From the NCBI GenBank assembly GCA_011365055.1, contig RDOG01000020.1, positions 13,784 through 77,783 of the forward strand: a DNA stretch of 64,000 nucleotides. Direction: 5' to 3'. The notes under the pieces were generated by a model, which saw only the letters and a program-made list of their open reading frames with translations, made no database searches and was not told where the DNA came from. This DNA is from Promethearchaeota archaeon (lineage in GTDB: Archaea > Asgardarchaeota > Lokiarchaeia > Helarchaeales > RDOG01). Positions 1 to 64,000 of the stretch are shown here, one piece after another. Every line of letters starts with the position of its first letter. The stretch's first letter is position 1. The position numbers and the translations under genes were made by a program.

Positions 1-395
1 AATGTTAAAAATATCCCCGCTAATAAGATAGCTATTGGAATGATTCGATAGAAAGTTCTTGTATTATTATCAAGAAATCTTTCAAAGTTATCCCAAACAC
101 CGCCTCTATCATTGGGCTTGTTAGTCGAATGACATTTATTCCTAAAACTCTTGCTCTTGGTTAATAGTTGATAAACCACCACCATGCATGCTGGAACGAT
201 CATTAATGCGGAACATCCATACCCCACCCAAAATAGCACTATATTCACGTTCTGCACGCATTCAACAAATAAGGTGTGAAATAGCGAGAAAATAATGGCG
301 ATTATAAGAGATGGTACCACGAACTTTTTCATGTTTTGAAATTTAGCTTTACATCTGGCACCATTAACCGATTTTTTTGAACTAGTATTTCCCAT
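1..395 (-). CDS. Membrane protein of unknown function, C-terminus cut by the window edge
   Basis: An open minus-strand frame runs from an ATG at 395 off the left edge, giving at least 131 residues without a stop. I chose this start because GGATGA lies just upstream of it; an in-frame ATG at 404 is possible but sits directly on that site. The visible part has a short basic N-terminus and three hydrophobic stretches, at about residues 25-43, 50-80 and 118-131, so it is probably a multi-span membrane protein. I do not recognise the family. Codon choice is less AT-biased than in most of the window, as in the neighbouring LRR gene, from which it diverges. Confidence 0.6.
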   Translation of the reverse strand, partial: MGNTSSKKSVNGARCKAKFQNMKKFVVPSLIIAIIFSLFHTLFVECVQNVNIVLFWVGYGCSALMIVPACMVVVYQLLTKSKSFRNKCHSTNKPNDRGGVWDNFERFLDNNTRTFYRIIPIAILLAGIFLT

Positions 396-533
396 TTGTT
401 TCATCCTTTATATTACTCGAAGCTCGAGCAAAGTCATAAAAAATTCATGTTAGAGCAAGATCCTTGGTAAGAGGTTATTATTACAAAAGTATTTATATTT
501 CTTTCTGCCAATCCTCGGTTTTTGATCAGTTCC

Positions 534-584
534 ATGCCGATATCGCACGGAATTTTGCGCATTGCTGCGGTCCCGTGTCGGCAT
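534..584. repeat. Interrupted inverted repeat upstream of the LRR gene
   Basis: ATGCCGA (534-540) and CACGG (546-550) face CCGTG (573-577) and TCGGCAT (578-584). They would form a 12-bp stem with a 5-nt bulge on one side. TTTTGATCA occurs on both flanks, near 520-528 and 592-600, and TTTTGCGCAT occurs both inside and just downstream. This is either a regulatory element of the divergent promoter region or a small repeat remnant. Confidence 0.5.
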
Positions 585-610
585 CGCTAGCTTTTGATCA
601 CTTTTGCGCA

Positions 611-619
611 TCTTAAATA
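611..619 (+). promoter_or_regulatory. Putative TATA box of the LRR gene
   Basis: CTTAAATA lies about 45 bases before the ATG at 661, which would place transcription start near 640. The call rests on its match to the archaeal TATA consensus and on position only. Confidence 0.35.
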
Positions 620-660
620 GAATCATTTTTATGCCCGGACTTCCTCTATATATGTGAAAC

Positions 661-1773
661 ATGACGAAGAAGAAAAACATTCTCTCAGTTACCATCCACG
701 GGCAAGTCGTGCCGATCGAAAACGAAACTTTAGAGATACCGTTCTTAATTTCCAGGGACATGTTCAATATCCAAACAATTAACGGACTTGAAAAACTTGG
801 TAGCCTGAAAAAACTTGAGATCGGTAGTAGTAATATCAAGGAAATTCGAGGACTCGAAACATTGGAAAGCTTGGAACATTTAACGATTAAGAATGCTCAC
901 ATCTCGGATATTTCCAACTTGAGCACACTGAAACGATTGAAAACACTCGACCTTTCCAATAATCAGGTCTCCAACATTGAGCCCATTGCTCATCTAACCC
1001 AGCTCGAAAACCTTGTCTTGAACTGGAACAAAGTCGAAAACATTAACCCCCTCAACGCGTTGAAAAAGTTAAAGGACTTGAAATTGCATAGGAATGAAAT
1101 TAAATTTGTTAACCTTCAAGGGTTGTCTGAATTAACGGACCTTGACCTAAGCTGGAATCAGATCGAATCTGTATCGTTTAAAGGGCTTGACCACCTTGCA
1201 AGCCTCGGTCTCTTTAATAATAAACTAAAAAACCTCGATTTCCTTGCCGAACTCAAGAACTTGAAAAGCTTGTCAATAGATGAAAACCCCATCTATAGCA
1301 CTCTCGGGCTCAAGTACATCCCCAATCTTGAATCCATTGACGGGCAGATCTTTTCTTACGGCGTCTACCAATTTCATCGACATTTTTACGACGAGCGCGT
1401 CCAATACGATGCCGATTGCTTCATCCACGAAATACATTACAAGCCTAAAGACCAAGAATACTTCTCCCAATCTGACATTCACGATGAAGCAGAACGACTT
1501 CGACGTGCTCATCAGTGCGAGCGCTGCGAAAAACTTAATGACAATACTGACACGTTTATATGCCCTACCTGCGATCATCTTTATGATAAAAAAAATAGCA
1601 GTATCCCAAAATTCAACTGCGACCATTCTCATTTCTGGATTTCTCCCAATAACATCGTTGATATCATCAGGACTCATGGTGAGCCTAATAACCTCTCCGA
1701 AATTCTCAAAACGCACCCTCGATCCGCTAAAGTTTACCAGCGGTATCTTGAGGATTCCCGTGCTAAAATGTAG
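661..1773 (+). CDS. Leucine-rich-repeat protein with C-terminal zinc-binding cysteines
   Basis: This 370-residue protein has about eight SDS22-type leucine-rich repeats of roughly 22 residues between residues 35 and 215, with the LxxLxLxxNxI pattern. Such repeats usually form a curved protein-binding surface. The C-terminal third contains two CxxC pairs (CERC and CPTC, near residues 285-305) and a CDHSH motif, suggesting a treble-clef or ribbon-type zinc site. There is no signal peptide, so it is probably cytosolic. LRR proteins of this kind are common in Asgard archaea and eukaryotes; the partner is unknown. Codons end in C and G more often than in genes after 1.8 kb, which may indicate a different origin. 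Confidence 0.85.
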   Translation: MTKKKNILSVTIHGQVVPIENETLEIPFLISRDMFNIQTINGLEKLGSLKKLEIGSSNIKEIRGLETLESLEHLTIKNAHISDISNLSTLKRLKTLDLSNNQVSNIEPIAHLTQLENLVLNWNKVENINPLNALKKLKDLKLHRNEIKFVNLQGLSELTDLDLSWNQIESVSFKGLDHLASLGLFNNKLKNLDFLAELKNLKSLSIDENPIYSTLGLKYIPNLESIDGQIFSYGVYQFHRHFYDERVQYDADCFIHEIHYKPKDQEYFSQSDIHDEAERLRRAHQCERCEKLNDNTDTFICPTCDHLYDKKNSSIPKFNCDHSHFWISPNNIVDIIRTHGEPNNLSEILKTHPRSAKVYQRYLEDSRAKM

Positions 1774-1918
1774 TTACTTCATCATTGAAAAGTATAGGTT
1801 TAATATTTTTTTTTTAATAAAATATCATTCTAATCATTTATTTCCTTTAATATGTTATTTAATGCGAATTATATCGTTTTGGTATCGCGATCTATATGCA
1901 CAAAAGTTATATTAAAAA

Positions 1919-1962
1919 TTACCGTTATAACAACATATGACTATATGCACATAGAACGGTAA
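1919..1962. promoter_or_regulatory. Perfect 8-bp inverted repeat, possible operator
   Basis: TTACCGTT (1919-1926) and AACGGTAA (1955-1962) are exact reverse complements separated by 28 bases. The pair lies in the gap between the LRR gene and TFB, about 160 bases before TFB. It could be a regulator site or an RNA hairpin. Apart from this and a possible small reading frame, the 345-base gap shows nothing recognisable. Confidence 0.3.
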
Positions 1963-1977
1963 GGGAAAATATTAGAT

Positions 1978-2112
1978 ATGTCTACGATGAAAAAAAATGA
2001 CTTACTTCATTTTGATATACATAACAATGTTATGTTGACATATGAAGACCATAAAAACATTTTCAATAAAAATATTAAAAACAACCCCAATAATTTAAAC
2101 ATAAAAGGATGA
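1978..2112 (+). CDS. Possible 44-residue small protein upstream of TFB
   Basis: An ATG at 1978, behind AAGGG, opens a 44-codon frame that ends 6 bases before the TFB start. It would encode an Asn/Lys-rich peptide with no recognised motif. The closeness to TFB could reflect a leader peptide or co-transcription. In AT-rich DNA a frame this short can easily arise by chance, so it is listed as a possibility only. Confidence 0.2.
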   Translation: MSTMKKNDLLHFDIHNNVMLTYEDHKNIFNKNIKNNPNNLNIKG

Positions 2113-2118
2113 GATAAG

Positions 2119-3036
2119 ATGCCAGCTGAAAGTTCAAGCTCTGAAGAGTTCGTATCGAATACTTCTGCATTAGAAGAAGCGGGTATAGATATATGCGAAT
2201 GTGGATCAACAGATTTAATTAAAGATCAAACAAGAGCTGAAATTATTTGCAGAAATTGTGGATTAGTTTTATCTGACCATTTAATAGATTACAGAAAGGA
2301 ACGAAGATCATTTTCTACAGAAGAAAGAAATTTAAGGGAGCACACGGGAAGTCCGTTAACTAATCTATTACCGGACATGGGGCTTTCTACAAAAATTGAT
2401 AACAACACGAATTTAACTGCAAGGAACAAGCAAAAATTTCAGCGATTAAAAAAATGGCAAAATCGTCAAACATGGCATCAAAAGAATTTATCCATAGCGA
2501 TGAATGAGATTAGGAGAATATGTAGTCAATTACATTTACCGGAATACGTCAATGAATCTGCAGCTACACTATATAGGAAAGTATATAAGAAAGATCTATT
2601 GAAGGGAAGAAGTATTAAATCGATGGTAGCGGCAGCAGTTTATATTATTTGTAGACAAAATAATGTACCTCTTCCACTTAAGTCAATCACAAATTTAAGT
2701 TTGGAATCTGAGAAAACAATTAGAAAAGCGTACCGAACAATCTTACAAGAATTAAACCTTAAGGTAAATTCAGTTGATGCGATGACATTAATATCCAGAA
2801 TAGGCGGAGAATTAAAAATAACCAATAAAATAGAAAAAGATGCTCAATTACTAATTGAGAAAGCTAAAGAAAATAAGTTGCTTGTTGGAAAGGATCCAAA
2901 AGGAATAGCAGCTGCAGCCATATATATAGCATCGATACAAAATGGCAAGCGAAGAAGTCAAACTTCTGTCGCAAAAGCAGCAAATGTAACAGAAGTAACT
3001 CTCAGAAATAGATATAAAGAATTAGTTGAAATTTAA
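2119..3036 (+). CDS. tfb: Transcription initiation factor TFB (archaeal TFIIB)
   Basis: The protein bridges TBP-bound promoter DNA and RNA polymerase. In its 305 residues I see an N-terminal zinc ribbon (C26, C28, C44, C47), the B-reader/linker region with RSFSTEER and TGSPLT followed by the GLST motif near residue 94, and two cyclin-fold repeats at about 110-200 and 205-300. The length is usual for archaeal TFB. One oddity is that the first zinc knuckle reads C-E-C, one residue shorter than the family's usual CxxC. AGGATGAG precedes the ATG. Several TFB copies per genome are common in archaea, so this may be one of a set. A T-rich terminator follows. Confidence 0.95.
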   Translation: MPAESSSSEEFVSNTSALEEAGIDICECGSTDLIKDQTRAEIICRNCGLVLSDHLIDYRKERRSFSTEERNLREHTGSPLTNLLPDMGLSTKIDNNTNLTARNKQKFQRLKKWQNRQTWHQKNLSIAMNEIRRICSQLHLPEYVNESAATLYRKVYKKDLLKGRSIKSMVAAAVYIICRQNNVPLPLKSITNLSLESEKTIRKAYRTILQELNLKVNSVDAMTLISRIGGELKITNKIEKDAQLLIEKAKENKLLVGKDPKGIAAAAIYIASIQNGKRRSQTSVAKAANVTEVTLRNRYKELVEI

Positions 3037-3051
3037 TTAACTATTCTGAAA

Positions 3052-3080
3052 TTTTTTTATTTTTTTAAATTTTTTCTTTA
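3052..3080 (+). terminator. T-rich terminator after TFB
   Basis: Three runs of five to seven T residues start 16 bases after the TFB stop codon. Oligo-T stretches are the known archaeal termination signal. The AT-rich tract also separates TFB from the convergent gene at 3173. Confidence 0.5.
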
Positions 3081-3172
3081 TAGCATTAAATTAATTTAAA
3101 ATTAGTTTAAAAATTTGAAAATAAAACTAGATTTCATTAATCTTGCTCACATTTTAAGAAATATTTAATTTT

Positions 3173-4189
3173 TTAAGATAGATCTTCATCGGTTGCTTCA
3201 ATTTCTAATCCTGTATTATGGCCTATATCTTCGAATATTAATTTCTTTTTTCCCTGTTTATCACGTTTATATAATTTTAGTTGCACTTCTGAAGTTAGAC
3301 TCTCCATGATTCGGCTCTTCATTGCACCAAGACTGGGAGATTTTAAGGAACCAGCAGTTTCTTCAGATACTTTTAATTCTTTTTTGTGCTTTTTTCGAGC
3401 ATTAAAAAACAATATATAATTTTTATTAGTTATTACAGCTTTAACTCTTTTTGGTTTGATATTTAATGCTTGAATTTTAGCTCCAGTATATGTTGTCAAT
3501 AAATAAATCTTTCCTTGATGCCATATTATGAATAAAAAGCCTGGGAATTCAAATCCGAGGAATGGTATACGAGCGATTGAAGCCATGAAGGACGTTTTAC
3601 CCTTTTTAAAATGGTTAGATTGCATCCAAATGTATCCATTAGGAAAAGATTTTCCCCAATCTTTTTCCATGTATCCTAATCCATTTGTAAAATCGATCTC
3701 TTTATCGTTAATGGTCAATTTTCCAACGATATCGTGATTCATACTAAGCATCCCGTGATAGCATTCCATGAAAGGAATGAATGTAAATGGTCCCATAATA
3801 CCGGGAGCTAAAAGAGTTTTTTGCCATGGAACTGTATTTTTGAAATTTAGTTTACCTACGATCGAAAAACCTTTTTGATGGATGGAAAGATTAATTTTAT
3901 CCGTAGTGAAAATATTTTCACCTATTTTAACCTTAAATTCTTGAGATGATGCCCAAAATTTATCCAAGGGATATTCAAAATATACTGTTTCACCAGTTGC
4001 ACCATTCAACATTTGAATGAAACAATGACTTGTATTATTCGTTTTATCAAGAGAGATACCAGGTATGAAGGCGTATAAATTCTTTTCAGATGAATCAACT
4101 ATTTTATAGTACCAACCCTCAAAATAATTTTTATTTTTTAAATTGCCTTGGAACATTGATGGATTAAAAATCTTCCGGATTTTTAACAT
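3173..4189 (-). CDS. Tocopherol cyclase-like (lipocalin-type) protein
   Basis: The N-terminus carries YFEGWYYK at about residues 23-30, followed by a predicted beta-rich body, the pattern seen in the tocopherol cyclase-like family. Further matching segments are the MLSMNHD and YMEKDWGKSFP regions near residues 145-180. Plant members cyclise a quinol in vitamin E synthesis; microbial members are mostly uncharacterised and may act on isoprenoid or other lipids. The 338 residues show no signal peptide or membrane span. It faces TFB tail to tail and has no obvious operon partner. The family is fairly secure, the substrate is not. Confidence 0.7.
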   Translation of the reverse strand: MLKIRKIFNPSMFQGNLKNKNYFEGWYYKIVDSSEKNLYAFIPGISLDKTNNTSHCFIQMLNGATGETVYFEYPLDKFWASSQEFKVKIGENIFTTDKINLSIHQKGFSIVGKLNFKNTVPWQKTLLAPGIMGPFTFIPFMECYHGMLSMNHDIVGKLTINDKEIDFTNGLGYMEKDWGKSFPNGYIWMQSNHFKKGKTSFMASIARIPFLGFEFPGFLFIIWHQGKIYLLTTYTGAKIQALNIKPKRVKAVITNKNYILFFNARKKHKKELKVSEETAGSLKSPSLGAMKSRIMESLTSEVQLKLYKRDKQGKKKLIFEDIGHNTGLEIEATDEDLS

Positions 4190-4340
4190 GTTATATAATA
4201 TTCAATTTATTCTTAAAAAAATTTGTTTTCCTTTGTATTACTTTTAAAAAATCATGTTACTACATGATATTCTCTTGATATTACACGGATTAATTTTAAT
4301 CAAAAGAAAGGTGATCTCAAAGATTTTTGGGAGTTCATGA

Positions 4341-4619
4341 ATGTCACTGTATAAAGAACTTGATAATTTTCAACAAGCAGAACTAAAAAGAAAGAAAAAT
4401 AAAGTATTATACAATGAAAATAAATTTGAGGGGTTCACGGTAGAAGATATTGAAGCTTTTCAAAACATCATGTATCAAACTCATGAATTAGCCATGCAAA
4501 AGTTCTTGCATCATAATTCAGAATCTGATGGAGATATTTTAATAGATAGCTTATTAGCCATTAGGGACATGGAAAATTATAAAAAAGAACTAATCATAAG
4601 CAGGTATAAATCCTTATAA
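4341..4619 (+). CDS. Small helical protein, paralogue of the C-terminal module of the gene at 29855
   Basis: This is a 92-residue, largely helical, charged protein without recognised domain. Its residues 30-92 align with the end of the 185-residue protein at 29855: FTVEDIEAF matches ITVDDVSTF, HELAMQKF matches HEMAQTKF, and the spacing to the C-terminal helix is the same. This suggests a family shared across the window. GGGAG lies 8 bases before the ATG. The stop codon region overlaps the end of the convergent gene at 4614. Confidence 0.6.
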   Translation: MSLYKELDNFQQAELKRKKNKVLYNENKFEGFTVEDIEAFQNIMYQTHELAMQKFLHHNSESDGDILIDSLLAIRDMENYKKELIISRYKSL

Positions 4620-4985
4620 AAGAATAAAGATAAAACTTAATGCCATGAAGATGGTATATGCAATTAAAATGTAAAAAAATGGGCTTTTTAACATTGGATG
4701 ATTCAATTTGCCTTGAATAATAGCATTATTTACTACTTCGTTATCTTCCATGAACTTGATTGTCTTTCCTAAGTGTCGCATGATCGAACTTCTATTATTT
4801 TCAGTAATATTGGAAAGATTTGTATCCCAAATTTGTGGTGTGGAAACTTCAATTCCAGAATTTTCTAAAATAGAAAAAATATCATCAGTATAGCCTCGAA
4901 AGCCAAAAATATTTGATTTATTTTTTGCTTTATCAATAATATTTTTATCAACTTTTTGTTTTTTCATAACTTTTTCTTCATCCAT
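4614..4985 (-). CDS. Tail-anchored membrane protein of unknown function
   Basis: The 123-residue protein is hydrophilic and Lys/Asn-rich for about 100 residues and ends in one hydrophobic stretch of about 20 residues (roughly 101-121) right at the C-terminus. That is the layout of a tail-anchored protein with its bulk in the cytoplasm. No domain is recognised. Its end overlaps the end of the convergent gene at 4341-4619 by 6 bases. A second in-frame Met lies at residue 7, so the start is uncertain. Confidence 0.55.
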   Translation of the reverse strand: MDEEKVMKKQKVDKNIIDKAKNKSNIFGFRGYTDDIFSILENSGIEVSTPQIWDTNLSNITENNRSSIMRHLGKTIKFMEDNEVVNNAIIQGKLNHPMLKSPFFYILIAYTIFMALSFIFILL

Positions 4986-5060
4986 TGTTATCAGTGAAAA
5001 TGTTACTATATATCTATAGGAAAAAAGAATGATTTTAACTTTTTTATTTTTCCGTGTAAA

Positions 5061-5070
5061 GTTTATAAAA
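5061..5070 (+). promoter_or_regulatory. TATA box for a probably leaderless EamA mRNA
   Basis: GTTTATAAAA lies about 25 bases before the ATG at 5092. At that distance transcription would start on or next to the ATG. No Shine-Dalgarno site is seen, which agrees with a leaderless transcript. Confidence 0.5.
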
Positions 5071-5091
5071 TGGAAGTAAACAATTTATAAA

Positions 5092-5964
5092 ATGCAATTA
5101 AGTAAAAAAAACATTTCACGAATTTCAATTTTAATAGCAGCTTGTTTAATGGGTTCTGTTGGATTATTTGTAGATTTATTAAGCCAGTTTAATGAAGTTT
5201 CTATTAGTTTTTTTAGATCAATAATTGGATTTATATTCCTAACAATTTTTTTATTAGCAAAAAAAGAAATTAAGAATGTTAAATTGTTAGTAAAAAAGCC
5301 TAAATGGTTAATTTTATTAGGAACAACAAATGCTTTTTGTATATTATTTTATTTTTTTGCAATAAATCTTACAAATTTTGCGGAAGCTGCCTTTCTCCTA
5401 TATTCAGGTAATGTATTTGCGATTATCTTCTTCAAATTGTTATTACATGAAGAGGTTAGAAAAATAAATGTAGTTTCATTTATTTTAGCAACGGTAGGTT
5501 TGCTCTTCATATCAGAATTTCAAATAAATAATTTAAATTTTGGATTACTTTTCGGACTTCTTTCGGGCATTTTATTAGGATTAAATATTACTTCAATTAA
5601 AAAATTCATGCAAGATGATGAGGTAGAAAATTTCTCAGTTTCTTGGTGGGCAATTCTGTTCGCTTCATCGATATTTGTTATTCCTTCAGTTCCACAATTT
5701 ATTTTAATAAATTATATTAACATATTCATTATTATAGGGTTAGGTCTAATTCCTACAGCCATAGCTTTTTCGTTGTATAATAAAGGAATTAAAGAGGATG
5801 ATTCAGGGGATATTTTGATACTTGCTTATGCAGAACCATTAGTTGCTACGTTATTAACAATCTTCTACCAAAATATCATTATAAGCCTTTACGTGTTGAT
5901 AGGTGGTATCTTAATTTTACTGGGAAATCTTATAGTCTTACTTTCAAAACGAACTGGAACTTAG
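5092..5964 (+). CDS. EamA-family (drug/metabolite superfamily) transporter
   Basis: This 290-residue integral membrane protein has about ten hydrophobic helices arranged as two EamA repeats of five. The first begins with the SxxFFRSIIGF segment near residues 37-47, and the second with SVSWWA near residue 181. The length is typical of the family. Members export or import metabolites, amino acids or drugs across the cytoplasmic membrane; the substrate cannot be told. The gene stands alone behind its own promoter, and its last four bases overlap the end of the convergent hexapeptide transferase gene. Confidence 0.85.
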   Translation: MQLSKKNISRISILIAACLMGSVGLFVDLLSQFNEVSISFFRSIIGFIFLTIFLLAKKEIKNVKLLVKKPKWLILLGTTNAFCILFYFFAINLTNFAEAAFLLYSGNVFAIIFFKLLLHEEVRKINVVSFILATVGLLFISEFQINNLNFGLLFGLLSGILLGLNITSIKKFMQDDEVENFSVSWWAILFASSIFVIPSVPQFILINYINIFIIIGLGLIPTAIAFSLYNKGIKEDDSGDILILAYAEPLVATLLTIFYQNIIISLYVLIGGILILLGNLIVLLSKRTGT

Positions 5965-7592
5965 TCGACTTTCCGTTTTTTTTGGTCATATTCCTTTTTC
6001 AACACGCTTTTTGGTAATTTTCTTGCTGGATTTCCGATATATAGAGAATTTGGCTCCAATACCATGTCATCGGGAACATAACAACCTAAACCTACTATAG
6101 TATTATCGCCAATAGTAACTCCAGCTCCAACATGCGCAAAACCACCGATTATGACGTTTTTACCTATTTTTGTTCGCTTAATGTGTAACTTGCCCTCTTT
6201 TATTTGATGTGTGTGTATGATAGAAAATGCAGCACATTCAGTATTTGCAGCAATATCGATAAATTCAGGATCATAAAAACATTTATTAATCCTTACATTG
6301 GTTGCAACTTTATTTCTGAACGATAATAAAATAAATACATCCCAATAGACAAAAGGTGAATGGTGAATTAATTGCATGATGTATAATTTTAGTAAATAAT
6401 TTGTCTTCCATGCTTTTACACGATGATCTTCTAAATCGTATTCACCTTCTTCTAGTCCTCTACCTAATATGATTCTATAGGTAAACAGGATCATCCAAGT
6501 GACTAATCCAATTCCAACGCAAAAGAAAAATATGCAACCCATTAATAGAAAAGGAATTGGAAGCAATATTAAGAGATCTATTGATAATACTCGAGTAGGA
6601 AATCCAAATGTAACATACATGTCGTACCAGTATAACCAAAGCGGCCATGTGCCGAATAAAATGCCTCCAAAGAATACAACTATGAATTTAAAGAAGCGAA
6701 GCCACCATTTATTTCGTTCAATCTCTTGGACACGCTCTTCACGAAAATCTATATTGTTGTGATCTTTAATTATATTTTTTAAATTTTTAATTTGTACAGG
6801 TGTAAAATCAGAATATGCTCCGATTCTTTTCAAGGGGGTTCCTTTATAGACACCATCACCCTTTAAGGTTTGACCGCGTATCCCGCATGCTTGTCTTCCT
6901 AAAATAATTGTATTATCTCCAAATGTGGTTCCAACACATCCAGTAAAATTATCCATTATCACGTTATTACCAATCTTAGTTTTATTAATAGTAAGCTTAT
7001 TATGATCAATTAAATGACCGGAAATTATTGTATTTCGACCCATAAACACGTTATTTCCTATCTCGATAAATGGGTCCTCAAGAATATAACGACCTAACGT
7101 GACATTTTTTCCGATTTTGATGCCAAACATTCGCAACATCCAAATTCGCAGAAATTTAAATCGAGCGATTTCAACATACCAACTAGTAAATTTTCGATAC
7201 ACGCCCCTCATTCGCCATGATAGAGTCCCAAGATCGCTTTGGATGTTATCATACGAGCCAATTCTTATTTTTCCATATTTTTTATCTATGATCAAATCAA
7301 AAATTTTTGTTAAGAGTAGGGATGTCCCAACAGTAATCCAAAAAAGACCATATCCAACTAAAATAGTTTGTATAACATACCAGATTATAGTAAAAATGTT
7401 AAAAAGATATAAATGGATTGGTAAAAAATAAAAATAGAAATAACATAGGTAAGTAGATGGAATGAATGGGATGACAGCTGATGCCAAGAATAATGGAACC
7501 GCTAAAGTTTTCTTTTCTCTTCCTTTACTTATGTCTTTTTCTTCTTCAGCATCTAATATTGTTTCAATTGAATTATTTGTATCTTGACTCAT
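5961..7592 (-). CDS. Membrane protein with two left-handed beta-helix (hexapeptide) transferase domains
   Basis: I place the start at the ATG at 7592 rather than the GTG at 7601, giving 543 residues. Hydrophobic helices lie near residues 30-100, followed by a hexapeptide-repeat domain (about 155-270, with the IGNNV and GDNT turns), a second group of helices (about 300-380) and a second hexapeptide domain (about 450-530) ending in IGNPARKL. The architecture resembles the terminal region of the Pls/PosA-type NRPS protein family, whose role is unclear; hexapeptide domains usually transfer acyl groups. The SCP2-like gene 27 bases upstream is on the same strand, so a lipid-related role is possible. 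Confidence 0.75.
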   Translation of the reverse strand: MSQDTNNSIETILDAEEEKDISKGREKKTLAVPLFLASAVIPFIPSTYLCYFYFYFLPIHLYLFNIFTIIWYVIQTILVGYGLFWITVGTSLLLTKIFDLIIDKKYGKIRIGSYDNIQSDLGTLSWRMRGVYRKFTSWYVEIARFKFLRIWMLRMFGIKIGKNVTLGRYILEDPFIEIGNNVFMGRNTIISGHLIDHNKLTINKTKIGNNVIMDNFTGCVGTTFGDNTIILGRQACGIRGQTLKGDGVYKGTPLKRIGAYSDFTPVQIKNLKNIIKDHNNIDFREERVQEIERNKWWLRFFKFIVVFFGGILFGTWPLWLYWYDMYVTFGFPTRVLSIDLLILLPIPFLLMGCIFFFCVGIGLVTWMILFTYRIILGRGLEEGEYDLEDHRVKAWKTNYLLKLYIMQLIHHSPFVYWDVFILLSFRNKVATNVRINKCFYDPEFIDIAANTECAAFSIIHTHQIKEGKLHIKRTKIGKNVIIGGFAHVGAGVTIGDNTIVGLGCYVPDDMVLEPNSLYIGNPARKLPKSVLKKEYDQKKRKVD

Positions 7593-7619
7593 AAATTTCA
7601 CAAAATCCTAAGGGAACAA

Positions 7620-8033
7620 TTATTGTTTCATTAATTTATCTTCAGGAATGACTCTTAATAGGTTTGCAACTTTCATTAAAGTTAATAAATGTCTTTTCCC
7701 TTTGATTTTAAGTTTCCCAAATAAAGCTCCTAAGAGTGAGATCTCATTAGAACTATATTGAAAAAAGTTCATTAATGGAGCTTTAAACTCAATTAATGCT
7801 TTACTAGATTTACCCTCTTTTATTGATAAGTTACCCTCCTGAAAATTCGCATTAATAAAACCCGCACTTTCCTTAAAATCAGGTCCCATTATTTCAAAAT
7901 TTACCGTGACATTCAAATTTTTCAATATTTCCTTCCATTTTACACCAGCATTTGATTTTTCTTTATGGAGATCTTCGATTGATTTCATTAACATGTCTCG
8001 CATATTTTGGATCTCTTCTGGTTTGAATGGCAT
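7620..8033 (-). CDS. SCP2-like sterol/lipid-carrier domain protein
   Basis: The start is set at the ATG at 8033, because AGGTGAT sits 7 bases upstream; a GTG at 8045 is part of that site. The 137-residue product ends with a segment (GALFGKLKIKGKRHLL, near residues 103-118) typical of SCP2 domains, which bind sterols, acyl chains or other lipids in a hydrophobic tunnel. There is no membrane span. It is probably co-transcribed with the hexapeptide transferase downstream, so it may deliver or bind that enzyme's lipid substrate. That link is inferred from position only. Confidence 0.7.
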   Translation of the reverse strand: MPFKPEEIQNMRDMLMKSIEDLHKEKSNAGVKWKEILKNLNVTVNFEIMGPDFKESAGFINANFQEGNLSIKEGKSSKALIEFKAPLMNFFQYSSNEISLLGALFGKLKIKGKRHLLTLMKVANLLRVIPEDKLMKQ

Positions 8034-8424
8034 TTGACAAATCACCTAGTTCATTAATAATGTATTAATATTGATAAATATGTTTAATGAAATTTATCAA
8101 TTATGACTTTAAAATAATCCTTATTTTTTTCATCATTTACTATTTTTTTAAAAACTCTAGGAATTTCTGATAGGGAAATTTAGATCCCAACAACCCACCA
8201 AAATCTAATTAAATAATTTACTAATCCTTATGAAAGTATTTAAATAATAATTAAAAAAAGATTCTATAGATTTTCAAAATATTTTGGCGAAAAATATGGT
8301 TCTAGATAAAACTGACATATGACTACTTGCTGTTCACTTTAGGTTAGTGGTATTTAGGATCAAATCAAAAAAAAGAAATTATTTAGATTTTAATTGATTT
8401 GAAGACTGGTCATGTGATAATAAA
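8034..8424. other. Intergenic stretch without a recognised gene
   Basis: About 390 AT-rich bases separate divergent genes. A TATA-like TATTTAAATAATAA lies near 8237-8250 and could serve aRF1 with a long leader. I see no tRNA, no strong hairpin and no convincing short frame. Confidence 0.4.
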
Positions 8425-9699
8425 ATGAGTACGAATAAAACGAGAAGTTCTTTTGAAAAATATAAGTTAAAAAAAATGCTTAAATTATTAAAGGGAAAAA
8501 AAGGGTTTCACTCAGAATTAACCAGCTTGTATTGCCCACCAGAGAAGCCGGTTTCAGACATTACTAATTATTTAAAAAATGAATTTGGACAAGCAGCTAA
8601 TATTAAATCAAAAACAACAAGAAAAATCGTTCAAGAATCAATAACCAAAATTACTGCGACTTTAAGGAATTATGGGAGGCTTTTACCTGAAAATGGTTTA
8701 GCTATTTTTTCTGGAGGAGTTCCAGCCGTCCCGGGAACCCCGGGAACTGAGATTTTTGAATTACATATTGTATATCCCCCTGAAAAAATACCTACTTTTA
8801 AGTATGTATGTGCTTCAGAATTTTTTTTGGAACCATTGGAAGACATGTTAGTTGAAAAAGATTCATTCGGATTGATTGTTATCGATCGATCTGGTTGTAC
8901 GATAGCGTCCTTGAGTGGTAGTAGACAAAAGATCCTTCAAAATATCACTAGTCATATTCCATCAAAACATCATGCAGGTGGGCAATCTCAAAGAAGATTT
9001 GAACGATTAATAGAACAAGCAGCCCATGAATTTTTCAAGAAATGTGGAGATCAGGTTAACGAAATTTTTGTACCGTTGGGAAATGATTTAAAGGGAGTTA
9101 TAGTTGGAGGAGCAGGTCCAACTAAAGAAGTATTTGTAGACTCAGATTATTTAGATTATAGATTAAAAGATAAAATTTTGGATGTTTACGATATAGGTTA
9201 TACAGGTATTCAAGGTATCAAAGAATTAACTAAACAATCAGAAAAATTACTTGAAAATGTTCAAATCATGAAAGAAAAAAATTTAATTCAAAAATTTTTA
9301 GGACACATTGGACGGGATACTGGATTAGCAACCTATGGAGAAAAAGAAGTAAGGGATGCATTAAATAAATCAGCAGTTGAAACCTTATTAATTTCTGAAA
9401 ATGTCGATATTTTAAGAGCAACTATTCAATGCAATAACTGTGATTTTGTTGAGGAAAAAACAATTCATTCAAATGATTTAATTGCTTTAGAAAAAGAAGT
9501 ATCTCAAAAATCTTGTCCGAAATGTTCAAGCCAATTAATACAAGTTACAAAGACTGTTGATTTAATAGAAGAATTAGGAGATTTAGCTGCAGAAACAGGT
9601 GCTCGGGTTGAAGTAGTCTCTATAGATTCCGAAGAAGGAAGTCAACTTTGGTATGCATTTAGAGGAATCGGAGCGATTTTACGGTATAAATTAGAATAG
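8425..9699 (+). CDS. prf1: Peptide chain release factor aRF1
   Basis: aRF1 reads all three stop codons in the ribosomal A site and triggers peptide release. In 424 residues I see the NIKS motif (59-62) followed by KTTRK, the YVCASEF element (the YxCxxxF stop-codon pocket), the catalytic GGQ at 185-187 in AGGQSQRRF, and a C-terminal domain with CNNC and CPKC pairs that form a minidomain zinc site. The length is that of archaeal and eukaryotic eRF1. It is a single-gene unit followed by T-runs at 9708 and 9730. The start has only a weak ribosome site (GGTCATGTGAT). Confidence 0.97.
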   Translation: MSTNKTRSSFEKYKLKKMLKLLKGKKGFHSELTSLYCPPEKPVSDITNYLKNEFGQAANIKSKTTRKIVQESITKITATLRNYGRLLPENGLAIFSGGVPAVPGTPGTEIFELHIVYPPEKIPTFKYVCASEFFLEPLEDMLVEKDSFGLIVIDRSGCTIASLSGSRQKILQNITSHIPSKHHAGGQSQRRFERLIEQAAHEFFKKCGDQVNEIFVPLGNDLKGVIVGGAGPTKEVFVDSDYLDYRLKDKILDVYDIGYTGIQGIKELTKQSEKLLENVQIMKEKNLIQKFLGHIGRDTGLATYGEKEVRDALNKSAVETLLISENVDILRATIQCNNCDFVEEKTIHSNDLIALEKEVSQKSCPKCSSQLIQVTKTVDLIEELGDLAAETGARVEVVSIDSEEGSQLWYAFRGIGAILRYKLE

Positions 9700-9707
9700 T
9701 TAGTTCA

Positions 9708-9735
9708 TTTTTTTAAAGTAAAAATCCACTTTTTT
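9708..9735 (+). terminator. T-run terminators after aRF1
   Basis: Two runs of six to seven T residues, at 9708-9714 and 9730-9735, directly follow the aRF1 stop codon. Confidence 0.45.
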
Positions 9736-9811
9736 AAAAAATTAGAAGAATTTATAGGGAACCACCACCTTATATTTATTTGTAGGAAACTATAACAGTG
9801 TAATTTTTTAT

Positions 9812-9821
9812 GTATAAATAT
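9812..9821 (+). promoter_or_regulatory. Putative TATA box of the copper ATPase gene
   Basis: GTATAAATA lies about 75 bases before the start at 9893, leaving a leader of about 45-50 bases that contains a GGGTGAT ribosome site near 9879. No copper-regulator operator was recognised. Confidence 0.4.
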
Positions 9822-9892
9822 ATTATCAAGAATTTAAATTAATGGATTTGAATTAAAAAAAATTAATCGAATTTAGAGGGTGATTTACTAAT

Positions 9893-12800
9893 TTGACTGA
9901 AAGTATTGAATCTAAAAAGAAAAAGCTAAAATTAGATTTGGGTGGAATGACTTGTGCTACTTGTGCATTAAAAATAGAAAAACAATTAAATTCACAACCG
10001 GGTGTTCAAAAAGCAACTGTTAATTTTGGTACTGAAAATGCTTTAATTGATTATGATCCAAGTATAATAAAACCATATGATTTAATGAAGTCTGTTGGAG
10101 AAATTGGATATCGAGCAAATTTAAGTCGAGTAGAATTACAAATAGAAGGAATTTCATCTGAAGAAGAAGCTAATAAGATTAAATCAACAATTTCAAGATT
10201 AGAGGGAATTAATAGCGCCTATGTAAATTACAAAACAGGATTAACTCACGTGGAATATAATTCAGAAGAAATTACCACAAAAGAGATTATGAATTCAATC
10301 AGAAAGTTATCATATAAAATATCTGAAACCTTAAGTGCTCAAGATAAACAGAAAATTGAGCGAGAAAAAGAAATTAAGGAATATCGAAGAAGATTTCTTT
10401 TTAGTTTAATTTTTGCAATACCTGTCATTGCATTTTCATGGTTACACATGATTCCTGGGTTAAATGAGATTATCATGCTAATGTTTGGTGGAAGTCCATT
10501 TATCTTTAGATTATTTCTATTCATCCTCACTACTCCGATACAGTTTTATGCAGGATATATTTTTTATAGAGGCGCATTCCTTTCATTAAAAAATAAGTCG
10601 GCCAACATGGACGTTTTAGTAGTATTAGGTACCACAACAGCATATTTTTATAGCGTGTATACTCTAGTTTTAGCATTCATCAAATTTTTCATTCCCACAG
10701 CCCCAATATTTATTGGAAATACTTTTTTTGAAGCCTCTGCAATGATAACAATGTTCATTCTCTTGGGAAAATATCTTGAGGTCTTTACAAAAGGTAAGTC
10801 TTCAGAAGCTATTAAAAAGCTAATGGGACTTCAACCAAATACAGCTGTTATCATTCGTGATTCTAAGGAATTAGAGGTCCCCATTAATGAAGTTGATGTG
10901 GGAGATGTTATACTGGTGAAACCTGGTGAAAAAATTCCTGTAGATGGAGTTATAATTGAAGGCAGGACACAAATTGACGAATCTATGATTTCTGGAGAGA
11001 GTTTCCCAGTTGTAAAATCTATAAATGATCAAGTAATAGGAGGAACCCTCAATAAAAGCGGATTAATCAAATTTAAAACTTCTAATGTGGGTAAGGATAC
11101 GGTTCTATCAAGAATTATCAAATTAGTTGAGGATGCTCAGGGAGAAAAAGCACCCATTCAAAGACTTGCTGATAAAGTTGCAAGTGTTTTTGTACCCATC
11201 GTGATCATGATTGCAGCATTTGTATTTATTTTCTGGGTCACTATAGGTTCATTGATTTATCCCATGATAAATTATGAATGGGCATTATTAGCATTCACTT
11301 CTGTAGTTGTTGTAGCATGTCCTTGTGCAATGGGACTTGCGATTCCAACAGCAATGTTAGTAGGAAGTGGTAAAGGAGCGGAAACTGGAATACTTATTAA
11401 AGGTGGAGAAAGTCTAGAGACTTCTCACAAAATCCAGAGTATTATTTTTGATAAAACAGGCACTTTAACTAAAGGTGAGCCAGAAGTCACGGATATTTAT
11501 ACTTTAAATGGAGATACAAATGAGATTTTACTCCTTGCCGCAAGTGTAGAGAAAGGTTCAGAGCATCCTATTGCTGATGCAATTTTAAAACGAGCAAAAG
11601 AAGGAAAAATATCATTAATAGAACCAAAAGAATTTGAGGCAATATCAGGATTTGGAATAAAAGCGAAAGTCAATGGGAATCTTATTACGATCGGTAATGA
11701 ACGATTAATGAAAATGAACTCTATTAATACCGATTCAATTCAAAATACTTTATCAGAATATCAAAACCAAGGAAAAACAGTCATAATCATAGCAAAGGAT
11801 GACCAAGTAATTGGTATAATCGCTGTGGCGGATCCATTAAAAGAAAATTCCAAGGAAACAATCGAAAGTTTGAAAAATTTAGGATTAGAGATTTCATTGT
11901 TAACTGGTGATCATCATGAAACTGCTCAAGCAATAGCTAAAAATCTTAATATCGACAGAGTTTTTTCAGAAGTTCTTCCAGAAGATAAGTCAAATGAAGT
12001 CAAAAAGTTACAAGAAGAAGGAAAAATCGTGGCAATGGTTGGAGATGGAATTAATGATGCTCCTGCATTAGCTCAAGCCGATGTCGGAATTGCCATGGGT
12101 TCGGGAACAGATATTGCTATTGAAACTGGAGATATTGTATTGATGCGAAATGATTTAAGAAATGTTGTAGCTGCCATTAATTTAAGTAAAAAAACTGTAC
12201 AAAAAATGAAATTAAATTTAATGTGGGCGTTTCTCTATAATAGCTTAAGTATTCCAATAGCCGCAGGAATATTCGTACCATTATTTTTCGCATTAACTGG
12301 AAGCATTATATTTTTGCCCCCAGGTTTGGCAGCATTGGCAATGGCCATGAGTTCGGTGTCAGTTGTAAGTAATTCTTTGTTATTAAAAAGGTTTGAACCT
12401 CGCTTGAGAAGTCAGTTAGATGAAGAAAGACAATTTTTAGAATCAAAAGAAATTGATCCTGTTTGTGGAATGACAGTCACACCAGGAATAGATCTCGAAA
12501 CGCAATATAAAGGTAAGAAATATTATTTCTGTAATCCAAGTTGTAAGACAGAATTTGAGAGAAATCCAGAAAATTTTATTTCAAAAGATAAGAAATTCGT
12601 GAAGATGGAAGAACTATCAAAAGATGTAACAGAAATGAAAGAACCTAAACTATTTTGCGAATCCTGTGGAACAATGATTGATGTACCTCATCATTGTGAA
12701 AAACCAATGCATGTTGAAAAGGTTGATGGTAAAGACATGTTAGTTTGTTGGATGGGCCCTAATTGTGGAAAACAAGAAATTCCAACCCACCATAATAATC

Positions 12801-13024
12801 CAATGATATATGTAGAAGATATAAAGCAAAAGGAGGTAAAAGATAAGATGCCAAAATTAGTTTGTCAAGAATGTGGAACTAAATCGGAAGTCCCTCAACA
12901 TTGTGGAAAACCAATGCACGTTGAAAAGGTTAATGGAAAAGATATGTTAGTTTGTTGGATGGGACCAGGATGTGGAAAGCAAGAAATTCCTGTACATCAT
13001 GGAAAACCCATGAATATTAAATAA
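9893..13024 (+). CDS. copA: Copper-exporting P1B-type ATPase with YHS domain and two Cys/His-rich C-terminal modules
   Basis: The TTG start follows GGGTGAT. The 1043-residue protein has an N-terminal HMA domain with GMTCATC (C21, C24), a second HMA-like domain without cysteines (about 80-140), membrane helices, the phosphatase motif SGES, the metal site CPC (476-478), the phosphorylated D520 in DKTGT, SEHP, and GDGINDAP. It therefore pumps Cu(I), or a similar soft metal, out of the cell at ATP's expense. Beyond the usual end come a YHS domain (from residue 855) with three cysteines and two copies of a 54-residue Cys/His-rich module (918-971 and 987-1040), probably metal-binding. This tail is unusual; see the separate entries. 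Confidence 0.95.
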   Translation: MTESIESKKKKLKLDLGGMTCATCALKIEKQLNSQPGVQKATVNFGTENALIDYDPSIIKPYDLMKSVGEIGYRANLSRVELQIEGISSEEEANKIKSTISRLEGINSAYVNYKTGLTHVEYNSEEITTKEIMNSIRKLSYKISETLSAQDKQKIEREKEIKEYRRRFLFSLIFAIPVIAFSWLHMIPGLNEIIMLMFGGSPFIFRLFLFILTTPIQFYAGYIFYRGAFLSLKNKSANMDVLVVLGTTTAYFYSVYTLVLAFIKFFIPTAPIFIGNTFFEASAMITMFILLGKYLEVFTKGKSSEAIKKLMGLQPNTAVIIRDSKELEVPINEVDVGDVILVKPGEKIPVDGVIIEGRTQIDESMISGESFPVVKSINDQVIGGTLNKSGLIKFKTSNVGKDTVLSRIIKLVEDAQGEKAPIQRLADKVASVFVPIVIMIAAFVFIFWVTIGSLIYPMINYEWALLAFTSVVVVACPCAMGLAIPTAMLVGSGKGAETGILIKGGESLETSHKIQSIIFDKTGTLTKGEPEVTDIYTLNGDTNEILLLAASVEKGSEHPIADAILKRAKEGKISLIEPKEFEAISGFGIKAKVNGNLITIGNERLMKMNSINTDSIQNTLSEYQNQGKTVIIIAKDDQVIGIIAVADPLKENSKETIESLKNLGLEISLLTGDHHETAQAIAKNLNIDRVFSEVLPEDKSNEVKKLQEEGKIVAMVGDGINDAPALAQADVGIAMGSGTDIAIETGDIVLMRNDLRNVVAAINLSKKTVQKMKLNLMWAFLYNSLSIPIAAGIFVPLFFALTGSIIFLPPGLAALAMAMSSVSVVSNSLLLKRFEPRLRSQLDEERQFLESKEIDPVCGMTVTPGIDLETQYKGKKYYFCNPSCKTEFERNPENFISKDKKFVKMEELSKDVTEMKEPKLFCESCGTMIDVPHHCEKPMHVEKVDGKDMLVCWMGPNCGKQEIPTHHNNPMIYVEDIKQKEVKDKMPKLVCQECGTKSEVPQHCGKPMHVEKVNGKDMLVCWMGPGCGKQEIPVHHGKPMNIK
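12644..12805 (+). repeat. First copy of the 54-residue Cys/His module
   Basis: Residues 918-971 of the ATPase. Key positions are the CxxCG pair, HC in PHHCEKPMH, C in CWMGPNCGKQ and the HH pair near the end. By hand alignment 41 of 54 residues match the second copy, so the duplication looks recent. Confidence 0.8.
12831..12837 (+). promoter_or_regulatory. Internal Shine-Dalgarno site within copA
   Basis: AGGAGGT matches the archaeal anti-Shine-Dalgarno well and ends 10 bases before an in-frame ATG at 12848. It lies in the linker between the two Cys/His modules. It is one of the strongest ribosome sites in the window, although it sits inside a gene. Confidence 0.55.
12848..13024 (+). CDS. Possible separate 58-residue metal-binding peptide from an internal copA start
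   Basis: Initiation at this ATG, in frame with the ATPase, would give a soluble 58-residue protein made of just the second Cys/His module (CQECG, QHCGKPMH, CWMGPGCGK, VHHGKPM). It could act as a copper chaperone or buffer made alongside the pump, comparable in principle to CopZ-like products made from bacterial copA genes. The alternative is that it records fusion of a once separate downstream gene. Position and ribosome site are seen; use of the start is inferred. Confidence 0.4.
   Translation: MPKLVCQECGTKSEVPQHCGKPMHVEKVNGKDMLVCWMGPGCGKQEIPVHHGKPMNIK
12851..13012 (+). repeat. Second copy of the 54-residue Cys/His module
   Basis: Residues 987-1040 of the ATPase, with the same cysteine and histidine positions as the first copy. 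It is separated from the first copy by a charged 15-residue linker whose codons contain the internal ribosome site. Confidence 0.8.
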
Positions 13025-13032
13025 TATATTTC

Positions 13033-13040
13033 TTTTTTTT
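13033..13040 (+). terminator. T-run terminator after copA
   Basis: Eight T residues start 9 bases after the stop codon; a second run of eight follows at 13057. Confidence 0.45.
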
Positions 13041-13197
13041 ATTTTGATTAATATAATTTTTTTTCGTATTTTTAAGAATTTAAATCTCTAAATTATATTC
13101 AAACAATATTTTTTTGAGACTTTTTCATTTGAAATAAAAATAAGACTTAAATTATTTAAAAGAAAATATATTTATTATCTTTGATTAGGTGAATGAA

Positions 13198-14268
13198 ATG
13201 GCTGAATTCAAGGGAATTTATTTACATCGACTACTCACGCTTTTTTTAATTATAATTGCGCCGATATATTTCTTTATTTTATTAAATTATGTTTGGATCC
13301 GAACGCCTTTTATTATTCCGTTCTTTGAATATTATCTTCCCGGTTCAAGTGAAATAATAATTAAATGGGTAATGCCCATAACTTTCACGGTACCTTGGTG
13401 GATTTTCCTCATATTATATAGAAATAAATTTGCTAATAGTTTTGTTGAAATGAAAGAGCGGTTCGTCATCATACCAAAAAGATGGATAGTTTTCTATGGT
13501 GTTAATGGTTTATTAGTTATTTCCCTTCTTTTCATTCCATTTATCACGCCAACATTGCTCATAATAACTGTTGGATTATTGACTCATGATATATATCTCC
13601 TCACATTATCCGAGAGAGAGGGGAGAGGAAAATATTTTGGATTTATAATTATTTTAATTTTGCTGGAAATTTTCCCCATTATCTTCCAGCTCTCTTTTAT
13701 TGACAGATACATATTCTTTTGGAATGAAATTTTTGCCATATGGATGCTTTTCATTCCTTATTTATTTAAAATAACGATTTTGATGGCTGATGCATTAGAA
13801 TTTGGTGGAATAATATGGTTAATCTATGCTGGAGCAATAGAGTTTGAAAGAGATTCAGGATTGACTGTAACAACGGAAGTTCCAGAAACTAGGATAAAAA
13901 TTTTTCAATTTATATTATTTATTATTTTTGGTTCCATCTGGATAATTTCATTATTATTCCCAATCTATCCGTTTTTGTCAGAAATCTTATTTTTTATCGA
14001 TGTCTCAGCCTTAACTGTCGGAGTTATAATCTTATTTATATCAATTAAAAGAGGAATTTCGAGAGAAGTATCGACTTCACCATTTATCGGGTATGTATTC
14101 ATGCTTGGTTTTTTGGTTCTAGAAGTAGTACAAACTATACCGTACTTGTTCGGATTAGAGGCGATGCAAAATTTGTGGTTAATGTCTTTAGTCGTTTTTG
14201 GAGCAGGAGTTATGTTTTTAATTATGTGGTTTATATCTTTATTAATTGCTGAAGATGATGATTATTAA
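13198..14268 (+). CDS. Multi-span membrane protein of unknown function
   Basis: I start at the ATG at 13198, because AGGTGA lies 5 bases before it; a GTG at 13189 is part of that site. The 356-residue protein has about ten hydrophobic helices spread over its length, short loops and a very acidic C-terminus (EDDDY). No transport or enzyme motif is visible and I do not recognise the family. It stands alone between the copper pump and a convergent coiled-coil gene, so the context does not suggest a role. Confidence 0.7.
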   Translation: MAEFKGIYLHRLLTLFLIIIAPIYFFILLNYVWIRTPFIIPFFEYYLPGSSEIIIKWVMPITFTVPWWIFLILYRNKFANSFVEMKERFVIIPKRWIVFYGVNGLLVISLLFIPFITPTLLIITVGLLTHDIYLLTLSEREGRGKYFGFIIILILLEIFPIIFQLSFIDRYIFFWNEIFAIWMLFIPYLFKITILMADALEFGGIIWLIYAGAIEFERDSGLTVTTEVPETRIKIFQFILFIIFGSIWIISLLFPIYPFLSEILFFIDVSALTVGVIILFISIKRGISREVSTSPFIGYVFMLGFLVLEVVQTIPYLFGLEAMQNLWLMSLVVFGAGVMFLIMWFISLLIAEDDDY

Positions 14269-14300
14269 CAAAAAAAATGAAAATGGTTAAAAAAAAATCA

Positions 14301-15572
14301 TCATTCATTATATGAGTGTTGATCTCTAGTTAATGCTTCTGGAATGGTTTGAGAACCTATTAACTCCAATTCTAGCCCCAAACCATATCGTTCTGCACCA
14401 ATCGCATAACCTGATTTTGCAATGCTTCGAGCTTGACGTTCTGCAGTTTTTCTATCAATTAAAGTAGAGGTTACAGCCCAACTTAACTGCCATCGTTGAG
14501 CATCTGGATTTAAGACTAAATTAATAGAATCTTCATTGAACGTTGTTTGCTGAATGAATTCTTTCCCATCAAATCTTAGAATTATTTTTGAAATCTCTGG
14601 TTCTGCTTTTTTTAAGAAGGATGCAACAGCATTTGCAGGTTCTACAGATGGTTTTTCAACAATTTTTGGAGTAAGCTCTTGAATCTTCATTTTTAGTTCA
14701 TTTATTTCTTCTAGATAATTTTGTTCTATATCATTTACTTGTTGCTCAACTTCTTGTTTCATTTTTTCTGAGATTTCAGATTTTTCTTGTTCAAATTTAA
14801 TTTTTATTTCTTCCAATATTTTATTTTTCTCATCATTTGCTGCCATTAATTGATTATTTAAATCATTTAATTCATTAAGATTTTTCTCTCTAATTGAATT
14901 TATTTCTGCTTTAATAGAATTTACTTCTGCATTTGCATTTTCCTTTAATTCTGCTAATTCACTTGTATGATCTTCATAAATTTTAGAAATTTCTGCATTT
15001 TTTTCTTCTAATTGAATGTTTAAACTTTGAATATTTTGTTGAAATTCACCTAGTAGATTTAATTGAGATTGTAAATCATTTATCTGGTTGTCTTTCTGAG
15101 TAATATGATTTTTTAAATCAGATAGGTTAGAATTAAGATTTTGAATTTCTTGATCTTTTTGAGAAATTATTTGATTTAATTGCTCAATTTCACCTGTCTG
15201 ACCGTCTAACACGCTCTGTAATTCTTGGTTAGAAGATGCCATGGTGGAGTTTAAATCAATAATTTGATTTTTTAGCGCTTCAAATTGTCCATTTAAATTG
15301 GAAATATCACCATTTAATTTATTAATCTCCCCATCCTTTGCTACTATCTGATCTTTTAGGTCATTCGTTATTTGTTTTTGTTGTTCAATTGTTGTTTCAA
15401 GAATTTCTTTGGATTTCTTTAATTGATGTGTTATTTCTGCAATACTGCCATTTAAATCTTCGATTGTTTTTTCCTGAGCTTCAATTTTCTGTCTTGTCGA
15501 TAATAAATAAGAACCAACGACCTTATGCTCTTTATCAGGTTTTTCTATTACCTTTGCCCAATCAATTGACAT
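14301..15572 (-). CDS. Long coiled-coil protein with C-terminal globular domain
   Basis: Of 423 residues, about 25-300 are heptad-rich coiled coil full of Glu, Lys, Gln, Asn, Ile and Leu, with short repeats such as LNGxIxxLN. The last 100 residues, from the FLKKAEPEISK segment, are not coiled coil and look globular, with beta strands (IILRFDGKEF) and a helix containing ERQARSIAKSGYAIGAERYG. GTGAT precedes the start codon. There is no membrane span. It may be a structural or tethering protein. The family is not recognised; similar coiled-coil proteins near small GTPases are known in Asgard genomes. Confidence 0.7.
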   Translation of the reverse strand: MSIDWAKVIEKPDKEHKVVGSYLLSTRQKIEAQEKTIEDLNGSIAEITHQLKKSKEILETTIEQQKQITNDLKDQIVAKDGEINKLNGDISNLNGQFEALKNQIIDLNSTMASSNQELQSVLDGQTGEIEQLNQIISQKDQEIQNLNSNLSDLKNHITQKDNQINDLQSQLNLLGEFQQNIQSLNIQLEEKNAEISKIYEDHTSELAELKENANAEVNSIKAEINSIREKNLNELNDLNNQLMAANDEKNKILEEIKIKFEQEKSEISEKMKQEVEQQVNDIEQNYLEEINELKMKIQELTPKIVEKPSVEPANAVASFLKKAEPEISKIILRFDGKEFIQQTTFNEDSINLVLNPDAQRWQLSWAVTSTLIDRKTAERQARSIAKSGYAIGAERYGLGLELELIGSQTIPEALTRDQHSYNE

Positions 15573-15735
15573 TTTACATCACGATTTATAAATGAGATTA
15601 TTATGATTAATTTAATATTAATGTACTATCAATTTTATATTTTTGTCTGAGAAATCGAAAAGCTTTTTTTTAGAAGATATTTACCTTTAATTTCTTGGTT
15701 AAATTTTTAAAGAATCCAATAAAAATATGTCTTTG

Positions 15736-16179
15736 TTATTTTTCAATCCAATACTCTTTTCCATTGACCAATTTTTCCTTTTTCCATAATATTCCCTCAG
15801 TTTTGTATCTTTCTATCGCTTCTTTAAAGATGGGAAATAATTCCTTTCGATGCCCACTTGAAATTCCTACATATACTAAATCTTCTCCGACAACAAAATC
15901 ACCAATGAAATGACAAATAATAATATCGATTATTCCTTCTCTTTCTTTCAGCTCCTTAGATATATTTACTAGAATTTCATTACATTTTTCCACATAGGAT
16001 TCTATTATGATACCAGATACTTCCTCACCAGAATTAGAAATGCCCCTTACTACACCATTATATATTGCAATAGCGCCAATTTTTTCACTATCAGGATTTT
16101 TTTTTAACGAATAAACCAGATCTTCAACTGATATTTCTCCTTTTTTATAGATTCCTGATTTAATTATTTTATTTGTCAA
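15736..16179 (-). CDS. moaE: Molybdopterin synthase catalytic subunit MoaE
   Basis: MoaE, with the sulfur carrier MoaD, converts cyclic pyranopterin monophosphate to molybdopterin. The 147-residue protein shows the family pattern: GAIAIYNGVVRG near residue 37, the ICHFIGDFVVGED region, SSGHRKELF near 108 and the catalytic-lysine end IERYKTEGILWKKE. The length is typical. The TTG start at 16179 lies 8 bases after GGAG. No other cofactor gene adjoins it, but the product would serve the tungsten enzyme encoded at 18.7 kb. It diverges from the GTPase gene at 16278. Confidence 0.92.
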   Translation of the reverse strand: MTNKIIKSGIYKKGEISVEDLVYSLKKNPDSEKIGAIAIYNGVVRGISNSGEEVSGIIIESYVEKCNEILVNISKELKEREGIIDIIICHFIGDFVVGEDLVYVGISSGHRKELFPIFKEAIERYKTEGILWKKEKLVNGKEYWIEK

Positions 16180-16277
16180 TGAATTTTCTCCATATTAATC
16201 AATATAAAAAACATGAAACTTTATCAATATATAAATTAATTTTATTTATAGATTTTAAGATGTGGCGAGAGTTGAAT

Positions 16278-16793
16278 ATGAACAATAGGAAAAAAATTAT
16301 CTTAGTTGGTGATGAAGCTGTTGGAAAAACAGCCTTAATAAAAAAATACATTGAAAAAAAAGAAGAATTGTTGGATTATCGCCCTACTTTAGGCGTTGAA
16401 GTAACAAAATCTTCTTTTTATAAAAATAAAGATACAGAAATTGTTTATTTATACTTTTGGGATGTTGCAGGACAAGAGATGTATTCAGAAACACGTCAAA
16501 TCTATTATGAAGGGGTTGATGGTGCTTTAATTGTTTTTGATGTTACTCGCGTGAGAACTTTTAAACACGTAACCGATTGGTATGAAGAAATTATAAAATA
16601 TTGTAATAAAAAAATTCCAATGTTACTTGTTTCTAATAAACACGATTTAAAGGATTTCATAAAAGTAAGTGATGAGGAAGTATTAAAAACATCAAAAACA
16701 TTAAAAATAAAATGTATAAACACATCAGCATTGACTGGAATGAATGTTGAGGAAATGGTTAAAGAGATTTTAGTAATTATAGATTCATTTTGA
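16278..16793 (+). CDS. Ras/Rab-like small GTPase
   Basis: The frame extends upstream to 16173, but that part overlaps the moaE start region. The conserved fold begins directly after the ATG at 16278, giving 171 residues. All G boxes are seen: GDEAVGKT (P-loop), a Thr in RPTLGVEV (switch I), WDVAGQE (switch II), NKHD and TSALTG. The catalytic Gln is present. No C-terminal prenylation cysteine is visible. Such GTPases are numerous in Asgard archaea and act as molecular switches; the effector is unknown. The end overlaps the convergent helical gene at 16785 by 9 bases. Confidence 0.93.
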   Translation: MNNRKKIILVGDEAVGKTALIKKYIEKKEELLDYRPTLGVEVTKSSFYKNKDTEIVYLYFWDVAGQEMYSETRQIYYEGVDGALIVFDVTRVRTFKHVTDWYEEIIKYCNKKIPMLLVSNKHDLKDFIKVSDEEVLKTSKTLKIKCINTSALTGMNVEEMVKEILVIIDSF

Positions 16794-17198
16794 TTCAGAT
16801 TCAATCTTTTTTAATCTTTTTTTAAGCTGTTCTTCTAAGATCGGCTTTACTTTTTCGATATTTTCAAGTTCTTCTTGAGCATGTTGAGTAAAATCCATTT
16901 TTATTAGTATATTTCTATTTTCTATTAAATATAATAATCTAAGAAAATTATCTGGATCTTGAAAAAAAACTTCAGATTGGGTCGTAAATACAGCGATTTC
17001 AAAAAAATATCTGAAAAAAGTTGTATATGGTTTCAATTTTTTCTTATCTTCTTGATTTGAGGTTGCATATTTTTTTAAAATGTGATTTAATTCTTTATTG
17101 AAAGACGCTAATAATGATGAAAATTCATTTAGATTTTTATTATCTTTTAAGTATTTTTCCATTTCATTAAAAATTTCATTAATCTTATCAATAGACAT
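16785..17198 (-). CDS. Helical protein of unknown function next to a GTPase gene
   Basis: This 137-residue protein is almost wholly alpha-helical by residue pattern, rich in Lys, Glu, Asn and Leu, without membrane span or cysteine. No family is recognised. Its end overlaps the end of the small-GTPase gene by 9 bases in the convergent orientation. A functional link to the GTPase is possible but is not shown by the sequence. Confidence 0.55.
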   Translation of the reverse strand: MSIDKINEIFNEMEKYLKDNKNLNEFSSLLASFNKELNHILKKYATSNQEDKKKLKPYTTFFRYFFEIAVFTTQSEVFFQDPDNFLRLLYLIENRNILIKMDFTQHAQEELENIEKVKPILEEQLKKRLKKIESESK

Positions 17199-17278
17199 GT
17201 TATCAAAACATTATTAATTAAAATGAAAAATATGATTAGCTAGTATTTTGAATTCTTCTAAATTAATGTATTTGTTTG

Positions 17279-18574
17279 ATGAAAATGAATACGCCTTGGA
17301 AAGGAACACCTTTTGACTCGAGTTATAGGAATTCAATGTTTAGAATCTTAATACCTACTTTTTTTGCAGGTTTTGCTTCTTTAGGATTACTATTTGTGAA
17401 TTTTTCAAGAATAATATCGGATATTTATCAATCTAAATTGTTTTTAAGTGTAGAAGCAGCTGCAGGAATGGCAGGAATATTGACAGGTGTGGATATTTTA
17501 GCTAAATTAGGAATTTCACCTTTAACGGGTTACTTATCAGATAAATTTGGTCGTAGGAAACTGATAGTAACTGGAATGTCATTGGGTATAATAGCATCTT
17601 TAACATTTCTTTGGGCATATTTATTTGATTTTGAAATCGCTATAGTGAGTTTTTTATGGGCAGGTACTATATTTTTAGGACTCGAAAAAGGTCAAACGAA
17701 TACTAGTATCACGATTGCTAGTGGAGATACGGGTGAAGAATATAATCAAATAGGAAGATCGGAAGCTGCTTGGGACGTAGCATTAATAGCAGGAATGATT
17801 TCAGGTGTTGCAATTGCAACATTATTAGATTTAAATTATTACCAACAAATCTTCTTATCAATTTTTATTTTCATTGCTGCCGCTATTTTTTCATTTTTCT
17901 TGACTAAAGAGACCTTACAACCTTTAGGACCTAATATAGAGGTTAAAAAAACAAAAATTAATGATTATAAGGACATTTTGAAGGAAAAAAATTTTATTCC
18001 TTTATTTATATTTGCATTTGCTGTTGAAGCTCAAGAATCTGGAATGGTTTTCTATTTATTACCGCTCATGTTTGAACAAACCACAACATTAAGTTCAAAT
18101 ACAGTAACAATTATCGTGTTTCTCCCTGCCATGCTTTCATTAGCAATATTCTTCATTCCTGCAGGTATTTTATCTGATAAATATGGAAGAAAACGGATGG
18201 CACTTTTTGGGATGGGAATTTCAATAATTTTAATGGTCCTTTTATCATTTACAGGGGCGTTTCCAATAGAAATTCAAATTCCAATAATTGTAAGTATTCT
18301 TATCACCTTAGGGTTTTTTGTTTGTTTATATAGAATGCCTTTAATGAGTAGTCTCACTGATTTAACAAATAGGCAATCTCGAGGAATAGCTTATGGAATC
18401 CTAAGAGGATTCAGAGAATTTGGAGGAGCAGTTGCACCTTTTATTTTAGGAGCATTTTTAATTTTGGGATTCAATTTCTATAATGTAATATTGATAATGG
18501 CATTAATAACGGGGATCTGTTTTGCATTAAACGTCTTTCTTTTTCGAGAAACAGTAAGGATGATGGCAAATTAA
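17279..18574 (+). CDS. Major facilitator superfamily transporter
   Basis: The start is the ATG at 17279; a TTG one codon upstream is less likely. In 431 residues there are twelve hydrophobic helices in two halves, each with the MFS motif A: GYLSDKFGRRK after helix 2 and GILSDKYGRKR after helix 8. This identifies a secondary transporter of the cytoplasmic membrane. The substrate cannot be read from the sequence; the length fits sugar, drug or metabolite exporters. The gene stands alone upstream of the aldehyde oxidoreductase operon, 82 bases away and on the same strand, so read-through is possible. Confidence 0.88.
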   Translation: MKMNTPWKGTPFDSSYRNSMFRILIPTFFAGFASLGLLFVNFSRIISDIYQSKLFLSVEAAAGMAGILTGVDILAKLGISPLTGYLSDKFGRRKLIVTGMSLGIIASLTFLWAYLFDFEIAIVSFLWAGTIFLGLEKGQTNTSITIASGDTGEEYNQIGRSEAAWDVALIAGMISGVAIATLLDLNYYQQIFLSIFIFIAAAIFSFFLTKETLQPLGPNIEVKKTKINDYKDILKEKNFIPLFIFAFAVEAQESGMVFYLLPLMFEQTTTLSSNTVTIIVFLPAMLSLAIFFIPAGILSDKYGRKRMALFGMGISIILMVLLSFTGAFPIEIQIPIIVSILITLGFFVCLYRMPLMSSLTDLTNRQSRGIAYGILRGFREFGGAVAPFILGAFLILGFNFYNVILIMALITGICFALNVFLFRETVRMMAN

Positions 18575-18656
18575 CCAGATAAAAAATTAAAAAATTTTAA
18601 ATTATAATATCCCAATATTTCTGTATTGATTTTTTAATATAATTTTGGTGATTTAT

Positions 18657-20504
18657 TTGAAAGGATACACTGGAAAAATCCTTCAAGTTGATTTAGAGTC
18701 TAAAAAAATATCAATAATTCCAATTAATAAAGAATGGTCAAAACTTTTCCTTGGTGGTTCTGGATACGCTGCAAGGTTATTGTATGATAAACTTACCAAA
18801 GATCTGGATCCCCTGAGTCCTGAAAATCCATTGTTATTTATGACTGGTCCTTTAACAGCAACACCCGCACCAACTGCAGGGCGCTATATAGTCTGTGCAA
18901 AGTCTCCTCTTACAAATATTTGGGGAGAATCAACATCTGGGGGAACCTTTGGATCAGAAATAAAATTCGCAGGATATGATGGTATTTTACTTCTGAACAA
19001 AGCAGAAAACTTGTCTTATATTTCAATTAATGATGATATCGTTGAAATTAAAGATGCAAAAAAACTCAAGAATAAAGATGCTTATACAGTTCAAGAAAAA
19101 ATAAGAGAAATGGAAGATAGTCCTAAGATGAAAGTCGCTGCAATTGGAGCTGCAGGAGAGAACATGGTGCGATTTGCAGCAATAATGAACGATGAAGGAA
19201 GAGCTGCTGGAAGAACAGGTATGGGGGCAGTCATGGGATCAAAGAATTTAAAAGCTATAGGTATCAGAGGAAGAGGTTTTATTGAAGTTGAAAAACCGAA
19301 AAGATATCTTGGAACAATACGTGCAATGAACATGCATCAAAAAGAGAATTTTGCTGCTAGAATGTTTCGAGAGTTAGGAACTGCTGGTTATTTAGATACT
19401 GCTTATGCATTCGGAGACCTAATTGCAAAGTATTACACTCAAGGAGATTGGGAAGCTTCAAGTAATCTATCAGGTTCTACACAAAAAGAAAAATATATCG
19501 TTAAAAATACTGCTTGTTTTGCTTGTGCTATTGCTTGTGGCCACTTAGTTGAAAATAAAGAAGGAACTTATAAAATACCGAAAACAACAGAAGCTTGCGA
19601 ATATGAAACGCTTGGAGCTCTTGGTTCTTTATGTTTAAACGAAAATTTAGAATCAGTATTAAAGGCAAATTACCTTTGCAACTTCCATGGTTTGGATACA
19701 ATAAGTTGCGGTGCAACGATCGCATTTACCATGTATTGTTACGATAAAGGTTATATAACAATAGATGATACTGAAGGACTAGAAATGAAATGGGGAGATT
19801 CTGAATTAATATTAAAATTAATTGATATGATTGCAACAAGAAAGGGTTTTGGTAACGTGATTGCAGAAGGTACCGCTAGAATGGGGCAGAAGTTCAATGT
19901 TAATCAAGATGAGATCGGAGTTGTTAAGGGATTAGATGCACCAATGCATGATCCAAGAGCATTTTTTGGAATGGCAATTCAATATGCAACTTCAAATCGT
20001 GGAGCTTGCCACATGGCAGGAGATGATTATGAGGTTTGTTTAGGAAACGATGCAAAAGAATTTGGTGTTACGTTTCATGACCGATTCAGTGATGATAATT
20101 TAGGTGAACATGTTTCAAGACTTCAAGATTTAAGATCACTTTGGAGTTCAATGATTTTATGTAATTTTACGCACCCAAAAGCGCAATACGTTGCAGATTT
20201 AATGACATTAGCTACGGGCAATAAATACGAAATTGAGGACTTGAGAAAAGCTGGAGAACGTATATTCAACTTGAAACGAGTAATTAACAACAAATTAGGT
20301 GTGACAGAAGCGGATGATATGCTTCCAAAAATTCTTCTTACACCGGTTGAAGGAGCAACAGAGGGTAAAGTTCCAGATTTTGTACGACAGAAGAATGAAT
20401 ATTATGATTTTAGAAAATGGGATAAATCAGGGAAACCGTCAAAGGAAAAATTAAAGGAGCTTAATTTAGAATTTACAATAAAAGATATCTGGGGGAGTGA
20501 ATGA
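18657..20504 (+). CDS. aor: Tungsten-dependent aldehyde:ferredoxin oxidoreductase
   Basis: The enzyme oxidises aldehydes to acids (or the reverse) with ferredoxin, using tungstopterin and a 4Fe-4S cluster. I start at the TTG at 18657, 4 bases after GGTGAT; the product then begins KGYTGKILQVD, the usual AOR N-terminus, and has 615 residues. The pterin-binding N-terminal domain includes GPLTATPAPTAGR and WGESTSGG. The cluster motif CFACAIAC lies near residue 288, and a later Cys in SSMILCNF fits the fourth ligand. The next gene, a 4Fe-4S protein, overlaps its stop, so the pair forms an operon. Confidence 0.95.
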   Translation: MKGYTGKILQVDLESKKISIIPINKEWSKLFLGGSGYAARLLYDKLTKDLDPLSPENPLLFMTGPLTATPAPTAGRYIVCAKSPLTNIWGESTSGGTFGSEIKFAGYDGILLLNKAENLSYISINDDIVEIKDAKKLKNKDAYTVQEKIREMEDSPKMKVAAIGAAGENMVRFAAIMNDEGRAAGRTGMGAVMGSKNLKAIGIRGRGFIEVEKPKRYLGTIRAMNMHQKENFAARMFRELGTAGYLDTAYAFGDLIAKYYTQGDWEASSNLSGSTQKEKYIVKNTACFACAIACGHLVENKEGTYKIPKTTEACEYETLGALGSLCLNENLESVLKANYLCNFHGLDTISCGATIAFTMYCYDKGYITIDDTEGLEMKWGDSELILKLIDMIATRKGFGNVIAEGTARMGQKFNVNQDEIGVVKGLDAPMHDPRAFFGMAIQYATSNRGACHMAGDDYEVCLGNDAKEFGVTFHDRFSDDNLGEHVSRLQDLRSLWSSMILCNFTHPKAQYVADLMTLATGNKYEIEDLRKAGERIFNLKRVINNKLGVTEADDMLPKILLTPVEGATEGKVPDFVRQKNEYYDFRKWDKSGKPSKEKLKELNLEFTIKDIWGSE

Positions 20505-21001
20505 AAATGGTACAAGTGAAGAAAATAATCATGGCATATCCAGATAAATGTTTGAATTGCAAATTATGTGAATTATCATGTTCTTTGACCAAGGAAGGAA
20601 AGATATTCCCCCTTCATTCTAGAATAGAAATAATAGAGCATTCACCAATGATTAAGTTTCCCGTGCTTTGTTATCACTGCGATGATCCATTATGTGCAAA
20701 AATTTGTCCGACAAACTCATTAATTCGAGATTCTAAATATGGTTTAATAAAATTCAATTATAATACATGCATTCATTGTCGAAAATGTTCTGAAGCTTGT
20801 CCTTTTGGCGCAATAAGTATTGCAATTGATGGTAAAGTCTTCAAATGCAATCAATGTGAAGAAGTGATGGAAAATGAACCTGCTCCACAATGCGTTTTAT
20901 CTTGCCCTCATGGTGCGTTAGAATATATTGAACCTCAAGATGACGTGCATAAAAAGCGAGAGAAATTTGTTGATAAGTATATTAAAGAATTAACTATTTA
21001 A
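20501..21001 (+). CDS. 4Fe-4S ferredoxin-like electron-transfer subunit of the aldehyde oxidoreductase
   Basis: The 166-residue protein has four cysteine groups arranged as in the HycB/DmsB family: CLNCKLCELSC, CYHCDDPLCAKIC, CIHCRKCSEAC, and CNQC followed by CVLSC. Such subunits carry up to four 4Fe-4S clusters. They act as an electron wire between a molybdenum or tungsten enzyme and a partner. The ATG overlaps the stop codon of the oxidoreductase gene (ATGA) after GGGAGTGA; a second ATG at 20507 is equally possible. There is no signal peptide, so it is cytosolic. Confidence 0.92.
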   Translation: MKMVQVKKIIMAYPDKCLNCKLCELSCSLTKEGKIFPLHSRIEIIEHSPMIKFPVLCYHCDDPLCAKICPTNSLIRDSKYGLIKFNYNTCIHCRKCSEACPFGAISIAIDGKVFKCNQCEEVMENEPAPQCVLSCPHGALEYIEPQDDVHKKREKFVDKYIKELTI

Positions 21002-21198
21002 TTCCAAACTTTTTTTTATATTTCTTCTATAGCAAGTTAAGACAAAGAAATGCTCTTCATTCAATATTAAAGATTTGCATATAACAAATAAAAGAATCGG
21101 AATTATTCTGTCCATTAATTTTAAAAATTAAAAATAAATGGATTTAAAAATAAATTTGATTTGTATTAAATTGAACTTCGAAGAATAATGTGAGATCG

Positions 21199-22284
21199 AT
21201 GTATAGAGACAGAGATTATTTGATTACAGAAGAAGGAATCATTTTTAGAGTTTATGGTTACATTCATCCACAAAAAAAAGGTATTTGTGATGTAGAATAT
21301 GCTTCAGAATCTATTTATGTATCAAAAGATCCTCGTGCAATCCGATTTTTATGTTTAGATGATGGGCAAGAACGTGAAAATAGATTCTATAAATTTTATT
21401 TTGATGGAGGATTAAAATTTATTCAAGAAAAATACTCCCAATATCAAGTATATTATAAACCTCTTGAGACGAAATTAGTTGGATTGGATGAAAGTCAAGT
21501 ATATAAAAAAATCGATCCACATCAGGAATTGCAAGAAATTTTGAATTCTGATTTAAATGACTCCTTATTAAAAACTATGAATCACGTGCTTGAAATAATT
21601 CTTAATCATTCTTCTTTGAAAATTTCGGATTTTGGCTGTTTCGGCTCTATTTGCTTGGATTTTTATCATGTGAAGTATAGTGATATCGATTTCATCATTT
21701 ACGGAAGAAAAGAGCTAGCTGAATTGAGGGAAACGCTTTCTACCATTTATAAAAGTAAGAAAGAAAAGTTATCCAACGAATTTGATTTGATAGATTCAGA
21801 ATCTTTTGTTAAATCAAGTTGGAAATTTCAAAATTATTCATTAAAAGAATATCTAGAAAATGAAAAAAATAAGCTAATTTATTCTGTAATTCAGTCTCCT
21901 TTTTCTGATAGATCTATTAAAATAGAATTTGAGCCAGTAAAGAAATTTTCGGAAATAAAAAATGAATATGATGACATCATATCGATAAAAAATGAAGGTT
22001 GGATAGAATTAACGGCAAGAATAGTAGAAGATCAGGATGCATTTTATCTTCAATCAATATATATTATTGAAGTTTTGGATATTAAAGTTGGAAAAAAAGT
22101 GGAAATTCTTCAAATTTGTAACTATCTAGAGGAATTTCGAGGTATCGCTAAAAAAAATGATATTGTTTTAGTGAAGGGTAATTTAGAAAGAGTCATTTGC
22201 AAAAATAGAGAATATTTCCAAGTTACCATATCATATGGAATGAAACATCATTCAAAACAAGTATTAAAACCAATTAAAAACTAA
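21199..22284 (+). CDS. Predicted nucleotidyltransferase with C-terminal beta-rich domain
   Basis: I start at the ATG at 21199, preceded by GTGAGAT; a GTG at 21190 is the alternative. In the middle (about residues 150-185) lies the polymerase-beta-like signature: GCFGSICLDF, then YSDIDF with two acidic residues. The N-terminus, DYLITEEGIIFRVYGYIHP, resembles the archaeal predicted nucleotidyltransferases of COG1665. The last 90 residues look like an OB-type beta barrel (GWIELTARIVED and NDIVLVKGNL). The substrate is unknown. It may act on tRNA or another nucleic acid, but nothing here decides that. It is a single gene, 361 residues long. Confidence 0.65.
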   Translation: MYRDRDYLITEEGIIFRVYGYIHPQKKGICDVEYASESIYVSKDPRAIRFLCLDDGQERENRFYKFYFDGGLKFIQEKYSQYQVYYKPLETKLVGLDESQVYKKIDPHQELQEILNSDLNDSLLKTMNHVLEIILNHSSLKISDFGCFGSICLDFYHVKYSDIDFIIYGRKELAELRETLSTIYKSKKEKLSNEFDLIDSESFVKSSWKFQNYSLKEYLENEKNKLIYSVIQSPFSDRSIKIEFEPVKKFSEIKNEYDDIISIKNEGWIELTARIVEDQDAFYLQSIYIIEVLDIKVGKKVEILQICNYLEEFRGIAKKNDIVLVKGNLERVICKNREYFQVTISYGMKHHSKQVLKPIKN

Positions 22285-22337
22285 ATTATTTTTCATTTTC
22301 TTTTTTATTTGAAATTTTTTCTTTATTGAATTAACTT

Positions 22338-23660
22338 TCATCCTTCAAGTTCTTTGGTTAATCTATATATTTCAATTCTCGTATTTCTTTCCTCTACATC
22401 TAAACCAAGTAATTGATCTTGTAATATTGCTGCTTCAATTTCCGTTATGTTTGGAATTTCCCTTTTAATTAAACGCCTTAATTCATCTTCTTCTTCTAAT
22501 ATTTCTTTCATTTCTTCTTCTTTTTCATGTTCTCGTAATTTTTTTATGACATTACCAGTAGGTTGAGGAGATTCATTCATAATTGATTCAATTTCTTTAG
22601 CAGTTTCTGAAATATCTTCAATCCTTTTCTCTGTTACAGTTATTTCTTCTTTTTTAGTATTTAATTCTACATTTAATGCAACTTTAGATTTTTGAGTTAA
22701 TTCTTTCCATTCATTCAATTTATTCAATTTATTTTCATCGCTTATTAAAAGTAAATCGTCAACATATTCAAAAATCTTATCAGAATTTATAATTTCAGGT
22801 AATTCATGACCTAATAACGCAGCTAAATTAATAATCTGCTCCCTAGTATGTTCTAACTCCTTGATACGTATTTTCATTTTTAAATTGATTTCAGATTCAA
22901 TATCCTTACCATTCTTTTTTTCTAACAAGAGGTCATCAATTTTAGAAGACATTTGCTCTACTTGATCTTCTTTAGCTTTTAAAATAAACTTAAGATCTTT
23001 AATATCTTTTTTATATCCTTGTAAATTATTTGTTAAACTGGAATTTTCTTCCATTAACTTTTTATTCTTAGATTCCAAATCCTTGATTTTATCCATTAGT
23101 TCTTTTGTTTTAAATGCTTGATCGGAATCATTTTTTTCATTTTTTTCAAGGGATTTCAACTCAGAAATAAATTCTTCTTTAAAATTTACAAATTCTGCTT
23201 CTAAATTAGTAATTTCTTTTTCTTTTTTTATTAATAGATTATCTTTTTCCAATAATTCAGTCTTTAATCGGGCATGTTCTCGGATGTCTGCAGTTTGTTC
23301 TTTTAATTCCTTAATAATTTTATTTTTTTCTTCTAGAGAAACTTGTAAATTTTTAATCTTTTTTATTGCACCCTTCATCAATTCAACTTGTTTTTTATCA
23401 AATTGTTTATTATCAGTCTTTGAATCATTTTTGATTGGATTTTTTTCTTCAAGTATTTCAATTTTTTCTTGTAATTCTCCAATTTTTTTTGATAATATTT
23501 TTTCTTTATCATCTTCAAGTAAAATTCTTTGAATTTCGCTTTGATTTATCATGGTCTTCTGATTTTCAGCATTTATTTTTTGTAATTCCAAAATTTTCTC
23601 ATTTTTTCGATCGAGTATCTTTCGTAAATCGTCAACATCTATTTGTTCTGAACTCACCAT
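22338..23660 (-). CDS. Coiled-coil protein divergent from a small GTPase gene
   Basis: Nearly the whole 440-residue protein is predicted coiled coil, very rich in Glu, Lys, Leu and Ile, with breaks near residues 285-320 (LAALLGHELPEIIN) and 360-375. The C-terminal 60 residues form a shorter helical segment. No membrane span is present. AGGGTG precedes the ATG. Its start lies 195 bases from the start of the Rab-like GTPase gene on the other strand, so the two may share a regulatory region. A golgin-like or effector role is conceivable, but this is inference only. Confidence 0.7.
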   Translation of the reverse strand: MVSSEQIDVDDLRKILDRKNEKILELQKINAENQKTMINQSEIQRILLEDDKEKILSKKIGELQEKIEILEEKNPIKNDSKTDNKQFDKKQVELMKGAIKKIKNLQVSLEEKNKIIKELKEQTADIREHARLKTELLEKDNLLIKKEKEITNLEAEFVNFKEEFISELKSLEKNEKNDSDQAFKTKELMDKIKDLESKNKKLMEENSSLTNNLQGYKKDIKDLKFILKAKEDQVEQMSSKIDDLLLEKKNGKDIESEINLKMKIRIKELEHTREQIINLAALLGHELPEIINSDKIFEYVDDLLLISDENKLNKLNEWKELTQKSKVALNVELNTKKEEITVTEKRIEDISETAKEIESIMNESPQPTGNVIKKLREHEKEEEMKEILEEEDELRRLIKREIPNITEIEAAILQDQLLGLDVEERNTRIEIYRLTKELEG

Positions 23661-23799
23661 TTTTTTGCACCCTATCCCTTGAAAAATAAATTACCTAAAG
23701 CTTCTAATCCAACATTTCTATTAAACTTGTGTTTTTTTATAGAAAGCATTGTAGAATTCAAAATCCTTTATAAACAATAGAAATTAAATATTTGAAGAG

Positions 23800-23808
23800 A
23801 TATAAATA
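23800..23808 (+). promoter_or_regulatory. Putative TATA box of the second small GTPase gene
   Basis: ATATAAATA lies about 50 bases before the TTG start at 23856, leaving a leader that contains GGAG at 23844. Confidence 0.4.
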
Positions 23809-23855
23809 CTATAAAAAATGACTCTTAAAAGGTCAAAATTGAAGGAGAAAGTACA

Positions 23856-24368
23856 TTGTCGAAAAAGAAGGAAAAAGTTTATAAAATTGTATTGTTAGGA
23901 GACGAGAGTGTAGGAAAAACTTCAACCATCACGCAACATGTCGAAAAAAAGTTTGAAGAGTCTTACAAAATGACCATTGGAACTGATATTTCAGCAAAAT
24001 TAATGGAAGAGGGAGGAAAGAACATCTATCTGATTATTTGGGACATTGGTGGACAGGATAAGTTTAAGGTATTAAGGGAAAGCTATCTCCAAGGTGCTTT
24101 TGGAGCTCTGGTGCTTTATGACATATCTAATCAATTTTCTTATAACCATATTCCAGATTGGATAGCTGATGCAGAGAAATATTGTGGTAAAATTCCTTTG
24201 ATATTGTGTGGGAATAAGAATGATTTAGAAAATAAGAGAGTAATTCTGGCTGAAGATGGAAAGAAACTCGCAAAAGAAATAGGCGCAGAATTTATTGAAA
24301 CATCTGCAAAGACTGGGGAAAATGTTGACGAAGCATTTAACTTATTGGTCCAAAAAATAGTCAAATGA
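23856..24368 (+). CDS. Rab-like small GTPase
   Basis: The 170-residue protein starts at a TTG 8 bases after GGAG. The G boxes are GDESVGKT, a switch I Thr in MTIGTDIS, WDIGGQDKF (Gly in place of the usual Ala in DxAGQ), NKND and ETSAK. The catalytic Gln is kept. The GGQ form recalls Arf and other deep-branching small GTPases, while the rest is Rab/Ras-like. No lipid-attachment cysteine is present at either end. It is divergent from a coiled-coil gene, and a T-rich stretch follows its stop. Confidence 0.93.
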   Translation: MSKKKEKVYKIVLLGDESVGKTSTITQHVEKKFEESYKMTIGTDISAKLMEEGGKNIYLIIWDIGGQDKFKVLRESYLQGAFGALVLYDISNQFSYNHIPDWIADAEKYCGKIPLILCGNKNDLENKRVILAEDGKKLAKEIGAEFIETSAKTGENVDEAFNLLVQKIVK

Positions 24369-24529
24369 TGATCCTTTTTTAACATAAAATTTTAAATATT
24401 CTTTAGGTTCGGCAAATTCATTTGTTTTATAAGGTTTACTTTGAAAGAAAATATTAAAATAAAAGTAATAAGAAGTATTTTAGATCTTAATGATCAATAA
24501 TAATCTGGCTCCAGTGACTCAGCCTGGAT

Positions 24530-24565
24530 TTGGAAAGTGATTTTTCAACTTTCTTAACACCAGAG
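24530..24565 (+). other. 36-base intron in the D loop of tRNA-Ile
   Basis: CTGG (24524-24527) pairs with CCAG (24560-24563). The 3-base bulges ATT and AGA then lie on opposite strands, and GAAAGT pairs with ACTTTC inside the intron. This is a relaxed bulge-helix-bulge. Cutting after the second base of each bulge leaves the normal D loop AGCCTGGATA. Confidence 0.65.
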
Positions 24566-24582
24566 AGAGTGTCGGCCTTATA

Positions 24583-24647
24583 GGAATGCTAATTGAGTGT
24601 TTCTAACTTTGGTACGCTCTCATACAGTCGGACTGTCATTCTACGAA
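24583..24647 (+). other. 65-base intron at tRNA position 37/38
   Basis: The bulges TAG (24581-24583) and AAA (24646-24648) flank a 4-base central helix with one mismatch. The anticodon stem lies outside and GAATG/CATTC inside. This is the canonical archaeal bulge-helix-bulge at the standard position, and it restores the loop CTTATAA. Confidence 0.8.
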
Positions 24648-24685
24648 AGCCGAAAGTCGCGGGATCGAGGCCCGCCTGGAGCACC

Positions 24686-24692
24686 TTTTTTT
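24686..24692 (+). terminator. T7 terminator of the tRNA gene
   Basis: Seven T residues directly follow the tRNA 3' end (ACC). They run into the stop codon of the convergent gene at 24691. Confidence 0.6.
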
Positions 24693-25575
24693 AATCTCTT
24701 CTATATGCAGAAGTTCGTTTCCAAAGATATACTACTATTATTACAGTAATTATTAAGACAATAATGATCAAATAGACTGTAAGAAACGTAATGATCGGAT
24801 CTCCAAAGTTCAAGAAAATGACGATTCCACTTAAGATGGGAAATGTATAGGTTGTTAATTGAACCAATTTTAATGTTTCAGATTCTTTATATAAATCAGT
24901 TCCACTTGTCATATTTCTGATATTTGAATAATATTCAGACATTACAATGACGCCTGTTAATTGTTCAACATAAATAGTAGTCATATTTTCATACTGAATA
25001 TTAGCAATTGTTTGGTATTGATGATTTATTAGTTTATAAACCCCGAATACTCCATAAGGAACTACAACAAATGTCTTACTATTAATATACCAATCTCCCG
25101 CGCCTACAAAATATCCTGCTTGATAGTTCCTAGGATTACTTGACCATCCAAAATAATTACCTGTTGGTTGTGATGATATATAACTAGAGATTGGAAATCT
25201 TGCAGCTGCATCATCTCTTTGGTAGAAGAACGGAAAATTTACTTGTTGAGTACTTACTAACATAAATGTAGTAGTGGAATTGAAAGATCCGTTAAAATGA
25301 AAAGCATTGGTAAGGGATAAATTAACAAAATTAGTGGTGATGCTAAGAACAGACGCAGTTAATAAACCATCAGAAATAATATAAGTAGAACCAATAAGAG
25401 AGCCCTCATATCGACTTACATAACTATACACAAAGGAGTCACCATTTTTTAACCCAGTAGGATAGTTATCATAAGTATAAACTTGCGCTAAAATGACGAT
25501 ACCGAAAATCGTGAATATTAACGCAGCAGCTACAAGTGCTACAAATATAATTTTTGCTCTTCTACTCAATACCAT
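24691..25575 (-). CDS. Membrane-anchored extracytoplasmic protein of unknown function
   Basis: Of 294 residues, one hydrophobic helix lies near the N-terminus (about 9-30, after SRRAK) and long hydrophobic segments lie near the C-terminus (about 243-283), ending with a basic tail. The part between is rich in Ser, Thr, Asn, Tyr and aromatic residues with several NxS/T sequons, typical of archaeal surface proteins. It is probably held in the cytoplasmic membrane with the middle domain outside. The family is not recognised. The stop codon touches the terminator of the convergent tRNA gene. Confidence 0.6.
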   Translation of the reverse strand: MVLSRRAKIIFVALVAAALIFTIFGIVILAQVYTYDNYPTGLKNGDSFVYSYVSRYEGSLIGSTYIISDGLLTASVLSITTNFVNLSLTNAFHFNGSFNSTTTFMLVSTQQVNFPFFYQRDDAAARFPISSYISSQPTGNYFGWSSNPRNYQAGYFVGAGDWYINSKTFVVVPYGVFGVYKLINHQYQTIANIQYENMTTIYVEQLTGVIVMSEYYSNIRNMTSGTDLYKESETLKLVQLTTYTFPILSGIVIFLNFGDPIITFLTVYLIIIVLIITVIIVVYLWKRTSAYRRD

Positions 25576-25705
25576 TTTTATCGTAAAACGTTATTCGTCA
25601 TAGATATTTAAATGTAAATGTCATTTTTTAAATAAAAAAGCATGAATTGAAATAGAAAAAGAAAATGATTGAAACTCAGTCTTATATTTTCTTATGTCTT
25701 AAAAA

Positions 25706-27727
25706 TTATTCTTCAATGACGTGATTTTTTATTAAATCCTTGATTTTCTCTTCTAATTCAATTGCTTTTATTTCTAAGCTTTTTATTGCATCTTCGATCC
25801 TTTCTAGCTTGTCTTCCTCATCTTCAAGTTTTGAAATGTATTTATCTCTTAATCTTGTTTCTGAAGAAGTTGCCTTTAAGCTTTTTAAATTCTGTCTAAG
25901 TCTTGATTGATCATTAAAGATATTATTTTTATCACTTTTTAACGCATTTAAATCAGACATTGTTTCGTTCTTTTTATGCATCAATTTGATCATTTTTAAT
26001 AAAAAATCATTTTCAGTTTCATTAATTAATTTAAGTTTTAGCAAGTTCTCGATGAATGATTTATTGACATATTCGTAATTTGTGATTGAACTAGATAAAT
26101 ATCTTGTTTTTATGATCAATTCATCTTTTTTCTTAGGATCTATTTTAAGTTTAAATCTATAGAAGTTTTTGGTTTTCTCAAATGGCTCTATCGTATCAAA
26201 TAATTCATAATTACTTTCAATAGGATGTTCAACAATAACTTCTTTTTCTTCGTCTTGAGTTTTATTAATGAGCGTGTAGGTGAATTCCTTGATATAAAAA
26301 TTGTAAGTATATACACCTCGATTCTGAATTTTTATTGAATGGGTTTTAGCACTATAAGATTTTAATTTTTTTTCGACGGATACACCGAGATCTATAGCAT
26401 AGGGAATCCTACGCATTTCACCTTTCTTCATAAAAGGTAACATTGCTTCTCCAGTGAATCTCGCACCTTCATATAAACTAATTGGGCCCTCTTCTAAAGT
26501 CAAGTCGGAAGTATTTTCGAGTTCTACAGTCAACATTGGATTATTTTTTCTAGCTTGCTCATTGTACACGGAAATTTTTTGACCTTTTACGTAAGTTTGT
26601 AAAATTGGAACCAAACTACTTTGATTTCTTGATACAGTTATTGGTACTCCGATTCTATATTGGAAAAAATCTCCTTCTGCTTCACCTTCAGTGGTAACTT
26701 TTACGGAGGAGGATGTCCGTTCCATGCTAAATTCATCATCCATATCAAATGCTTCTTCTTCTACTATATCTGCAATCTTTGGTGAAACTGCTCTTGCATA
26801 GAATTTACCCGCACCAGGAGCGGGAGCGGCCATTGGGGGAGATGGAGGTGGACGAGCAGCTTTCTTTTTATCCATTTTTTCATATTCTTCTTTAGCTTCT
26901 TCAAATTCAGTTACTGTAATATCATATTTATCTTTTCGTTCCACTTCGGGCCGTTTAATCCAATTTGGAGAATATAGATCATAAATAAAAGAAATAGGAA
27001 GACCCGCAATAAGGGATAAATTTACATTAATCCAATCTTCGTCAAGAATGTTGTCAACCATACTCCAACCTTGTATCATAACTTGTTCTTCTGTAAAAAC
27101 TAGTCTGTAGGAACATTTCCATGCAGGTATTTCTTGTAAATAGTTAATTTCAACTTCATCTCCATCAGATGGAACATTATCAAAGAATATAGTTAGTGTT
27201 TTATTATTCTCTTTTTTGCTTTCATATATTTTTTGAAGAAAATATTCTAATTCACCTTGCATTTTATCATCTAGCATTTTAAAATTTCGAATTTCTAATA
27301 TAGGGAGGTTTAAAATTGTTCCATCATCGTCTTTTTGAAGCACTAAATTTTGTTGATTGACGATATTTTCTTCAATAACAATGGGTAGCTCCTGGATTCC
27401 TAACAAAGTACCTTCATATTTTGTTGAACTTATATCAATTGAGATCTTACAACCAACGACTTGCTTTAATAGAGTGAGGAAAGTACTTTGAGGAGAGAGT
27501 TTAATTAGCACATCTTCCAAAGCGGTTTGTAGATCAATATCTTGACCTTCGTAAGAAACACCAGTAACTTGAGAATTTGTAGTAAGAATAGTTAAAGTGG
27601 CTAAAATATCATTCATCATTTCTTTTCGAAAGTTTAATTTTAGAGAATTTCCTTTAATTGTACCTTTTCTTTGAAAATATCCGATTCCTGTTTTGTATAG
27701 CACAATATCTTTAATTGGTAACTCCAT
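25706..27727 (-). CDS. DUF4139-like protein, second of a tandem pair
   Basis: This 673-residue protein begins VLYKTGIGYFQRKG and shows the beta-rich segments EINYLQEIPAWKCSYRLV and IPAWKC-type repeats seen in DUF4139 proteins. A Pro/Ala-rich linker follows near residues 288-305, then a second beta domain, and it ends in an antiparallel coiled coil (about 580-670). There is no signal peptide. It starts 6 bases after the stop of a closely similar gene, so the two are an operon born from duplication. The function of the family is not established; oligomeric or heteromeric assembly of the two paralogues is possible. Confidence 0.65.
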   Translation of the reverse strand: MELPIKDIVLYKTGIGYFQRKGTIKGNSLKLNFRKEMMNDILATLTILTTNSQVTGVSYEGQDIDLQTALEDVLIKLSPQSTFLTLLKQVVGCKISIDISSTKYEGTLLGIQELPIVIEENIVNQQNLVLQKDDDGTILNLPILEIRNFKMLDDKMQGELEYFLQKIYESKKENNKTLTIFFDNVPSDGDEVEINYLQEIPAWKCSYRLVFTEEQVMIQGWSMVDNILDEDWINVNLSLIAGLPISFIYDLYSPNWIKRPEVERKDKYDITVTEFEEAKEEYEKMDKKKAARPPPSPPMAAPAPGAGKFYARAVSPKIADIVEEEAFDMDDEFSMERTSSSVKVTTEGEAEGDFFQYRIGVPITVSRNQSSLVPILQTYVKGQKISVYNEQARKNNPMLTVELENTSDLTLEEGPISLYEGARFTGEAMLPFMKKGEMRRIPYAIDLGVSVEKKLKSYSAKTHSIKIQNRGVYTYNFYIKEFTYTLINKTQDEEKEVIVEHPIESNYELFDTIEPFEKTKNFYRFKLKIDPKKKDELIIKTRYLSSSITNYEYVNKSFIENLLKLKLINETENDFLLKMIKLMHKKNETMSDLNALKSDKNNIFNDQSRLRQNLKSLKATSSETRLRDKYISKLEDEEDKLERIEDAIKSLEIKAIELEEKIKDLIKNHVIEE

Positions 27728-27733
27728 AAATCA

Positions 27734-29683
27734 TCATTCCTTTTGTTGATTAACAATTTTTGTAAAATCCTCTCTTAAAGCTAAGTTCTTTTTCTCTAGA
27801 TCGTTAATTTCAGCTTGAATCCGGTCTAGTTTCTCTTCTTGGTTTTCGAGTTTAGAAATATATCGTTCACGGAGCTTTGATTCAGATGAACTAGTTCCAA
27901 GACTTTTCACATTCTCTCGTAACCTATCCTGATCTTGATGAATAATTTGAATTTCTTCTTGAAGTTTTGCTATTTTATCAGCATTTTCTTTTCTTAAAGT
28001 TTCCAATTCTAGTAATTTAACTAGTAAATCTCGTTCTTTCTGATTAAGTAATTTTAATTTAAGTAATTCATCAATGTAACTTTGATTAATATAATCATAT
28101 GATCGAGTAGAAGAAATTTTTCTTCTCGTTTTTACAAGAAGTTTTACTCCAGCTTTAGGTTCTACTTTCAATTTATAGCGATAAAAATTTTTAGTCTTTT
28201 CATCAGGCTCTTTTGTATCATAAAGATCATATCCTTGCAAAATTGGATGTTCTATTATGACTTCTCGTTCATCATCCTGCGTCTTATTCTTGACGTCATA
28301 TTCAGCTTCTCGAATCTCGTAATGATATTCATAAATACCATATTTACTCAAATACAATTCAGAAATTTTTTCAGACGTCGTTTTGCTCTTATTTGAAACA
28401 ACCACGCCTAGATCAATTGCATAAGAAATGATTCGTTTCTCCCCGTCCTTCATAAATGGTAACATTGCTTCTCCGATAAATCTATCGCCTTCAAAAATTG
28501 AGATTGGACCTTCCTCTAGCGTGAAACTTGATGTATTCTCTAAATCTAAACAAGCTGCAGGATTAATCTTCCTAACTTTCTCGTTATAGACAGAAATTCT
28601 TTTTCCTTTTACATAGTTTTGAAGGATTGGGACCAAGCTACTTTGATTACGTTCAACGGTAACAGGAACTGTTATTTTATATTGAAAATAATCTCCTGCA
28701 CCTTCACCTACCGATTGTACTTGAACAGATTTAGCCTTTTCTTCAGAACTTCTTTTTACTTGTTTTACAGGTTCGGATCTGCCGGCTCCGAATCCCATGA
28801 TGCCATTCATTGGTGCTCCAGTGGTAGGCATGTCTTGATAATCACCATCCGTTTCTTCATATGAGACGACATTCATATCATACCGATCTTTCCTTGCGAC
28901 CTTAGGGCGCTGAATTAAATTGGGAGAATAGAGATCATAAATAAATGAAATGGGTAACCCTGCAACCAAAGATAATTTGATATCTTTCCAATCCTCGTCC
29001 TGCACGTTATCAATTAAACTCCAACCTTGAATCATAAATTTGTCTTTAGCTTCGGTAACCACTAGTCGATATGAGGATTTCCAAGAAGGATTTTCTTGCA
29101 AGTAACTAATAATAACTTCATCTCCTTCTGGAGGGACGTTTTCAAAATGAATAGTAATTATTTTATTATCTTTTTTCTTCCCTTCATAAATTTTTTCGAT
29201 AAAGAATTTTAATTCACTTTGAAATTTATCGTCCAGAATCTTTAAAGCCGTGATATCACTTAAAGAAATGTTTTGAATGTTTCCTTTTTTTAATTTAAGA
29301 ACAATATTAGTATCATTAATGATCTTTTTCTGCTCACCCTTAGGAAAAGTTTGGATACCCAATATGATTCCTTCATAAATTTTTGAGCCTACATTGAATG
29401 AAACGTTAACTCCAATTAATTGAGTTAATAAACTCGTAAAAGAATTAGTTTCAGGGATTTTTATGAGACTATCTTGAACAACTTTTTCAAAATCAATGTC
29501 ATAACCTTCATATGAAATACCAGCAACTTGAGATTTTGTCGTAAAAATGGTTAATGTAGCTAAAATATCATTCATTGTTCCTGATTTAAAATTTAATTTT
29601 AATTTATTACCTTTAATCGTTCCTTTTCGTTCAAAATATCCAATTCCGGTTTTGTATAAAACAGCTTTATGTATGTTTATCAA
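27734..29683 (-). CDS. DUF4139-like protein, first of a tandem pair
   Basis: The product is 649 residues and starts at a TTG 7 bases after GGGGT. It is colinear with the downstream paralogue over its whole length: VLYKTGIGYFERKG, LKLNFKSGTMNDILATLT, SSLVPILQNYVKGKRISVYNE, and a C-terminal helical hairpin with SSSESKLRERYISKLE. The linker near residues 280-310 is shorter and Gly/Met-rich. No catalytic motif is visible. It leads the two-gene operon and diverges from the helical gene at 29855. Confidence 0.65.
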   Translation of the reverse strand: MINIHKAVLYKTGIGYFERKGTIKGNKLKLNFKSGTMNDILATLTIFTTKSQVAGISYEGYDIDFEKVVQDSLIKIPETNSFTSLLTQLIGVNVSFNVGSKIYEGIILGIQTFPKGEQKKIINDTNIVLKLKKGNIQNISLSDITALKILDDKFQSELKFFIEKIYEGKKKDNKIITIHFENVPPEGDEVIISYLQENPSWKSSYRLVVTEAKDKFMIQGWSLIDNVQDEDWKDIKLSLVAGLPISFIYDLYSPNLIQRPKVARKDRYDMNVVSYEETDGDYQDMPTTGAPMNGIMGFGAGRSEPVKQVKRSSEEKAKSVQVQSVGEGAGDYFQYKITVPVTVERNQSSLVPILQNYVKGKRISVYNEKVRKINPAACLDLENTSSFTLEEGPISIFEGDRFIGEAMLPFMKDGEKRIISYAIDLGVVVSNKSKTTSEKISELYLSKYGIYEYHYEIREAEYDVKNKTQDDEREVIIEHPILQGYDLYDTKEPDEKTKNFYRYKLKVEPKAGVKLLVKTRRKISSTRSYDYINQSYIDELLKLKLLNQKERDLLVKLLELETLRKENADKIAKLQEEIQIIHQDQDRLRENVKSLGTSSSESKLRERYISKLENQEEKLDRIQAEINDLEKKNLALREDFTKIVNQQKE

Positions 29684-29854
29684 TTCAATACCCCATTTTT
29701 GTTAATTTATCAAAAATTAATTAATATGATTTTAAAAAATAACTCTATTACTATTTAAGTTTGTATTCATTAATACAAATCTCTTTAAAAAAAATATCAA
29801 GTTTATTATGTATGGTTCCTTATAATTTTCTATTACGCATTAGGTTTTAGGAAA

Positions 29855-30412
29855 ATGCCAAAGAAACTAAAATTTAGGGATATAAAGAAAGTTGGAGAGA
29901 TTCAAGTCTCCATAAAGATGGGGGGATTAGAAAAAATTTCTATGAAGATTGCTGAGAAAATGCAAGCAACAAAAAATATTTTTATTAAATTACAAAACAA
30001 ACAAAATATTATTGAATTATCAGAATCAATTAAAAACAGTAATAAATGGTTTGAAGGATTTTCCCAAAAAATTGATCAAGAGATTAGAAAAAAGAATCGA
30101 GAATTTAATGAAGGTATATTAGATATTGTAAATAAATTGTCTAAAAATAATAAATTAGATTCAAAAGAATCCAAATTGATTGGAGAAGAAATAAATGGTG
30201 ACATTACAGTAGATGATGTTTCTACTTTTTTATCCACGCTATGGGAAAATCATGAAATGGCTCAAACAAAATTTATAGAAACTGGAGAAGAAGAATATGG
30301 TGAAATGGCTTTAGATATAAAAGTAGCAATTAATAATATTGAAGAAATAAAGACCTATTTAATTGAACATGGAAAATATGATAAAGTAGAATATGATTAT
30401 TCATTTGAATGA
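29855..30412 (+). CDS. Helical protein sharing a module with the gene at 4341
   Basis: This 185-residue protein is mostly helical and Lys/Glu/Ile-rich, with an N-terminal basic segment and a possible coiled coil (about 60-110). Residues 118-180 align with the 92-residue protein at 4341 (ITVDDVSTF and HEMAQTKF), marking a shared domain of unknown role. There is no membrane span or cysteine. It diverges from the DUF4139-like operon across 170 bases. Confidence 0.6.
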   Translation: MPKKLKFRDIKKVGEIQVSIKMGGLEKISMKIAEKMQATKNIFIKLQNKQNIIELSESIKNSNKWFEGFSQKIDQEIRKKNREFNEGILDIVNKLSKNNKLDSKESKLIGEEINGDITVDDVSTFLSTLWENHEMAQTKFIETGEEEYGEMALDIKVAINNIEEIKTYLIEHGKYDKVEYDYSFE

Positions 30413-30489
30413 TTGGATTATGAATTTTATTTTTAATAAATGGTTTTTCCAATTATTTATATAAATTTAAGATATAAGGGACTTTTTTA

Positions 30490-30606
30490 ATGAGAAAGAA
30501 ATATTATTTTTTAATTAGAATAAACTTGATATTGCTAATGTTAAGTTTTATACTTGTAATAATAACCTCCTTTGAAATTAGGTTTGTAAGTCATGTTAGC
30601 ATGTAA
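30490..30606 (+). CDS. Possible 38-residue single-span membrane peptide
   Basis: An ATG at 30490 opens a 38-codon frame: a basic start (MRKKYYF), one hydrophobic helix of about 20 residues and a polar tail. A TATA-like TTATATAAATTTA lies about 25 bases upstream. It fits a small membrane protein, but in DNA this AT-rich it may be chance. The rest of the 380-base gap (30413-30792) shows nothing recognisable. Confidence 0.25.
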   Translation: MRKKYYFLIRINLILLMLSFILVIITSFEIRFVSHVSM

Positions 30607-30792
30607 AAGTTATTATTAATCACGGGCTATAGGTTTTATAGGAATGGGAATAATGGGACTTAAAGTAGGATGGCAGGAAAATAGGATTATATAATCCATT
30701 ATACTTTTAAATTCAAGAAAAGATATTAGAGATTTTTTACCCGAAAAAAATGATAAAAATAGAAAAATATAATTACATTTTATAATAATTCG

Positions 30793-32043
30793 CTAATCAT
30801 CTAATTTTTTTAGGGATAACACCTTTTTCATTTCAGTAAGGAGTTCATTCTTAGTACTTTGTTTTTTATTTTCATTTAATGTTTCTTTAATTCCTTTTAA
30901 TTTTATTTCTCCAAGAGATGAGCGATTTTGATAAGCGTCTTCTATTGCTTTATTAACTAAAGTTCGTTCATCATATGTCTCTTTTTTATCAGTAACTTGA
31001 GAAACTTCATCGTTGCTAAATTCAATGAAAGAGACTTTTTCCTCAAGTTTTTCTAGGCGAGAATTAATGGAGTTTGTTAACTTCAACACTAAATCAAAGA
31101 GATTATCAACAACTGTATACAATTCATTAAATTTATATTCCAATGAATCTTCTTTATCCTTTTTAGTGGTTATTTTCTTTCTTTTTTTAACCGTTTCTGC
31201 AATTTTAGAGACTTGTGAAGCAGCTTCGACTCCATATAATCCATACACACTAGAAATAAAGAATTCATGAGAAATTTTATTATATTCTAAGAGTTTTTTT
31301 AAGCGAGGCTTGAGATTATCATAATTTGCTTGAAAAGTTGGAGTTTTAACGAATTCAGGATCAGCTTTATTAAAAATTATGAAAAAATCAGGAGATTCAT
31401 CTAGTTTTTTTATCATTTTCATTATTTTTTCAAAATATTGAATTACTTCTTCAAAATTTGAAGAATCTTGAATATCTATAACAAAGAAGATGAGCTCAAC
31501 ACTCTTGAAATAAACTGCACTTACCTTATTAATAAATTTCTCCACGAATTTTGATTGCACGTCCCAGAGAGTAAGATTAGCATTTTTTGCCTGAATTTCA
31601 TATTGCCCGATGTCTTCGGATGGAGCAACGTCCAATATAGTATCTAAACCTATATCTTGTTTTAATAATCTTACTAAAGTAGTTTTTCCTGCTCCTTTTA
31701 ATCCTAATAATACTATCGTTCTTTCTTTTTGACCTAACTTTAATCCATCGATGGAATATATTTTATTTGCAATCATTCTCCATGTCTTTAAATCACCAAT
31801 TGAGATTCCCTTTTTTATTGATCGCCTGACTTGCTCTTTTGAAATTTCCTTGGTTAATAAATCACCTATTGTCCTTATATTAAAAATTTCAGTTAATTCC
31901 TCTGCTACCATTGCAGATATTCCCTTCATCGCTTCAACTGGTAGCAACATTATTTCTTCTAAGGTAATGTTATAGTTTTTGATTTCGATATCAAACAAAT
32001 CATTGATAGCTAGTAATTTTGTTTGATCTAGTTTTTTAGACAA
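30793..32043 (-). CDS. Arf-like GTPase with N-terminal helical (HhH-like) domain and C-terminal coiled coil
   Basis: The start is set at a TTG at 32043 after AGGGGGT, which removes 22 unlikely residues from the open frame and gives 416. Residues 1-100 contain two helix-hairpin-helix-like segments (LLPVEAMKGISAMVAEEL and RTIGDLL). The G domain follows, with P-loop GLKGAGKT (114-121), NKAD as G4 and SSVYG as G5. Switch II reads WDVQSKF where Arf proteins have WDVGGQ, so the usual catalytic Gln and its Gly are missing. After a Lys-rich stretch comes a coiled coil. It may bind GTP with slow or assisted hydrolysis; this is inferred. Confidence 0.8.
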   Translation of the reverse strand: MSKKLDQTKLLAINDLFDIEIKNYNITLEEIMLLPVEAMKGISAMVAEELTEIFNIRTIGDLLTKEISKEQVRRSIKKGISIGDLKTWRMIANKIYSIDGLKLGQKERTIVLLGLKGAGKTTLVRLLKQDIGLDTILDVAPSEDIGQYEIQAKNANLTLWDVQSKFVEKFINKVSAVYFKSVELIFFVIDIQDSSNFEEVIQYFEKIMKMIKKLDESPDFFIIFNKADPEFVKTPTFQANYDNLKPRLKKLLEYNKISHEFFISSVYGLYGVEAASQVSKIAETVKKRKKITTKKDKEDSLEYKFNELYTVVDNLFDLVLKLTNSINSRLEKLEEKVSFIEFSNDEVSQVTDKKETYDERTLVNKAIEDAYQNRSSLGEIKLKGIKETLNENKKQSTKNELLTEMKKVLSLKKLDD

Positions 32044-32423
32044 GAAGAAAACCCCCTTTAAAGTATGGTATGAATTATTTAAGAACCTTATTAAAAAATG
32101 ATTCGACAATAATATTAAACTTCTGATTTTTTGGTTAAAACCTAAATTCCTGCTTTTAATAAAAGAATACTAGATAGTAGATAAATAATAAAAAAGTAGA
32201 TCTCTAAAGGACTCCAAAAATCTAGAAAAATATTCCGATTCAGAGAGAGAAAAAGATTTAGAAATATCCCATCCAAATTAATCCAAAGCATAAAAACTAA
32301 AAACAATAAAATTAGAATTCATATAATTAATAATAATGTTGCAGTTTTTCTTTCTTTCAAAAAAATCTCCAAATTTAAATTACAAATTTTTTATTCTGTT
32401 ATAAAAGAAATTCAAATTCTTTT
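32044..32423. other. Intergenic stretch without a convincing gene
   Basis: About 380 AT-rich bases separate two minus-strand genes. The 5' part carries the ribosome site of the Arf-like gene. A 49-codon hydrophobic frame on the minus strand (32142-32291) has no ribosome site and is not called. Confidence 0.4.
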
Positions 32424-32813
32424 TCAATAAAAATCTTGATTTTCATATTTAATAATCGTTTTTTCGATGTCTCCTTGAATTTTTTTAATTGAATCTAACA
32501 ATGCACTATCATCAACTTTAATTTTTTTGTATTCTTTATCATCTAAAGGACGATTACAACGAGGGCAAATTCTATTGTCAATTTTTATTGTATCTTCTGC
32601 GAGCTGTAGAAATACAAGTTGATCTAAAATATCAAATAATACTTTATTAATTTCAATTAACTCTTTTTTGTCATCGGAGAATTCTAATGTATTAATTCTT
32701 GTTTCTAATAACGAGTATGCTGTTTTAGCTATTTGACTTTGAGCTTTCAGAGTCTCAATAGTTCTCTTTAGCATACTATTTTCTTTCATTAATGTATTAA
32801 TATCAATAGTCAT
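32424..32813 (-). CDS. Small coiled-coil protein with one CxxC pair
   Basis: The 129-residue protein starts with about 85 residues of predicted coiled coil, followed by RICPRCNRPLDD, a single CxxC knuckle near residue 88, and a final helix. One knuckle is half a zinc site, so metal binding would need dimerisation; the coiled coil would allow that. The family is not recognised. It lies upstream of the Arf-like GTPase gene on the same strand, but about 380 bases away. Confidence 0.55.
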   Translation of the reverse strand: MTIDINTLMKENSMLKRTIETLKAQSQIAKTAYSLLETRINTLEFSDDKKELIEINKVLFDILDQLVFLQLAEDTIKIDNRICPRCNRPLDDKEYKKIKVDDSALLDSIKKIQGDIEKTIIKYENQDFY

Positions 32814-32942
32814 TTAAAAGACCTTAAAATTGTTTTATCGTTTTAGAATTTAAATTAAAAACATTCAATATAAAATTAATTAATTATTAAAATATCCATT
32901 CATATCATATCTTAAAATAAAAAAAGGAAAAATTTGGATTAA

Positions 32943-34655
32943 TTATAAAATACCCATACTTCCCATTAGTTCTGTTCCCGCAGGAATCTTCCAATCTGTA
33001 ATTATTTCAATGACTGCTGGTTTTTTAGAATCAACTGCTCTTTGTAAAGCTGTTTTAATTTCATTAGAGTTATCTACTCGTTCGGCATGACAACCGAATC
33101 CTTTTGCTATTTCAGTATAGTTAGTTCCTGGAATATCAACATCGATGAACCTTTTCTTCATAAAAAGCTTCTGTCCTGATTTTATCATTCCCCACGCAGA
33201 ATTATTTGCAATACAAAATATTACTGGTAGATTATATCTTATTAACGTATCTAAGTCTTGAACGTTGATTAAAAAACTTCCGTCACCACATATTGCTATA
33301 ACCTGCTTGTCAGGCTTCGCCAATTTAGCACCCACCGCATAAGCAACGGCTGTACCTAAATGTCCCATCCCTACAGCATTCAATGTTGAACGGCTAGGTC
33401 TAGGTTTATAGAAATCAATTTGTTCCATGGCGAATACCGCAATATCACCTCCATCAATGATAACAACGGCATCATCATCCATAAATTCGTATATATCTTT
33501 AATGATTTTCTGGGGTAAAATTGGCGATTTTTCCTTCGCTGTTTTCTTTTCTATTGCATCTTTTGCAGCTTGTCTAATGGCTTTCAGGCTATTTAGCCAT
33601 TCTGATATTGGTTTTTCGGACGTTACCTTACTTTTTACGCCTTGTAAAATTTGTTGTAAGACTAACTTACAATCTCCAACGATTCCTATATTGACCGTGC
33701 GATTTTTCGCGATTATTGAAGGATCTATATCCACTTGAATTATAGTAGCATCAGGATTCCAAAATCGCTTATCACCAAAACCTAAGGTAAATGATAATTT
33801 TGAACCTAATATAAGAATACAATCTGCTTCATTTACAGCCTTCATTACTGCAGAAGAAACTAAAGATGCTCCAAGAATGCATTTTTCAGATTGAATTGCA
33901 CCAACTCCCATTATTGACGTCCCAACTGGAACGCTAAGGTATTCTGCTAATTCAGTTAATTCAGTAGATGCATCAGACATGTGAATTCCTCCCCCAGCAA
34001 TCAGGAGTGGTTTTTTTGCATTAATAAAAGCATCGACTGCATCATTTATAAGCTTCGGATCGCCTCCAACTCGACCTGAAAATCGAGTTAATGAGCATTC
34101 TGGTAATGAAATGTCATCAATTTGACCTATTAAAGCTTCTTCAGCAATCTCTAAAAGAACAGGACGAGGTCTACCGGTAACAGCTTCTCTAAACACTTTT
34201 TGAACCGCTTGTGGTATTTGATCAGTTGAAACTACATGCCTTTGACATTTTGTTATAGGTTTAAACATGGTAATTTGGTCTAAATCACCTTGTAGGATGC
34301 CCATATCAGTATATTGTCTATTTGTTTGTGGTACTATTGCAACTACAGGGATATTATCACTCCATGCAGCTCCAATTCCTGGAACTAAATGAGTTGCACC
34401 AGGCCCTACTGTGCCGAAACAAACACCCGGTGTACCAGTGACGCGCCCCCAGGCATCTGCGGCATGCGCAGCAGCTTGTTCGTGGCGCATTAAAATTGTA
34501 TCAATGCCATGTTCCCTTCCCCAATTATATATTGCATCGTACATCGTTAAAAATTGACCTCCGGGAACGCCAAACATATATCTTACATTTTCACATATTA
34601 GAGCTTTAATAAGTAAATCTCCTCCAGTAATTTTTTTTTCCTTCTCTTCTGACAT
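32943..34655 (-). CDS. ilvB: Thiamine-diphosphate enzyme of the acetolactate synthase large-subunit family
   Basis: The 570-residue protein has the three-domain layout of the family. The N-terminal PYR domain carries the activating Glu in MRHEQAAAHAADAWGR (near residue 60), the central domain has AGGGIHMSDA, and the C-terminal PP domain has the ThDP/Mg motif GDGSFL...ANN near residue 460. Acetolactate synthase makes the first intermediate of valine, leucine and isoleucine. No small regulatory subunit or ilvC is adjacent, so another 2-oxoacid decarboxylase or carboligase role is possible. leuA and ilvD within 10 kb support the biosynthetic reading. GGGTGATT precedes the ATG. Confidence 0.85.
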   Translation of the reverse strand: MSEEKEKKITGGDLLIKALICENVRYMFGVPGGQFLTMYDAIYNWGREHGIDTILMRHEQAAAHAADAWGRVTGTPGVCFGTVGPGATHLVPGIGAAWSDNIPVVAIVPQTNRQYTDMGILQGDLDQITMFKPITKCQRHVVSTDQIPQAVQKVFREAVTGRPRPVLLEIAEEALIGQIDDISLPECSLTRFSGRVGGDPKLINDAVDAFINAKKPLLIAGGGIHMSDASTELTELAEYLSVPVGTSIMGVGAIQSEKCILGASLVSSAVMKAVNEADCILILGSKLSFTLGFGDKRFWNPDATIIQVDIDPSIIAKNRTVNIGIVGDCKLVLQQILQGVKSKVTSEKPISEWLNSLKAIRQAAKDAIEKKTAKEKSPILPQKIIKDIYEFMDDDAVVIIDGGDIAVFAMEQIDFYKPRPSRSTLNAVGMGHLGTAVAYAVGAKLAKPDKQVIAICGDGSFLINVQDLDTLIRYNLPVIFCIANNSAWGMIKSGQKLFMKKRFIDVDIPGTNYTEIAKGFGCHAERVDNSNEIKTALQRAVDSKKPAVIEIITDWKIPAGTELMGSMGIL

Positions 34656-34805
34656 CTAATCACCCATTATATTTTTACCGATATTTTTCGTCGTAATCTA
34701 AAAAATTAAGTTAATTTTTGTATAATCAACATCATAAAGTTACTGATTATTTTACTTTCATAAAATACAAGATTATTGAATTAACTGATTAACAAGTTGT
34801 TTAGA

Positions 34806-35426
34806 ATGATTGAAGGTTCAAATGATATAATTAAACTAAATAAAAATAAATTAAAAAAAGCAGCAATGATTTTTAGTAGAGCATTTCAAAGCGGACCAAT
34901 ATACATGCAATTTATTCCAGATGATGAAAAAAGAAGAAAAGATCTTCATATTTTATTTGAGGGTTTTGTTTGCTATAGTTTTAAATATGGAAAAATTTAT
35001 GCCACTTCTGAAAATCTTGAGGGAATCATGGCAATTCTTCCTTCAGAAACTTCAAACATTACAACTTGGAGAATGTTAAGGTGCGGCGCTTGGAAATATC
35101 CATTAAAGTTTGGATTGAAGTTCATCGAACAAGGAAAACAAATTGATGAAATAAGTTCTACCATACATAGGAGAATTGCTCCAGATCCTCATGTATATTT
35201 GTGGTTATTGGGCGTGGATCCCTCAAAACAAGGCAAAGGGTTTGGAAGTAAGTTATTACGGTATTTATTAAATGATTGTAAAAAAAAGAATCTTCCTTGC
35301 TATTTAGAAACTGGAAAAAAAGCTAATCTTTCATTTTATGAACATTTCGGGTTTGAAGTTATGGAAGAATACCATTTTAAAGATATGAATCTTACATTAT
35401 GGGGATTATTGTGGAATAAAAAATAA
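34806..35426 (+). CDS. GNAT-family acetyltransferase
   Basis: I start at the ATG at 34806; a TTG three codons upstream is possible. In 206 residues the acetyl-CoA-binding motif is seen as LGVDPSKQGKGFGSKLL (about 137-153), followed by NLSFYEHFGFEV, the usual GNAT end. The substrate is unknown. A TATA-like CATAAAATA lies near 34760, so a nearly leaderless mRNA is likely. It diverges from the TPP-enzyme gene and has no operon partner. Confidence 0.85.
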   Translation: MIEGSNDIIKLNKNKLKKAAMIFSRAFQSGPIYMQFIPDDEKRRKDLHILFEGFVCYSFKYGKIYATSENLEGIMAILPSETSNITTWRMLRCGAWKYPLKFGLKFIEQGKQIDEISSTIHRRIAPDPHVYLWLLGVDPSKQGKGFGSKLLRYLLNDCKKKNLPCYLETGKKANLSFYEHFGFEVMEEYHFKDMNLTLWGLLWNKK

Positions 35427-35553
35427 CATCAGGATAAACATCAGAAGTCATTAAAAATCTTAAAAAATATAGATAAAAATTATAGAAAAATCTTAATGAT
35501 AACCTTATTTTAAATAATTAATACAAATATTGTTGATTTAAGGAGTTGAGAGA

Positions 35554-36132
35554 ATGGATAAAGAGAATTTAAATAAAAAAGAGCAAAGTTATATTGCACC
35601 TTGTGGTATTTATTGTGGAGCATGTGACGCATATTTAGGAAAAAGCAAGGAATTAGCAAAAGAATTACATAGGATATTGGATGGGTTTAATATTTTAGAT
35701 GTAGCTCCAGTTGTTCTGGGAACTGATCAAAATAAAATTAAGTCCTTCATGAAAATTTTAAAAAAATGGAGTAAAGGAATAAATTGTAAAGGTTGTAATG
35801 GTGGTGGAGGGAATCCAATGTGCCCCATAATAAAATGTACTAAACAGAAAAATTTCTTGACTTGTACAGAATGTGAAAATTTTCCTTGTCAACCTAGCGA
35901 GGAGGATGGAAAAATGCCTTTAATGAATAAAGCAGGCATGTTGGAACTCATTTCAAAGCGCTATGGATACTGGAATATTGAAAATTTAAAGCGGATAAAA
36001 GAAATTGGTTACAAGAAATTCATAGAGGAAATGCAAGAAAAGGTCAAGAAAGGTTTTCTAACAAGTGATGTTATAACTAAGGAAATGTTATTTTCGAAAT
36101 TTGTTCAGCAAATTGAAAATTCTGAGAAATAG
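35554..36132 (+). CDS. DUF3795 cysteine-rich protein
   Basis: The 192-residue protein begins with the DUF3795 signature APCGIYCGACDAYLG (about 15-29). It has further cysteines in NCKGCNGGG, MCPIIKC, and CTECENFPC. Eleven cysteines in this order suggest binding of zinc or an iron-sulfur cluster. The family is widespread in anaerobes and its role is unknown. GGAG precedes the ATG by 9 bases. It is a single gene convergent with the leu operon. Confidence 0.85.
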   Translation: MDKENLNKKEQSYIAPCGIYCGACDAYLGKSKELAKELHRILDGFNILDVAPVVLGTDQNKIKSFMKILKKWSKGINCKGCNGGGGNPMCPIIKCTKQKNFLTCTECENFPCQPSEEDGKMPLMNKAGMLELISKRYGYWNIENLKRIKEIGYKKFIEEMQEKVKKGFLTSDVITKEMLFSKFVQQIENSEK

Positions 36133-36240
36133 GATTCATAAAAATTAAAAGGTTAAAGTAAATAAAAAATAGAAGTATTTAAACGTTTGAAACTGGAAAA
36201 TATCCTATATTTTATATAAAATTAAAAAAAAAGTATTGAT

Positions 36241-37380
36241 TCATATTTCTTCATAAATTTCCTTAATCTTTTGTAAGACATCCCTTGTTTTTGCATGTTT
36301 TTGTTCCATTTGAAATTGTTCAGGTACTAAATCTCGTGGAATAACTCTCCAGTTTTCTGAAGGATTTTCCACTAACCTGCAAAATTCTTCTACAGCAAGT
36401 TCTAATTTTACAGCTTCTTTATAGAGTTTTATATGTTCTAACATCATTTTCGCTGATAGAAAACAACCTAAGGGATTAGCAATCGGATTAAAAGGATCTG
36501 CAATGTCAGGTCCTGCACCATGTATTGGTTCGAAATATGGAACCTTGCCTCCAACACAGCCTGAAGGAATCATACCAATCCCACCAACCATTTCAGCCGC
36601 TAAATCGCTTAAAATATCACCATATTCATTCATACAGAGTAGTACATCTTGTTCATGTGGAAATTTTATTATTCTGCGAGCCATATCGTCCACGTGATAA
36701 TCATTTATTAATATTCCATCTTGTTCACGATGAGGAGAGGCAATTTTATAGGCAATATTTTTAAACAATCCATCTGTTCTTGGCAACACGTTGGCTTTAT
36801 GAACGATAGTTAATTTACCAATATGTCCCGCTTTCTTTCGGTTTATTGCTTCTTGTACCGCAAATTCACTTATTCTCGTCGAATTATATTCTGAAACTAT
36901 TTTCAATGAATAATTGCTTTTTTCTTTCCAATCTTGAGGTATATCTTTCAATATTTTAGCATCTATTAATTTTTTAAGACGACCTTCTCCTATTCTTAAT
37001 GCCGCATAAAGTGATTCCATCCCCTCTCTTACAAAAAGAATATCAATGCCTTTAGGATTACTTAAAGGACTAGGTAAACCGTCATAATACTTGCATGGAC
37101 GTAGATGAGCATAATTATCCAACCCAAACCTTAAGTAATGAAGAACTGCTACCGTTTTCTCATGTGTTGCCCCAAATAAAACAGCATCAGAATTAAGTAT
37201 TGTCTCTTTCACCGATTCTGGAAAATAATTTCCTTTTCCATGCTCCTTTTCAGCAGCAATCCCTACTCGAGCGCGCACGATTTCAAGATTAGGTATTGCC
37301 ATGAAGTTAAGTAAATCTACAGTAGCGTTTACTACTTCAACACCAATTCCTTCTCCACCAATACATGTGACAGTTTTCAA
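36241..37380 (-). CDS. Isocitrate/isopropylmalate dehydrogenase family enzyme, divergent copy
   Basis: This is a 379-residue member of the NAD(P)-dependent beta-decarboxylating dehydrogenase family. It shows the N-terminal CIGGEGIGVEVV, the substrate-loop segment LFVREGMESLY (where most members have RExTxGxY), HKANVL, the metal-binding DILSDLAAEMVGG and EPIHGAGPDI. The TTG start follows AGGTAATT. It is last in the leuA operon, 24 bases after a more typical copy. The altered substrate loop suggests another substrate, such as homoisocitrate or a methylmalate, or a paired regulatory subunit. The metal-binding Asp residues are kept, so activity is likely. Confidence 0.8.
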   Translation of the reverse strand: MKTVTCIGGEGIGVEVVNATVDLLNFMAIPNLEIVRARVGIAAEKEHGKGNYFPESVKETILNSDAVLFGATHEKTVAVLHYLRFGLDNYAHLRPCKYYDGLPSPLSNPKGIDILFVREGMESLYAALRIGEGRLKKLIDAKILKDIPQDWKEKSNYSLKIVSEYNSTRISEFAVQEAINRKKAGHIGKLTIVHKANVLPRTDGLFKNIAYKIASPHREQDGILINDYHVDDMARRIIKFPHEQDVLLCMNEYGDILSDLAAEMVGGIGMIPSGCVGGKVPYFEPIHGAGPDIADPFNPIANPLGCFLSAKMMLEHIKLYKEAVKLELAVEEFCRLVENPSENWRVIPRDLVPEQFQMEQKHAKTRDVLQKIKEIYEEI

Positions 37381-37404
37381 ATTAATTACCTAAAAAAAGA
37401 GAAA

Positions 37405-38568
37405 TTATTTGTTTGGATTTTTTATTTTTTCAACGATGGCATCGCCTACTTGGCTTGTGGAAGAATTTCCACCGAGGTCATAAGTTCTTATTTTACTTTC
37501 TTTTAATAAATCTTGAATGGCTTGATTTATGATTTTAGAACCTTCTAACAAGGATGGTTCATTATTATGCGTCATTGATAACCAATCAAGCATCATTGAA
37601 GCAGCTTCAATTGTTGCGATAGGATTAATAACATTTTTTCTTGCATATTTTGGTGCAGATCCATGAATGGGCTCAAACATGCCATGATTGTCTCCGACAT
37701 TTCCGCTTGCAGCCATTCCAAGAGATCCTTGAAGCACTGCAGCGAGGTCGGTAGCAATATCTCCAAACATGTTGGCAACTACACAGACATCAAACCATTC
37801 GGGAGTTCTAATTATCCATTGCGTGAAAGCATCAATAAATGCATAATCTTCTGTTATATTAGGATATTGAGGAGCAATTTCTTGATAAATAGATCTAAAA
37901 AGCTTGCATCCTGCAGTTACATTGCTTTTGTCAACACATGTTACTCTAAGCTTGCCATCTTTTGGAGATCCTTTGTTCCTTCTTTTACAATATTCAAATG
38001 CGAATTTAATGACTCGTTCAGCTCCTTTTCTTGTTATTAAGCGGACATCCGTTGCAAGTTCAACTTGCCCACCACGATTCAGTTGACCATGAGTATCTGC
38101 ATATAAACCTTCTGTATTTTCTCGAATTGTAACGAAATCAACGTTTTTAGGCTTCCAAATATCATTCCGAAATTCACCTGAAATCTTATGAGGAACGTTT
38201 TCATAGAGTTTAGTAGGTCTAATATTAGCGTATAAATCAAGACCAAATCTAAGCCCAAATAAAATTTCCAATCCAACCATTTTTCCGGATGGATAAGAAA
38301 CAGTTTTCCCAGTCTTTGGGTCGGTCCATCCAATTGCACCTAATAAAATCGCATCTGCCTCATTTTTGCATATTTCATAAACTTCAGGTGCCCATTCTTC
38401 CTTTTTACCTGTTTTAAGATAATATTCTCCACCGCATTCATATTTTAGAAATTCAAAATCAATTTTATTTGACAGTTCTTCAACAGCTCTTAATGCTTTT
38501 AATGCTTGATCTATTATTTCTGGACCAATTCCATCTCCAGGAAGAACTGCTATTTTATATTTAGTCAT
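37405..38568 (-). CDS. leuB: 3-isopropylmalate dehydrogenase-like enzyme
   Basis: The 387-residue protein shows the family N-terminus (VLPGDGIGPEI), the substrate loop TIRENTEGLYAD near residue 150, the catalytic Lys in CVDKSNVT, the metal-binding MFGDIATDLAA and the nucleotide loop EPIHGSAPKYA. In leucine synthesis it would oxidise and decarboxylate 3-isopropylmalate. The NTE form of the loop is closer to isocitrate, homoisocitrate or tartrate dehydrogenases than to classical LeuB, so the exact substrate is open. It lies 16 bases downstream of leuA and upstream of a second family member. Confidence 0.82.
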   Translation of the reverse strand: MTKYKIAVLPGDGIGPEIIDQALKALRAVEELSNKIDFEFLKYECGGEYYLKTGKKEEWAPEVYEICKNEADAILLGAIGWTDPKTGKTVSYPSGKMVGLEILFGLRFGLDLYANIRPTKLYENVPHKISGEFRNDIWKPKNVDFVTIRENTEGLYADTHGQLNRGGQVELATDVRLITRKGAERVIKFAFEYCKRRNKGSPKDGKLRVTCVDKSNVTAGCKLFRSIYQEIAPQYPNITEDYAFIDAFTQWIIRTPEWFDVCVVANMFGDIATDLAAVLQGSLGMAASGNVGDNHGMFEPIHGSAPKYARKNVINPIATIEAASMMLDWLSMTHNNEPSLLEGSKIINQAIQDLLKESKIRTYDLGGNSSTSQVGDAIVEKIKNPNK

Positions 38569-38584
38569 TTTTTATCCCAAACTT

Positions 38585-40216
38585 TCATCCTTCTTTTTTA
38601 ATTGCTAAATACCTGTTCATTCCATTAATCATTGCCGAAATACTTGACATTACTATATCAGGATTTACGGCTCTTGAATCTATCGCTTTTCCAAAGCTAT
38701 CCACCAATCTCACTTTTACGCGACCTAAAGCATCAGTTCCACCTGTTATTGCATCTAAATGATATTCTGCAAGACTGATTTTACCAAATCCAAATTGTTC
38801 CCAAACGTTCGCAAGAGCGTTACATGCAGCATCAACAGGCCCAACACCAATAGCAGCAGAAATTTTTTCATCCCATTTTCCATTAATTTTTATTTTTAAT
38901 CTAACTGTTGCTGTTGGCGTAACATTTTTTCCACAAGTTACAGTTAATTCTTCCAATTTTATCGTAGTTTCTGCATTTGATAGTTCACCACAGACATTTG
39001 TAGCAATTTCATAAAGATCCATGTCTGTAATTTGCTTTCCTTTATCACCAACTTCTTTCACTCGATCTCGAATGATTTGGAATTGTTCTTTGCTTATACC
39101 AATAAATCCAAAACTTTCCAATTTAGCACCTAAACTATGCCCACCAACATGTTTTCCGACAGTTATGGACTGTTCAATCACGTCTTCCAATTTATCTGAC
39201 CGTGGAATGCCAATTAGTTCAGGCGTAAACGGTTCATATGTTCTTGGATTCATTATTACAGCATGTGCATGGATTCCAGATTCATGACGGAATGCATTCA
39301 ATCCAACTAAAGGTAAATTAGGAGGAATGGTCATCTTAGACAATTGTTCCATCATTTTTGAAGTATGGTATATTTCATTTAATTTAATATTCGTCTTAAC
39401 CCCGTATAACGCGTATAAAGCAGTAACTACTTCTTCCATTGAAGCATTGCCTGCTCGTTCTCCAATTCCCAATACGGTTGTGTGTGCTTGTGACGCTCCA
39501 GCTTCGATTCCAGCTAATGTATTTGCAGTTGCCAATCCAAAATCATTATGGCAATGTAAAGATACGCGAACATCCTTAGGAAATTGATTTATATTTTGTT
39601 CAATTATATACCTGTACCCTGCTGGTGTTACTGTACCTACGGTATCTGGAATATTTATCCTTGTTGCTCCAGCTTCAATTGCAGTTAAATTAGCTTTTAT
39701 GAGAAAATCTAAATCCGTTCTCGTTGCATCTTCAGCAGAAAACTCAATCTTTTTTCCAAAATGAGTTTTTGCATATTCTATTTCCGTTGTAATGGCATTT
39801 ATCACTTGATCTTGTGTCATTTTTAATTTTTCTTTGAGGTGAAGATCGCTTGTTGCAATAAACACGTGGATAGCGTTCATATCACATTCAATTACTTTAT
39901 CGATATCAACCCTACTAATTCGTGCAAGTCCGATAACTTCCGAATGGTCTAAACCTAGCTTAGAGATTTTCTTACAAGCTTCAAAATCGCCTTTAGATAC
40001 CACAGGCATTCCTGCTTCAATGATATCAACTCCTATTTGATTTAATCTTTCAGCGATTCGTATTTTTTCTTGTATCGTAAAAGAAATCCCCGGTGCTTGT
40101 TCACCATCTCGAAGAGACGTATCAAAGATATATACCTTTTCTGGAAATTTCATACCTTTAGCCGCTTGCTCGATGTGAGGAGATATAAAAACCTTCTTTG
40201 TTTCTTCTTCTGTCAT
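38585..40216 (-). CDS. leuA: 2-isopropylmalate synthase (LeuA) or closely related citramalate synthase
   Basis: The enzyme condenses acetyl-CoA with a 2-oxoacid. In 543 residues the TIM-barrel domain begins with the family signature DTSLRDGEQAPGISF (about 30-44) and contains the metal-binding HCHNDFGLA near residue 215 and HESGIHAHA near 305. The C-terminal 130 residues form the LeuA-type allosteric domain (VGPVDAACNAL and LGRVKVRL), which binds leucine or isoleucine as feedback inhibitor. GAGGTGAA precedes the ATG. It leads an operon with two dehydrogenase genes. No leuC or leuD is in the window. Confidence 0.9.
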   Translation of the reverse strand: MTEEETKKVFISPHIEQAAKGMKFPEKVYIFDTSLRDGEQAPGISFTIQEKIRIAERLNQIGVDIIEAGMPVVSKGDFEACKKISKLGLDHSEVIGLARISRVDIDKVIECDMNAIHVFIATSDLHLKEKLKMTQDQVINAITTEIEYAKTHFGKKIEFSAEDATRTDLDFLIKANLTAIEAGATRINIPDTVGTVTPAGYRYIIEQNINQFPKDVRVSLHCHNDFGLATANTLAGIEAGASQAHTTVLGIGERAGNASMEEVVTALYALYGVKTNIKLNEIYHTSKMMEQLSKMTIPPNLPLVGLNAFRHESGIHAHAVIMNPRTYEPFTPELIGIPRSDKLEDVIEQSITVGKHVGGHSLGAKLESFGFIGISKEQFQIIRDRVKEVGDKGKQITDMDLYEIATNVCGELSNAETTIKLEELTVTCGKNVTPTATVRLKIKINGKWDEKISAAIGVGPVDAACNALANVWEQFGFGKISLAEYHLDAITGGTDALGRVKVRLVDSFGKAIDSRAVNPDIVMSSISAMINGMNRYLAIKKEG

Positions 40217-40266
40217 TTAGATTCACCTCTAATTTGTTTGATATAATAAAAACCGTAATTCTTGGA

Positions 40267-40351
40267 ATCGGAGATACACGTAGGTTTGTTATAAAAAGAG
40301 TTCTTATGAGTAAAGAAGAACACAGTCACCTATCATGTTTTCACATCCGAT
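40267..40351 (-). promoter_or_regulatory. Possible structured leader of the leuA operon
   Basis: ATCGGA (40267-40272) is complementary to TCCGAT (40346-40351). Within that span GTTCTT (40300-40305) is complementary to AAGAAC (40316-40321). The leader RNA could thus fold into nested hairpins ahead of the leuA ribosome site. No known riboswitch class was recognised. Confidence 0.3.
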
Positions 40352-40387
40352 ACAATAAATTACTGAAACTAAGTTAAACGTAAATTC

Positions 40388-40395
40388 TATTTAAA
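40388..40395 (-). promoter_or_regulatory. Putative TATA box of the leuA operon
   Basis: Read on the minus strand this is TTTAAATA within CTTTTAAATAGA. It would start transcription near 40362 and give a leader of about 145 bases. Confidence 0.4.
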
Positions 40396-40831
40396 AGTTT
40401 TTACGTGCAAATTTAATTTCCAATTTTACTCGACTTGATTAAATAATTGGTAATTAAAAAAAATGAAAGGACTTAAAAAATTATCTAATTTTCATAAAAA
40501 TTTTCTAAGATTAAATATACGATTAATTTCAATGAAATTTTGTAATTTTTTAAAGAACTCTCAAGTTTGACAAATCATTTTTCAGAATAAGATTTAAATT
40601 TGTAGCACTTGGTCTGAAAAACGAATTTATTTACTTAATTGTTACAATAATTTCATTAAAATCAAAACTACAAGAACTACTCGAATAAATTATGTTATTA
40701 AAGATAAAAAAGTAAGATCCTCTTTGATTTATTTTATAAATTTTTATTTAAGAAATATTAAAACGAGAATCACAAAAAGAATGTAATTAATTCAAAATAT
40801 TGAGGGATAAAATTAGAATGAAAAAATATTT

Positions 40832-41095
40832 TTACTTGTTCATTGCATCGTATGATTTTTTAAGGGCTGCAATTTTTTCTTTCATTTCATCAACTTGAGC
40901 TTCCAAGTAATATCTACCAAATTCAGTAATGTCTTCTGGAAAGTTTTCCATTTCTTTTAGTTTGTCCGTGTAATAATCTATCCAACCTTTTACTAATTCT
41001 GCGGTTATTTCATTTTCAGGTTTATATGCAAATATTTTTGCATCATTCCAGAGTGCTTGTAATTCCGGATGTTCTTCTAAATTCATCATGTCCAT
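40832..41095 (-). CDS. Small acidic helical protein of unknown function
   Basis: The 87-residue protein is helical and acidic (LEEHPELQALW, KLKEMENFPEDI), with no cysteine or membrane span. A strong GGAGGT lies 7 bases before the ATG, which supports a real, well-translated gene. No family is recognised. It is followed upstream by the CBS-domain gene on the same strand, but 247 bases apart. Confidence 0.6.
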   Translation of the reverse strand: MDMMNLEEHPELQALWNDAKIFAYKPENEITAELVKGWIDYYTDKLKEMENFPEDITEFGRYYLEAQVDEMKEKIAALKKSYDAMNK

Positions 41096-41342
41096 TTATC
41101 ATACCTCCAATTTTTTTTCAGGTTTTTTATTTTTATTAAATTTATTTTCTTTCATTTTTGTTCTATGATATATATTCTCGTGGAAAAATAAAAAAAAATT
41201 GAGAAGAAAAAAGGTAGTCATTTAGACTATTTTTTTTGACTAAAAAGAATTCTATCTAAAAAATTTCAGAATCTAATTAAGTTTTTATAAAATTTGGTTA
41301 AGAATTTTCTAAATTAAAATTAAAAAAAATTTATAGAAAAAT

Positions 41343-41900
41343 TTACTGCCAAACTACAACTAAATCGAAAGTTCCATCTTTTTCGTTAATTACCAAATCA
41401 TATGAACGATCTTTATTAGTCCAATCATCGATCATTAAATCTTTTAACGTACAACATCCTACTAGTTTTCCTTTTTTGGTTACTGCAACAAATTCTGAAT
41501 CAAATTCATCCATTTGCTCGAAAACTTCAGATATACTTTCCCCTTCTTCAACGATTGGTACATTACTCATTATTTCTTCGACTTTTGCTGAAAGCGCTGT
41601 TTCAGAAGCTATACCCTTAACGACATCTAAAGCGCTTACACTTCCTAATGGTTCATTTGCATCATCTACTAAAATAACATTTTCAACTCCTTTTTCTGCC
41701 ATGATTTTTGAAATAGTTACAATATTGTCATCAAGTCTGGCGGTGGCAAATTCATCATATATATCTAAAGCAGATACTGGAAGTATTTTTCCTGCTTTCT
41801 TCGAAGCTTTTGATGGAGTTTGTTTTGCTTTTGGTTCCTTGCTTGCTTTTTTAGTTGTTTTAGATTTAGTTACTTTCTTCGTCTTTTTAACCTTTGGCAT
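41343..41900 (-). CDS. CBS-domain protein with Lys-rich N-terminal tail
   Basis: The first 40 of 185 residues form a Lys/Thr/Ser/Ala tail (KKTKKVTKSKTTKK) like those of some nucleic-acid-binding proteins. Residues 45-160 form a pair of CBS motifs, with ENVILVDDANEPLGSVSALDVV and EFVAVTKKGKLVGCCTLKDL. CBS pairs bind adenosyl ligands such as AMP, ATP or SAM and act as energy sensors. The end (DLVVVWQ) is short and hydrophobic. It diverges from ilvD. The tail suggests DNA or RNA contact, but this is inferred. Confidence 0.8.
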   Translation of the reverse strand: MPKVKKTKKVTKSKTTKKASKEPKAKQTPSKASKKAGKILPVSALDIYDEFATARLDDNIVTISKIMAEKGVENVILVDDANEPLGSVSALDVVKGIASETALSAKVEEIMSNVPIVEEGESISEVFEQMDEFDSEFVAVTKKGKLVGCCTLKDLMIDDWTNKDRSYDLVINEKDGTFDLVVVWQ

Positions 41901-42008
41901 ATTTAATCGCCTTAAAATTAGTAATTATTATATTTTTTATAAGTGTTGTATAAGTTATAAAAAGCTACTTATTATATGATAATTTAGAAATATTGGGGTT
42001 TGATAGGT

Positions 42009-43685
42009 TTGAGCACGAATTTGAAGGATTTGAAAAAAAGGAGCAAAAATGTTTTCGAAATTATAAGACAAACACCATTTTATTTTTTTCCAATAGGAAT
42101 AATGAATGCTTTAGGTTTTTCTGAAAGAGAAATTAATAATAAACCGTTAATTGGAATTGTAAATACTTATAATGAAATTAATCCAGGGCATGCACATTTA
42201 CTTAGGTTAGGAGATGCTGTTAAACAGGGAATAATAGAAGCAGGAGGCATTCCACTTCAATTTTTTACTATCGCGCCCTGTGATGGTTTTGCTAATGGGC
42301 ATGAAGGTATGCGACATATCCTCCCACAGAGAGATATCATTGCAGACTCAATAGAAGCCATGATAGAAGCACATCAATTAGATGGTATGGTCACGTTATC
42401 TAGCTGCGATAAAATCAATCCAGGAATATTAATGGCAGCTGCAAGACTGGATATTCCAACAATTTGTGTTCCAGGAGGTCCTAACATGTTTGAAATAGAA
42501 TTAGGACCTTCAACAGAATACAAAGGAGTAGAAAATAGATTTTATGATGATATTAGTTATAAAATGAAATGCGTACAATGCTCTACTTTGGGAGCTTGTT
42601 CATTAATGGGAACAGCAAATACAACACAATGTATTATGGAAGGTTTTGGGATGACTCTACCAAATGCAGCAACTATTCCAGCTGTTCATTCAATGAAATA
42701 CCATATTGCAAAAGAGTCGGGGAAAAAAATTATTGAACTATTAAAAGAAGACATCACACCTTCTAAGATAATGACTAAAGAATCTTTAGAAAATGTTGTA
42801 ATGTTAGATGTTGCCATTGGTGGATCTACTAATTCAACTTTGCATATTCCAGCTATCGCTTCTGAAATGGGAATTGATTTAGATTTAGAAATATTTAATG
42901 AGTATAGTAAAAAAATTCCAACGATTGTTAATGTCTCCCCATCTGGGGCATATTCAATTGTTGATTTATATAGAGCAGGTGGAATTCCAGCAGTCATGAC
43001 TCGCTTAAGAGAGTTTCTTCATTTAGATTGTATGACTGTATCGGGAAAGACGATTAAAAGGCTTATAAAAAAGGTAACTGTTACTGATGAGAACATTATT
43101 AGAACACTAAACAATCCAATTTATCCAGAGGGCGGAACCGTAATTCTAAAAGGAAATTTAGCTCCAGAATGTTCTGTAGTAAAGCAGTCGGCTGTAAGTG
43201 ATCAGAAAATGCTTAAATTTGAAGGTCCAGCTAGGGTATTTGAATCTGAACGTGATTGTATTAATGCTTTAGTTGCAAAAAAAGTTGAAAATGGTTGCGT
43301 GGTCGTTGTTAGATATGAAGGCCCAAAAGGTGCACCAGGAATGCCAGAATTATTAGCAGCGACAGCAACGCTACAAGTATTACACGATTTGAATGATATT
43401 GCATTAATCACGGATGGTAGATTTTCAGGTGCTACGCAAGGACCATGTATTGGACATGTTTGTCCAGAAGCATATGTTGGAGGCCCAATCGCCATAGTTA
43501 AGGATGATGACCTAATTAAAATTGATATCCCAAATAGAAATCTTAATATTGATTTATCTAAAGAAGAAATTCAAAATCGATTGAAAAATTGGAAACGCGT
43601 TGAACGAGAAGTTAAAAGTAAAACTTTATTAAAATATAGAGCTTTAGTAACTTCTGCTGCAAAAGGCGCAATATTACAATATTAA
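42009..43685 (+). CDS. ilvD: Dihydroxy-acid dehydratase
   Basis: IlvD dehydrates 2,3-dihydroxy-isovalerate and 2,3-dihydroxy-3-methylvalerate in valine, leucine and isoleucine synthesis. The start is uncertain between TTG codons at 42000 and 42009; I use 42009, giving 558 residues. Family motifs are GHAHL, CDGFANGHEGM, the cluster Cys region SSCDKINPGILM, CSTLGACSLMGTANT and the C-terminal DGRFSGATQGPCIGH. The iron-sulfur cysteines are all present, and the length is typical. It is a single gene divergent from the CBS gene and probably acts with the TPP enzyme and leu genes nearby. Confidence 0.95.
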   Translation: MSTNLKDLKKRSKNVFEIIRQTPFYFFPIGIMNALGFSEREINNKPLIGIVNTYNEINPGHAHLLRLGDAVKQGIIEAGGIPLQFFTIAPCDGFANGHEGMRHILPQRDIIADSIEAMIEAHQLDGMVTLSSCDKINPGILMAAARLDIPTICVPGGPNMFEIELGPSTEYKGVENRFYDDISYKMKCVQCSTLGACSLMGTANTTQCIMEGFGMTLPNAATIPAVHSMKYHIAKESGKKIIELLKEDITPSKIMTKESLENVVMLDVAIGGSTNSTLHIPAIASEMGIDLDLEIFNEYSKKIPTIVNVSPSGAYSIVDLYRAGGIPAVMTRLREFLHLDCMTVSGKTIKRLIKKVTVTDENIIRTLNNPIYPEGGTVILKGNLAPECSVVKQSAVSDQKMLKFEGPARVFESERDCINALVAKKVENGCVVVVRYEGPKGAPGMPELLAATATLQVLHDLNDIALITDGRFSGATQGPCIGHVCPEAYVGGPIAIVKDDDLIKIDIPNRNLNIDLSKEEIQNRLKNWKRVEREVKSKTLLKYRALVTSAAKGAILQY

Positions 43686-43793
43686 TTTTCCTTTTATTAA
43701 ACCATTTTTTTGACTACTTGAGATCACAAGCATAATTTTCAATAATTTTCAATTAATTGTCTTATGATAGAAAACACGAAATGATGATTAAAA

Positions 43794-45356
43794 ATGGCGA
43801 AACCGAAAGTATTTCTTCCTGGTGCTAGTGGCTCAATGGGCCATGCAGCATTTAAAATTTTATGGAAAATTAGAAATGAATATGATATAGTACTCCTTCA
43901 AAGACCATCACAAAAGAATAAGGAATTATTTGAGCCATACGAACGGGAGGTGGGAATTGAACCAATTCCTAAAAGAGGAATCGTTGAGAGTGAAGATAAA
44001 AGCTTTAAAATTGTCTGGGGAGACGCAACTAATTATGATGATGTTCGAGAAGCTTGCAGGGGCATTGATTGGTGCCTTTGTCCCATGGCTTTTATATCTC
44101 CAGAAGCGGATAGAAATCCCGAAATGGCTAAAGCGGTCAATACAGATGCAATCAAGCATATTATTAAGGCAATTGGAGAAGAACCTGACGGAAATGAGCG
44201 AATACGGTTTGTCTATACCGGAACTGTTGCAGCAACTGGTGATCGGTTACCTCCAATTCATGTTGGAAGAATAGGTGATCCCATGAAACCTAGCGTTTTT
44301 GATTTTTATGCGACCACTAAAATACGAGGAGAACGCGCAGTTTGTGAATCAAATATAAAACATTGGGCATCACTTCGACAGACCTTTATTATGATTCCTG
44401 ACGTGATGTCCCTTGAAGATCCAATCATGTTCCATCAACCTATAAATTCTTACATGGAAAATAATACAAATGATGATGCAGGACAAGGATTAATTAATTG
44501 TCTTAAAGTTCCTGATGACTCCTCATTCTGGAGAAAGTGTTATAACATGGGTGGAGGTCCATCTTGTCGAGTTATTTTCTTAGATTTTATGAATATTGCT
44601 TATAAAATGTTAGGAATGGATTACAGAAAGGTCATGGAACGGAGATGGTTCGGTTTACGTAATTTTCACATGCAATTTTATGAAGATTCTCACATTCTTA
44701 ATGAATACATACATAATTGGAATGAATCGATGGAGGATTATAAGAAAAAAATGAAAGATGGCTTGTCGACAGGTTTTAAAATAGTGGCAAAGATGAATAA
44801 ATTTCCTCCATTCAGAAGTCTCGTTCAATGGGCAACAAAGAAAAGATTGAAGAAGCTTGCAGAACGCAAAGATGGCACGTTAGGGTGGTATAATAATAAA
44901 ATGGACATGCGAATTTCAGCTTTTTATGGATCTTATGAGAAAATGGATAGCATCCCCGATTGGGATGTAGATATGCCCGAAATGAGTCATGATGCTGAAT
45001 ACATCCGCTTAGATCATGGATATGATGAATCAAAAGAGACACTAGATCTTACAGATTTACAAGGAGCAGCGAAATTTAGGGGAGGAGAAGTTGTTTCGAA
45101 GGATTGGGATGGTGATTGGTATTCATCATTGAAATGGAAGTGTGCTTTTGGTCATAAATTTGATGCCAAAGTATATACAATACTTGGTGCAGGTATTTGG
45201 TGTCCAGAATGTTTGGCACCACCTTGGAGATACGATGAAATTGCAAAGAAAAATCCTTTTTTTGCTCAAGTTTGGTATCCAAATCATGACAAAGATGAAA
45301 ATAATTTTTATCCAGAAGATTGTTACAAAGACATTGAAGGATTAGCAGATAAATAA
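43794..45356 (+). CDS. Extended SDR (NAD-dependent epimerase/dehydratase family) with C-terminal zinc-like domain
   Basis: In 520 residues, the N-terminal 250 form an extended short-chain dehydrogenase: nucleotide loop PGASGSMGHAA (8-18), VYTGTVAATG, and the catalytic YxxxK as YATTK near residue 173. The usual SDR ends near 330. Here about 190 residues follow, including a WKCAFGHKFDAK segment and CPEC near 465, a possible CxxGH...CxxC metal site. The product is cytosolic and the substrate unknown; nucleotide sugars or lipids are typical for the family. It is unrelated in detail to the shorter SDR at 52241. Confidence 0.8.
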   Translation: MAKPKVFLPGASGSMGHAAFKILWKIRNEYDIVLLQRPSQKNKELFEPYEREVGIEPIPKRGIVESEDKSFKIVWGDATNYDDVREACRGIDWCLCPMAFISPEADRNPEMAKAVNTDAIKHIIKAIGEEPDGNERIRFVYTGTVAATGDRLPPIHVGRIGDPMKPSVFDFYATTKIRGERAVCESNIKHWASLRQTFIMIPDVMSLEDPIMFHQPINSYMENNTNDDAGQGLINCLKVPDDSSFWRKCYNMGGGPSCRVIFLDFMNIAYKMLGMDYRKVMERRWFGLRNFHMQFYEDSHILNEYIHNWNESMEDYKKKMKDGLSTGFKIVAKMNKFPPFRSLVQWATKKRLKKLAERKDGTLGWYNNKMDMRISAFYGSYEKMDSIPDWDVDMPEMSHDAEYIRLDHGYDESKETLDLTDLQGAAKFRGGEVVSKDWDGDWYSSLKWKCAFGHKFDAKVYTILGAGIWCPECLAPPWRYDEIAKKNPFFAQVWYPNHDKDENNFYPEDCYKDIEGLADK

Positions 45357-45492
45357 TTTTAAAAAAAAAATTATTTTTTTTATCGGTTTATTTTCCAAAA
45401 ATTGTGATTATATTAATCCGACATTATTTCTAAACACATAAATTTTAACTCAATCATTATTTATTCACCAGACTTTTTCATTCGGTGATTAA

Positions 45493-46173
45493 ATGACAAA
45501 TATAGGTGGTACTTTAAAGGAATTATTTGGTGGCAAAAAATCAAAAATTACTGTCATAATAGCAATTATCTTTTTTGTACTAGGACCAATTCTTGGATTT
45601 ACACTTGCTAAAATCCCAATGCAGGTTGTAACTGGAAAAGTAGTTGAAGGAGGAAGCTTATCTAATGTCACGCTAGCATATGCATTTCCATTTAATGTTC
45701 AATACGAACAATCATGTATAATTGAATTTACAGCACGTTATAATGGCACGCCAATTCGGTTGATTATCGTTGGACAAGGTGCCTATAATACAGGAGTAGA
45801 AAACGGCCTAAGTCCCGATAACATTGCGTGGAGAAATTTTATGGTAAGTACTTTTTCCAGAGCTGTTACACCAGGATCTTCCTATTCTATTGAATCAAGT
45901 GTAGTTTGTACAGGTGATGATACGTTCTATATAGAATTTATGGGAGATGGCACCATAACAGGGACAGATCGCATCTGGTCAGAACCAGGTTCATATGTAA
46001 TAATAGTTTATGTAAGTGCTGGAACAGATGCGGGAGTTTTTGACTTAAAGGTTTATTTAGAAGGACCAGGCGAGATTATTAATAATATATTTATAATAAT
46101 CGGTTTATGCTTAATCTTAAGTCTATTGGGAGTAGTAGCTGCAATCTTAATTAAGAGGTTCTTGGAGGTGTAA
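45493..46173 (+). CDS. Membrane-anchored protein with extracytoplasmic beta domain, first gene of a pair
   Basis: The 226-residue protein has a hydrophobic helix near residues 17-40 and another near 195-220. The domain between is predicted beta-rich, with Ser/Thr, Tyr and Gly and few charges, and probably faces outside. GGTGAT precedes the ATG. The next gene begins 2 bases after the stop, with its ribosome site inside this gene's last codons, so the two are translationally linked. The family is not recognised; a two-component surface complex is plausible. Confidence 0.65.
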   Translation: MTNIGGTLKELFGGKKSKITVIIAIIFFVLGPILGFTLAKIPMQVVTGKVVEGGSLSNVTLAYAFPFNVQYEQSCIIEFTARYNGTPIRLIIVGQGAYNTGVENGLSPDNIAWRNFMVSTFSRAVTPGSSYSIESSVVCTGDDTFYIEFMGDGTITGTDRIWSEPGSYVIIVYVSAGTDAGVFDLKVYLEGPGEIINNIFIIIGLCLILSLLGVVAAILIKRFLEV

Positions 46174-46175
46174 TA

Positions 46176-46682
46176 ATGGGAATGGAAGACACAAGCATTA
46201 AAAAAAGTGATCTTAGTAAGAGTAAGAAAGATAATTTCTATGATGGATTATTAAAGATGGATAAAGAAAGAGCAACAAAATTCATTGTCAAAGGATTAAT
46301 TATTGCAATCATTTTTGGGACAATAATGTTAATAAGTGCCTCAATAGCTGCTGGATCCGGAGATTTTTCAAATTTAGCGACAGAATATAACGAACAAATG
46401 TATTGGAATGGAGCATATGGTTATCAGACTTTTCTACAGAAATCACATGAAATAAATTTTGTCAGACTTTGGATGATATATCAGCAATTTATAGTTGTAA
46501 ATATTTCACGCTTAGGGGTAAATATTGGATTAGTTATAATTACGTTAGGTTTTATAGGCTTTGCGACTAACGATAATTTGGATTCAAGAACTCGTTTAGC
46601 AGCATTAATTATTGCAGGTGTTGTATTGAGTATCGTGATGTTCACGTCATTCTTCACTCAAATCAATGTAACCTTAAATTAA
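46176..46682 (+). CDS. Three-span membrane protein, second gene of a pair
   Basis: The 168-residue protein has a charged N-terminus of about 38 residues and then hydrophobic helices near 40-62, 105-130 and 142-165. A polar loop of about 40 residues between the first two (ATEYNEQMYWNGAYGY) probably lies outside. GGAGGTG before the ATG overlaps the end of the preceding gene. The family is unknown. It is likely to form a complex with its operon partner. Confidence 0.65.
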   Translation: MGMEDTSIKKSDLSKSKKDNFYDGLLKMDKERATKFIVKGLIIAIIFGTIMLISASIAAGSGDFSNLATEYNEQMYWNGAYGYQTFLQKSHEINFVRLWMIYQQFIVVNISRLGVNIGLVIITLGFIGFATNDNLDSRTRLAALIIAGVVLSIVMFTSFFTQINVTLN

Positions 46683-46757
46683 TTCTTTCTTTTTTTTGTT
46701 TGATATTTATTAATAACTTTTTAAGCCCAATTTAGTAATTGGTCAGATATCATCCAA

Positions 46758-47780
46758 TTAAGAAGGTTTGATTGCCTTAAAAGAATAAAAAACCTCATCA
46801 TAAATTAATTTTAAACCATTTGATTCAAACCAATCATATAATAATTCTATTTTCGGAAATCCTTGTGAACCCAACAAACGAAGGAAAAGGTCTATTTGAT
46901 AAATTCGAGATGATAAATTTGATTCCACTCCAAAAAGCATTCCTCCAGGTTTTAAAGACTCTTTTAACTCCTTTATGAGTTTATACGTGTCTTCAGGCCA
47001 ATGAATTACCTGACTTAGAAAAATTGCGTCATAATAATTCTTTTTTGGATTTGTATCTTTCAAGCTAAAGAATTCTAAAGGATAATCCAATGCCACGTCA
47101 TCTTCTGCAATTTCTAGTAATCCAATAGATACATCACACCCATCAAGAGTAAAGTCCATATTACAATTTTTTTTGAAGAAATCATAAAGCTGTCTGGTAC
47201 CTTCTCCCGAACCGCATCCATAATCTAAAATCCGAATAGGAGGAGCTCGATTTTTTGTAAAATCAGGAATACGGGCGAAGTTGAGAGCTTTAGAGCGCTG
47301 AAGCGTGTAAAAATCTCCTTTCAGAGCTATTTCCCATTGCACGCGTAGTTCTCCTGCGTCAAATTCTGATATAGGAATTCCTTTTAGTCTATCACCAAGT
47401 GCTTTCTTTATTGTTGGAACAAAACTATGAAAAGATTCTTTAACTTCTTTTGCTAACTTCTTTTCAACCTCATCTATGTGATCCTTTGGGATTCTTTTTA
47501 AAACTTGTATATTATCTTGTATTATTCTGATATAACCTTCAGATTCCAAAATTCGTAACAACTCTATTAATAGGTTATCATTTACATATCCTTGGGAATT
47601 TGCTAAATCTTTAATAGATAGAGTTTTTTTTTGCTCCAATAAAGGATTAAGCATATCTGCAAAGTGTTCTGCAACTACCGCATTCATATAAATGCGAGTG
47701 CTTTTTAAATTACTTAATAACGTCTTAAAAAGTAAAGGATGTCGTAATAAATTCTTTAATAAAGTCAATCTTCTGCCCAA
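46758..47780 (-). CDS. SAM-dependent methyltransferase with N-terminal winged-helix-like domain
   Basis: The 340-residue protein starts at a TTG after GAGGTG. Residues 25-100 resemble the dimerisation winged helix of O-methyltransferases (LSIKDLANSQGYVNDNLLIELLRILESEG in two parts). The catalytic domain follows, with SAM motif I ILDYGCGSGEGT near residue 184, the acidic end of strand 2 in LDGCDVS, and DAIFLSQVIHW as the motif IV region. The target is unknown: small molecules or proteins are possible. It is the second gene of an operon, 10 bases after a longin-like gene. Confidence 0.85.
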   Translation of the reverse strand: MGRRLTLLKNLLRHPLLFKTLLSNLKSTRIYMNAVVAEHFADMLNPLLEQKKTLSIKDLANSQGYVNDNLLIELLRILESEGYIRIIQDNIQVLKRIPKDHIDEVEKKLAKEVKESFHSFVPTIKKALGDRLKGIPISEFDAGELRVQWEIALKGDFYTLQRSKALNFARIPDFTKNRAPPIRILDYGCGSGEGTRQLYDFFKKNCNMDFTLDGCDVSIGLLEIAEDDVALDYPLEFFSLKDTNPKKNYYDAIFLSQVIHWPEDTYKLIKELKESLKPGGMLFGVESNLSSRIYQIDLFLRLLGSQGFPKIELLYDWFESNGLKLIYDEVFYSFKAIKPS

Positions 47781-47790
47781 TCATTCCACC

Positions 47791-48666
47791 TCAAATATTT
47801 ACTAAATTGATCAATTCACGTAGCTTTATTTTTCTCAATTCTTCGATCAAATCAAATGCATCTTTTCTAGATGCTAAAATTTTTAATAATGGTTGTCGAA
47901 CTTCTTTCTCAACGTTTTTAACTGTATTTTTATCAACATAATTCTGTATATATTTCTTAAAAGTGGGAGCTAATTCATATCCCTCTTGTAAATGTTCTGA
48001 ACAAAATTTCAATGTTTTAATCATTCTTTTCATTTTATCTGAAGGAATTCTAATATCAAATGCAGCGATCAAACCACCATAAGGCGTTTTGTATATAAAA
48101 AAGGATTTTTTATCCTTAACAATTTGAAATTCAGGTTCAATAGTTGCTTGCGCCATCTGAAGTAATGATGAAACTTCAAAATCTTCCAAGAATCTTTTAT
48201 AATAAATGCGTTTATTTTTATCATATATGAATAGACCTATTAATAAATTTTCTTCAAATTTAAAATCGATCGGACTCTCTTTCCATTCTAAATCCTTCAA
48301 TAAATTCTCAATTATTTTATTAAAAGGCAAGAAAACTTCTGTTTCAAAGGTCCAAGTGGCAAGATCAAATGTTGATTCAAATGTTTCACCTATCTTTTGA
48401 GCCTTATTTCTCCATTCTTCCTCTAAATCTTCTGGATCGAGTATCAATCCACAAGTTACTTGTTGTGATGCAGAAAGTAAGATTTTGTTTTTCATAGCAT
48501 TAAAAGTTGTTAATTGTCCAATTTTTAATTCTCCAGCAAGTTCTTGCATCGCTGTTAACATCCCACTTATTAACGTTGATTCCATTTCCGTAAATTCTTT
48601 TGAAATATCTTTCTGATATAATAATACGCCTGTAGAACGTTGAATGATGAGTATTTGATGCAACAT
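47791..48666 (-). CDS. Longin-like domain protein
   Basis: This 291-residue protein begins HQILIIQRSTGVLLYQKDI, followed by a long helix (STLISGMLTAMQELAGEL), the strand-strand-helix order of longin or roadblock-type domains. A second similar strand pattern lies near residues 145-215 (LIGLFIYDKNKRIYYKRF and GGLIAAFDIR). The rest is helical. In eukaryotes longin domains serve vesicle trafficking and GTPase regulation, and Asgard genomes are known to hold many. The fold call is by residue pattern only. It is followed by a methyltransferase gene in the same operon. Confidence 0.55.
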   Translation of the reverse strand: MLHQILIIQRSTGVLLYQKDISKEFTEMESTLISGMLTAMQELAGELKIGQLTTFNAMKNKILLSASQQVTCGLILDPEDLEEEWRNKAQKIGETFESTFDLATWTFETEVFLPFNKIIENLLKDLEWKESPIDFKFEENLLIGLFIYDKNKRIYYKRFLEDFEVSSLLQMAQATIEPEFQIVKDKKSFFIYKTPYGGLIAAFDIRIPSDKMKRMIKTLKFCSEHLQEGYELAPTFKKYIQNYVDKNTVKNVEKEVRQPLLKILASRKDAFDLIEELRKIKLRELINLVNI

Positions 48667-48884
48667 TTAAATTCTAAACCCTTTTTCCTGATTATTTTAA
48701 CTTATTTTTTGGATATAAAATAATAAACTGAATTATATTGATTATTATAATAAATATAAATTCATTCATTAAGTTGAAGTAATATTGAAAAAGGCTTAAC
48801 TATAATTAAATAACTTACAATGCTTTTTAAAAAAAATATATTGAAATCCGAGTTTATTATAAGACATCAAAAAAGGTGCATTAA

Positions 48885-49355
48885 ATGAATAAACCTATAG
48901 TTATTTATTTTTCTAGAACTGGAAATACAAAAAAAGTTGCAGAAATCATAGCAAGTACTTTATCTTGTGAACAGAAACCAATTATTCCTTTAAAATCCTA
49001 CAAGGGATTTATTGGATGGTGGCGAGCAGGTTTTCAAGCTGTTAGAGAAAAACTTCCAGCAATAGAACCAATCAATATTGATTTTAAAGAATATGATCTA
49101 GTAATTATAGGAACGCCTGTTTGGGCAAGTAAAATGTCTAGTCCCGTTCGTACTTTTTTAACTGAAAATTTGAATAATTTTAAAAATGTTGCCTTTTTCA
49201 ATACAAGTGGGGGGGAAGAACAAGAAAACGTGCTTTTAGATATGAGTAAATTAATTCATGTTGAACCAAAGGCCATTTTAGATTTATGGGAAAAAGATGT
49301 AAAAAAAGGTAATATAAATAAAAAAATAGAAGAATTTACTGAGGGACTACAATAA
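48885..49355 (+). CDS. Flavodoxin-like protein
   Basis: The 156-residue protein begins with the FMN phosphate loop SRTGNTKKV (about 7-15), followed by GTPVWASKMSSPVRTFL near residue 77 and NTSGGEE near 108, which contact the flavin ring. Flavodoxins carry one or two electrons at low potential and can replace ferredoxin. GGTG precedes the ATG. It is a single gene between the longin operon and the acyltransferase, and could serve any of the redox enzymes in the cell. Confidence 0.88.
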   Translation: MNKPIVIYFSRTGNTKKVAEIIASTLSCEQKPIIPLKSYKGFIGWWRAGFQAVREKLPAIEPINIDFKEYDLVIIGTPVWASKMSSPVRTFLTENLNNFKNVAFFNTSGGEEQENVLLDMSKLIHVEPKAILDLWEKDVKKGNINKKIEEFTEGLQ

Positions 49356-49464
49356 AATTTGGGAAATGTAATGATTTACTTAAATTGATATTAAAAGGAA
49401 TATGGTGTAATAATAAGCAATTAAGCTATTTAATTTCGATATAAAAAAATAGAATGTTTAAGTT

Positions 49465-50796
49465 TCAACATTCATTTTCAATTAGATTTATTAATTGATT
49501 AGCAATTTCTTTAATTGTATCCTCACTTATATTTGGCTCCCAATAGCTGAAACTAAAACCAATTTTTCCACTAAAAGACCATAATCCCATAACTAAGTTG
49601 TAATTCATTACACACGGAGGGATGAATGTGAGGAAATCTAGCTTTAAATCTCCATATTGTTCAGGAAGCTCAAGAGTGCGTAAATTAGTAATTCCCACAC
49701 CAATAATGGGTTTTATTATTCCGAATATATTTGTAAAAGTACGTACAACAGGAATATCAATTTTCCCAGCAGTTTGAAAATAAAGGGCATCAATCAGATT
49801 CGGTTCGAGCAAATTAAGCATGCTTATCGCAAAAATTTTATGATCACTGAAATTTTTCTTAATATTTTTATGAAAGAAACGGCATTGTTCCCAAAATTTT
49901 TTTGAAGGATCAAATTTTATCCAAAGAGAAAAGGCTCCAGCATATAATCCAAGAGATTCTCCTATAGGAATTATTAATTTATCCCGTAAATCAATTGGTA
50001 ATCCAATTTTAAATTTATTTTTAAGATTTTGATATAAAATCTTATTTTCTGCACTTGCCATTGCAGCAAAAAATGCGGAATTGACAGTAACTTCTTCTTT
50101 TTTACATCTATTAACGAATCTCGAACTAATTTCTCTAGAAAACTCATGAATGTATACCTTACGAGTTTTATTTTTCCATATTTCATTAAACATTCGCTTA
50201 AATTCGGTCTCTGAAAATGTTTTTTTTACTTTTCTCCATTTTCTATTTAACCAAGAGAAGATTAGACGTATAATAAGAGGAGATTTAGTTTTATGAGGAA
50301 AATTTTCATTTATTACTAATGGCAAGTTTTTAATTGGTTCTATAGGTTTGTTAGGATTAGCGAGGAATTCCATAATATGTTTGATCAAAAATGAAAGAGA
50401 TAAACCATCACAAATTATATGATGGCAATAAAGAATTAAATCTGTTATTTTATTATCAGAAATTAGTGCAAACCGGATCAATGGCCCAGTTTCAACATTA
50501 AAGGGATGTTTAGAAGTTGTTAGGGCATGTTCAACCCAAGTTTGGTCAGAATCTCTAGTTTTCACATCTATATTAAATTTAATATCATTATCTTCAATGA
50601 ATTCTGCCCTACCTTCTTCATCGAATTGGATTTTACAAGACAACAATGGATGTTTTACCCTTAATTTTTGGAGAACAATTGATAATTGTTCAGAGGAGAT
50701 AATTCCTTGTATTCGAGCTGTAAATATTATTTCATTCATTGGAGATCTAAGATGTAATCTTTCATATAACAAAGGTCGCGAAAATTTTTCATTCAT
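49465..50796 (-). CDS. Condensation-domain-like acyltransferase
   Basis: The start is taken at the ATG at 50796, although a TTG at 50835 is open; neither has a clear ribosome site. The 443-residue protein has the catalytic HHxxxDG motif as CHHIICDGLS near residue 130, a match to condensation domains, alcohol acyltransferases and PapA-like enzymes that join an acyl thioester to an alcohol or amine. The second structural motif near the C-terminus is weaker (LKLDFLTFIPP). No NRPS modules are nearby, so a stand-alone lipid or small-molecule acyltransferase is likely. It diverges from the wHTH regulator gene at 50952. Confidence 0.75.
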   Translation of the reverse strand: MNEKFSRPLLYERLHLRSPMNEIIFTARIQGIISSEQLSIVLQKLRVKHPLLSCKIQFDEEGRAEFIEDNDIKFNIDVKTRDSDQTWVEHALTTSKHPFNVETGPLIRFALISDNKITDLILYCHHIICDGLSLSFLIKHIMEFLANPNKPIEPIKNLPLVINENFPHKTKSPLIIRLIFSWLNRKWRKVKKTFSETEFKRMFNEIWKNKTRKVYIHEFSREISSRFVNRCKKEEVTVNSAFFAAMASAENKILYQNLKNKFKIGLPIDLRDKLIIPIGESLGLYAGAFSLWIKFDPSKKFWEQCRFFHKNIKKNFSDHKIFAISMLNLLEPNLIDALYFQTAGKIDIPVVRTFTNIFGIIKPIIGVGITNLRTLELPEQYGDLKLDFLTFIPPCVMNYNLVMGLWSFSGKIGFSFSYWEPNISEDTIKEIANQLINLIENEC

Positions 50797-50951
50797 ATCA
50801 AAAACATCTCTTTTTTTTAATAAGATTGGTTTCAAAAAGTATTTTAGAATGCAACTATGATAAAATAATTAAATATATAAATATTCCGGATTTTCGCGAA
50901 TATTGGGAAAACTTAAATTATTGATTTAAATTATTTTTTTGTGTAAAAATC

Positions 50952-52079
50952 ATGTTAAAAGAAATCCAAGATATGAGTTTAACATATCTAAAACAAAATT
51001 TACTTGAAGATCTAAAACCAATTTTTATTAATAGGTTTCAAAAAAGGTTATTAATCTTATTTTTATCTTCAATATTGATGGAAGATGGTCCTGTTTCTCA
51101 AGATCGTCTTATGGTTCTTTCAAAATATAAAAAAAGTGTAGTTTCAGAAACCACAATGAATCTTCAAAGAACTGGTTTAATTAAAACTATTAAAATTCCA
51201 TTCCAACGAAAAAAATATTATGTTACTACTACAAGTTTAGCTGAAACTTACACTAAAATTTTGATAGATATACCGCATAATATTATTCAAGATACTTTCT
51301 TCTTAGATTTGTTTATACAATATTTGAATGAATCAAATGAGTTTAAAAATAATCAAGATACAGTTAATTTTCTTGATTACTTATTAGTTTTTAAAAAATC
51401 AATTCATCTAATTTTAAGAATATTTGAAAATTTGGATAAGAGTCTAGAACAATGGATTCAATCCAAAAAGCAACAGAAAATAGTAAAAAACGAACATTTC
51501 TCCCTAAATAAACACTTAATAAGTGATTTGACAATTAAGCAAATGACTCCATTTGAAATACCAAAAACTATATCACGAGAATATAAAACTTTGGATGAGT
51601 TAAAAAATATATATTTGACTTTTCTTCGAAATTATTTTATTAAAACAGAGAAAAATCCAATAATTGGACTAATCTTAAACATACTTTATTTTGAAAACAA
51701 ACCCATAACACAAGAACGAATTATATCTCTATCCAATTTTCCTAGAAGTAATGTTTCTGCAGCATTAATCATGCTAGAAAATTATGACTTAATAAAATGG
51801 GAAAGAACTTCAGGAGATCTCCAAAAGTATTATACTCCACAACTTCCACATGTTGATTTTTTATTTCTCAAATTAAAATCTGTTGAGACTTCTATTCTTA
51901 ATGCTTTGTCTATCTTTTTAAAATATCAAAAAGAAATCATAAAATATGATTCATGTGATGAAAAAGTAGCACTCGATAATTTTTTATCAAAATCAATTGA
52001 TTTATATCAATTTCTCGCATCGAAAATAGCTACTTTATTATCTTTAAAAAATGAATTACTAATCAAGCCATTCCATTGA
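50952..52079 (+). CDS. Transcriptional regulator with two winged-helix domains
   Basis: Two similar winged-helix units of the GbsR/MarR type occupy about residues 25-105 (DGPVSQDRLMVLSKYKKSVV then the wing KKYYVTT) and 220-310 (NKPITQERIISLSNFPRSNV then the wing QKYYTPQ). Helical segments follow each, for a total of 375 residues. The internal duplication would let one chain bind DNA like a dimer. It is probably a repressor or activator; its divergent neighbour, the condensation-type acyltransferase, is a plausible target. There is no ligand domain of known type. Confidence 0.78.
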   Translation: MLKEIQDMSLTYLKQNLLEDLKPIFINRFQKRLLILFLSSILMEDGPVSQDRLMVLSKYKKSVVSETTMNLQRTGLIKTIKIPFQRKKYYVTTTSLAETYTKILIDIPHNIIQDTFFLDLFIQYLNESNEFKNNQDTVNFLDYLLVFKKSIHLILRIFENLDKSLEQWIQSKKQQKIVKNEHFSLNKHLISDLTIKQMTPFEIPKTISREYKTLDELKNIYLTFLRNYFIKTEKNPIIGLILNILYFENKPITQERIISLSNFPRSNVSAALIMLENYDLIKWERTSGDLQKYYTPQLPHVDFLFLKLKSVETSILNALSIFLKYQKEIIKYDSCDEKVALDNFLSKSIDLYQFLASKIATLLSLKNELLIKPFH

Positions 52080-52240
52080 TATTAGATAATAAACATGATT
52101 CATTCTAAAACTCAATAATTTTATAGTAAAAATTTTGAATATTCGGTTGAGAAATAAAAAATTAAATAGTTTTAATATTATATTATTTATGAATAGAGCC
52201 AAACATTTCGAATCGTGGTAAGAAAAATATTAGAGGGAGA

Positions 52241-53215
52241 TTAAAGACATCTCTTTATTGTTTCTATGATAGATTCTTTGAGTCCACCACCAGAAAAGCC
52301 CAATTCTTCTTGGCTAGGAGTTGGATCGAAGAAAAGTTCCCGGCATTGAATATCCTTGAAGAGTAACTTGTGATTCAAACCTGCCTCTTTGCCCTTTTTT
52401 TTGTCTTTTCTTCTAAGATACCATCCTACAATAGTCCCAATCCAAGTTGGTAAGGTAACAATTCTTCTCTTAATGCCAGCAGCTTCCTGAATGATATTAA
52501 TCCATTCTTTCCAATTTAAGTTCTCGTCCCCAATCGGATAGCATTTCCCACCTTTTCCTTGTTCAATTGCACCTACAATTGACTCAGCGATGTGCTCTAC
52601 GGAGATCATGTTTGATCCGCCCTTAAAGAAAAAGATCCATGGTTTCATCCCAAGAATTCGATCAACAAAAACGTCTTTCCAAAGAGGAACGCGTTCAGGC
52701 ATGGTACCAAAAATATAGGGTAGTTCTAAGATCATAACATCCATTTTATCGCCACCTATATCAATACAAAGTTTTGCTTGTTCTACACGACATTTGATAT
52801 AAGGATGACGTTCTGCTAAATGTAATTCGGGCCGTTCCCGATCAAAATATGCAAAATAAGAATTTAAAATGGCACAGCGTTTAACACCCGCGTCTCTTGC
52901 AGCTTCTACAACCTTTCCGCAAGCCACTACTAATCGTTCATGAAAAAACTCATACGCAGGAGCATCAGGAGTAAATCGATCATCTGGTCCGACAGCATAC
53001 ACCATGGCATCATATCCCTTGAATAGCTCTACTAATTCCTCGTGATTCATCTCAAATACATTACCGTATTTAACGCCTACTTTATCCTTTGGGAACCAAT
53101 CTCCAAGTTCAATATCAGGAATGGAAATTGTATCAACCTGATGACCACGTTTTAAAAATTCTAACGTTGCATAATAACCAAGGAATCCTGTTCCACCAAC
53201 AATAAAAACTTTCAT
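52241..53215 (-). CDS. NAD-dependent epimerase/dehydratase (atypical SDR)
   Basis: The 324-residue protein starts with the Rossmann motif VGGTGFLGYYAT (5-16). VYAVGPDD and LNSYFAYFD segments follow, then PYIKCRVEQAK near residue 137, where a YxxxK-like arrangement is present. The length and C-terminal LPTWIG region fit the atypical/extended SDR family that acts on nucleotide sugars or isoprenoid or lipid intermediates. The substrate is not clear. It is cytosolic. Codon use is slightly less AT-rich than in its neighbours. It is the last minus-strand gene before a 160-base gap. Confidence 0.83.
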   Translation of the reverse strand: MKVFIVGGTGFLGYYATLEFLKRGHQVDTISIPDIELGDWFPKDKVGVKYGNVFEMNHEELVELFKGYDAMVYAVGPDDRFTPDAPAYEFFHERLVVACGKVVEAARDAGVKRCAILNSYFAYFDRERPELHLAERHPYIKCRVEQAKLCIDIGGDKMDVMILELPYIFGTMPERVPLWKDVFVDRILGMKPWIFFFKGGSNMISVEHIAESIVGAIEQGKGGKCYPIGDENLNWKEWINIIQEAAGIKRRIVTLPTWIGTIVGWYLRRKDKKKGKEAGLNHKLLFKDIQCRELFFDPTPSQEELGFSGGGLKESIIETIKRCL

Positions 53216-53387
53216 AATTAACCATAATAATAAAAATCGTTTTAAATTACTGCTTGAAATGGCAAGTTACCAAATAAAATAAAGAAAATGATAGAGTTAA
53301 GTTCATACTTGATATTCGAAATTAAAATAAATAAAAAAATTGTATGAATTGAATTAATTAACCATTTATATATATTTTAAATTCATT

Positions 53388-54494
53388 TTATCTTTGATAG
53401 AGAATAGAATATACTCTATTTTTGTTCCAATTAGTCTCAAACCAATCTTTTAATTTCTCAGATAATAATTTAGCGAATAATGGCCTTGTTGATCTATCAT
53501 CATTATATCCTGCTTTTCCAATTGCTTTTTCGTCTAAATGAGCGCTTGCGATATTTGTTCCAAAGGCTTCTGGTACTTTCTCTTTAAATTCATAGATCAA
53601 AGAAACTACAAAAGATGTTCTTGTTTTTCGGTCTAATTCAGAAGCAAATCCCACATCTGAAACAATGGGCATTACAACTTCACCCGCATTATAATTAATG
53701 GGTTCATATCGACCTAGAACAAATGCTTGGATGACACCATCTTTTTCCCATACACGGAATAATTTAGAGAATTTTACATTATCTAATAGCTCCATGCTCT
53801 CAATAATATTTTTTAATTCAACTTCCGATGAGGTCTTGAGTATCGTCGCATTTTCTTGATATTTGTCCATGATTTCTTTAATTTGCTTCATATCAGCTAA
53901 ACTTCCGTCTCGAATAATACCTTCTTGAATTTTATTCTCTTCTTTAGGAAGTCCAGCAACAGTTTTTATTAATTGAGCCATCACTTTCCCAAGTTCTCTA
54001 AATTTTACTGCTTTTGAGACCATATCTTTTCCCATAATTTTTGCTACTTGATTCACATTGTCAATTTTTTTCACGAATCCGCATTTATTACTAAGAACTA
54101 AATGATCATTCAAGCCTTCATTACAAATTCTATATGCAAAATCAACTTTACCAGTTACTGCTTTAATTAATTCTTCGACAATTGATGTTGCAATTCCTTT
54201 TCTTTGATAACTTGGAAGAACTCCAAGATTACAAATATTAATTGTTTTTACATCTCCAACTTCAGCAACTTTCCAGTTAGAAATTGCCCCCATACCAATA
54301 CCAATTAATTTATCCCCATCAAATACACCCACATATGGTCCATTATTTGGTTTTACGTATGATTTGTCTAAATGTTCCACATAACTAGCATTCCAGTTTG
54401 GAGTTCCCACCAATCCCCACTGAGGAACATAGGATTCGAGTAAAACTTTTGCCGTTTCTTCATAATTTAAATTATCGATTATTTTAACATCCAT
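53388..54494 (-). CDS. GNAT-family acetyltransferase with extended C-terminal half
   Basis: In 368 residues the N-terminal half is a GNAT domain with the acetyl-CoA loop NLGVLPSYQRKGIATSIVEEL (split near residues 90-110) and NKCGFVKK. The second half repeats the overall alpha/beta layout more weakly (GIIRDGSLADMKQIKEIM then IVSDVGFASEL), suggesting a degenerate second GNAT domain, as in Eis- or NMT-like double-GNAT proteins. The substrate is unknown. It lies downstream of the membrane hydrolase gene on the same strand, 65 bases apart. Confidence 0.78.
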   Translation of the reverse strand: MDVKIIDNLNYEETAKVLLESYVPQWGLVGTPNWNASYVEHLDKSYVKPNNGPYVGVFDGDKLIGIGMGAISNWKVAEVGDVKTINICNLGVLPSYQRKGIATSIVEELIKAVTGKVDFAYRICNEGLNDHLVLSNKCGFVKKIDNVNQVAKIMGKDMVSKAVKFRELGKVMAQLIKTVAGLPKEENKIQEGIIRDGSLADMKQIKEIMDKYQENATILKTSSEVELKNIIESMELLDNVKFSKLFRVWEKDGVIQAFVLGRYEPINYNAGEVVMPIVSDVGFASELDRKTRTSFVVSLIYEFKEKVPEAFGTNIASAHLDEKAIGKAGYNDDRSTRPLFAKLLSEKLKDWFETNWNKNRVYSILYQR

Positions 54495-54559
54495 CTAACC
54501 ATCTCCACAAAAATAACATATAATATCTCTTGACATTTTATATATATTATTTGAAAAAA

Positions 54560-56266
54560 TTAGGGGATGAATAATCCCATTAATCCCATAAAACTAAGCA
54601 TTGGTGTCAAAGTTAAGATTAAAAAACATAAAGTAATAGAATGCAAAATTGCGCTTGGAATTGTAGAACCAGTAATTTTTTCAATATAAACTGAGAAAAA
54701 ACTAACAAATAGAAAAATTGGAACCATCAAAATTAATATCATGGCAAAGAAAAAACTTCTCAGGAACAAGCAAATCGTAAGAATAATTATTACAAACCAA
54801 GAGTCTATCATGAGAAAATTAATGAAACTACTTACGATATACTTTACGAATGAGTTTTTATTTTTTAGTTTTGAATCCCAGAATGGAGTAGAGAATTTTT
54901 GGATGAACATCCCATAAAAAGAGAATGCAAGAAAGCATAATGGAATGAATAAGAGCAGATAAATCATTCTATTTAATGATGGGATCATTCCAAGATAATG
55001 TAATCCAAATGTAAATTCAATTCCAATGAAAAATAAAATACCTAACGTTATTGAATATAGCCACACTTTTGGTTGTTGAACAAAGGCATTCTTAATGACA
55101 TTTTTAATTGAAAGTTCATATTTTTTTGATATTCGCCAACAATAAAATAATAAATTAATTCCCAAACAACCAACGAGCATGGAAAGTAAAGCAGTTATTG
55201 GAAGGGGGAATAAAACTAATGGTGTTAATAGAAATATTGTTGGAAGTAACGCAAGCGTGAAGCCATAGTATTTTCCAATAAATGATAATGTTGAATGATC
55301 TTGGATCATATCTTCTTTTAGTTCATCCATTTTTTCAGATGAATTTTTTCTAATTCTAAGTTTATCTGCTAAGATCAATGCCGAAATAACCACGAGACCA
55401 ATTATTCCAACAATACCTACATTAAGCAATATAAATCTAATATCAAATACACTCAAAGATAAAGATGAGTAAGCTGAACCTCCAAATGACTCCATTATCC
55501 AATTAGTTGCTGATAACACGAAATCTCTAGTCCAAGGAGCCATTAAATGATCGATTCCAGGAACTACCTGAAGCTTTCTTGCCGAACCATCAGCTATACT
55601 CCCATATAGGGTGTTTGCTTGTATATCGTTTATATTTCCAGCACCTGTTAAGTTGACCATATCAGTTAAAAGCTCAGTAATTGGGAAAGCTTCATCAAGA
55701 GATCCAACAACAAATAAAACATTATTGATATTGGTCTGATTTGAAGCAGTTTCATTTCCAGATGTAGCAATTCCAACCCAAGCTTTAACAGTATCGTTAT
55801 GATTTAATGCGTATTGATATGTAGGCCAACCACCCATTGAATAAGATAAAAGTGCAAGAGAAGACATATCGGCAAGTGGAACGTGCGAAGGAATATCAGC
55901 AATTACTGCTTCTAAGTCAAGTGGTAAACCTTCTAAACTAAGCTCTCCTGTACTTTGCCCATGACCTCTCCAATCAAGATTAGCGACAATAACCCCTCGA
56001 GATACTAATTCCATGGCAAAATTGGTTAACATCTCTTTATTCACTATGATACCGTGACCCATTACCACCAGAGGCGTTTTCTGTGTCAATCCCATGGGTT
56101 GGTAAATATTATAAGAAATAATAACTCCATCATTTGTCGTTGCCTGGTGCGTAGTTCTCATTACATTGATTGGATACATGGCTAGTCCGATAATACCAAC
56201 TAAGGTCATTGAAATAAAAATTAATAATAAAATATATTGAATCCTCTTAGAGTTCAAATCAATCAC
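54560..56266 (-). CDS. Membrane-bound alpha/beta hydrolase
   Basis: A GTG at 56266 opens a 568-residue frame. One hydrophobic helix (about 12-32) precedes an alpha/beta-hydrolase domain: GHGIIVNKEM, LDWRGHGQSTGE (oxyanion-side loop), nucleophile elbow SYSMGGW near residue 146, and GIDHLMAPW with the catalytic His near 240. The C-terminal half has about seven hydrophobic helices. The elbow starts with Ser instead of Gly, which is tolerated in the fold. Because of the N-terminal anchor the hydrolase domain probably faces outside. The substrate is unknown; an ester or lipid is likely. Confidence 0.8.
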   Translation of the reverse strand: MIDLNSKRIQYILLLIFISMTLVGIIGLAMYPINVMRTTHQATTNDGVIISYNIYQPMGLTQKTPLVVMGHGIIVNKEMLTNFAMELVSRGVIVANLDWRGHGQSTGELSLEGLPLDLEAVIADIPSHVPLADMSSLALLSYSMGGWPTYQYALNHNDTVKAWVGIATSGNETASNQTNINNVLFVVGSLDEAFPITELLTDMVNLTGAGNINDIQANTLYGSIADGSARKLQVVPGIDHLMAPWTRDFVLSATNWIMESFGGSAYSSLSLSVFDIRFILLNVGIVGIIGLVVISALILADKLRIRKNSSEKMDELKEDMIQDHSTLSFIGKYYGFTLALLPTIFLLTPLVLFPLPITALLSMLVGCLGINLLFYCWRISKKYELSIKNVIKNAFVQQPKVWLYSITLGILFFIGIEFTFGLHYLGMIPSLNRMIYLLLFIPLCFLAFSFYGMFIQKFSTPFWDSKLKNKNSFVKYIVSSFINFLMIDSWFVIIILTICLFLRSFFFAMILILMVPIFLFVSFFSVYIEKITGSTIPSAILHSITLCFLILTLTPMLSFMGLMGLFIP

Positions 56267-56324
56267 ACACGTAATTTATTTTGAATTACTTATATATAAG
56301 TATTACAAGGGGGATATTAGGTTT

Positions 56325-56927
56325 TTATGTCGTCCAAGGTTTTTCATCAGCCATCTTTACATGCTCTTTTCCCTTTAATAGCGGATAAACATGTCCAGGA
56401 GCTATTATATCAACATCCAAATCTAATAATTTCTTGATTGAATATTGAATTTCCTTTGAATTACCCCATCCTATTTCTCCATCAACAAATATCGTATCAC
56501 CAGTAAAAAGTATTTTATTATTTTCCTCATAAATACAAATACTTTCTTTAGTGTGCCCAGGAGTAAAAATTATTTTGAATTTGTAATCACCTAATTGAAT
56601 AAATTGTTGATCGTTTATTTTTTCACACTCTTCATCGTGGAAGGGAGGTTTTTCTGTTTGGTAATAGGCAAAAATTTTTAATCGTTCAGATAATATATTG
56701 AATCCTTGAACGTGGTCACCGTGATAATGAGTAAGAAAAACATATATTTGTTCATTCATGGGATGATTGATTTGGTTTAATCTTTCAATAATTATAATAC
56801 CTATCTTTGGACTGCCACCTGTATCTATTATAACTTTAGGATTCTTTTTTAACAAATATACAATAGAACTTCCTTTTATCTCTGGGATATAGTCCAAAAC
56901 TTCGTTAAATGCTTCCAAATAAATCAT
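56325..56927 (-). CDS. Metallo-beta-lactamase-fold hydrolase, second of a pair
   Basis: The 200-residue protein has the metal motif THYHGDHVQG near residue 66, then FTPGHTKES, FTGDTIF with the bridging Asp, and APGHVYP. This is a complete dinuclear metal site of the glyoxalase II/MBL type. It follows a similar gene by 7 bases. The family includes hydroxyacylglutathione hydrolases, thioesterases and many unknown enzymes. Being downstream of the dehydratase cluster on the same strand, it could be a thioesterase, but that is inferred. Confidence 0.85.
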   Translation of the reverse strand: MIYLEAFNEVLDYIPEIKGSSIVYLLKKNPKVIIDTGGSPKIGIIIIERLNQINHPMNEQIYVFLTHYHGDHVQGFNILSERLKIFAYYQTEKPPFHDEECEKINDQQFIQLGDYKFKIIFTPGHTKESICIYEENNKILFTGDTIFVDGEIGWGNSKEIQYSIKKLLDLDVDIIAPGHVYPLLKGKEHVKMADEKPWTT

Positions 56928-56934
56928 ACTCTAG

Positions 56935-57549
56935 CTAATAAAATACTCGCTTAGCGAAATTTAATGATTGATTAATATGAGCCTTCGCATTTGTAACCGC
57001 TGCCATGTGTCCAGGACAAAGATATTCAACATCTAATTTTATGAGTTTTTCGATGCTTTCAATCAATTTTTGATGAGATGAACCAGGGAGATCTGTACGT
57101 CCAATGCTACCTTGAGCAAAAACACAATCCCCAGAAAAAAGAATTTTATATTTCTCATTATAAATGCTAATATCACTTGGAGTATGTCCAGGAGTATATA
57201 TTACTTGCAATTCATTTTTATCATCCACTTCAATAATAGTTCCATCCTTTAATGAATGAATTTTATCACCAAGTTTTTGAAATTTTTTTGCAATACTTTC
57301 ATGTACATAGAGATCTGCATTGAAAGCTTCTTGGAATATATATGCATTTCCTGAATGATCTGGGTGAATATGAGTAATTATGATTTTTTCTAAGTTAATA
57401 TTATAAGATTTTAGGTGATCTATGACCTTTTGAGCAAAGGAATTATCGTGACCTGTATCAATTAAAACTTTTTTCAAAAAAATATATATATTAGAATTAA
57501 ATCCATAACTAGGTATGGAATACAGAACTTGATCTATAATATACGACAT
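56935..57549 (-). CDS. Metallo-beta-lactamase-fold hydrolase, first of a pair
   Basis: I start at the ATG at 57549, 5 bases after GAGGT; a GTG at 57561 would lie across the stop of the preceding gene. The 204-residue protein carries THIHPDHSGN, YTPGHTPSD, FSGDCVFAQG and CPGHMAA, the full MBL metal set. FSGDCVF with GSIGRTDLPGS resembles glyoxalase II-like proteins. It has the same layout as its downstream neighbour, so the pair probably arose by duplication. Both are soluble. Confidence 0.87.
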   Translation of the reverse strand: MSYIIDQVLYSIPSYGFNSNIYIFLKKVLIDTGHDNSFAQKVIDHLKSYNINLEKIIITHIHPDHSGNAYIFQEAFNADLYVHESIAKKFQKLGDKIHSLKDGTIIEVDDKNELQVIYTPGHTPSDISIYNEKYKILFSGDCVFAQGSIGRTDLPGSSHQKLIESIEKLIKLDVEYLCPGHMAAVTNAKAHINQSLNFAKRVFY

Positions 57550-57557
57550 GTTATACC

Positions 57558-57839
57558 TCACTTAAGTAATTCTACACGAGCTGTAATGATAGATAAATAA
57601 TCCATCTGTTCATAAAAAGAAATAAGATAAGGAAGTCCATCACTTGCTTTCCTGATGATCCATCCCAATCTAAAATTTTCATCAGCAGCGGGGGTTAATT
57701 CTGCTATAATTTCTCCTTCTAAAAAATCCCCAAATTTTTCACTAGCATCAGTTTTCATATCAATAGCAAAGAAATCCCCTGTAAATCTATATAAATCCCA
57801 AAATTTTTTATTATCCCTTAATTTCACGTGCTCGAACAC
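57558..57839 (-). CDS. Small protein of unknown function upstream of the MBL pair
   Basis: This 93-residue protein has alternating strand and helix patterns (FTGDFFAIDMKTD, LEGEIIAELTPAADEN, RLGWIIRKASDGLP), no cysteine and no membrane span. The family is not recognised. Its stop is 8 bases before the first metallo-beta-lactamase gene, so it is in the same operon, and it lies 18 bases after the GNAT gene. Confidence 0.6.
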   Translation of the reverse strand: MFEHVKLRDNKKFWDLYRFTGDFFAIDMKTDASEKFGDFLEGEIIAELTPAADENFRLGWIIRKASDGLPYLISFYEQMDYLSIITARVELLK

Positions 57840-57857
57840 CTAATTATAATAATTATA

Positions 57858-58328
57858 TTAATAGGTCTCTTCAAAATAATCCATAGAAAGCTTTCTTTCC
57901 ATTACAACATACTGTTTTTTAAACCCATATTTTTCGTATAATTTACCTTCTTTCTCCATGTTTCGAGCATTAATCTGCACATGACTTGCATTATTTTTCA
58001 CAAAAAATTTTATGACGCTTCGAATTAAGTCTCTTCCTATTCCTTTTCCTCTATAATTTTTAGTAATTACGAAATTAGCTATTTGTCCATGTTTTGTTGG
58101 TGTTGACATGACTTCACCCCAAATCATACCTACTGCCTTATCACCATCTTTAGCTAGAATAATTCCTTCATTGTTTATCGGATCACTCATTCTTCGAGAC
58201 AAGGTCAATGTAAACCTTCTTTCATCAAATCTTTGATTTAAAAAGTTGGTTAATTCCATCATTAATTCCTTAACGGCATCATAATCCTTCGTTAAATCGT
58301 AATTTATTATTTCTATGGGCATTTTCAT
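57858..58328 (-). CDS. GNAT-family acetyltransferase
   Basis: I use the ATG at 58328; another ATG at 58322 is equally good. The 156-residue protein shows the acetyl-CoA loop NYRGKGIGRDLIRSVIKFF near residues 92-110, VQINARNMEKEGKLYEKYGF, and a short C-terminus. This is a complete single GNAT domain with an unknown substrate. It follows the CooC-like gene by 37 bases on the same strand, so it is probably co-transcribed with the dehydratase-activation cluster. Confidence 0.87.
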   Translation of the reverse strand: MKMPIEIINYDLTKDYDAVKELMMELTNFLNQRFDERRFTLTLSRRMSDPINNEGIILAKDGDKAVGMIWGEVMSTPTKHGQIANFVITKNYRGKGIGRDLIRSVIKFFVKNNASHVQINARNMEKEGKLYEKYGFKKQYVVMERKLSMDYFEETY

Positions 58329-58365
58329 CAATTTTTTTTTTTCTTAATCTACATAATTAAATGAA

Positions 58366-59118
58366 TTATATTTTTAAATTTTCCAATATTTTTAGAGTAG
58401 CAATGAAGCTTATTGAATTTTCATCGAGATCAAATATTGTTTTACCAGATAAATCAATCTCTTGAATGTTTTCATCAAAAGGAATTGATCCTAATATCGA
58501 TAATTGATAATCTCTTGCCACTTTTTCTAGCTTATCAAGATTCATTGATACTTTATTAAATATAAGAAACATGTTTTCATATTTAGTAAATAATTTAGCG
58601 GTTTTTTTTATTGAAATAGCAGTCTCCAAAGATCTCATGGCTGCATCAGAAACGACAATTATCGTATTAACTTTTTGTATTACCTTTCTATTAATTTGTT
58701 CGAGCCCTGCTTCACAATCAATTATAACATTATCATAGTTCTTAGCAAGTATCTCTATGGATTCTCTTAATAACGAATTGGATGGACAGAAACAACCTGA
58801 TAATTCAGGTTGTCCCATTACTAACATACTAAAGTTATTATTTTCGTATAAAGATTCAAAAAGCATGTAATCTAGAGACCCAACCAAGTCATGTTTTGCT
58901 TCTTCATCTTTTTTACTTGCTTGTTTTACTATTTCTTTACGAATATGTTCTAAATCTTTTTGAACTTTAACACCTAATAATTTTGCTAAATGTGGATAAG
59001 CAGGATCTGCATCTATTACAAGAATTTTCTTTTTTTTCGCTTTTATCATGGCTCTTGTAAATAATGCGGTAAACATGGACTTTCCAGTTCCACCCTTTCC
59101 AACAATAGCAATGATCAT
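58366..59118 (-). CDS. cooC: CooC-type nickel-insertion ATPase
   Basis: The 250-residue protein is a MinD/ParA-type P-loop ATPase with the deviant Walker A VGKGGTGKS (6-14), IDADP near residue 35 and the CooC hallmark GCFCPSNSLLR with C109 and C111. That CxC pair binds nickel or zinc between subunits in CO dehydrogenase maturation factors. DCEAGLEQI near residue 146 also fits CooC. Family members load nickel into CO dehydrogenase or acetyl-CoA synthase. No such enzyme is in the window; instead the gene follows, by 22 bases, one for an acetyl-CoA-synthase-like domain protein, suggesting a joint metal-related task. Confidence 0.88.
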   Translation of the reverse strand: MIIAIVGKGGTGKSMFTALFTRAMIKAKKKKILVIDADPAYPHLAKLLGVKVQKDLEHIRKEIVKQASKKDEEAKHDLVGSLDYMLFESLYENNNFSMLVMGQPELSGCFCPSNSLLRESIEILAKNYDNVIIDCEAGLEQINRKVIQKVNTIIVVSDAAMRSLETAISIKKTAKLFTKYENMFLIFNKVSMNLDKLEKVARDYQLSILGSIPFDENIQEIDLSGKTIFDLDENSISFIATLKILENLKI

Positions 59119-59140
59119 TTAAAACCCATTATTTTGTTTC

Positions 59141-59917
59141 TTAATTATTTTTACGGAATTTTTTCATTCGAGCAATTAAATCATCTATTTCATCACATAT
59201 AGAAGTGTAATCACAAGTATTACAATCCCACTCAAATCCGCAATCTTCTCGCTTTTTAACCAATTCTTGATATTTTTCCAAGTATTGTATTGTTTTAGAT
59301 ACTCCATATTTTTTATAAATTAATGAATTAAAATTATCAAATTTTTTAATATCATCTTTATTTGATGTTATGAAAATTATTTCCATTACCTCAATTTCTG
59401 GAATAGATTCTTTTAATAAAATAAAAAATGCTTTTCCTAAAGCCTCAAAATCAAATCCTTTTTCCACGATAGATTTACTGACCCTAGTCCATAATTTACG
59501 TGGAGTAGCTTTTATCATATAACCTTCTAAATAGTTAATTAAACGTGTTTTCCTGTCCAAATCCTTCAAAGATATCTCCAAAATATTTTTTCCACCCATA
59601 ATAAAAATTTGACCGAAATCTAAATTATTTTCTTTGGATTCTCTAATATTTGGTCCGATCAAGGTGATTTTGTTGTTTATAATATTTTTAAGATCAGCCT
59701 CGTCATTTGTAGGAAGTATTATGGAAGTGGATGCATTATTAGGACCTCCAAGCTCAAGATAGGTATCTTCCTTGAAGATTATGTCATTAGAAAAGTTTGG
59801 ATTTATTTCGAATTTAAAATTTTCTTTGATTTTAATTGAATCATCGATAAAGAATTCTTTTAATGACGTATTTTTTTTTATTTCTTCAAGTATTATTCTT
59901 AATTCTTTTAAAAACAA
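59141..59917 (-). CDS. Free-standing acetyl-CoA synthase (CdhC/AcsB)-like domain with four-cysteine tail
   Basis: The 258-residue protein, with a TTG start, matches the region of acetyl-CoA synthase beta subunits that precedes the A-cluster domain: EINPNFSNDIIF, YLELGGP near residue 53, KITLIGPNIRE, a short GGKNILE, RLINYLEGYM, and LWTRVSKSIVEKGFDFEALGKAF. The A-cluster domain itself is absent. Instead it ends with CGFEWDCNTCDYTSIC (C226, C232, C235, C241), a likely 4Fe-4S or other metal site. It lies between the dehydratase activator and CooC genes, each within 25 bases. The match is from memory of the family, not from a search. An electron-transfer or cluster-delivery role is inferred. Confidence 0.7.
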   Translation of the reverse strand: MFLKELRIILEEIKKNTSLKEFFIDDSIKIKENFKFEINPNFSNDIIFKEDTYLELGGPNNASTSIILPTNDEADLKNIINNKITLIGPNIRESKENNLDFGQIFIMGGKNILEISLKDLDRKTRLINYLEGYMIKATPRKLWTRVSKSIVEKGFDFEALGKAFFILLKESIPEIEVMEIIFITSNKDDIKKFDNFNSLIYKKYGVSKTIQYLEKYQELVKKREDCGFEWDCNTCDYTSICDEIDDLIARMKKFRKNN

Positions 59918-59938
59918 TCGTTATACGTCCGAAACTTT

Positions 59939-60775
59939 TTAAAAATCCCATTTCTTTAATTTATGTGAAGATTGCTTTATTGATTTTTTATATTCTTCTT
60001 TAGCAAAAAGAGCTGCACCAAGAGCGCCTATTATCTGTGGATCAATAGGAATTTTTTTAAGCTTTACGTTAAGTTTCTTTTCTAACGAATCGACAACACC
60101 AATGTTTTTTGCAACCCCACCAGTCATTGTTATATCAAGTTCCAATCCAACCCGGTTTATTAGTGAGAGTGTTCTTGAAGCAATCGAATCATGAAGACCT
60201 GCAATTATATCAACAACTTTTTTACCCTCTGCGATTAGTGAAATTACTTCTGTTTCAGCAAATATGCCACATTGTGCAGTTATTAAAGCAGGGTTTGAGG
60301 ATTGTAATGATATTTTACCCATATCTTCCAACTTAGTTTCAAGAACTTTAGCCATAACTTCTAGAAACCTTCCAGTTCCTGCAGCACACTTATCATTCAT
60401 TCCAAAATCTAATAACTTACCATTTTCATCAACGCGAATTACCTTAGAGTCTTGACCTCCAATATCAACAATAGTTCGGATTGAAGGAATACACCAATGG
60501 GCACCTTTGCCATGACAAGCTATTTCAGATAAATTAATATTTGCAAAGGGAATTTTAACTCGCCCATATCCAGTACCAACAATGAATTTAATGTCTTCTT
60601 TTGTGACTTTTGCATCATTTAAAGCTAAATCAAATGCCTCTCTTGCCGTTTTTTGGGGAATAACACGGCTTAATACAGTAGATTTACCTAATATTTTAGG
60701 TTCCGAATTATCTTCCCACTTTATAATAACAGCCTTCCCTGCAAGGCTACCCACATCACATCCAGCAAAGAAAAT
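59939..60775 (-). CDS. 2-hydroxyacyl-CoA dehydratase / benzoyl-CoA reductase activator ATPase (HgdC/BcrD family)
   Basis: This ASKHA-fold iron-sulfur ATPase drives single electrons at very low potential into the dehydratase or reductase. I place the start at an ATT at 60775, 6 bases after AGGTGA. Only then does the protein have the complete phosphate loop FFAGCDVGSLAGKAV; the first usual start codon (GTG, 60754) would cut into it, and a stop codon lies two codons above ATT. In 278 residues I see IVDIGGQDSK, the cluster cysteines C130 (NDKCAAGTGRF) and C169 (QCGIFAETE), and TGGVAKNIG. Two equal subunits would share one 4Fe-4S cluster. Confidence 0.88.
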   Translation of the reverse strand: MFFAGCDVGSLAGKAVIIKWEDNSEPKILGKSTVLSRVIPQKTAREAFDLALNDAKVTKEDIKFIVGTGYGRVKIPFANINLSEIACHGKGAHWCIPSIRTIVDIGGQDSKVIRVDENGKLLDFGMNDKCAAGTGRFLEVMAKVLETKLEDMGKISLQSSNPALITAQCGIFAETEVISLIAEGKKVVDIIAGLHDSIASRTLSLINRVGLELDITMTGGVAKNIGVVDSLEKKLNVKLKKIPIDPQIIGALGAALFAKEEYKKSIKQSSHKLKKWDF

Positions 60776-60781
60776 TGTTAT

Positions 60782-60787
60782 TCACCT
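60782..60787 (-). promoter_or_regulatory. Ribosome site that decides the activator start
   Basis: AGGTGA on the minus strand lies 6 bases before ATT at 60775. The spacing matches that seen at well-supported starts nearby, and no ATG, GTG or TTG in frame fits it. Confidence 0.5.
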
Positions 60788-60795
60788 AATTGATT

Positions 60796-60960
60796 GATCT
60801 CTCTACCCAATTTATCAGTTATAAGAATTATCAGATTTAATATCGTTTAATATGATCTTTTTGTTACGAACTAACTAAATGAATTCTCTATACAATTTAT
60901 CTGTTTCCAAAATTATCAGATTTTATACAATTTAACACTATTTTTCCTAACTTATTAAAT
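60796..60960. repeat. Imperfect tandem repeat, period 85 bp, upstream of the activator gene
   Basis: Two units, 60796-60880 and 60881-60960, share blocks spaced exactly 85 bases apart: TCTCTA (60800 and 60885), CAATTTATC (60808 and 60893), AATTATCAGATTT (60826 and 60911) and TTTAA (60846 and 60931). The second unit has lost about 5 bases near its end. The array fills most of the 240-base gap between the dehydratase and activator genes, so it is probably a duplicated promoter or regulatory element. Confidence 0.65.
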
Positions 60961-61014
60961 TATTGAAGAATTTACTTTATAAGAACTTTTTTCAAAATAA
61001 AAAAAAAAAAGGAA

Positions 61015-62355
61015 TCATTCCACAACGTCTGTTATAAATTCTTTTATCTTTTTCTTGATTTCTTTTGACTTAATTATCCTGCTATCCATCGTGTCGACTT
61101 CAAAAACTAACATCGGAACGCCCGTTTCTTCTTGTACGATTTTTTTCATTAGGCTTGCTATAGCCCAACTGTGCTTGCACCCTAGATGACCTCCCCAAAT
61201 GCAGAAATCTACTTGATATTCTTTAACAATTCTGACAACATCGTCTAAATAATATTCCATTGGACCTCTCGACTGTCTTGCCATTGGCATTTCGAGTATT
61301 GTTTTAGACATATCAGTCAACATGCTTTCTTCTGAACTTGTATCAATTGGTTGTGCCATCTGATATCCCATCATATCCATGACAGTGCTTACTTGGAATT
61401 TTGTTTCCATCCAAGAGAACAACATCGGATCAAAAAATATTGGTATATACACCCAGAAGCATCTATATTTTTCTTCTTTTTTACCTCTTGACATTTCATG
61501 GATTGCACCAGTTCCATTCTTAATTTTCTCCTTTGCATCATCTCTACACCATTTAGCATATTCTATAGTATTCCCAGACAGTCCAGCTGAAGTCATCAAC
61601 GTCATATAAAGTGTGAATGGTATCATCGAAGGAGCAGGATTTGGTTTATGTTTTAAAAGCTCTAAAAATTCGAGGGTATATTCTCTAGCTTTATTTGAAT
61701 TCTCAACTGTTTTTTTTAGGTTTTCAAAGGTTATTTCCGTATTACCATTTTTTTCGATGAATTTAATCATTTTTTTGAGCTGATTAGCACAGTACGGCAA
61801 TGTTCGTTCATCATAATATTCATTTTTTTCATCATAATGCCAGTAAGGAATGTCAAACGTGAACGTTGGAACCTTATAATAGTTCTTCATGACTTGATAT
61901 AAAATATTGGTGCTATCGCAAGGTTGGCTAGCATAAACGATCATGTTAGGTTTTGGAGTTGCCTCTTGTAAAGTGGCTCCAATCCATATCTTTTGAGCAT
62001 TACATTGCTCCCTCGCAAGACCACTTTCTTCCGCTTTATCAATATATTTCATGTGGAGAGGAGTATTGGCAATTGCTAAAGCAACTGATCCAACTTCTTG
62101 ACATAATGGATACAAATTACCAGCATAAAATAATTCAGGAGGCACACAAAAATTATACATTGCAATTGGCGTACCATTCTTCTCAGCATTGTATAAATTG
62201 TTCATATAATCAACCATGACATCCAGAAAGCCGATATTAAACGCGGGTAAATTAGGAGCATCTACAAAATTTGCTGCCATATCCCTTCCTAATGTAAAGA
62301 ATTGTCTTAAATTATCCCATAATTCATACTTTTGTTTAAATTCATCAACACTCAT
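61015..62355 (-). CDS. 2-hydroxyacyl-CoA dehydratase / benzoyl-CoA reductase-type subunit, larger (BcrB/HgdA-like)
   Basis: The 446-residue protein belongs to the HGD-D family. Segments with the cluster cysteines are YNFCVPPELFYAGNLYPLC near residue 90, YASQPCDSTN near 162 and WGGHLGCKHSWA near 395. Its length fits the larger subunit of two-subunit dehydratases or benzoyl-CoA reductases. Together with the next subunit it would bind CoA thioesters and use ATP-activated electrons to dehydrate or reduce them. GGAGGT precedes the ATG, which overlaps the stop of the upstream subunit gene by 4 bases, so the two are translationally coupled. The actual substrate is open. Confidence 0.87.
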   Translation of the reverse strand: MSVDEFKQKYELWDNLRQFFTLGRDMAANFVDAPNLPAFNIGFLDVMVDYMNNLYNAEKNGTPIAMYNFCVPPELFYAGNLYPLCQEVGSVALAIANTPLHMKYIDKAEESGLAREQCNAQKIWIGATLQEATPKPNMIVYASQPCDSTNILYQVMKNYYKVPTFTFDIPYWHYDEKNEYYDERTLPYCANQLKKMIKFIEKNGNTEITFENLKKTVENSNKAREYTLEFLELLKHKPNPAPSMIPFTLYMTLMTSAGLSGNTIEYAKWCRDDAKEKIKNGTGAIHEMSRGKKEEKYRCFWVYIPIFFDPMLFSWMETKFQVSTVMDMMGYQMAQPIDTSSEESMLTDMSKTILEMPMARQSRGPMEYYLDDVVRIVKEYQVDFCIWGGHLGCKHSWAIASLMKKIVQEETGVPMLVFEVDTMDSRIIKSKEIKKKIKEFITDVVE

Positions 62356-63470
62356 GCTAAAACCTCCAAAAAAGCTTGGACACGGGTTTTCATTTGTCCA
62401 ACTCCAGATATCGTATATTCCCTATCAAGAACCAAAACAGGAACTCCAAGATCTTTCAATTCCTTGATAAACATATAATTTTCTCCTGAATGTAAATCGC
62501 AGAATTTTAGACTTTCAAACACGACTCCGTCAACATAAAAATCTTTAATCATATTTTTTAAATATGCAAGACGAGTTGAATGATCTACACTATCACCAAT
62601 CATTCTCGGACACGCAGGTTTTGTTAAATACCTTTCAGAAAGTGCCTGGAGAGTTTCTTTATTTTCATCTACCAAATTCCAAAAATATTTTGAACCGAAA
62701 CATTGAGCATCAGTTACAACATAAGCACCCATATCTTCAATCAATTGAATGTATTCGTAATCATCAATCAAGCTTCCAACAACAAGTAAGCGAGATTTAG
62801 ATTCTAAAGAAGGTCGCGAATCGTAATTTTCTAAAAATTTTGATAACATTTGATTAAACGTTTCTCGTGGCAATGCCGTAGAAGAGATTGTTATCGCAAA
62901 TGCTTCTTTTCCCGTTATTTTCAATTCTGCTTCTTTCCGTTTTTCATATAAAGCTTTTAATAATTTTCGAGTCTCATTAAAAACTTTAATTGAATTCTTT
63001 ATTTTATTCTCAGGAATTTGAACCTTGAAATGTTCTTGTAGTTTATTTTTAAAGAGAGAAATTTCACCTCTATACCAATCAATAGCTTCCGGTGTTGCGT
63101 GATGAGGGACACTCAAGAAATGAACAAATTGGGGAGACTTTTCGTGCACCCAATTATCATACGTTCTCCGAACATGATCACAAGAATTTAAAGAGACCAA
63201 TCCATCAAGAAAATCATATTCACCTTTTAAAGCTTTATCAAGTGAAGTTCTGCAAAATGTACAATTTAGTCGTGATAGAAATCCATCACCTACATCCGTC
63301 TCATGGTGCCCTCTTGCGTTGATCCTAATTGGTAAAATACCTGCAGCATGAATTATTTCCTCAGGTATGTATGAACAGAAAAAACCGATTGTTTTCTTAT
63401 CTTTTTTCCAATCATTTATCCATTTTGTTGGTACAGGACCAGCAGCTTCAAAAAATTCTTCAATTGACAT
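62352..63470 (-). CDS. 2-hydroxyacyl-CoA dehydratase / benzoyl-CoA reductase-type subunit, smaller (BcrC/HgdB-like)
   Basis: I start at the ATG at 63470, 8 bases after GGGTGA; a GTG at 63482 belongs to that site. The 372-residue protein shows FFCSYIPEEIIHAAGILPIR near residue 35 (in two parts), CTFCRTSLD, LNSCDHVRRTYD and near the end KFCDLHSGENYM and SGVGQMKTRVQAFLE. This is the smaller-subunit pattern of the HGD-D family, with cysteines placed to hold a 4Fe-4S (or double-cubane) cluster. It leads the cluster and is followed at once by the larger subunit. A GATATAAATA promoter-like element lies near 63542-63551 on the minus strand. Confidence 0.88.
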   Translation of the reverse strand: MSIEEFFEAAGPVPTKWINDWKKDKKTIGFFCSYIPEEIIHAAGILPIRINARGHHETDVGDGFLSRLNCTFCRTSLDKALKGEYDFLDGLVSLNSCDHVRRTYDNWVHEKSPQFVHFLSVPHHATPEAIDWYRGEISLFKNKLQEHFKVQIPENKIKNSIKVFNETRKLLKALYEKRKEAELKITGKEAFAITISSTALPRETFNQMLSKFLENYDSRPSLESKSRLLVVGSLIDDYEYIQLIEDMGAYVVTDAQCFGSKYFWNLVDENKETLQALSERYLTKPACPRMIGDSVDHSTRLAYLKNMIKDFYVDGVVFESLKFCDLHSGENYMFIKELKDLGVPVLVLDREYTISGVGQMKTRVQAFLEVLA

Positions 63471-63787
63471 AACATCTGTCACCCATTAAGAAATATAACG
63501 ATGTCATATTATAAGCTTATTTGAATTATCTAAATTATGATATAAATATATCAGTTTCTTTCGAAAGATTCTTGAATTTAAAAAAGAAAGGGTTTTATCA
63601 TTAACAAGATTGAAAACATAGTAGATTCTAACTAAATTAATATTGATGATATTGGCAGAATAATTAGATTATAGTCTATTTTTCTTTAAAAGATAGAAAT
63701 CATGTAGAATTTATCTAAAATAAATTCGTAAAAGTAGTAGAATATATAAAATAAAAAAAATGAAATAAAATAATTTAATTAAAAAAT
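63471..63787. other. Intergenic stretch upstream of the dehydratase operon
   Basis: About 315 AT-rich bases. The near-palindromic GATATAAATATATC (63538-63551) is a TATA-box candidate for the dehydratase subunits. Nothing else is recognised. Confidence 0.4.
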
Positions 63788-64000
63788 TTATGCTTTTTTC
63801 GCTTTTTTTGTCTTTTTCTTTTTAGTTTTTGTGGTCTTTGCTGCGGTTTTAGGTTTTGGTTTCGGTTCTTCTTTCTTAGGTTCAGGTTCGGGTTTTACCT
63901 CTTCTTTCTTGGGCTCGGGTTTTGGTTCGGGTTTTACCTCTTCTTTCTTGGGCTCGGGTTTTGGTTCGGGTTTTACCTCTTCTTTCTTGGGCTCGGGTTT
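63788..64000 (-). CDS. C-terminus of a protein with Lys/Pro/Glu repeat tail, cut by the window edge
   Basis: An open minus-strand frame enters from the right edge and ends at TAA (63788-63790), giving 70 visible residues. They consist of a 13-residue repeat of the type KPEPKKEEVKPEP, present about three times, then EPKKEEPKPKPK and a Lys/Thr/Ala-rich end. It is certainly disordered and highly charged. Such tails are found on DNA-binding, ribosomal or surface-linked proteins. The main domain lies outside the window, so no function can be given. Confidence 0.7.
   Translation of the reverse strand, partial: KPEPKKEEVKPEPKPEPKKEEVKPEPKPEPKKEEVKPEPEPKKEEPKPKPKTAAKTTKTKKKKTKKAKKA
63885..64000. repeat. 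39-bp tandem repeat, three copies, within a coding region
   Basis: Copies begin at 63885, 63924 and 63963 (GGTTCGGGTTTTACC...). The last two are almost identical base for base, and the array may continue past the edge. It encodes the 13-residue Lys/Pro/Glu repeat. Copy number may vary between strains. Confidence 0.85.

Follow-up and report, generated by a model that had tools for sequence, protein, structure and literature searches.

Predicted double-cubane reductases accompanied by an acetyl-CoA synthase A2-like domain and a CooC-type ATPase in Asgard archaea, Chloroflexi and Clostridia

HgdC-type activases inject electrons into enzymes of the HGD-D family using ATP. CooC loads nickel into CO dehydrogenase/acetyl-CoA synthase (CODH/ACS), and AcsF reportedly inserts nickel into ACS in an ATP-driven manner. 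We analysed an archaeal locus in which members of both worlds stand together: two HGD-D subunits (HGDb and HGDa), an activase, a free-standing ACS-type domain (ACSL) and a CooC/AcsF-like ATPase. Several described systems share part of this set. The class I benzoyl-CoA reductases BzdNOPQ and MbdONPQ likewise combine two HGD-D subunits, one with the six cysteines of a double cubane and one with three active-site cysteines, with a BadF-type activase. They have a P/Q activase pair where our locus has one gene, whereas the latter lacks a counterpart of the catalytic His131 of BzdO and has ACSL and CooC in addition. The 2-hydroxyacyl-CoA dehydratases HgdABC and HadBCI share the subunit and activase folds and possess a single HgdC-type activase, but have lost the double cubane according to the available part of PMC11971306; ACSL or CooC is unreported for them in the literature covered. 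DCCP, which acts with its own reductase, has the same six-cysteine pattern, and HGDb carries C-D-G after the second cysteine as in the DCCP sequence compared; DCCP is, however, a homodimer (same part of PMC11971306). AcsB/CdhC with AcsF/CooC share the A2 domain and a CooC-type ATPase with C-x-C, whereas the five-gene module has no A-cluster domain and most tested carriers have no CODH. A parallel of another kind is the Acetobacterium isoprene reductase operon, where, in the portion of PMC10134865 covered, a reductase that does not count among the known nickel enzymes is encoded with the nickel chaperones HypA and HypB, although reductase and chaperones belong to other families. Searches of open-licence literature brought up no description of an HGD-D pair combined with an activase, ACSL and CooC.

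The window, that is the whole stretch of 64,000 nucleotides analysed, carries the five genes on the minus strand from 63482 to 58366 in the order HGDb, HGDa, activase, ACSL, CooC. Reading of the open reading frames and sequence confirmed this order, as proposed in the initial annotation, and Pfam together with the nearest solved structures agreed with its family assignments for all five genes. HGDb (62352..63482, 376 aa; Pfam HGD-D 1.5e-91) overlaps HGDa (61015..62355, 446 aa; Pfam HGD-D 1.9e-56). The HGDb start first assigned, 63470, is indeed an in-frame ATG, but the frame is already open at GTG 63482, and either may be the true start. HGDa is separated by 260 bases from the listed activase frame (59939-60754), which begins at an internal GTG at 60754 and lacks the first residues. 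Upstream, this frame continues as ..IFFAGCDVGS without ATG, GTG or TTG and, judged by eye, extends to an ATT near 60772. We delimit the HgdC-type ATP-dependent activase as 59939..60772 (Pfam BcrAD_BadFG 1.1e-59). ACSL (59141..59917, 258 aa) and the ATPase (58366..59118, 250 aa; Pfam CbiA/ParA-type ATPase 8.3e-16) are closely spaced.

The best solved relative of HGDb is BzdN (3.8e-62), and HGDa gave a profile match to BzdO (1.2e-37). Six cysteines of HGDb (36, 74, 101, 261, 291 and 328) are kept in 45/45 module-adjacent copies. They match the pattern of the BzdN [8Fe-9S] cluster ligands, listed as Cys36/73/100/263/293/327 in the part of PMC11971306 at hand, and HGDb is expected from this likeness to hold a double cubane. 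Four carriers yielded 20 HGDb-type proteins, 15 of them with all six cysteines; the five exceptions are low-scoring pairs of G001 and G111. In a further set, 15 of 16 proteins have all six, the sole exception being in G166. HGDa is expected to hold the substrate-facing cluster through Cys118, Cys146 and Cys393, which correspond to Cys95/128/380 of BzdO in the profile alignment. Cys118 and Cys146 are present in 48/48 copies, of which 35 have Cys and 13 have His at position 393. The window and the 28 copies from loci L020-L080 have Cys there; His is found in 13 of the 19 copies from loci L003-L019, mostly within the motif GHMGHK. Histidine as a third ligand in these 13 copies would hint at an unusual site, a hint that fails in the window and in the later-fetched Asgard HGDa, where position 393 is Cys in 17/17.

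With two HGD-D subunits bearing cluster cysteines and a BcrAD_BadFG activase, the set falls within the superfamily of class I benzoyl-CoA reductases, 2-hydroxyacyl-CoA dehydratases and DCCP. The activase exceeded the TIGR00241 cut-off (240.5 bits, cut-off 125.4), and its relatives include MbdQ (4.3e-73) and relatives of HgdC and HadI. In the window pair, none of the NCBIfam cut-offs for the named enzymes was reached: BzdN and BzdO (213.8 of 453.8 and 60.6 of 448.6 bits), BcrB and BcrC, 2-hydroxyisocaproyl-CoA dehydratase, or double_cubane (DCCP), for which HGDb scored 215.8 of 350 bits. Moreover, His131 of BzdO, three residues past the second cluster cysteine, has no counterpart in 48/48 HGDa. 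On these grounds the pair appears to resemble the superfamily in its working, yet should not be classed as a benzoyl-CoA reductase.

The CdhC/AcsB-like domain announced for ACSL was confirmed by Pfam (CdhC, 1.2e-18) for the first part of the family only, the match covering profile positions 3-172 of 464. Profile and alignment identified ACSL as the A2 domain of ACS: residues 28-207 (59297..59836) align to ACS residues 315-495, a region which we take to be A2 in the A1/A2/A3 naming of the ACS domains. A predicted model backs the A2 fold, its confidence being low at residues 220-230. The A-cluster ligands of A3 (C-x2-C-x8-C-x9-C plus CGC) were found in 19/19 full-length ACS frames and are absent from the 258-aa ACSL. 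The protein ends instead in the cysteine tail already described, which proved exact as C226-x5-C232-x2-C235-x5-C241 (59195..59242). Its last three cysteines (C-x2-C-x5-C) are present in 81/81 ACSL frames of the first set, and a cysteine at position 226 in 19%; the tail is a candidate metal or cluster site. Descent of the tail from the A-cluster loop was considered: local HH alignment to ACS ends before the tail, and a forced global alignment places it only loosely. The closest ACSL relatives share 73% and 68% identity, the second being labelled Candidatus Helarchaeota.

The last gene had been read as a CooC ATPase with a CxC metal motif, and alignment to its best solved relative, CooC1 (3kje, 1.4e-13), bore this out, Cys109 and Cys111 (58786..58794) aligning with the C-x-C. 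This motif and the deviant Walker A (GKGGxGK) are invariant in 22/22 rows of alignment A6. Across 150 genomes of one Clostridia family, the ATPase profile scored 318-371 bits in 12 of the 13 genomes with ACSL; no CooC was detected at E<=1e-20 in G258, itself an ACSL genome. The other scores were 296 bits in G166, then 204-234 and 92-124 bits. In fetched stretches the lowest class stood beside CODH in 7/7 cases and the middle class beside ACS or CODH in 5/14. In a FastTree phylogeny of 55 sequences (one G166 sequence entered twice), rooted on CODH-side ATPases, the module ATPases formed one clade with support of 0.885, or 0.953 without G166. By score classes and tree, the module ATPase is a distinct class at the sequence level.

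A species-genome collection yielded 215 ACSL relatives. The best 80 of these 215 came from one Helarchaeota MAG, Chloroflexi, some 60 Clostridia and a few Desulfobacterota-, Myxococcota-, Acidobacteria- and Spirochaete-type MAGs. Search of other genomes, as the initial annotation had suggested for the five-gene order, recovered all five genes on one strand within <=7 kb at 34 of the 39 loci reaching 5 kb upstream of ACSL. L011 had no activase or CooC and L023 no CooC; the remaining exceptions (3/39) had no HGD gene within reach, with L045 lacking all partner genes and L052 retaining CooC only, and the genomes of L001 and L052 encode HGD-D elsewhere. Clostridia have the order CooC-HGDb-HGDa-activase-ACSL, and HGDb-HGDa-activase-ACSL-CooC or activase-HGDb-HGDa-ACSL-CooC is frequent in other groups. 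In G001, another Helarchaeota MAG, an activase-ACSL-CooC trio is separate from the HGD pairs. Among the carriers examined, several HGDb/HGDa pairs have no activase within the fetched stretch. The five-gene module is widespread, occurring in Asgard archaea, Chloroflexi, gut Clostridia and others, and the window carries an Asgard copy of it, probably from Helarchaeota.

Co-occurrence was then counted genome by genome. Among 195 Asgard genomes the ACSL profile matched 50, of which five with frames of 466-484 aa were taken as full CdhC and removed. ACSL was present in the resulting 45 genomes, the HGDb subfamily (profile A5, E<=1e-90) in 47 and both in 43; G422 and G446 had ACSL without the subfamily, and G350, G367, G404 and G468 the subfamily without ACSL. 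In the 150 genomes of the Clostridia family, that of G030, the profile matched 16; in three the match was an ACS frame of 712-721 aa, and these were removed. The 13 genomes with ACSL all had the HGDb subfamily, which was otherwise found only in G166. Since HGD-D proteins of any kind occur in 70/150 of these genomes and the subfamily in 14, ACSL is tied to the HGDb subfamily. G166 has no ACSL; it encodes five diverged HGDb, 4/5 with six cysteines, and one pair is followed by a CooC-type ATPase. In 117 genomes from the order of G030 there were eight ACSL-profile matches; short ACSL frames were confined to G030 and G111, the remaining matches being ACS frames no shorter than 669 aa. None of 54 pattern matches in viral contigs was an ACSL relative. 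ACSL and CooC travelling together across many genomes that have neither HGD-D nor activator genes, the pattern that would speak against their link to the reductase, was sought and not found: the HGDb subfamily accompanied ACSL in 13/13 and 43/45 genomes, counts that are uncorrected for shared ancestry and come from genomes of unstated completeness. Alignments A3, A5 and A6 include rows from some of the genomes later searched.

It had also been proposed that ACSL and CooC serve the reductase and not CO chemistry, the conjectured means being delivery or assembly of a metal cluster or supply of electrons. The tie to the HGDb subfamily agrees with service to the reductase apart from CO chemistry, as does a search of 47 carriers drawn from the 80 loci with one CODH model, TIGR01702: the catalytic subunit passed the cut-off in 14 and not in 33. 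In those 33 the CdhC matches were weak throughout, without any at E<=1e-60 or of full-length type, and 12 carriers with CODH had a CdhC match at E<=1e-60. That the two genes belong to CODH/ACS and stand at the locus by chance would suit their family membership and the 14 carriers with CODH. Furthermore, 14 other carriers supplied 20 CODH stretches, short and often on cut contigs, and CooC was found in only one of them, so that CODH in the carriers concerned might be served by the module CooC as well. Nevertheless, a chance association is highly improbable given the 33 carriers without a CODH match, an ACSL devoid of the A-cluster domain, and the Clostridia family, where 11/13 carriers gave no CODH match over the limits and the other two, G189 and G236, have a CODH adjoined by its own CooC, different from that of the module.

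Were ACSL and CooC mere passengers of an ordinary benzoyl-CoA reductase or 2-hydroxyacyl-CoA dehydratase, the superfamily membership and cluster ligands would be accounted for; in the part of PMC8163825 available, Asgard HGD-D pairs of this sort are read as benzoyl-CoA reductases and aromatic degradation is inferred from them. Retention of ACSL and CooC across Asgard archaea, Chloroflexi, Clostridia and others, the missing His131 and the missed enzyme cut-offs make this quite unlikely. We give more weight, while still doubting it, to ACSL as a working subunit, whose ATPase-loaded tail passes electrons from activase to HGDb or aids binding of the CoA substrate. This would fit the tail conserved in all 81 ACSL frames, the operon shared by ACSL, activase and HGD genes at most loci, and the ACSL-HGDb distances, which agree best among the helper pairs (Spearman 0.919). 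It is at odds with the 43 HGDb found against 13 ACSL in the 13 Clostridia-family genomes, and with some Asgard operons where ACSL and CooC adjoin an HGD pair and no activase was found in the stretch. A role of the helper pair in sensing metal or redox state, or in protecting or repairing a cluster for the reductase, is brought to mind by a metal-sensor-type repressor behind CooC in the L130 variant; as just one genome shows this arrangement and lacks ACSL, we hold such a role to be very improbable.

The reading that we favour, with confidence a little above even, is that ACSL and the ATPase work as a pair dedicated to the maturation of double-cubane reductases, with no part in CO chemistry. 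It builds on what was observed of gene content, ligand conservation, the A2 fold by model, co-occurrence and presence in genomes without CODH. Together, HGDb and HGDa would make up an ATP-dependent enzyme with two subunits, a member of the benzoyl-CoA reductase/2-hydroxyacyl-CoA dehydratase/DCCP superfamily, HGDb storing electrons on the double cubane and HGDa carrying the substrate-facing cluster, and the activase would drive electrons into it using ATP. As to maturation, we infer that the ATPase would charge the ACSL tail, or via the tail the HGDa cluster, with a metal, probably nickel, and that a single ACSL/ATPase pair would serve several HGDb/HGDa enzymes per cell. An ACS-derived scaffold and an AcsF-like ATPase would have stayed together and been re-used to load metal for these reductases. 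The excess of HGDb over ACSL would be more readily explained by a maturase shared among enzymes than by a fixed subunit, but is no proof of it. According to the accessible part of PMC11971306, BzdNO was produced in E. coli from bzdNO alone. A plain double cubane would thus need no helper pair, and the helpers more likely target a feature specific to the subfamily, possibly the HGDa cluster. Against a maturation pair speak G258, which has no CooC, the genomes with HGDb and no ACSL (G166, G350, G367, G404 and G468), those with ACSL and no HGDb (G422 and G446), and the separate trio of G001.

Our data set apart an HGDb subfamily that keeps company with an ACS-derived helper and with a nickel-type ATPase, often with several enzyme pairs per genome. 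Helpers related to the nickel machinery of ACS hint at a metal-loading step that has no known counterpart in this reductase class. If they do load metal, there would be a new metallocofactor and a need for nickel in anaerobes without CO dehydrogenase. ACSL would also represent a case of the ACS A2 domain working without the rest of the enzyme, by which the role of A2 becomes testable. A bolder proposal, which we regard as rather unlikely, is a class of ATP-driven double-cubane reductases in Asgard archaea and gut bacteria with nickel or another metal in the active-site cluster, installed by an ACS-descended scaffold and an AcsF-like insertase without CO; were it true, the Cys-to-His change in 13/48 HGDa would mark a non-standard cluster in part of the class.

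Gene neighbourhoods were examined for clues to the substrate; beyond the five module genes, no neighbour common to the main groups was found. Some Chloroflexi loci have an acyl-CoA dehydrogenase or a CoA-ligase-type gene nearby, one Clostridia locus has a thiolase, and an FAD oxidase and a CCG protein adjoin the module at an Asgard locus.

The third expected ligand of the substrate-facing cluster of the HGD-D subunit HGDa, after Cys118 and Cys146, lies at position 393. His replaced Cys there in 13 of the 19 copies from the loci of other carriers in the ACSL relative set (L003-L019), mostly within the motif GHMGHK.

Module variants were also observed in other genomes. In G166, which possesses the HGDb subfamily and lacks ACSL, the gene directly after that of the CooC-type ATPase encodes a metal-sensing repressor of the CsoR/RcnR type whose N-terminus is rich in His (L130:12478-13615). 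In an Asgard genome (G496, L179:5708-12589), HGDb, HGDa, an FAD-linked oxidase, a CCG iron-sulfur protein, ACSL and CooC succeed each other on one strand, with no activase between the HGDb and CooC genes. Two Chloroflexi genomes (G009 and G010; L084, L086, L087) harbor, away from the module, ACS paralogues of 455-491 aa with A-cluster motifs and short N-termini.

Among the Clostridia loci (L020-L080), the ACSL match began <1.2 kb from a contig end in 28 of 61. In genome G167 (L135, L136, L138), two HGD contigs shared their first 99 bases, located in the activase, and both overlapped the ACSL contig by 70 bases. These overlaps look as if the activase were repeated.

In the window, the activase frame stays open upstream of the GTG (60754-60772, minus strand), reading IFFAGCDVGS, and this extension contains no ATG, GTG or TTG; the gene may begin at an ATT, or the sequence may carry an error here. 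Also on the minus strand, the module is followed at 56325-58331 by genes that encode a GNAT acetyltransferase, a protein of 93 aa that matched no Pfam family, and two proteins with a metallo-beta-lactamase fold, and is preceded at 63788-64000 by the C-terminal end of a Lys/Glu/Pro-repeat protein (KPEPKPEPKKEEV), read by eye.
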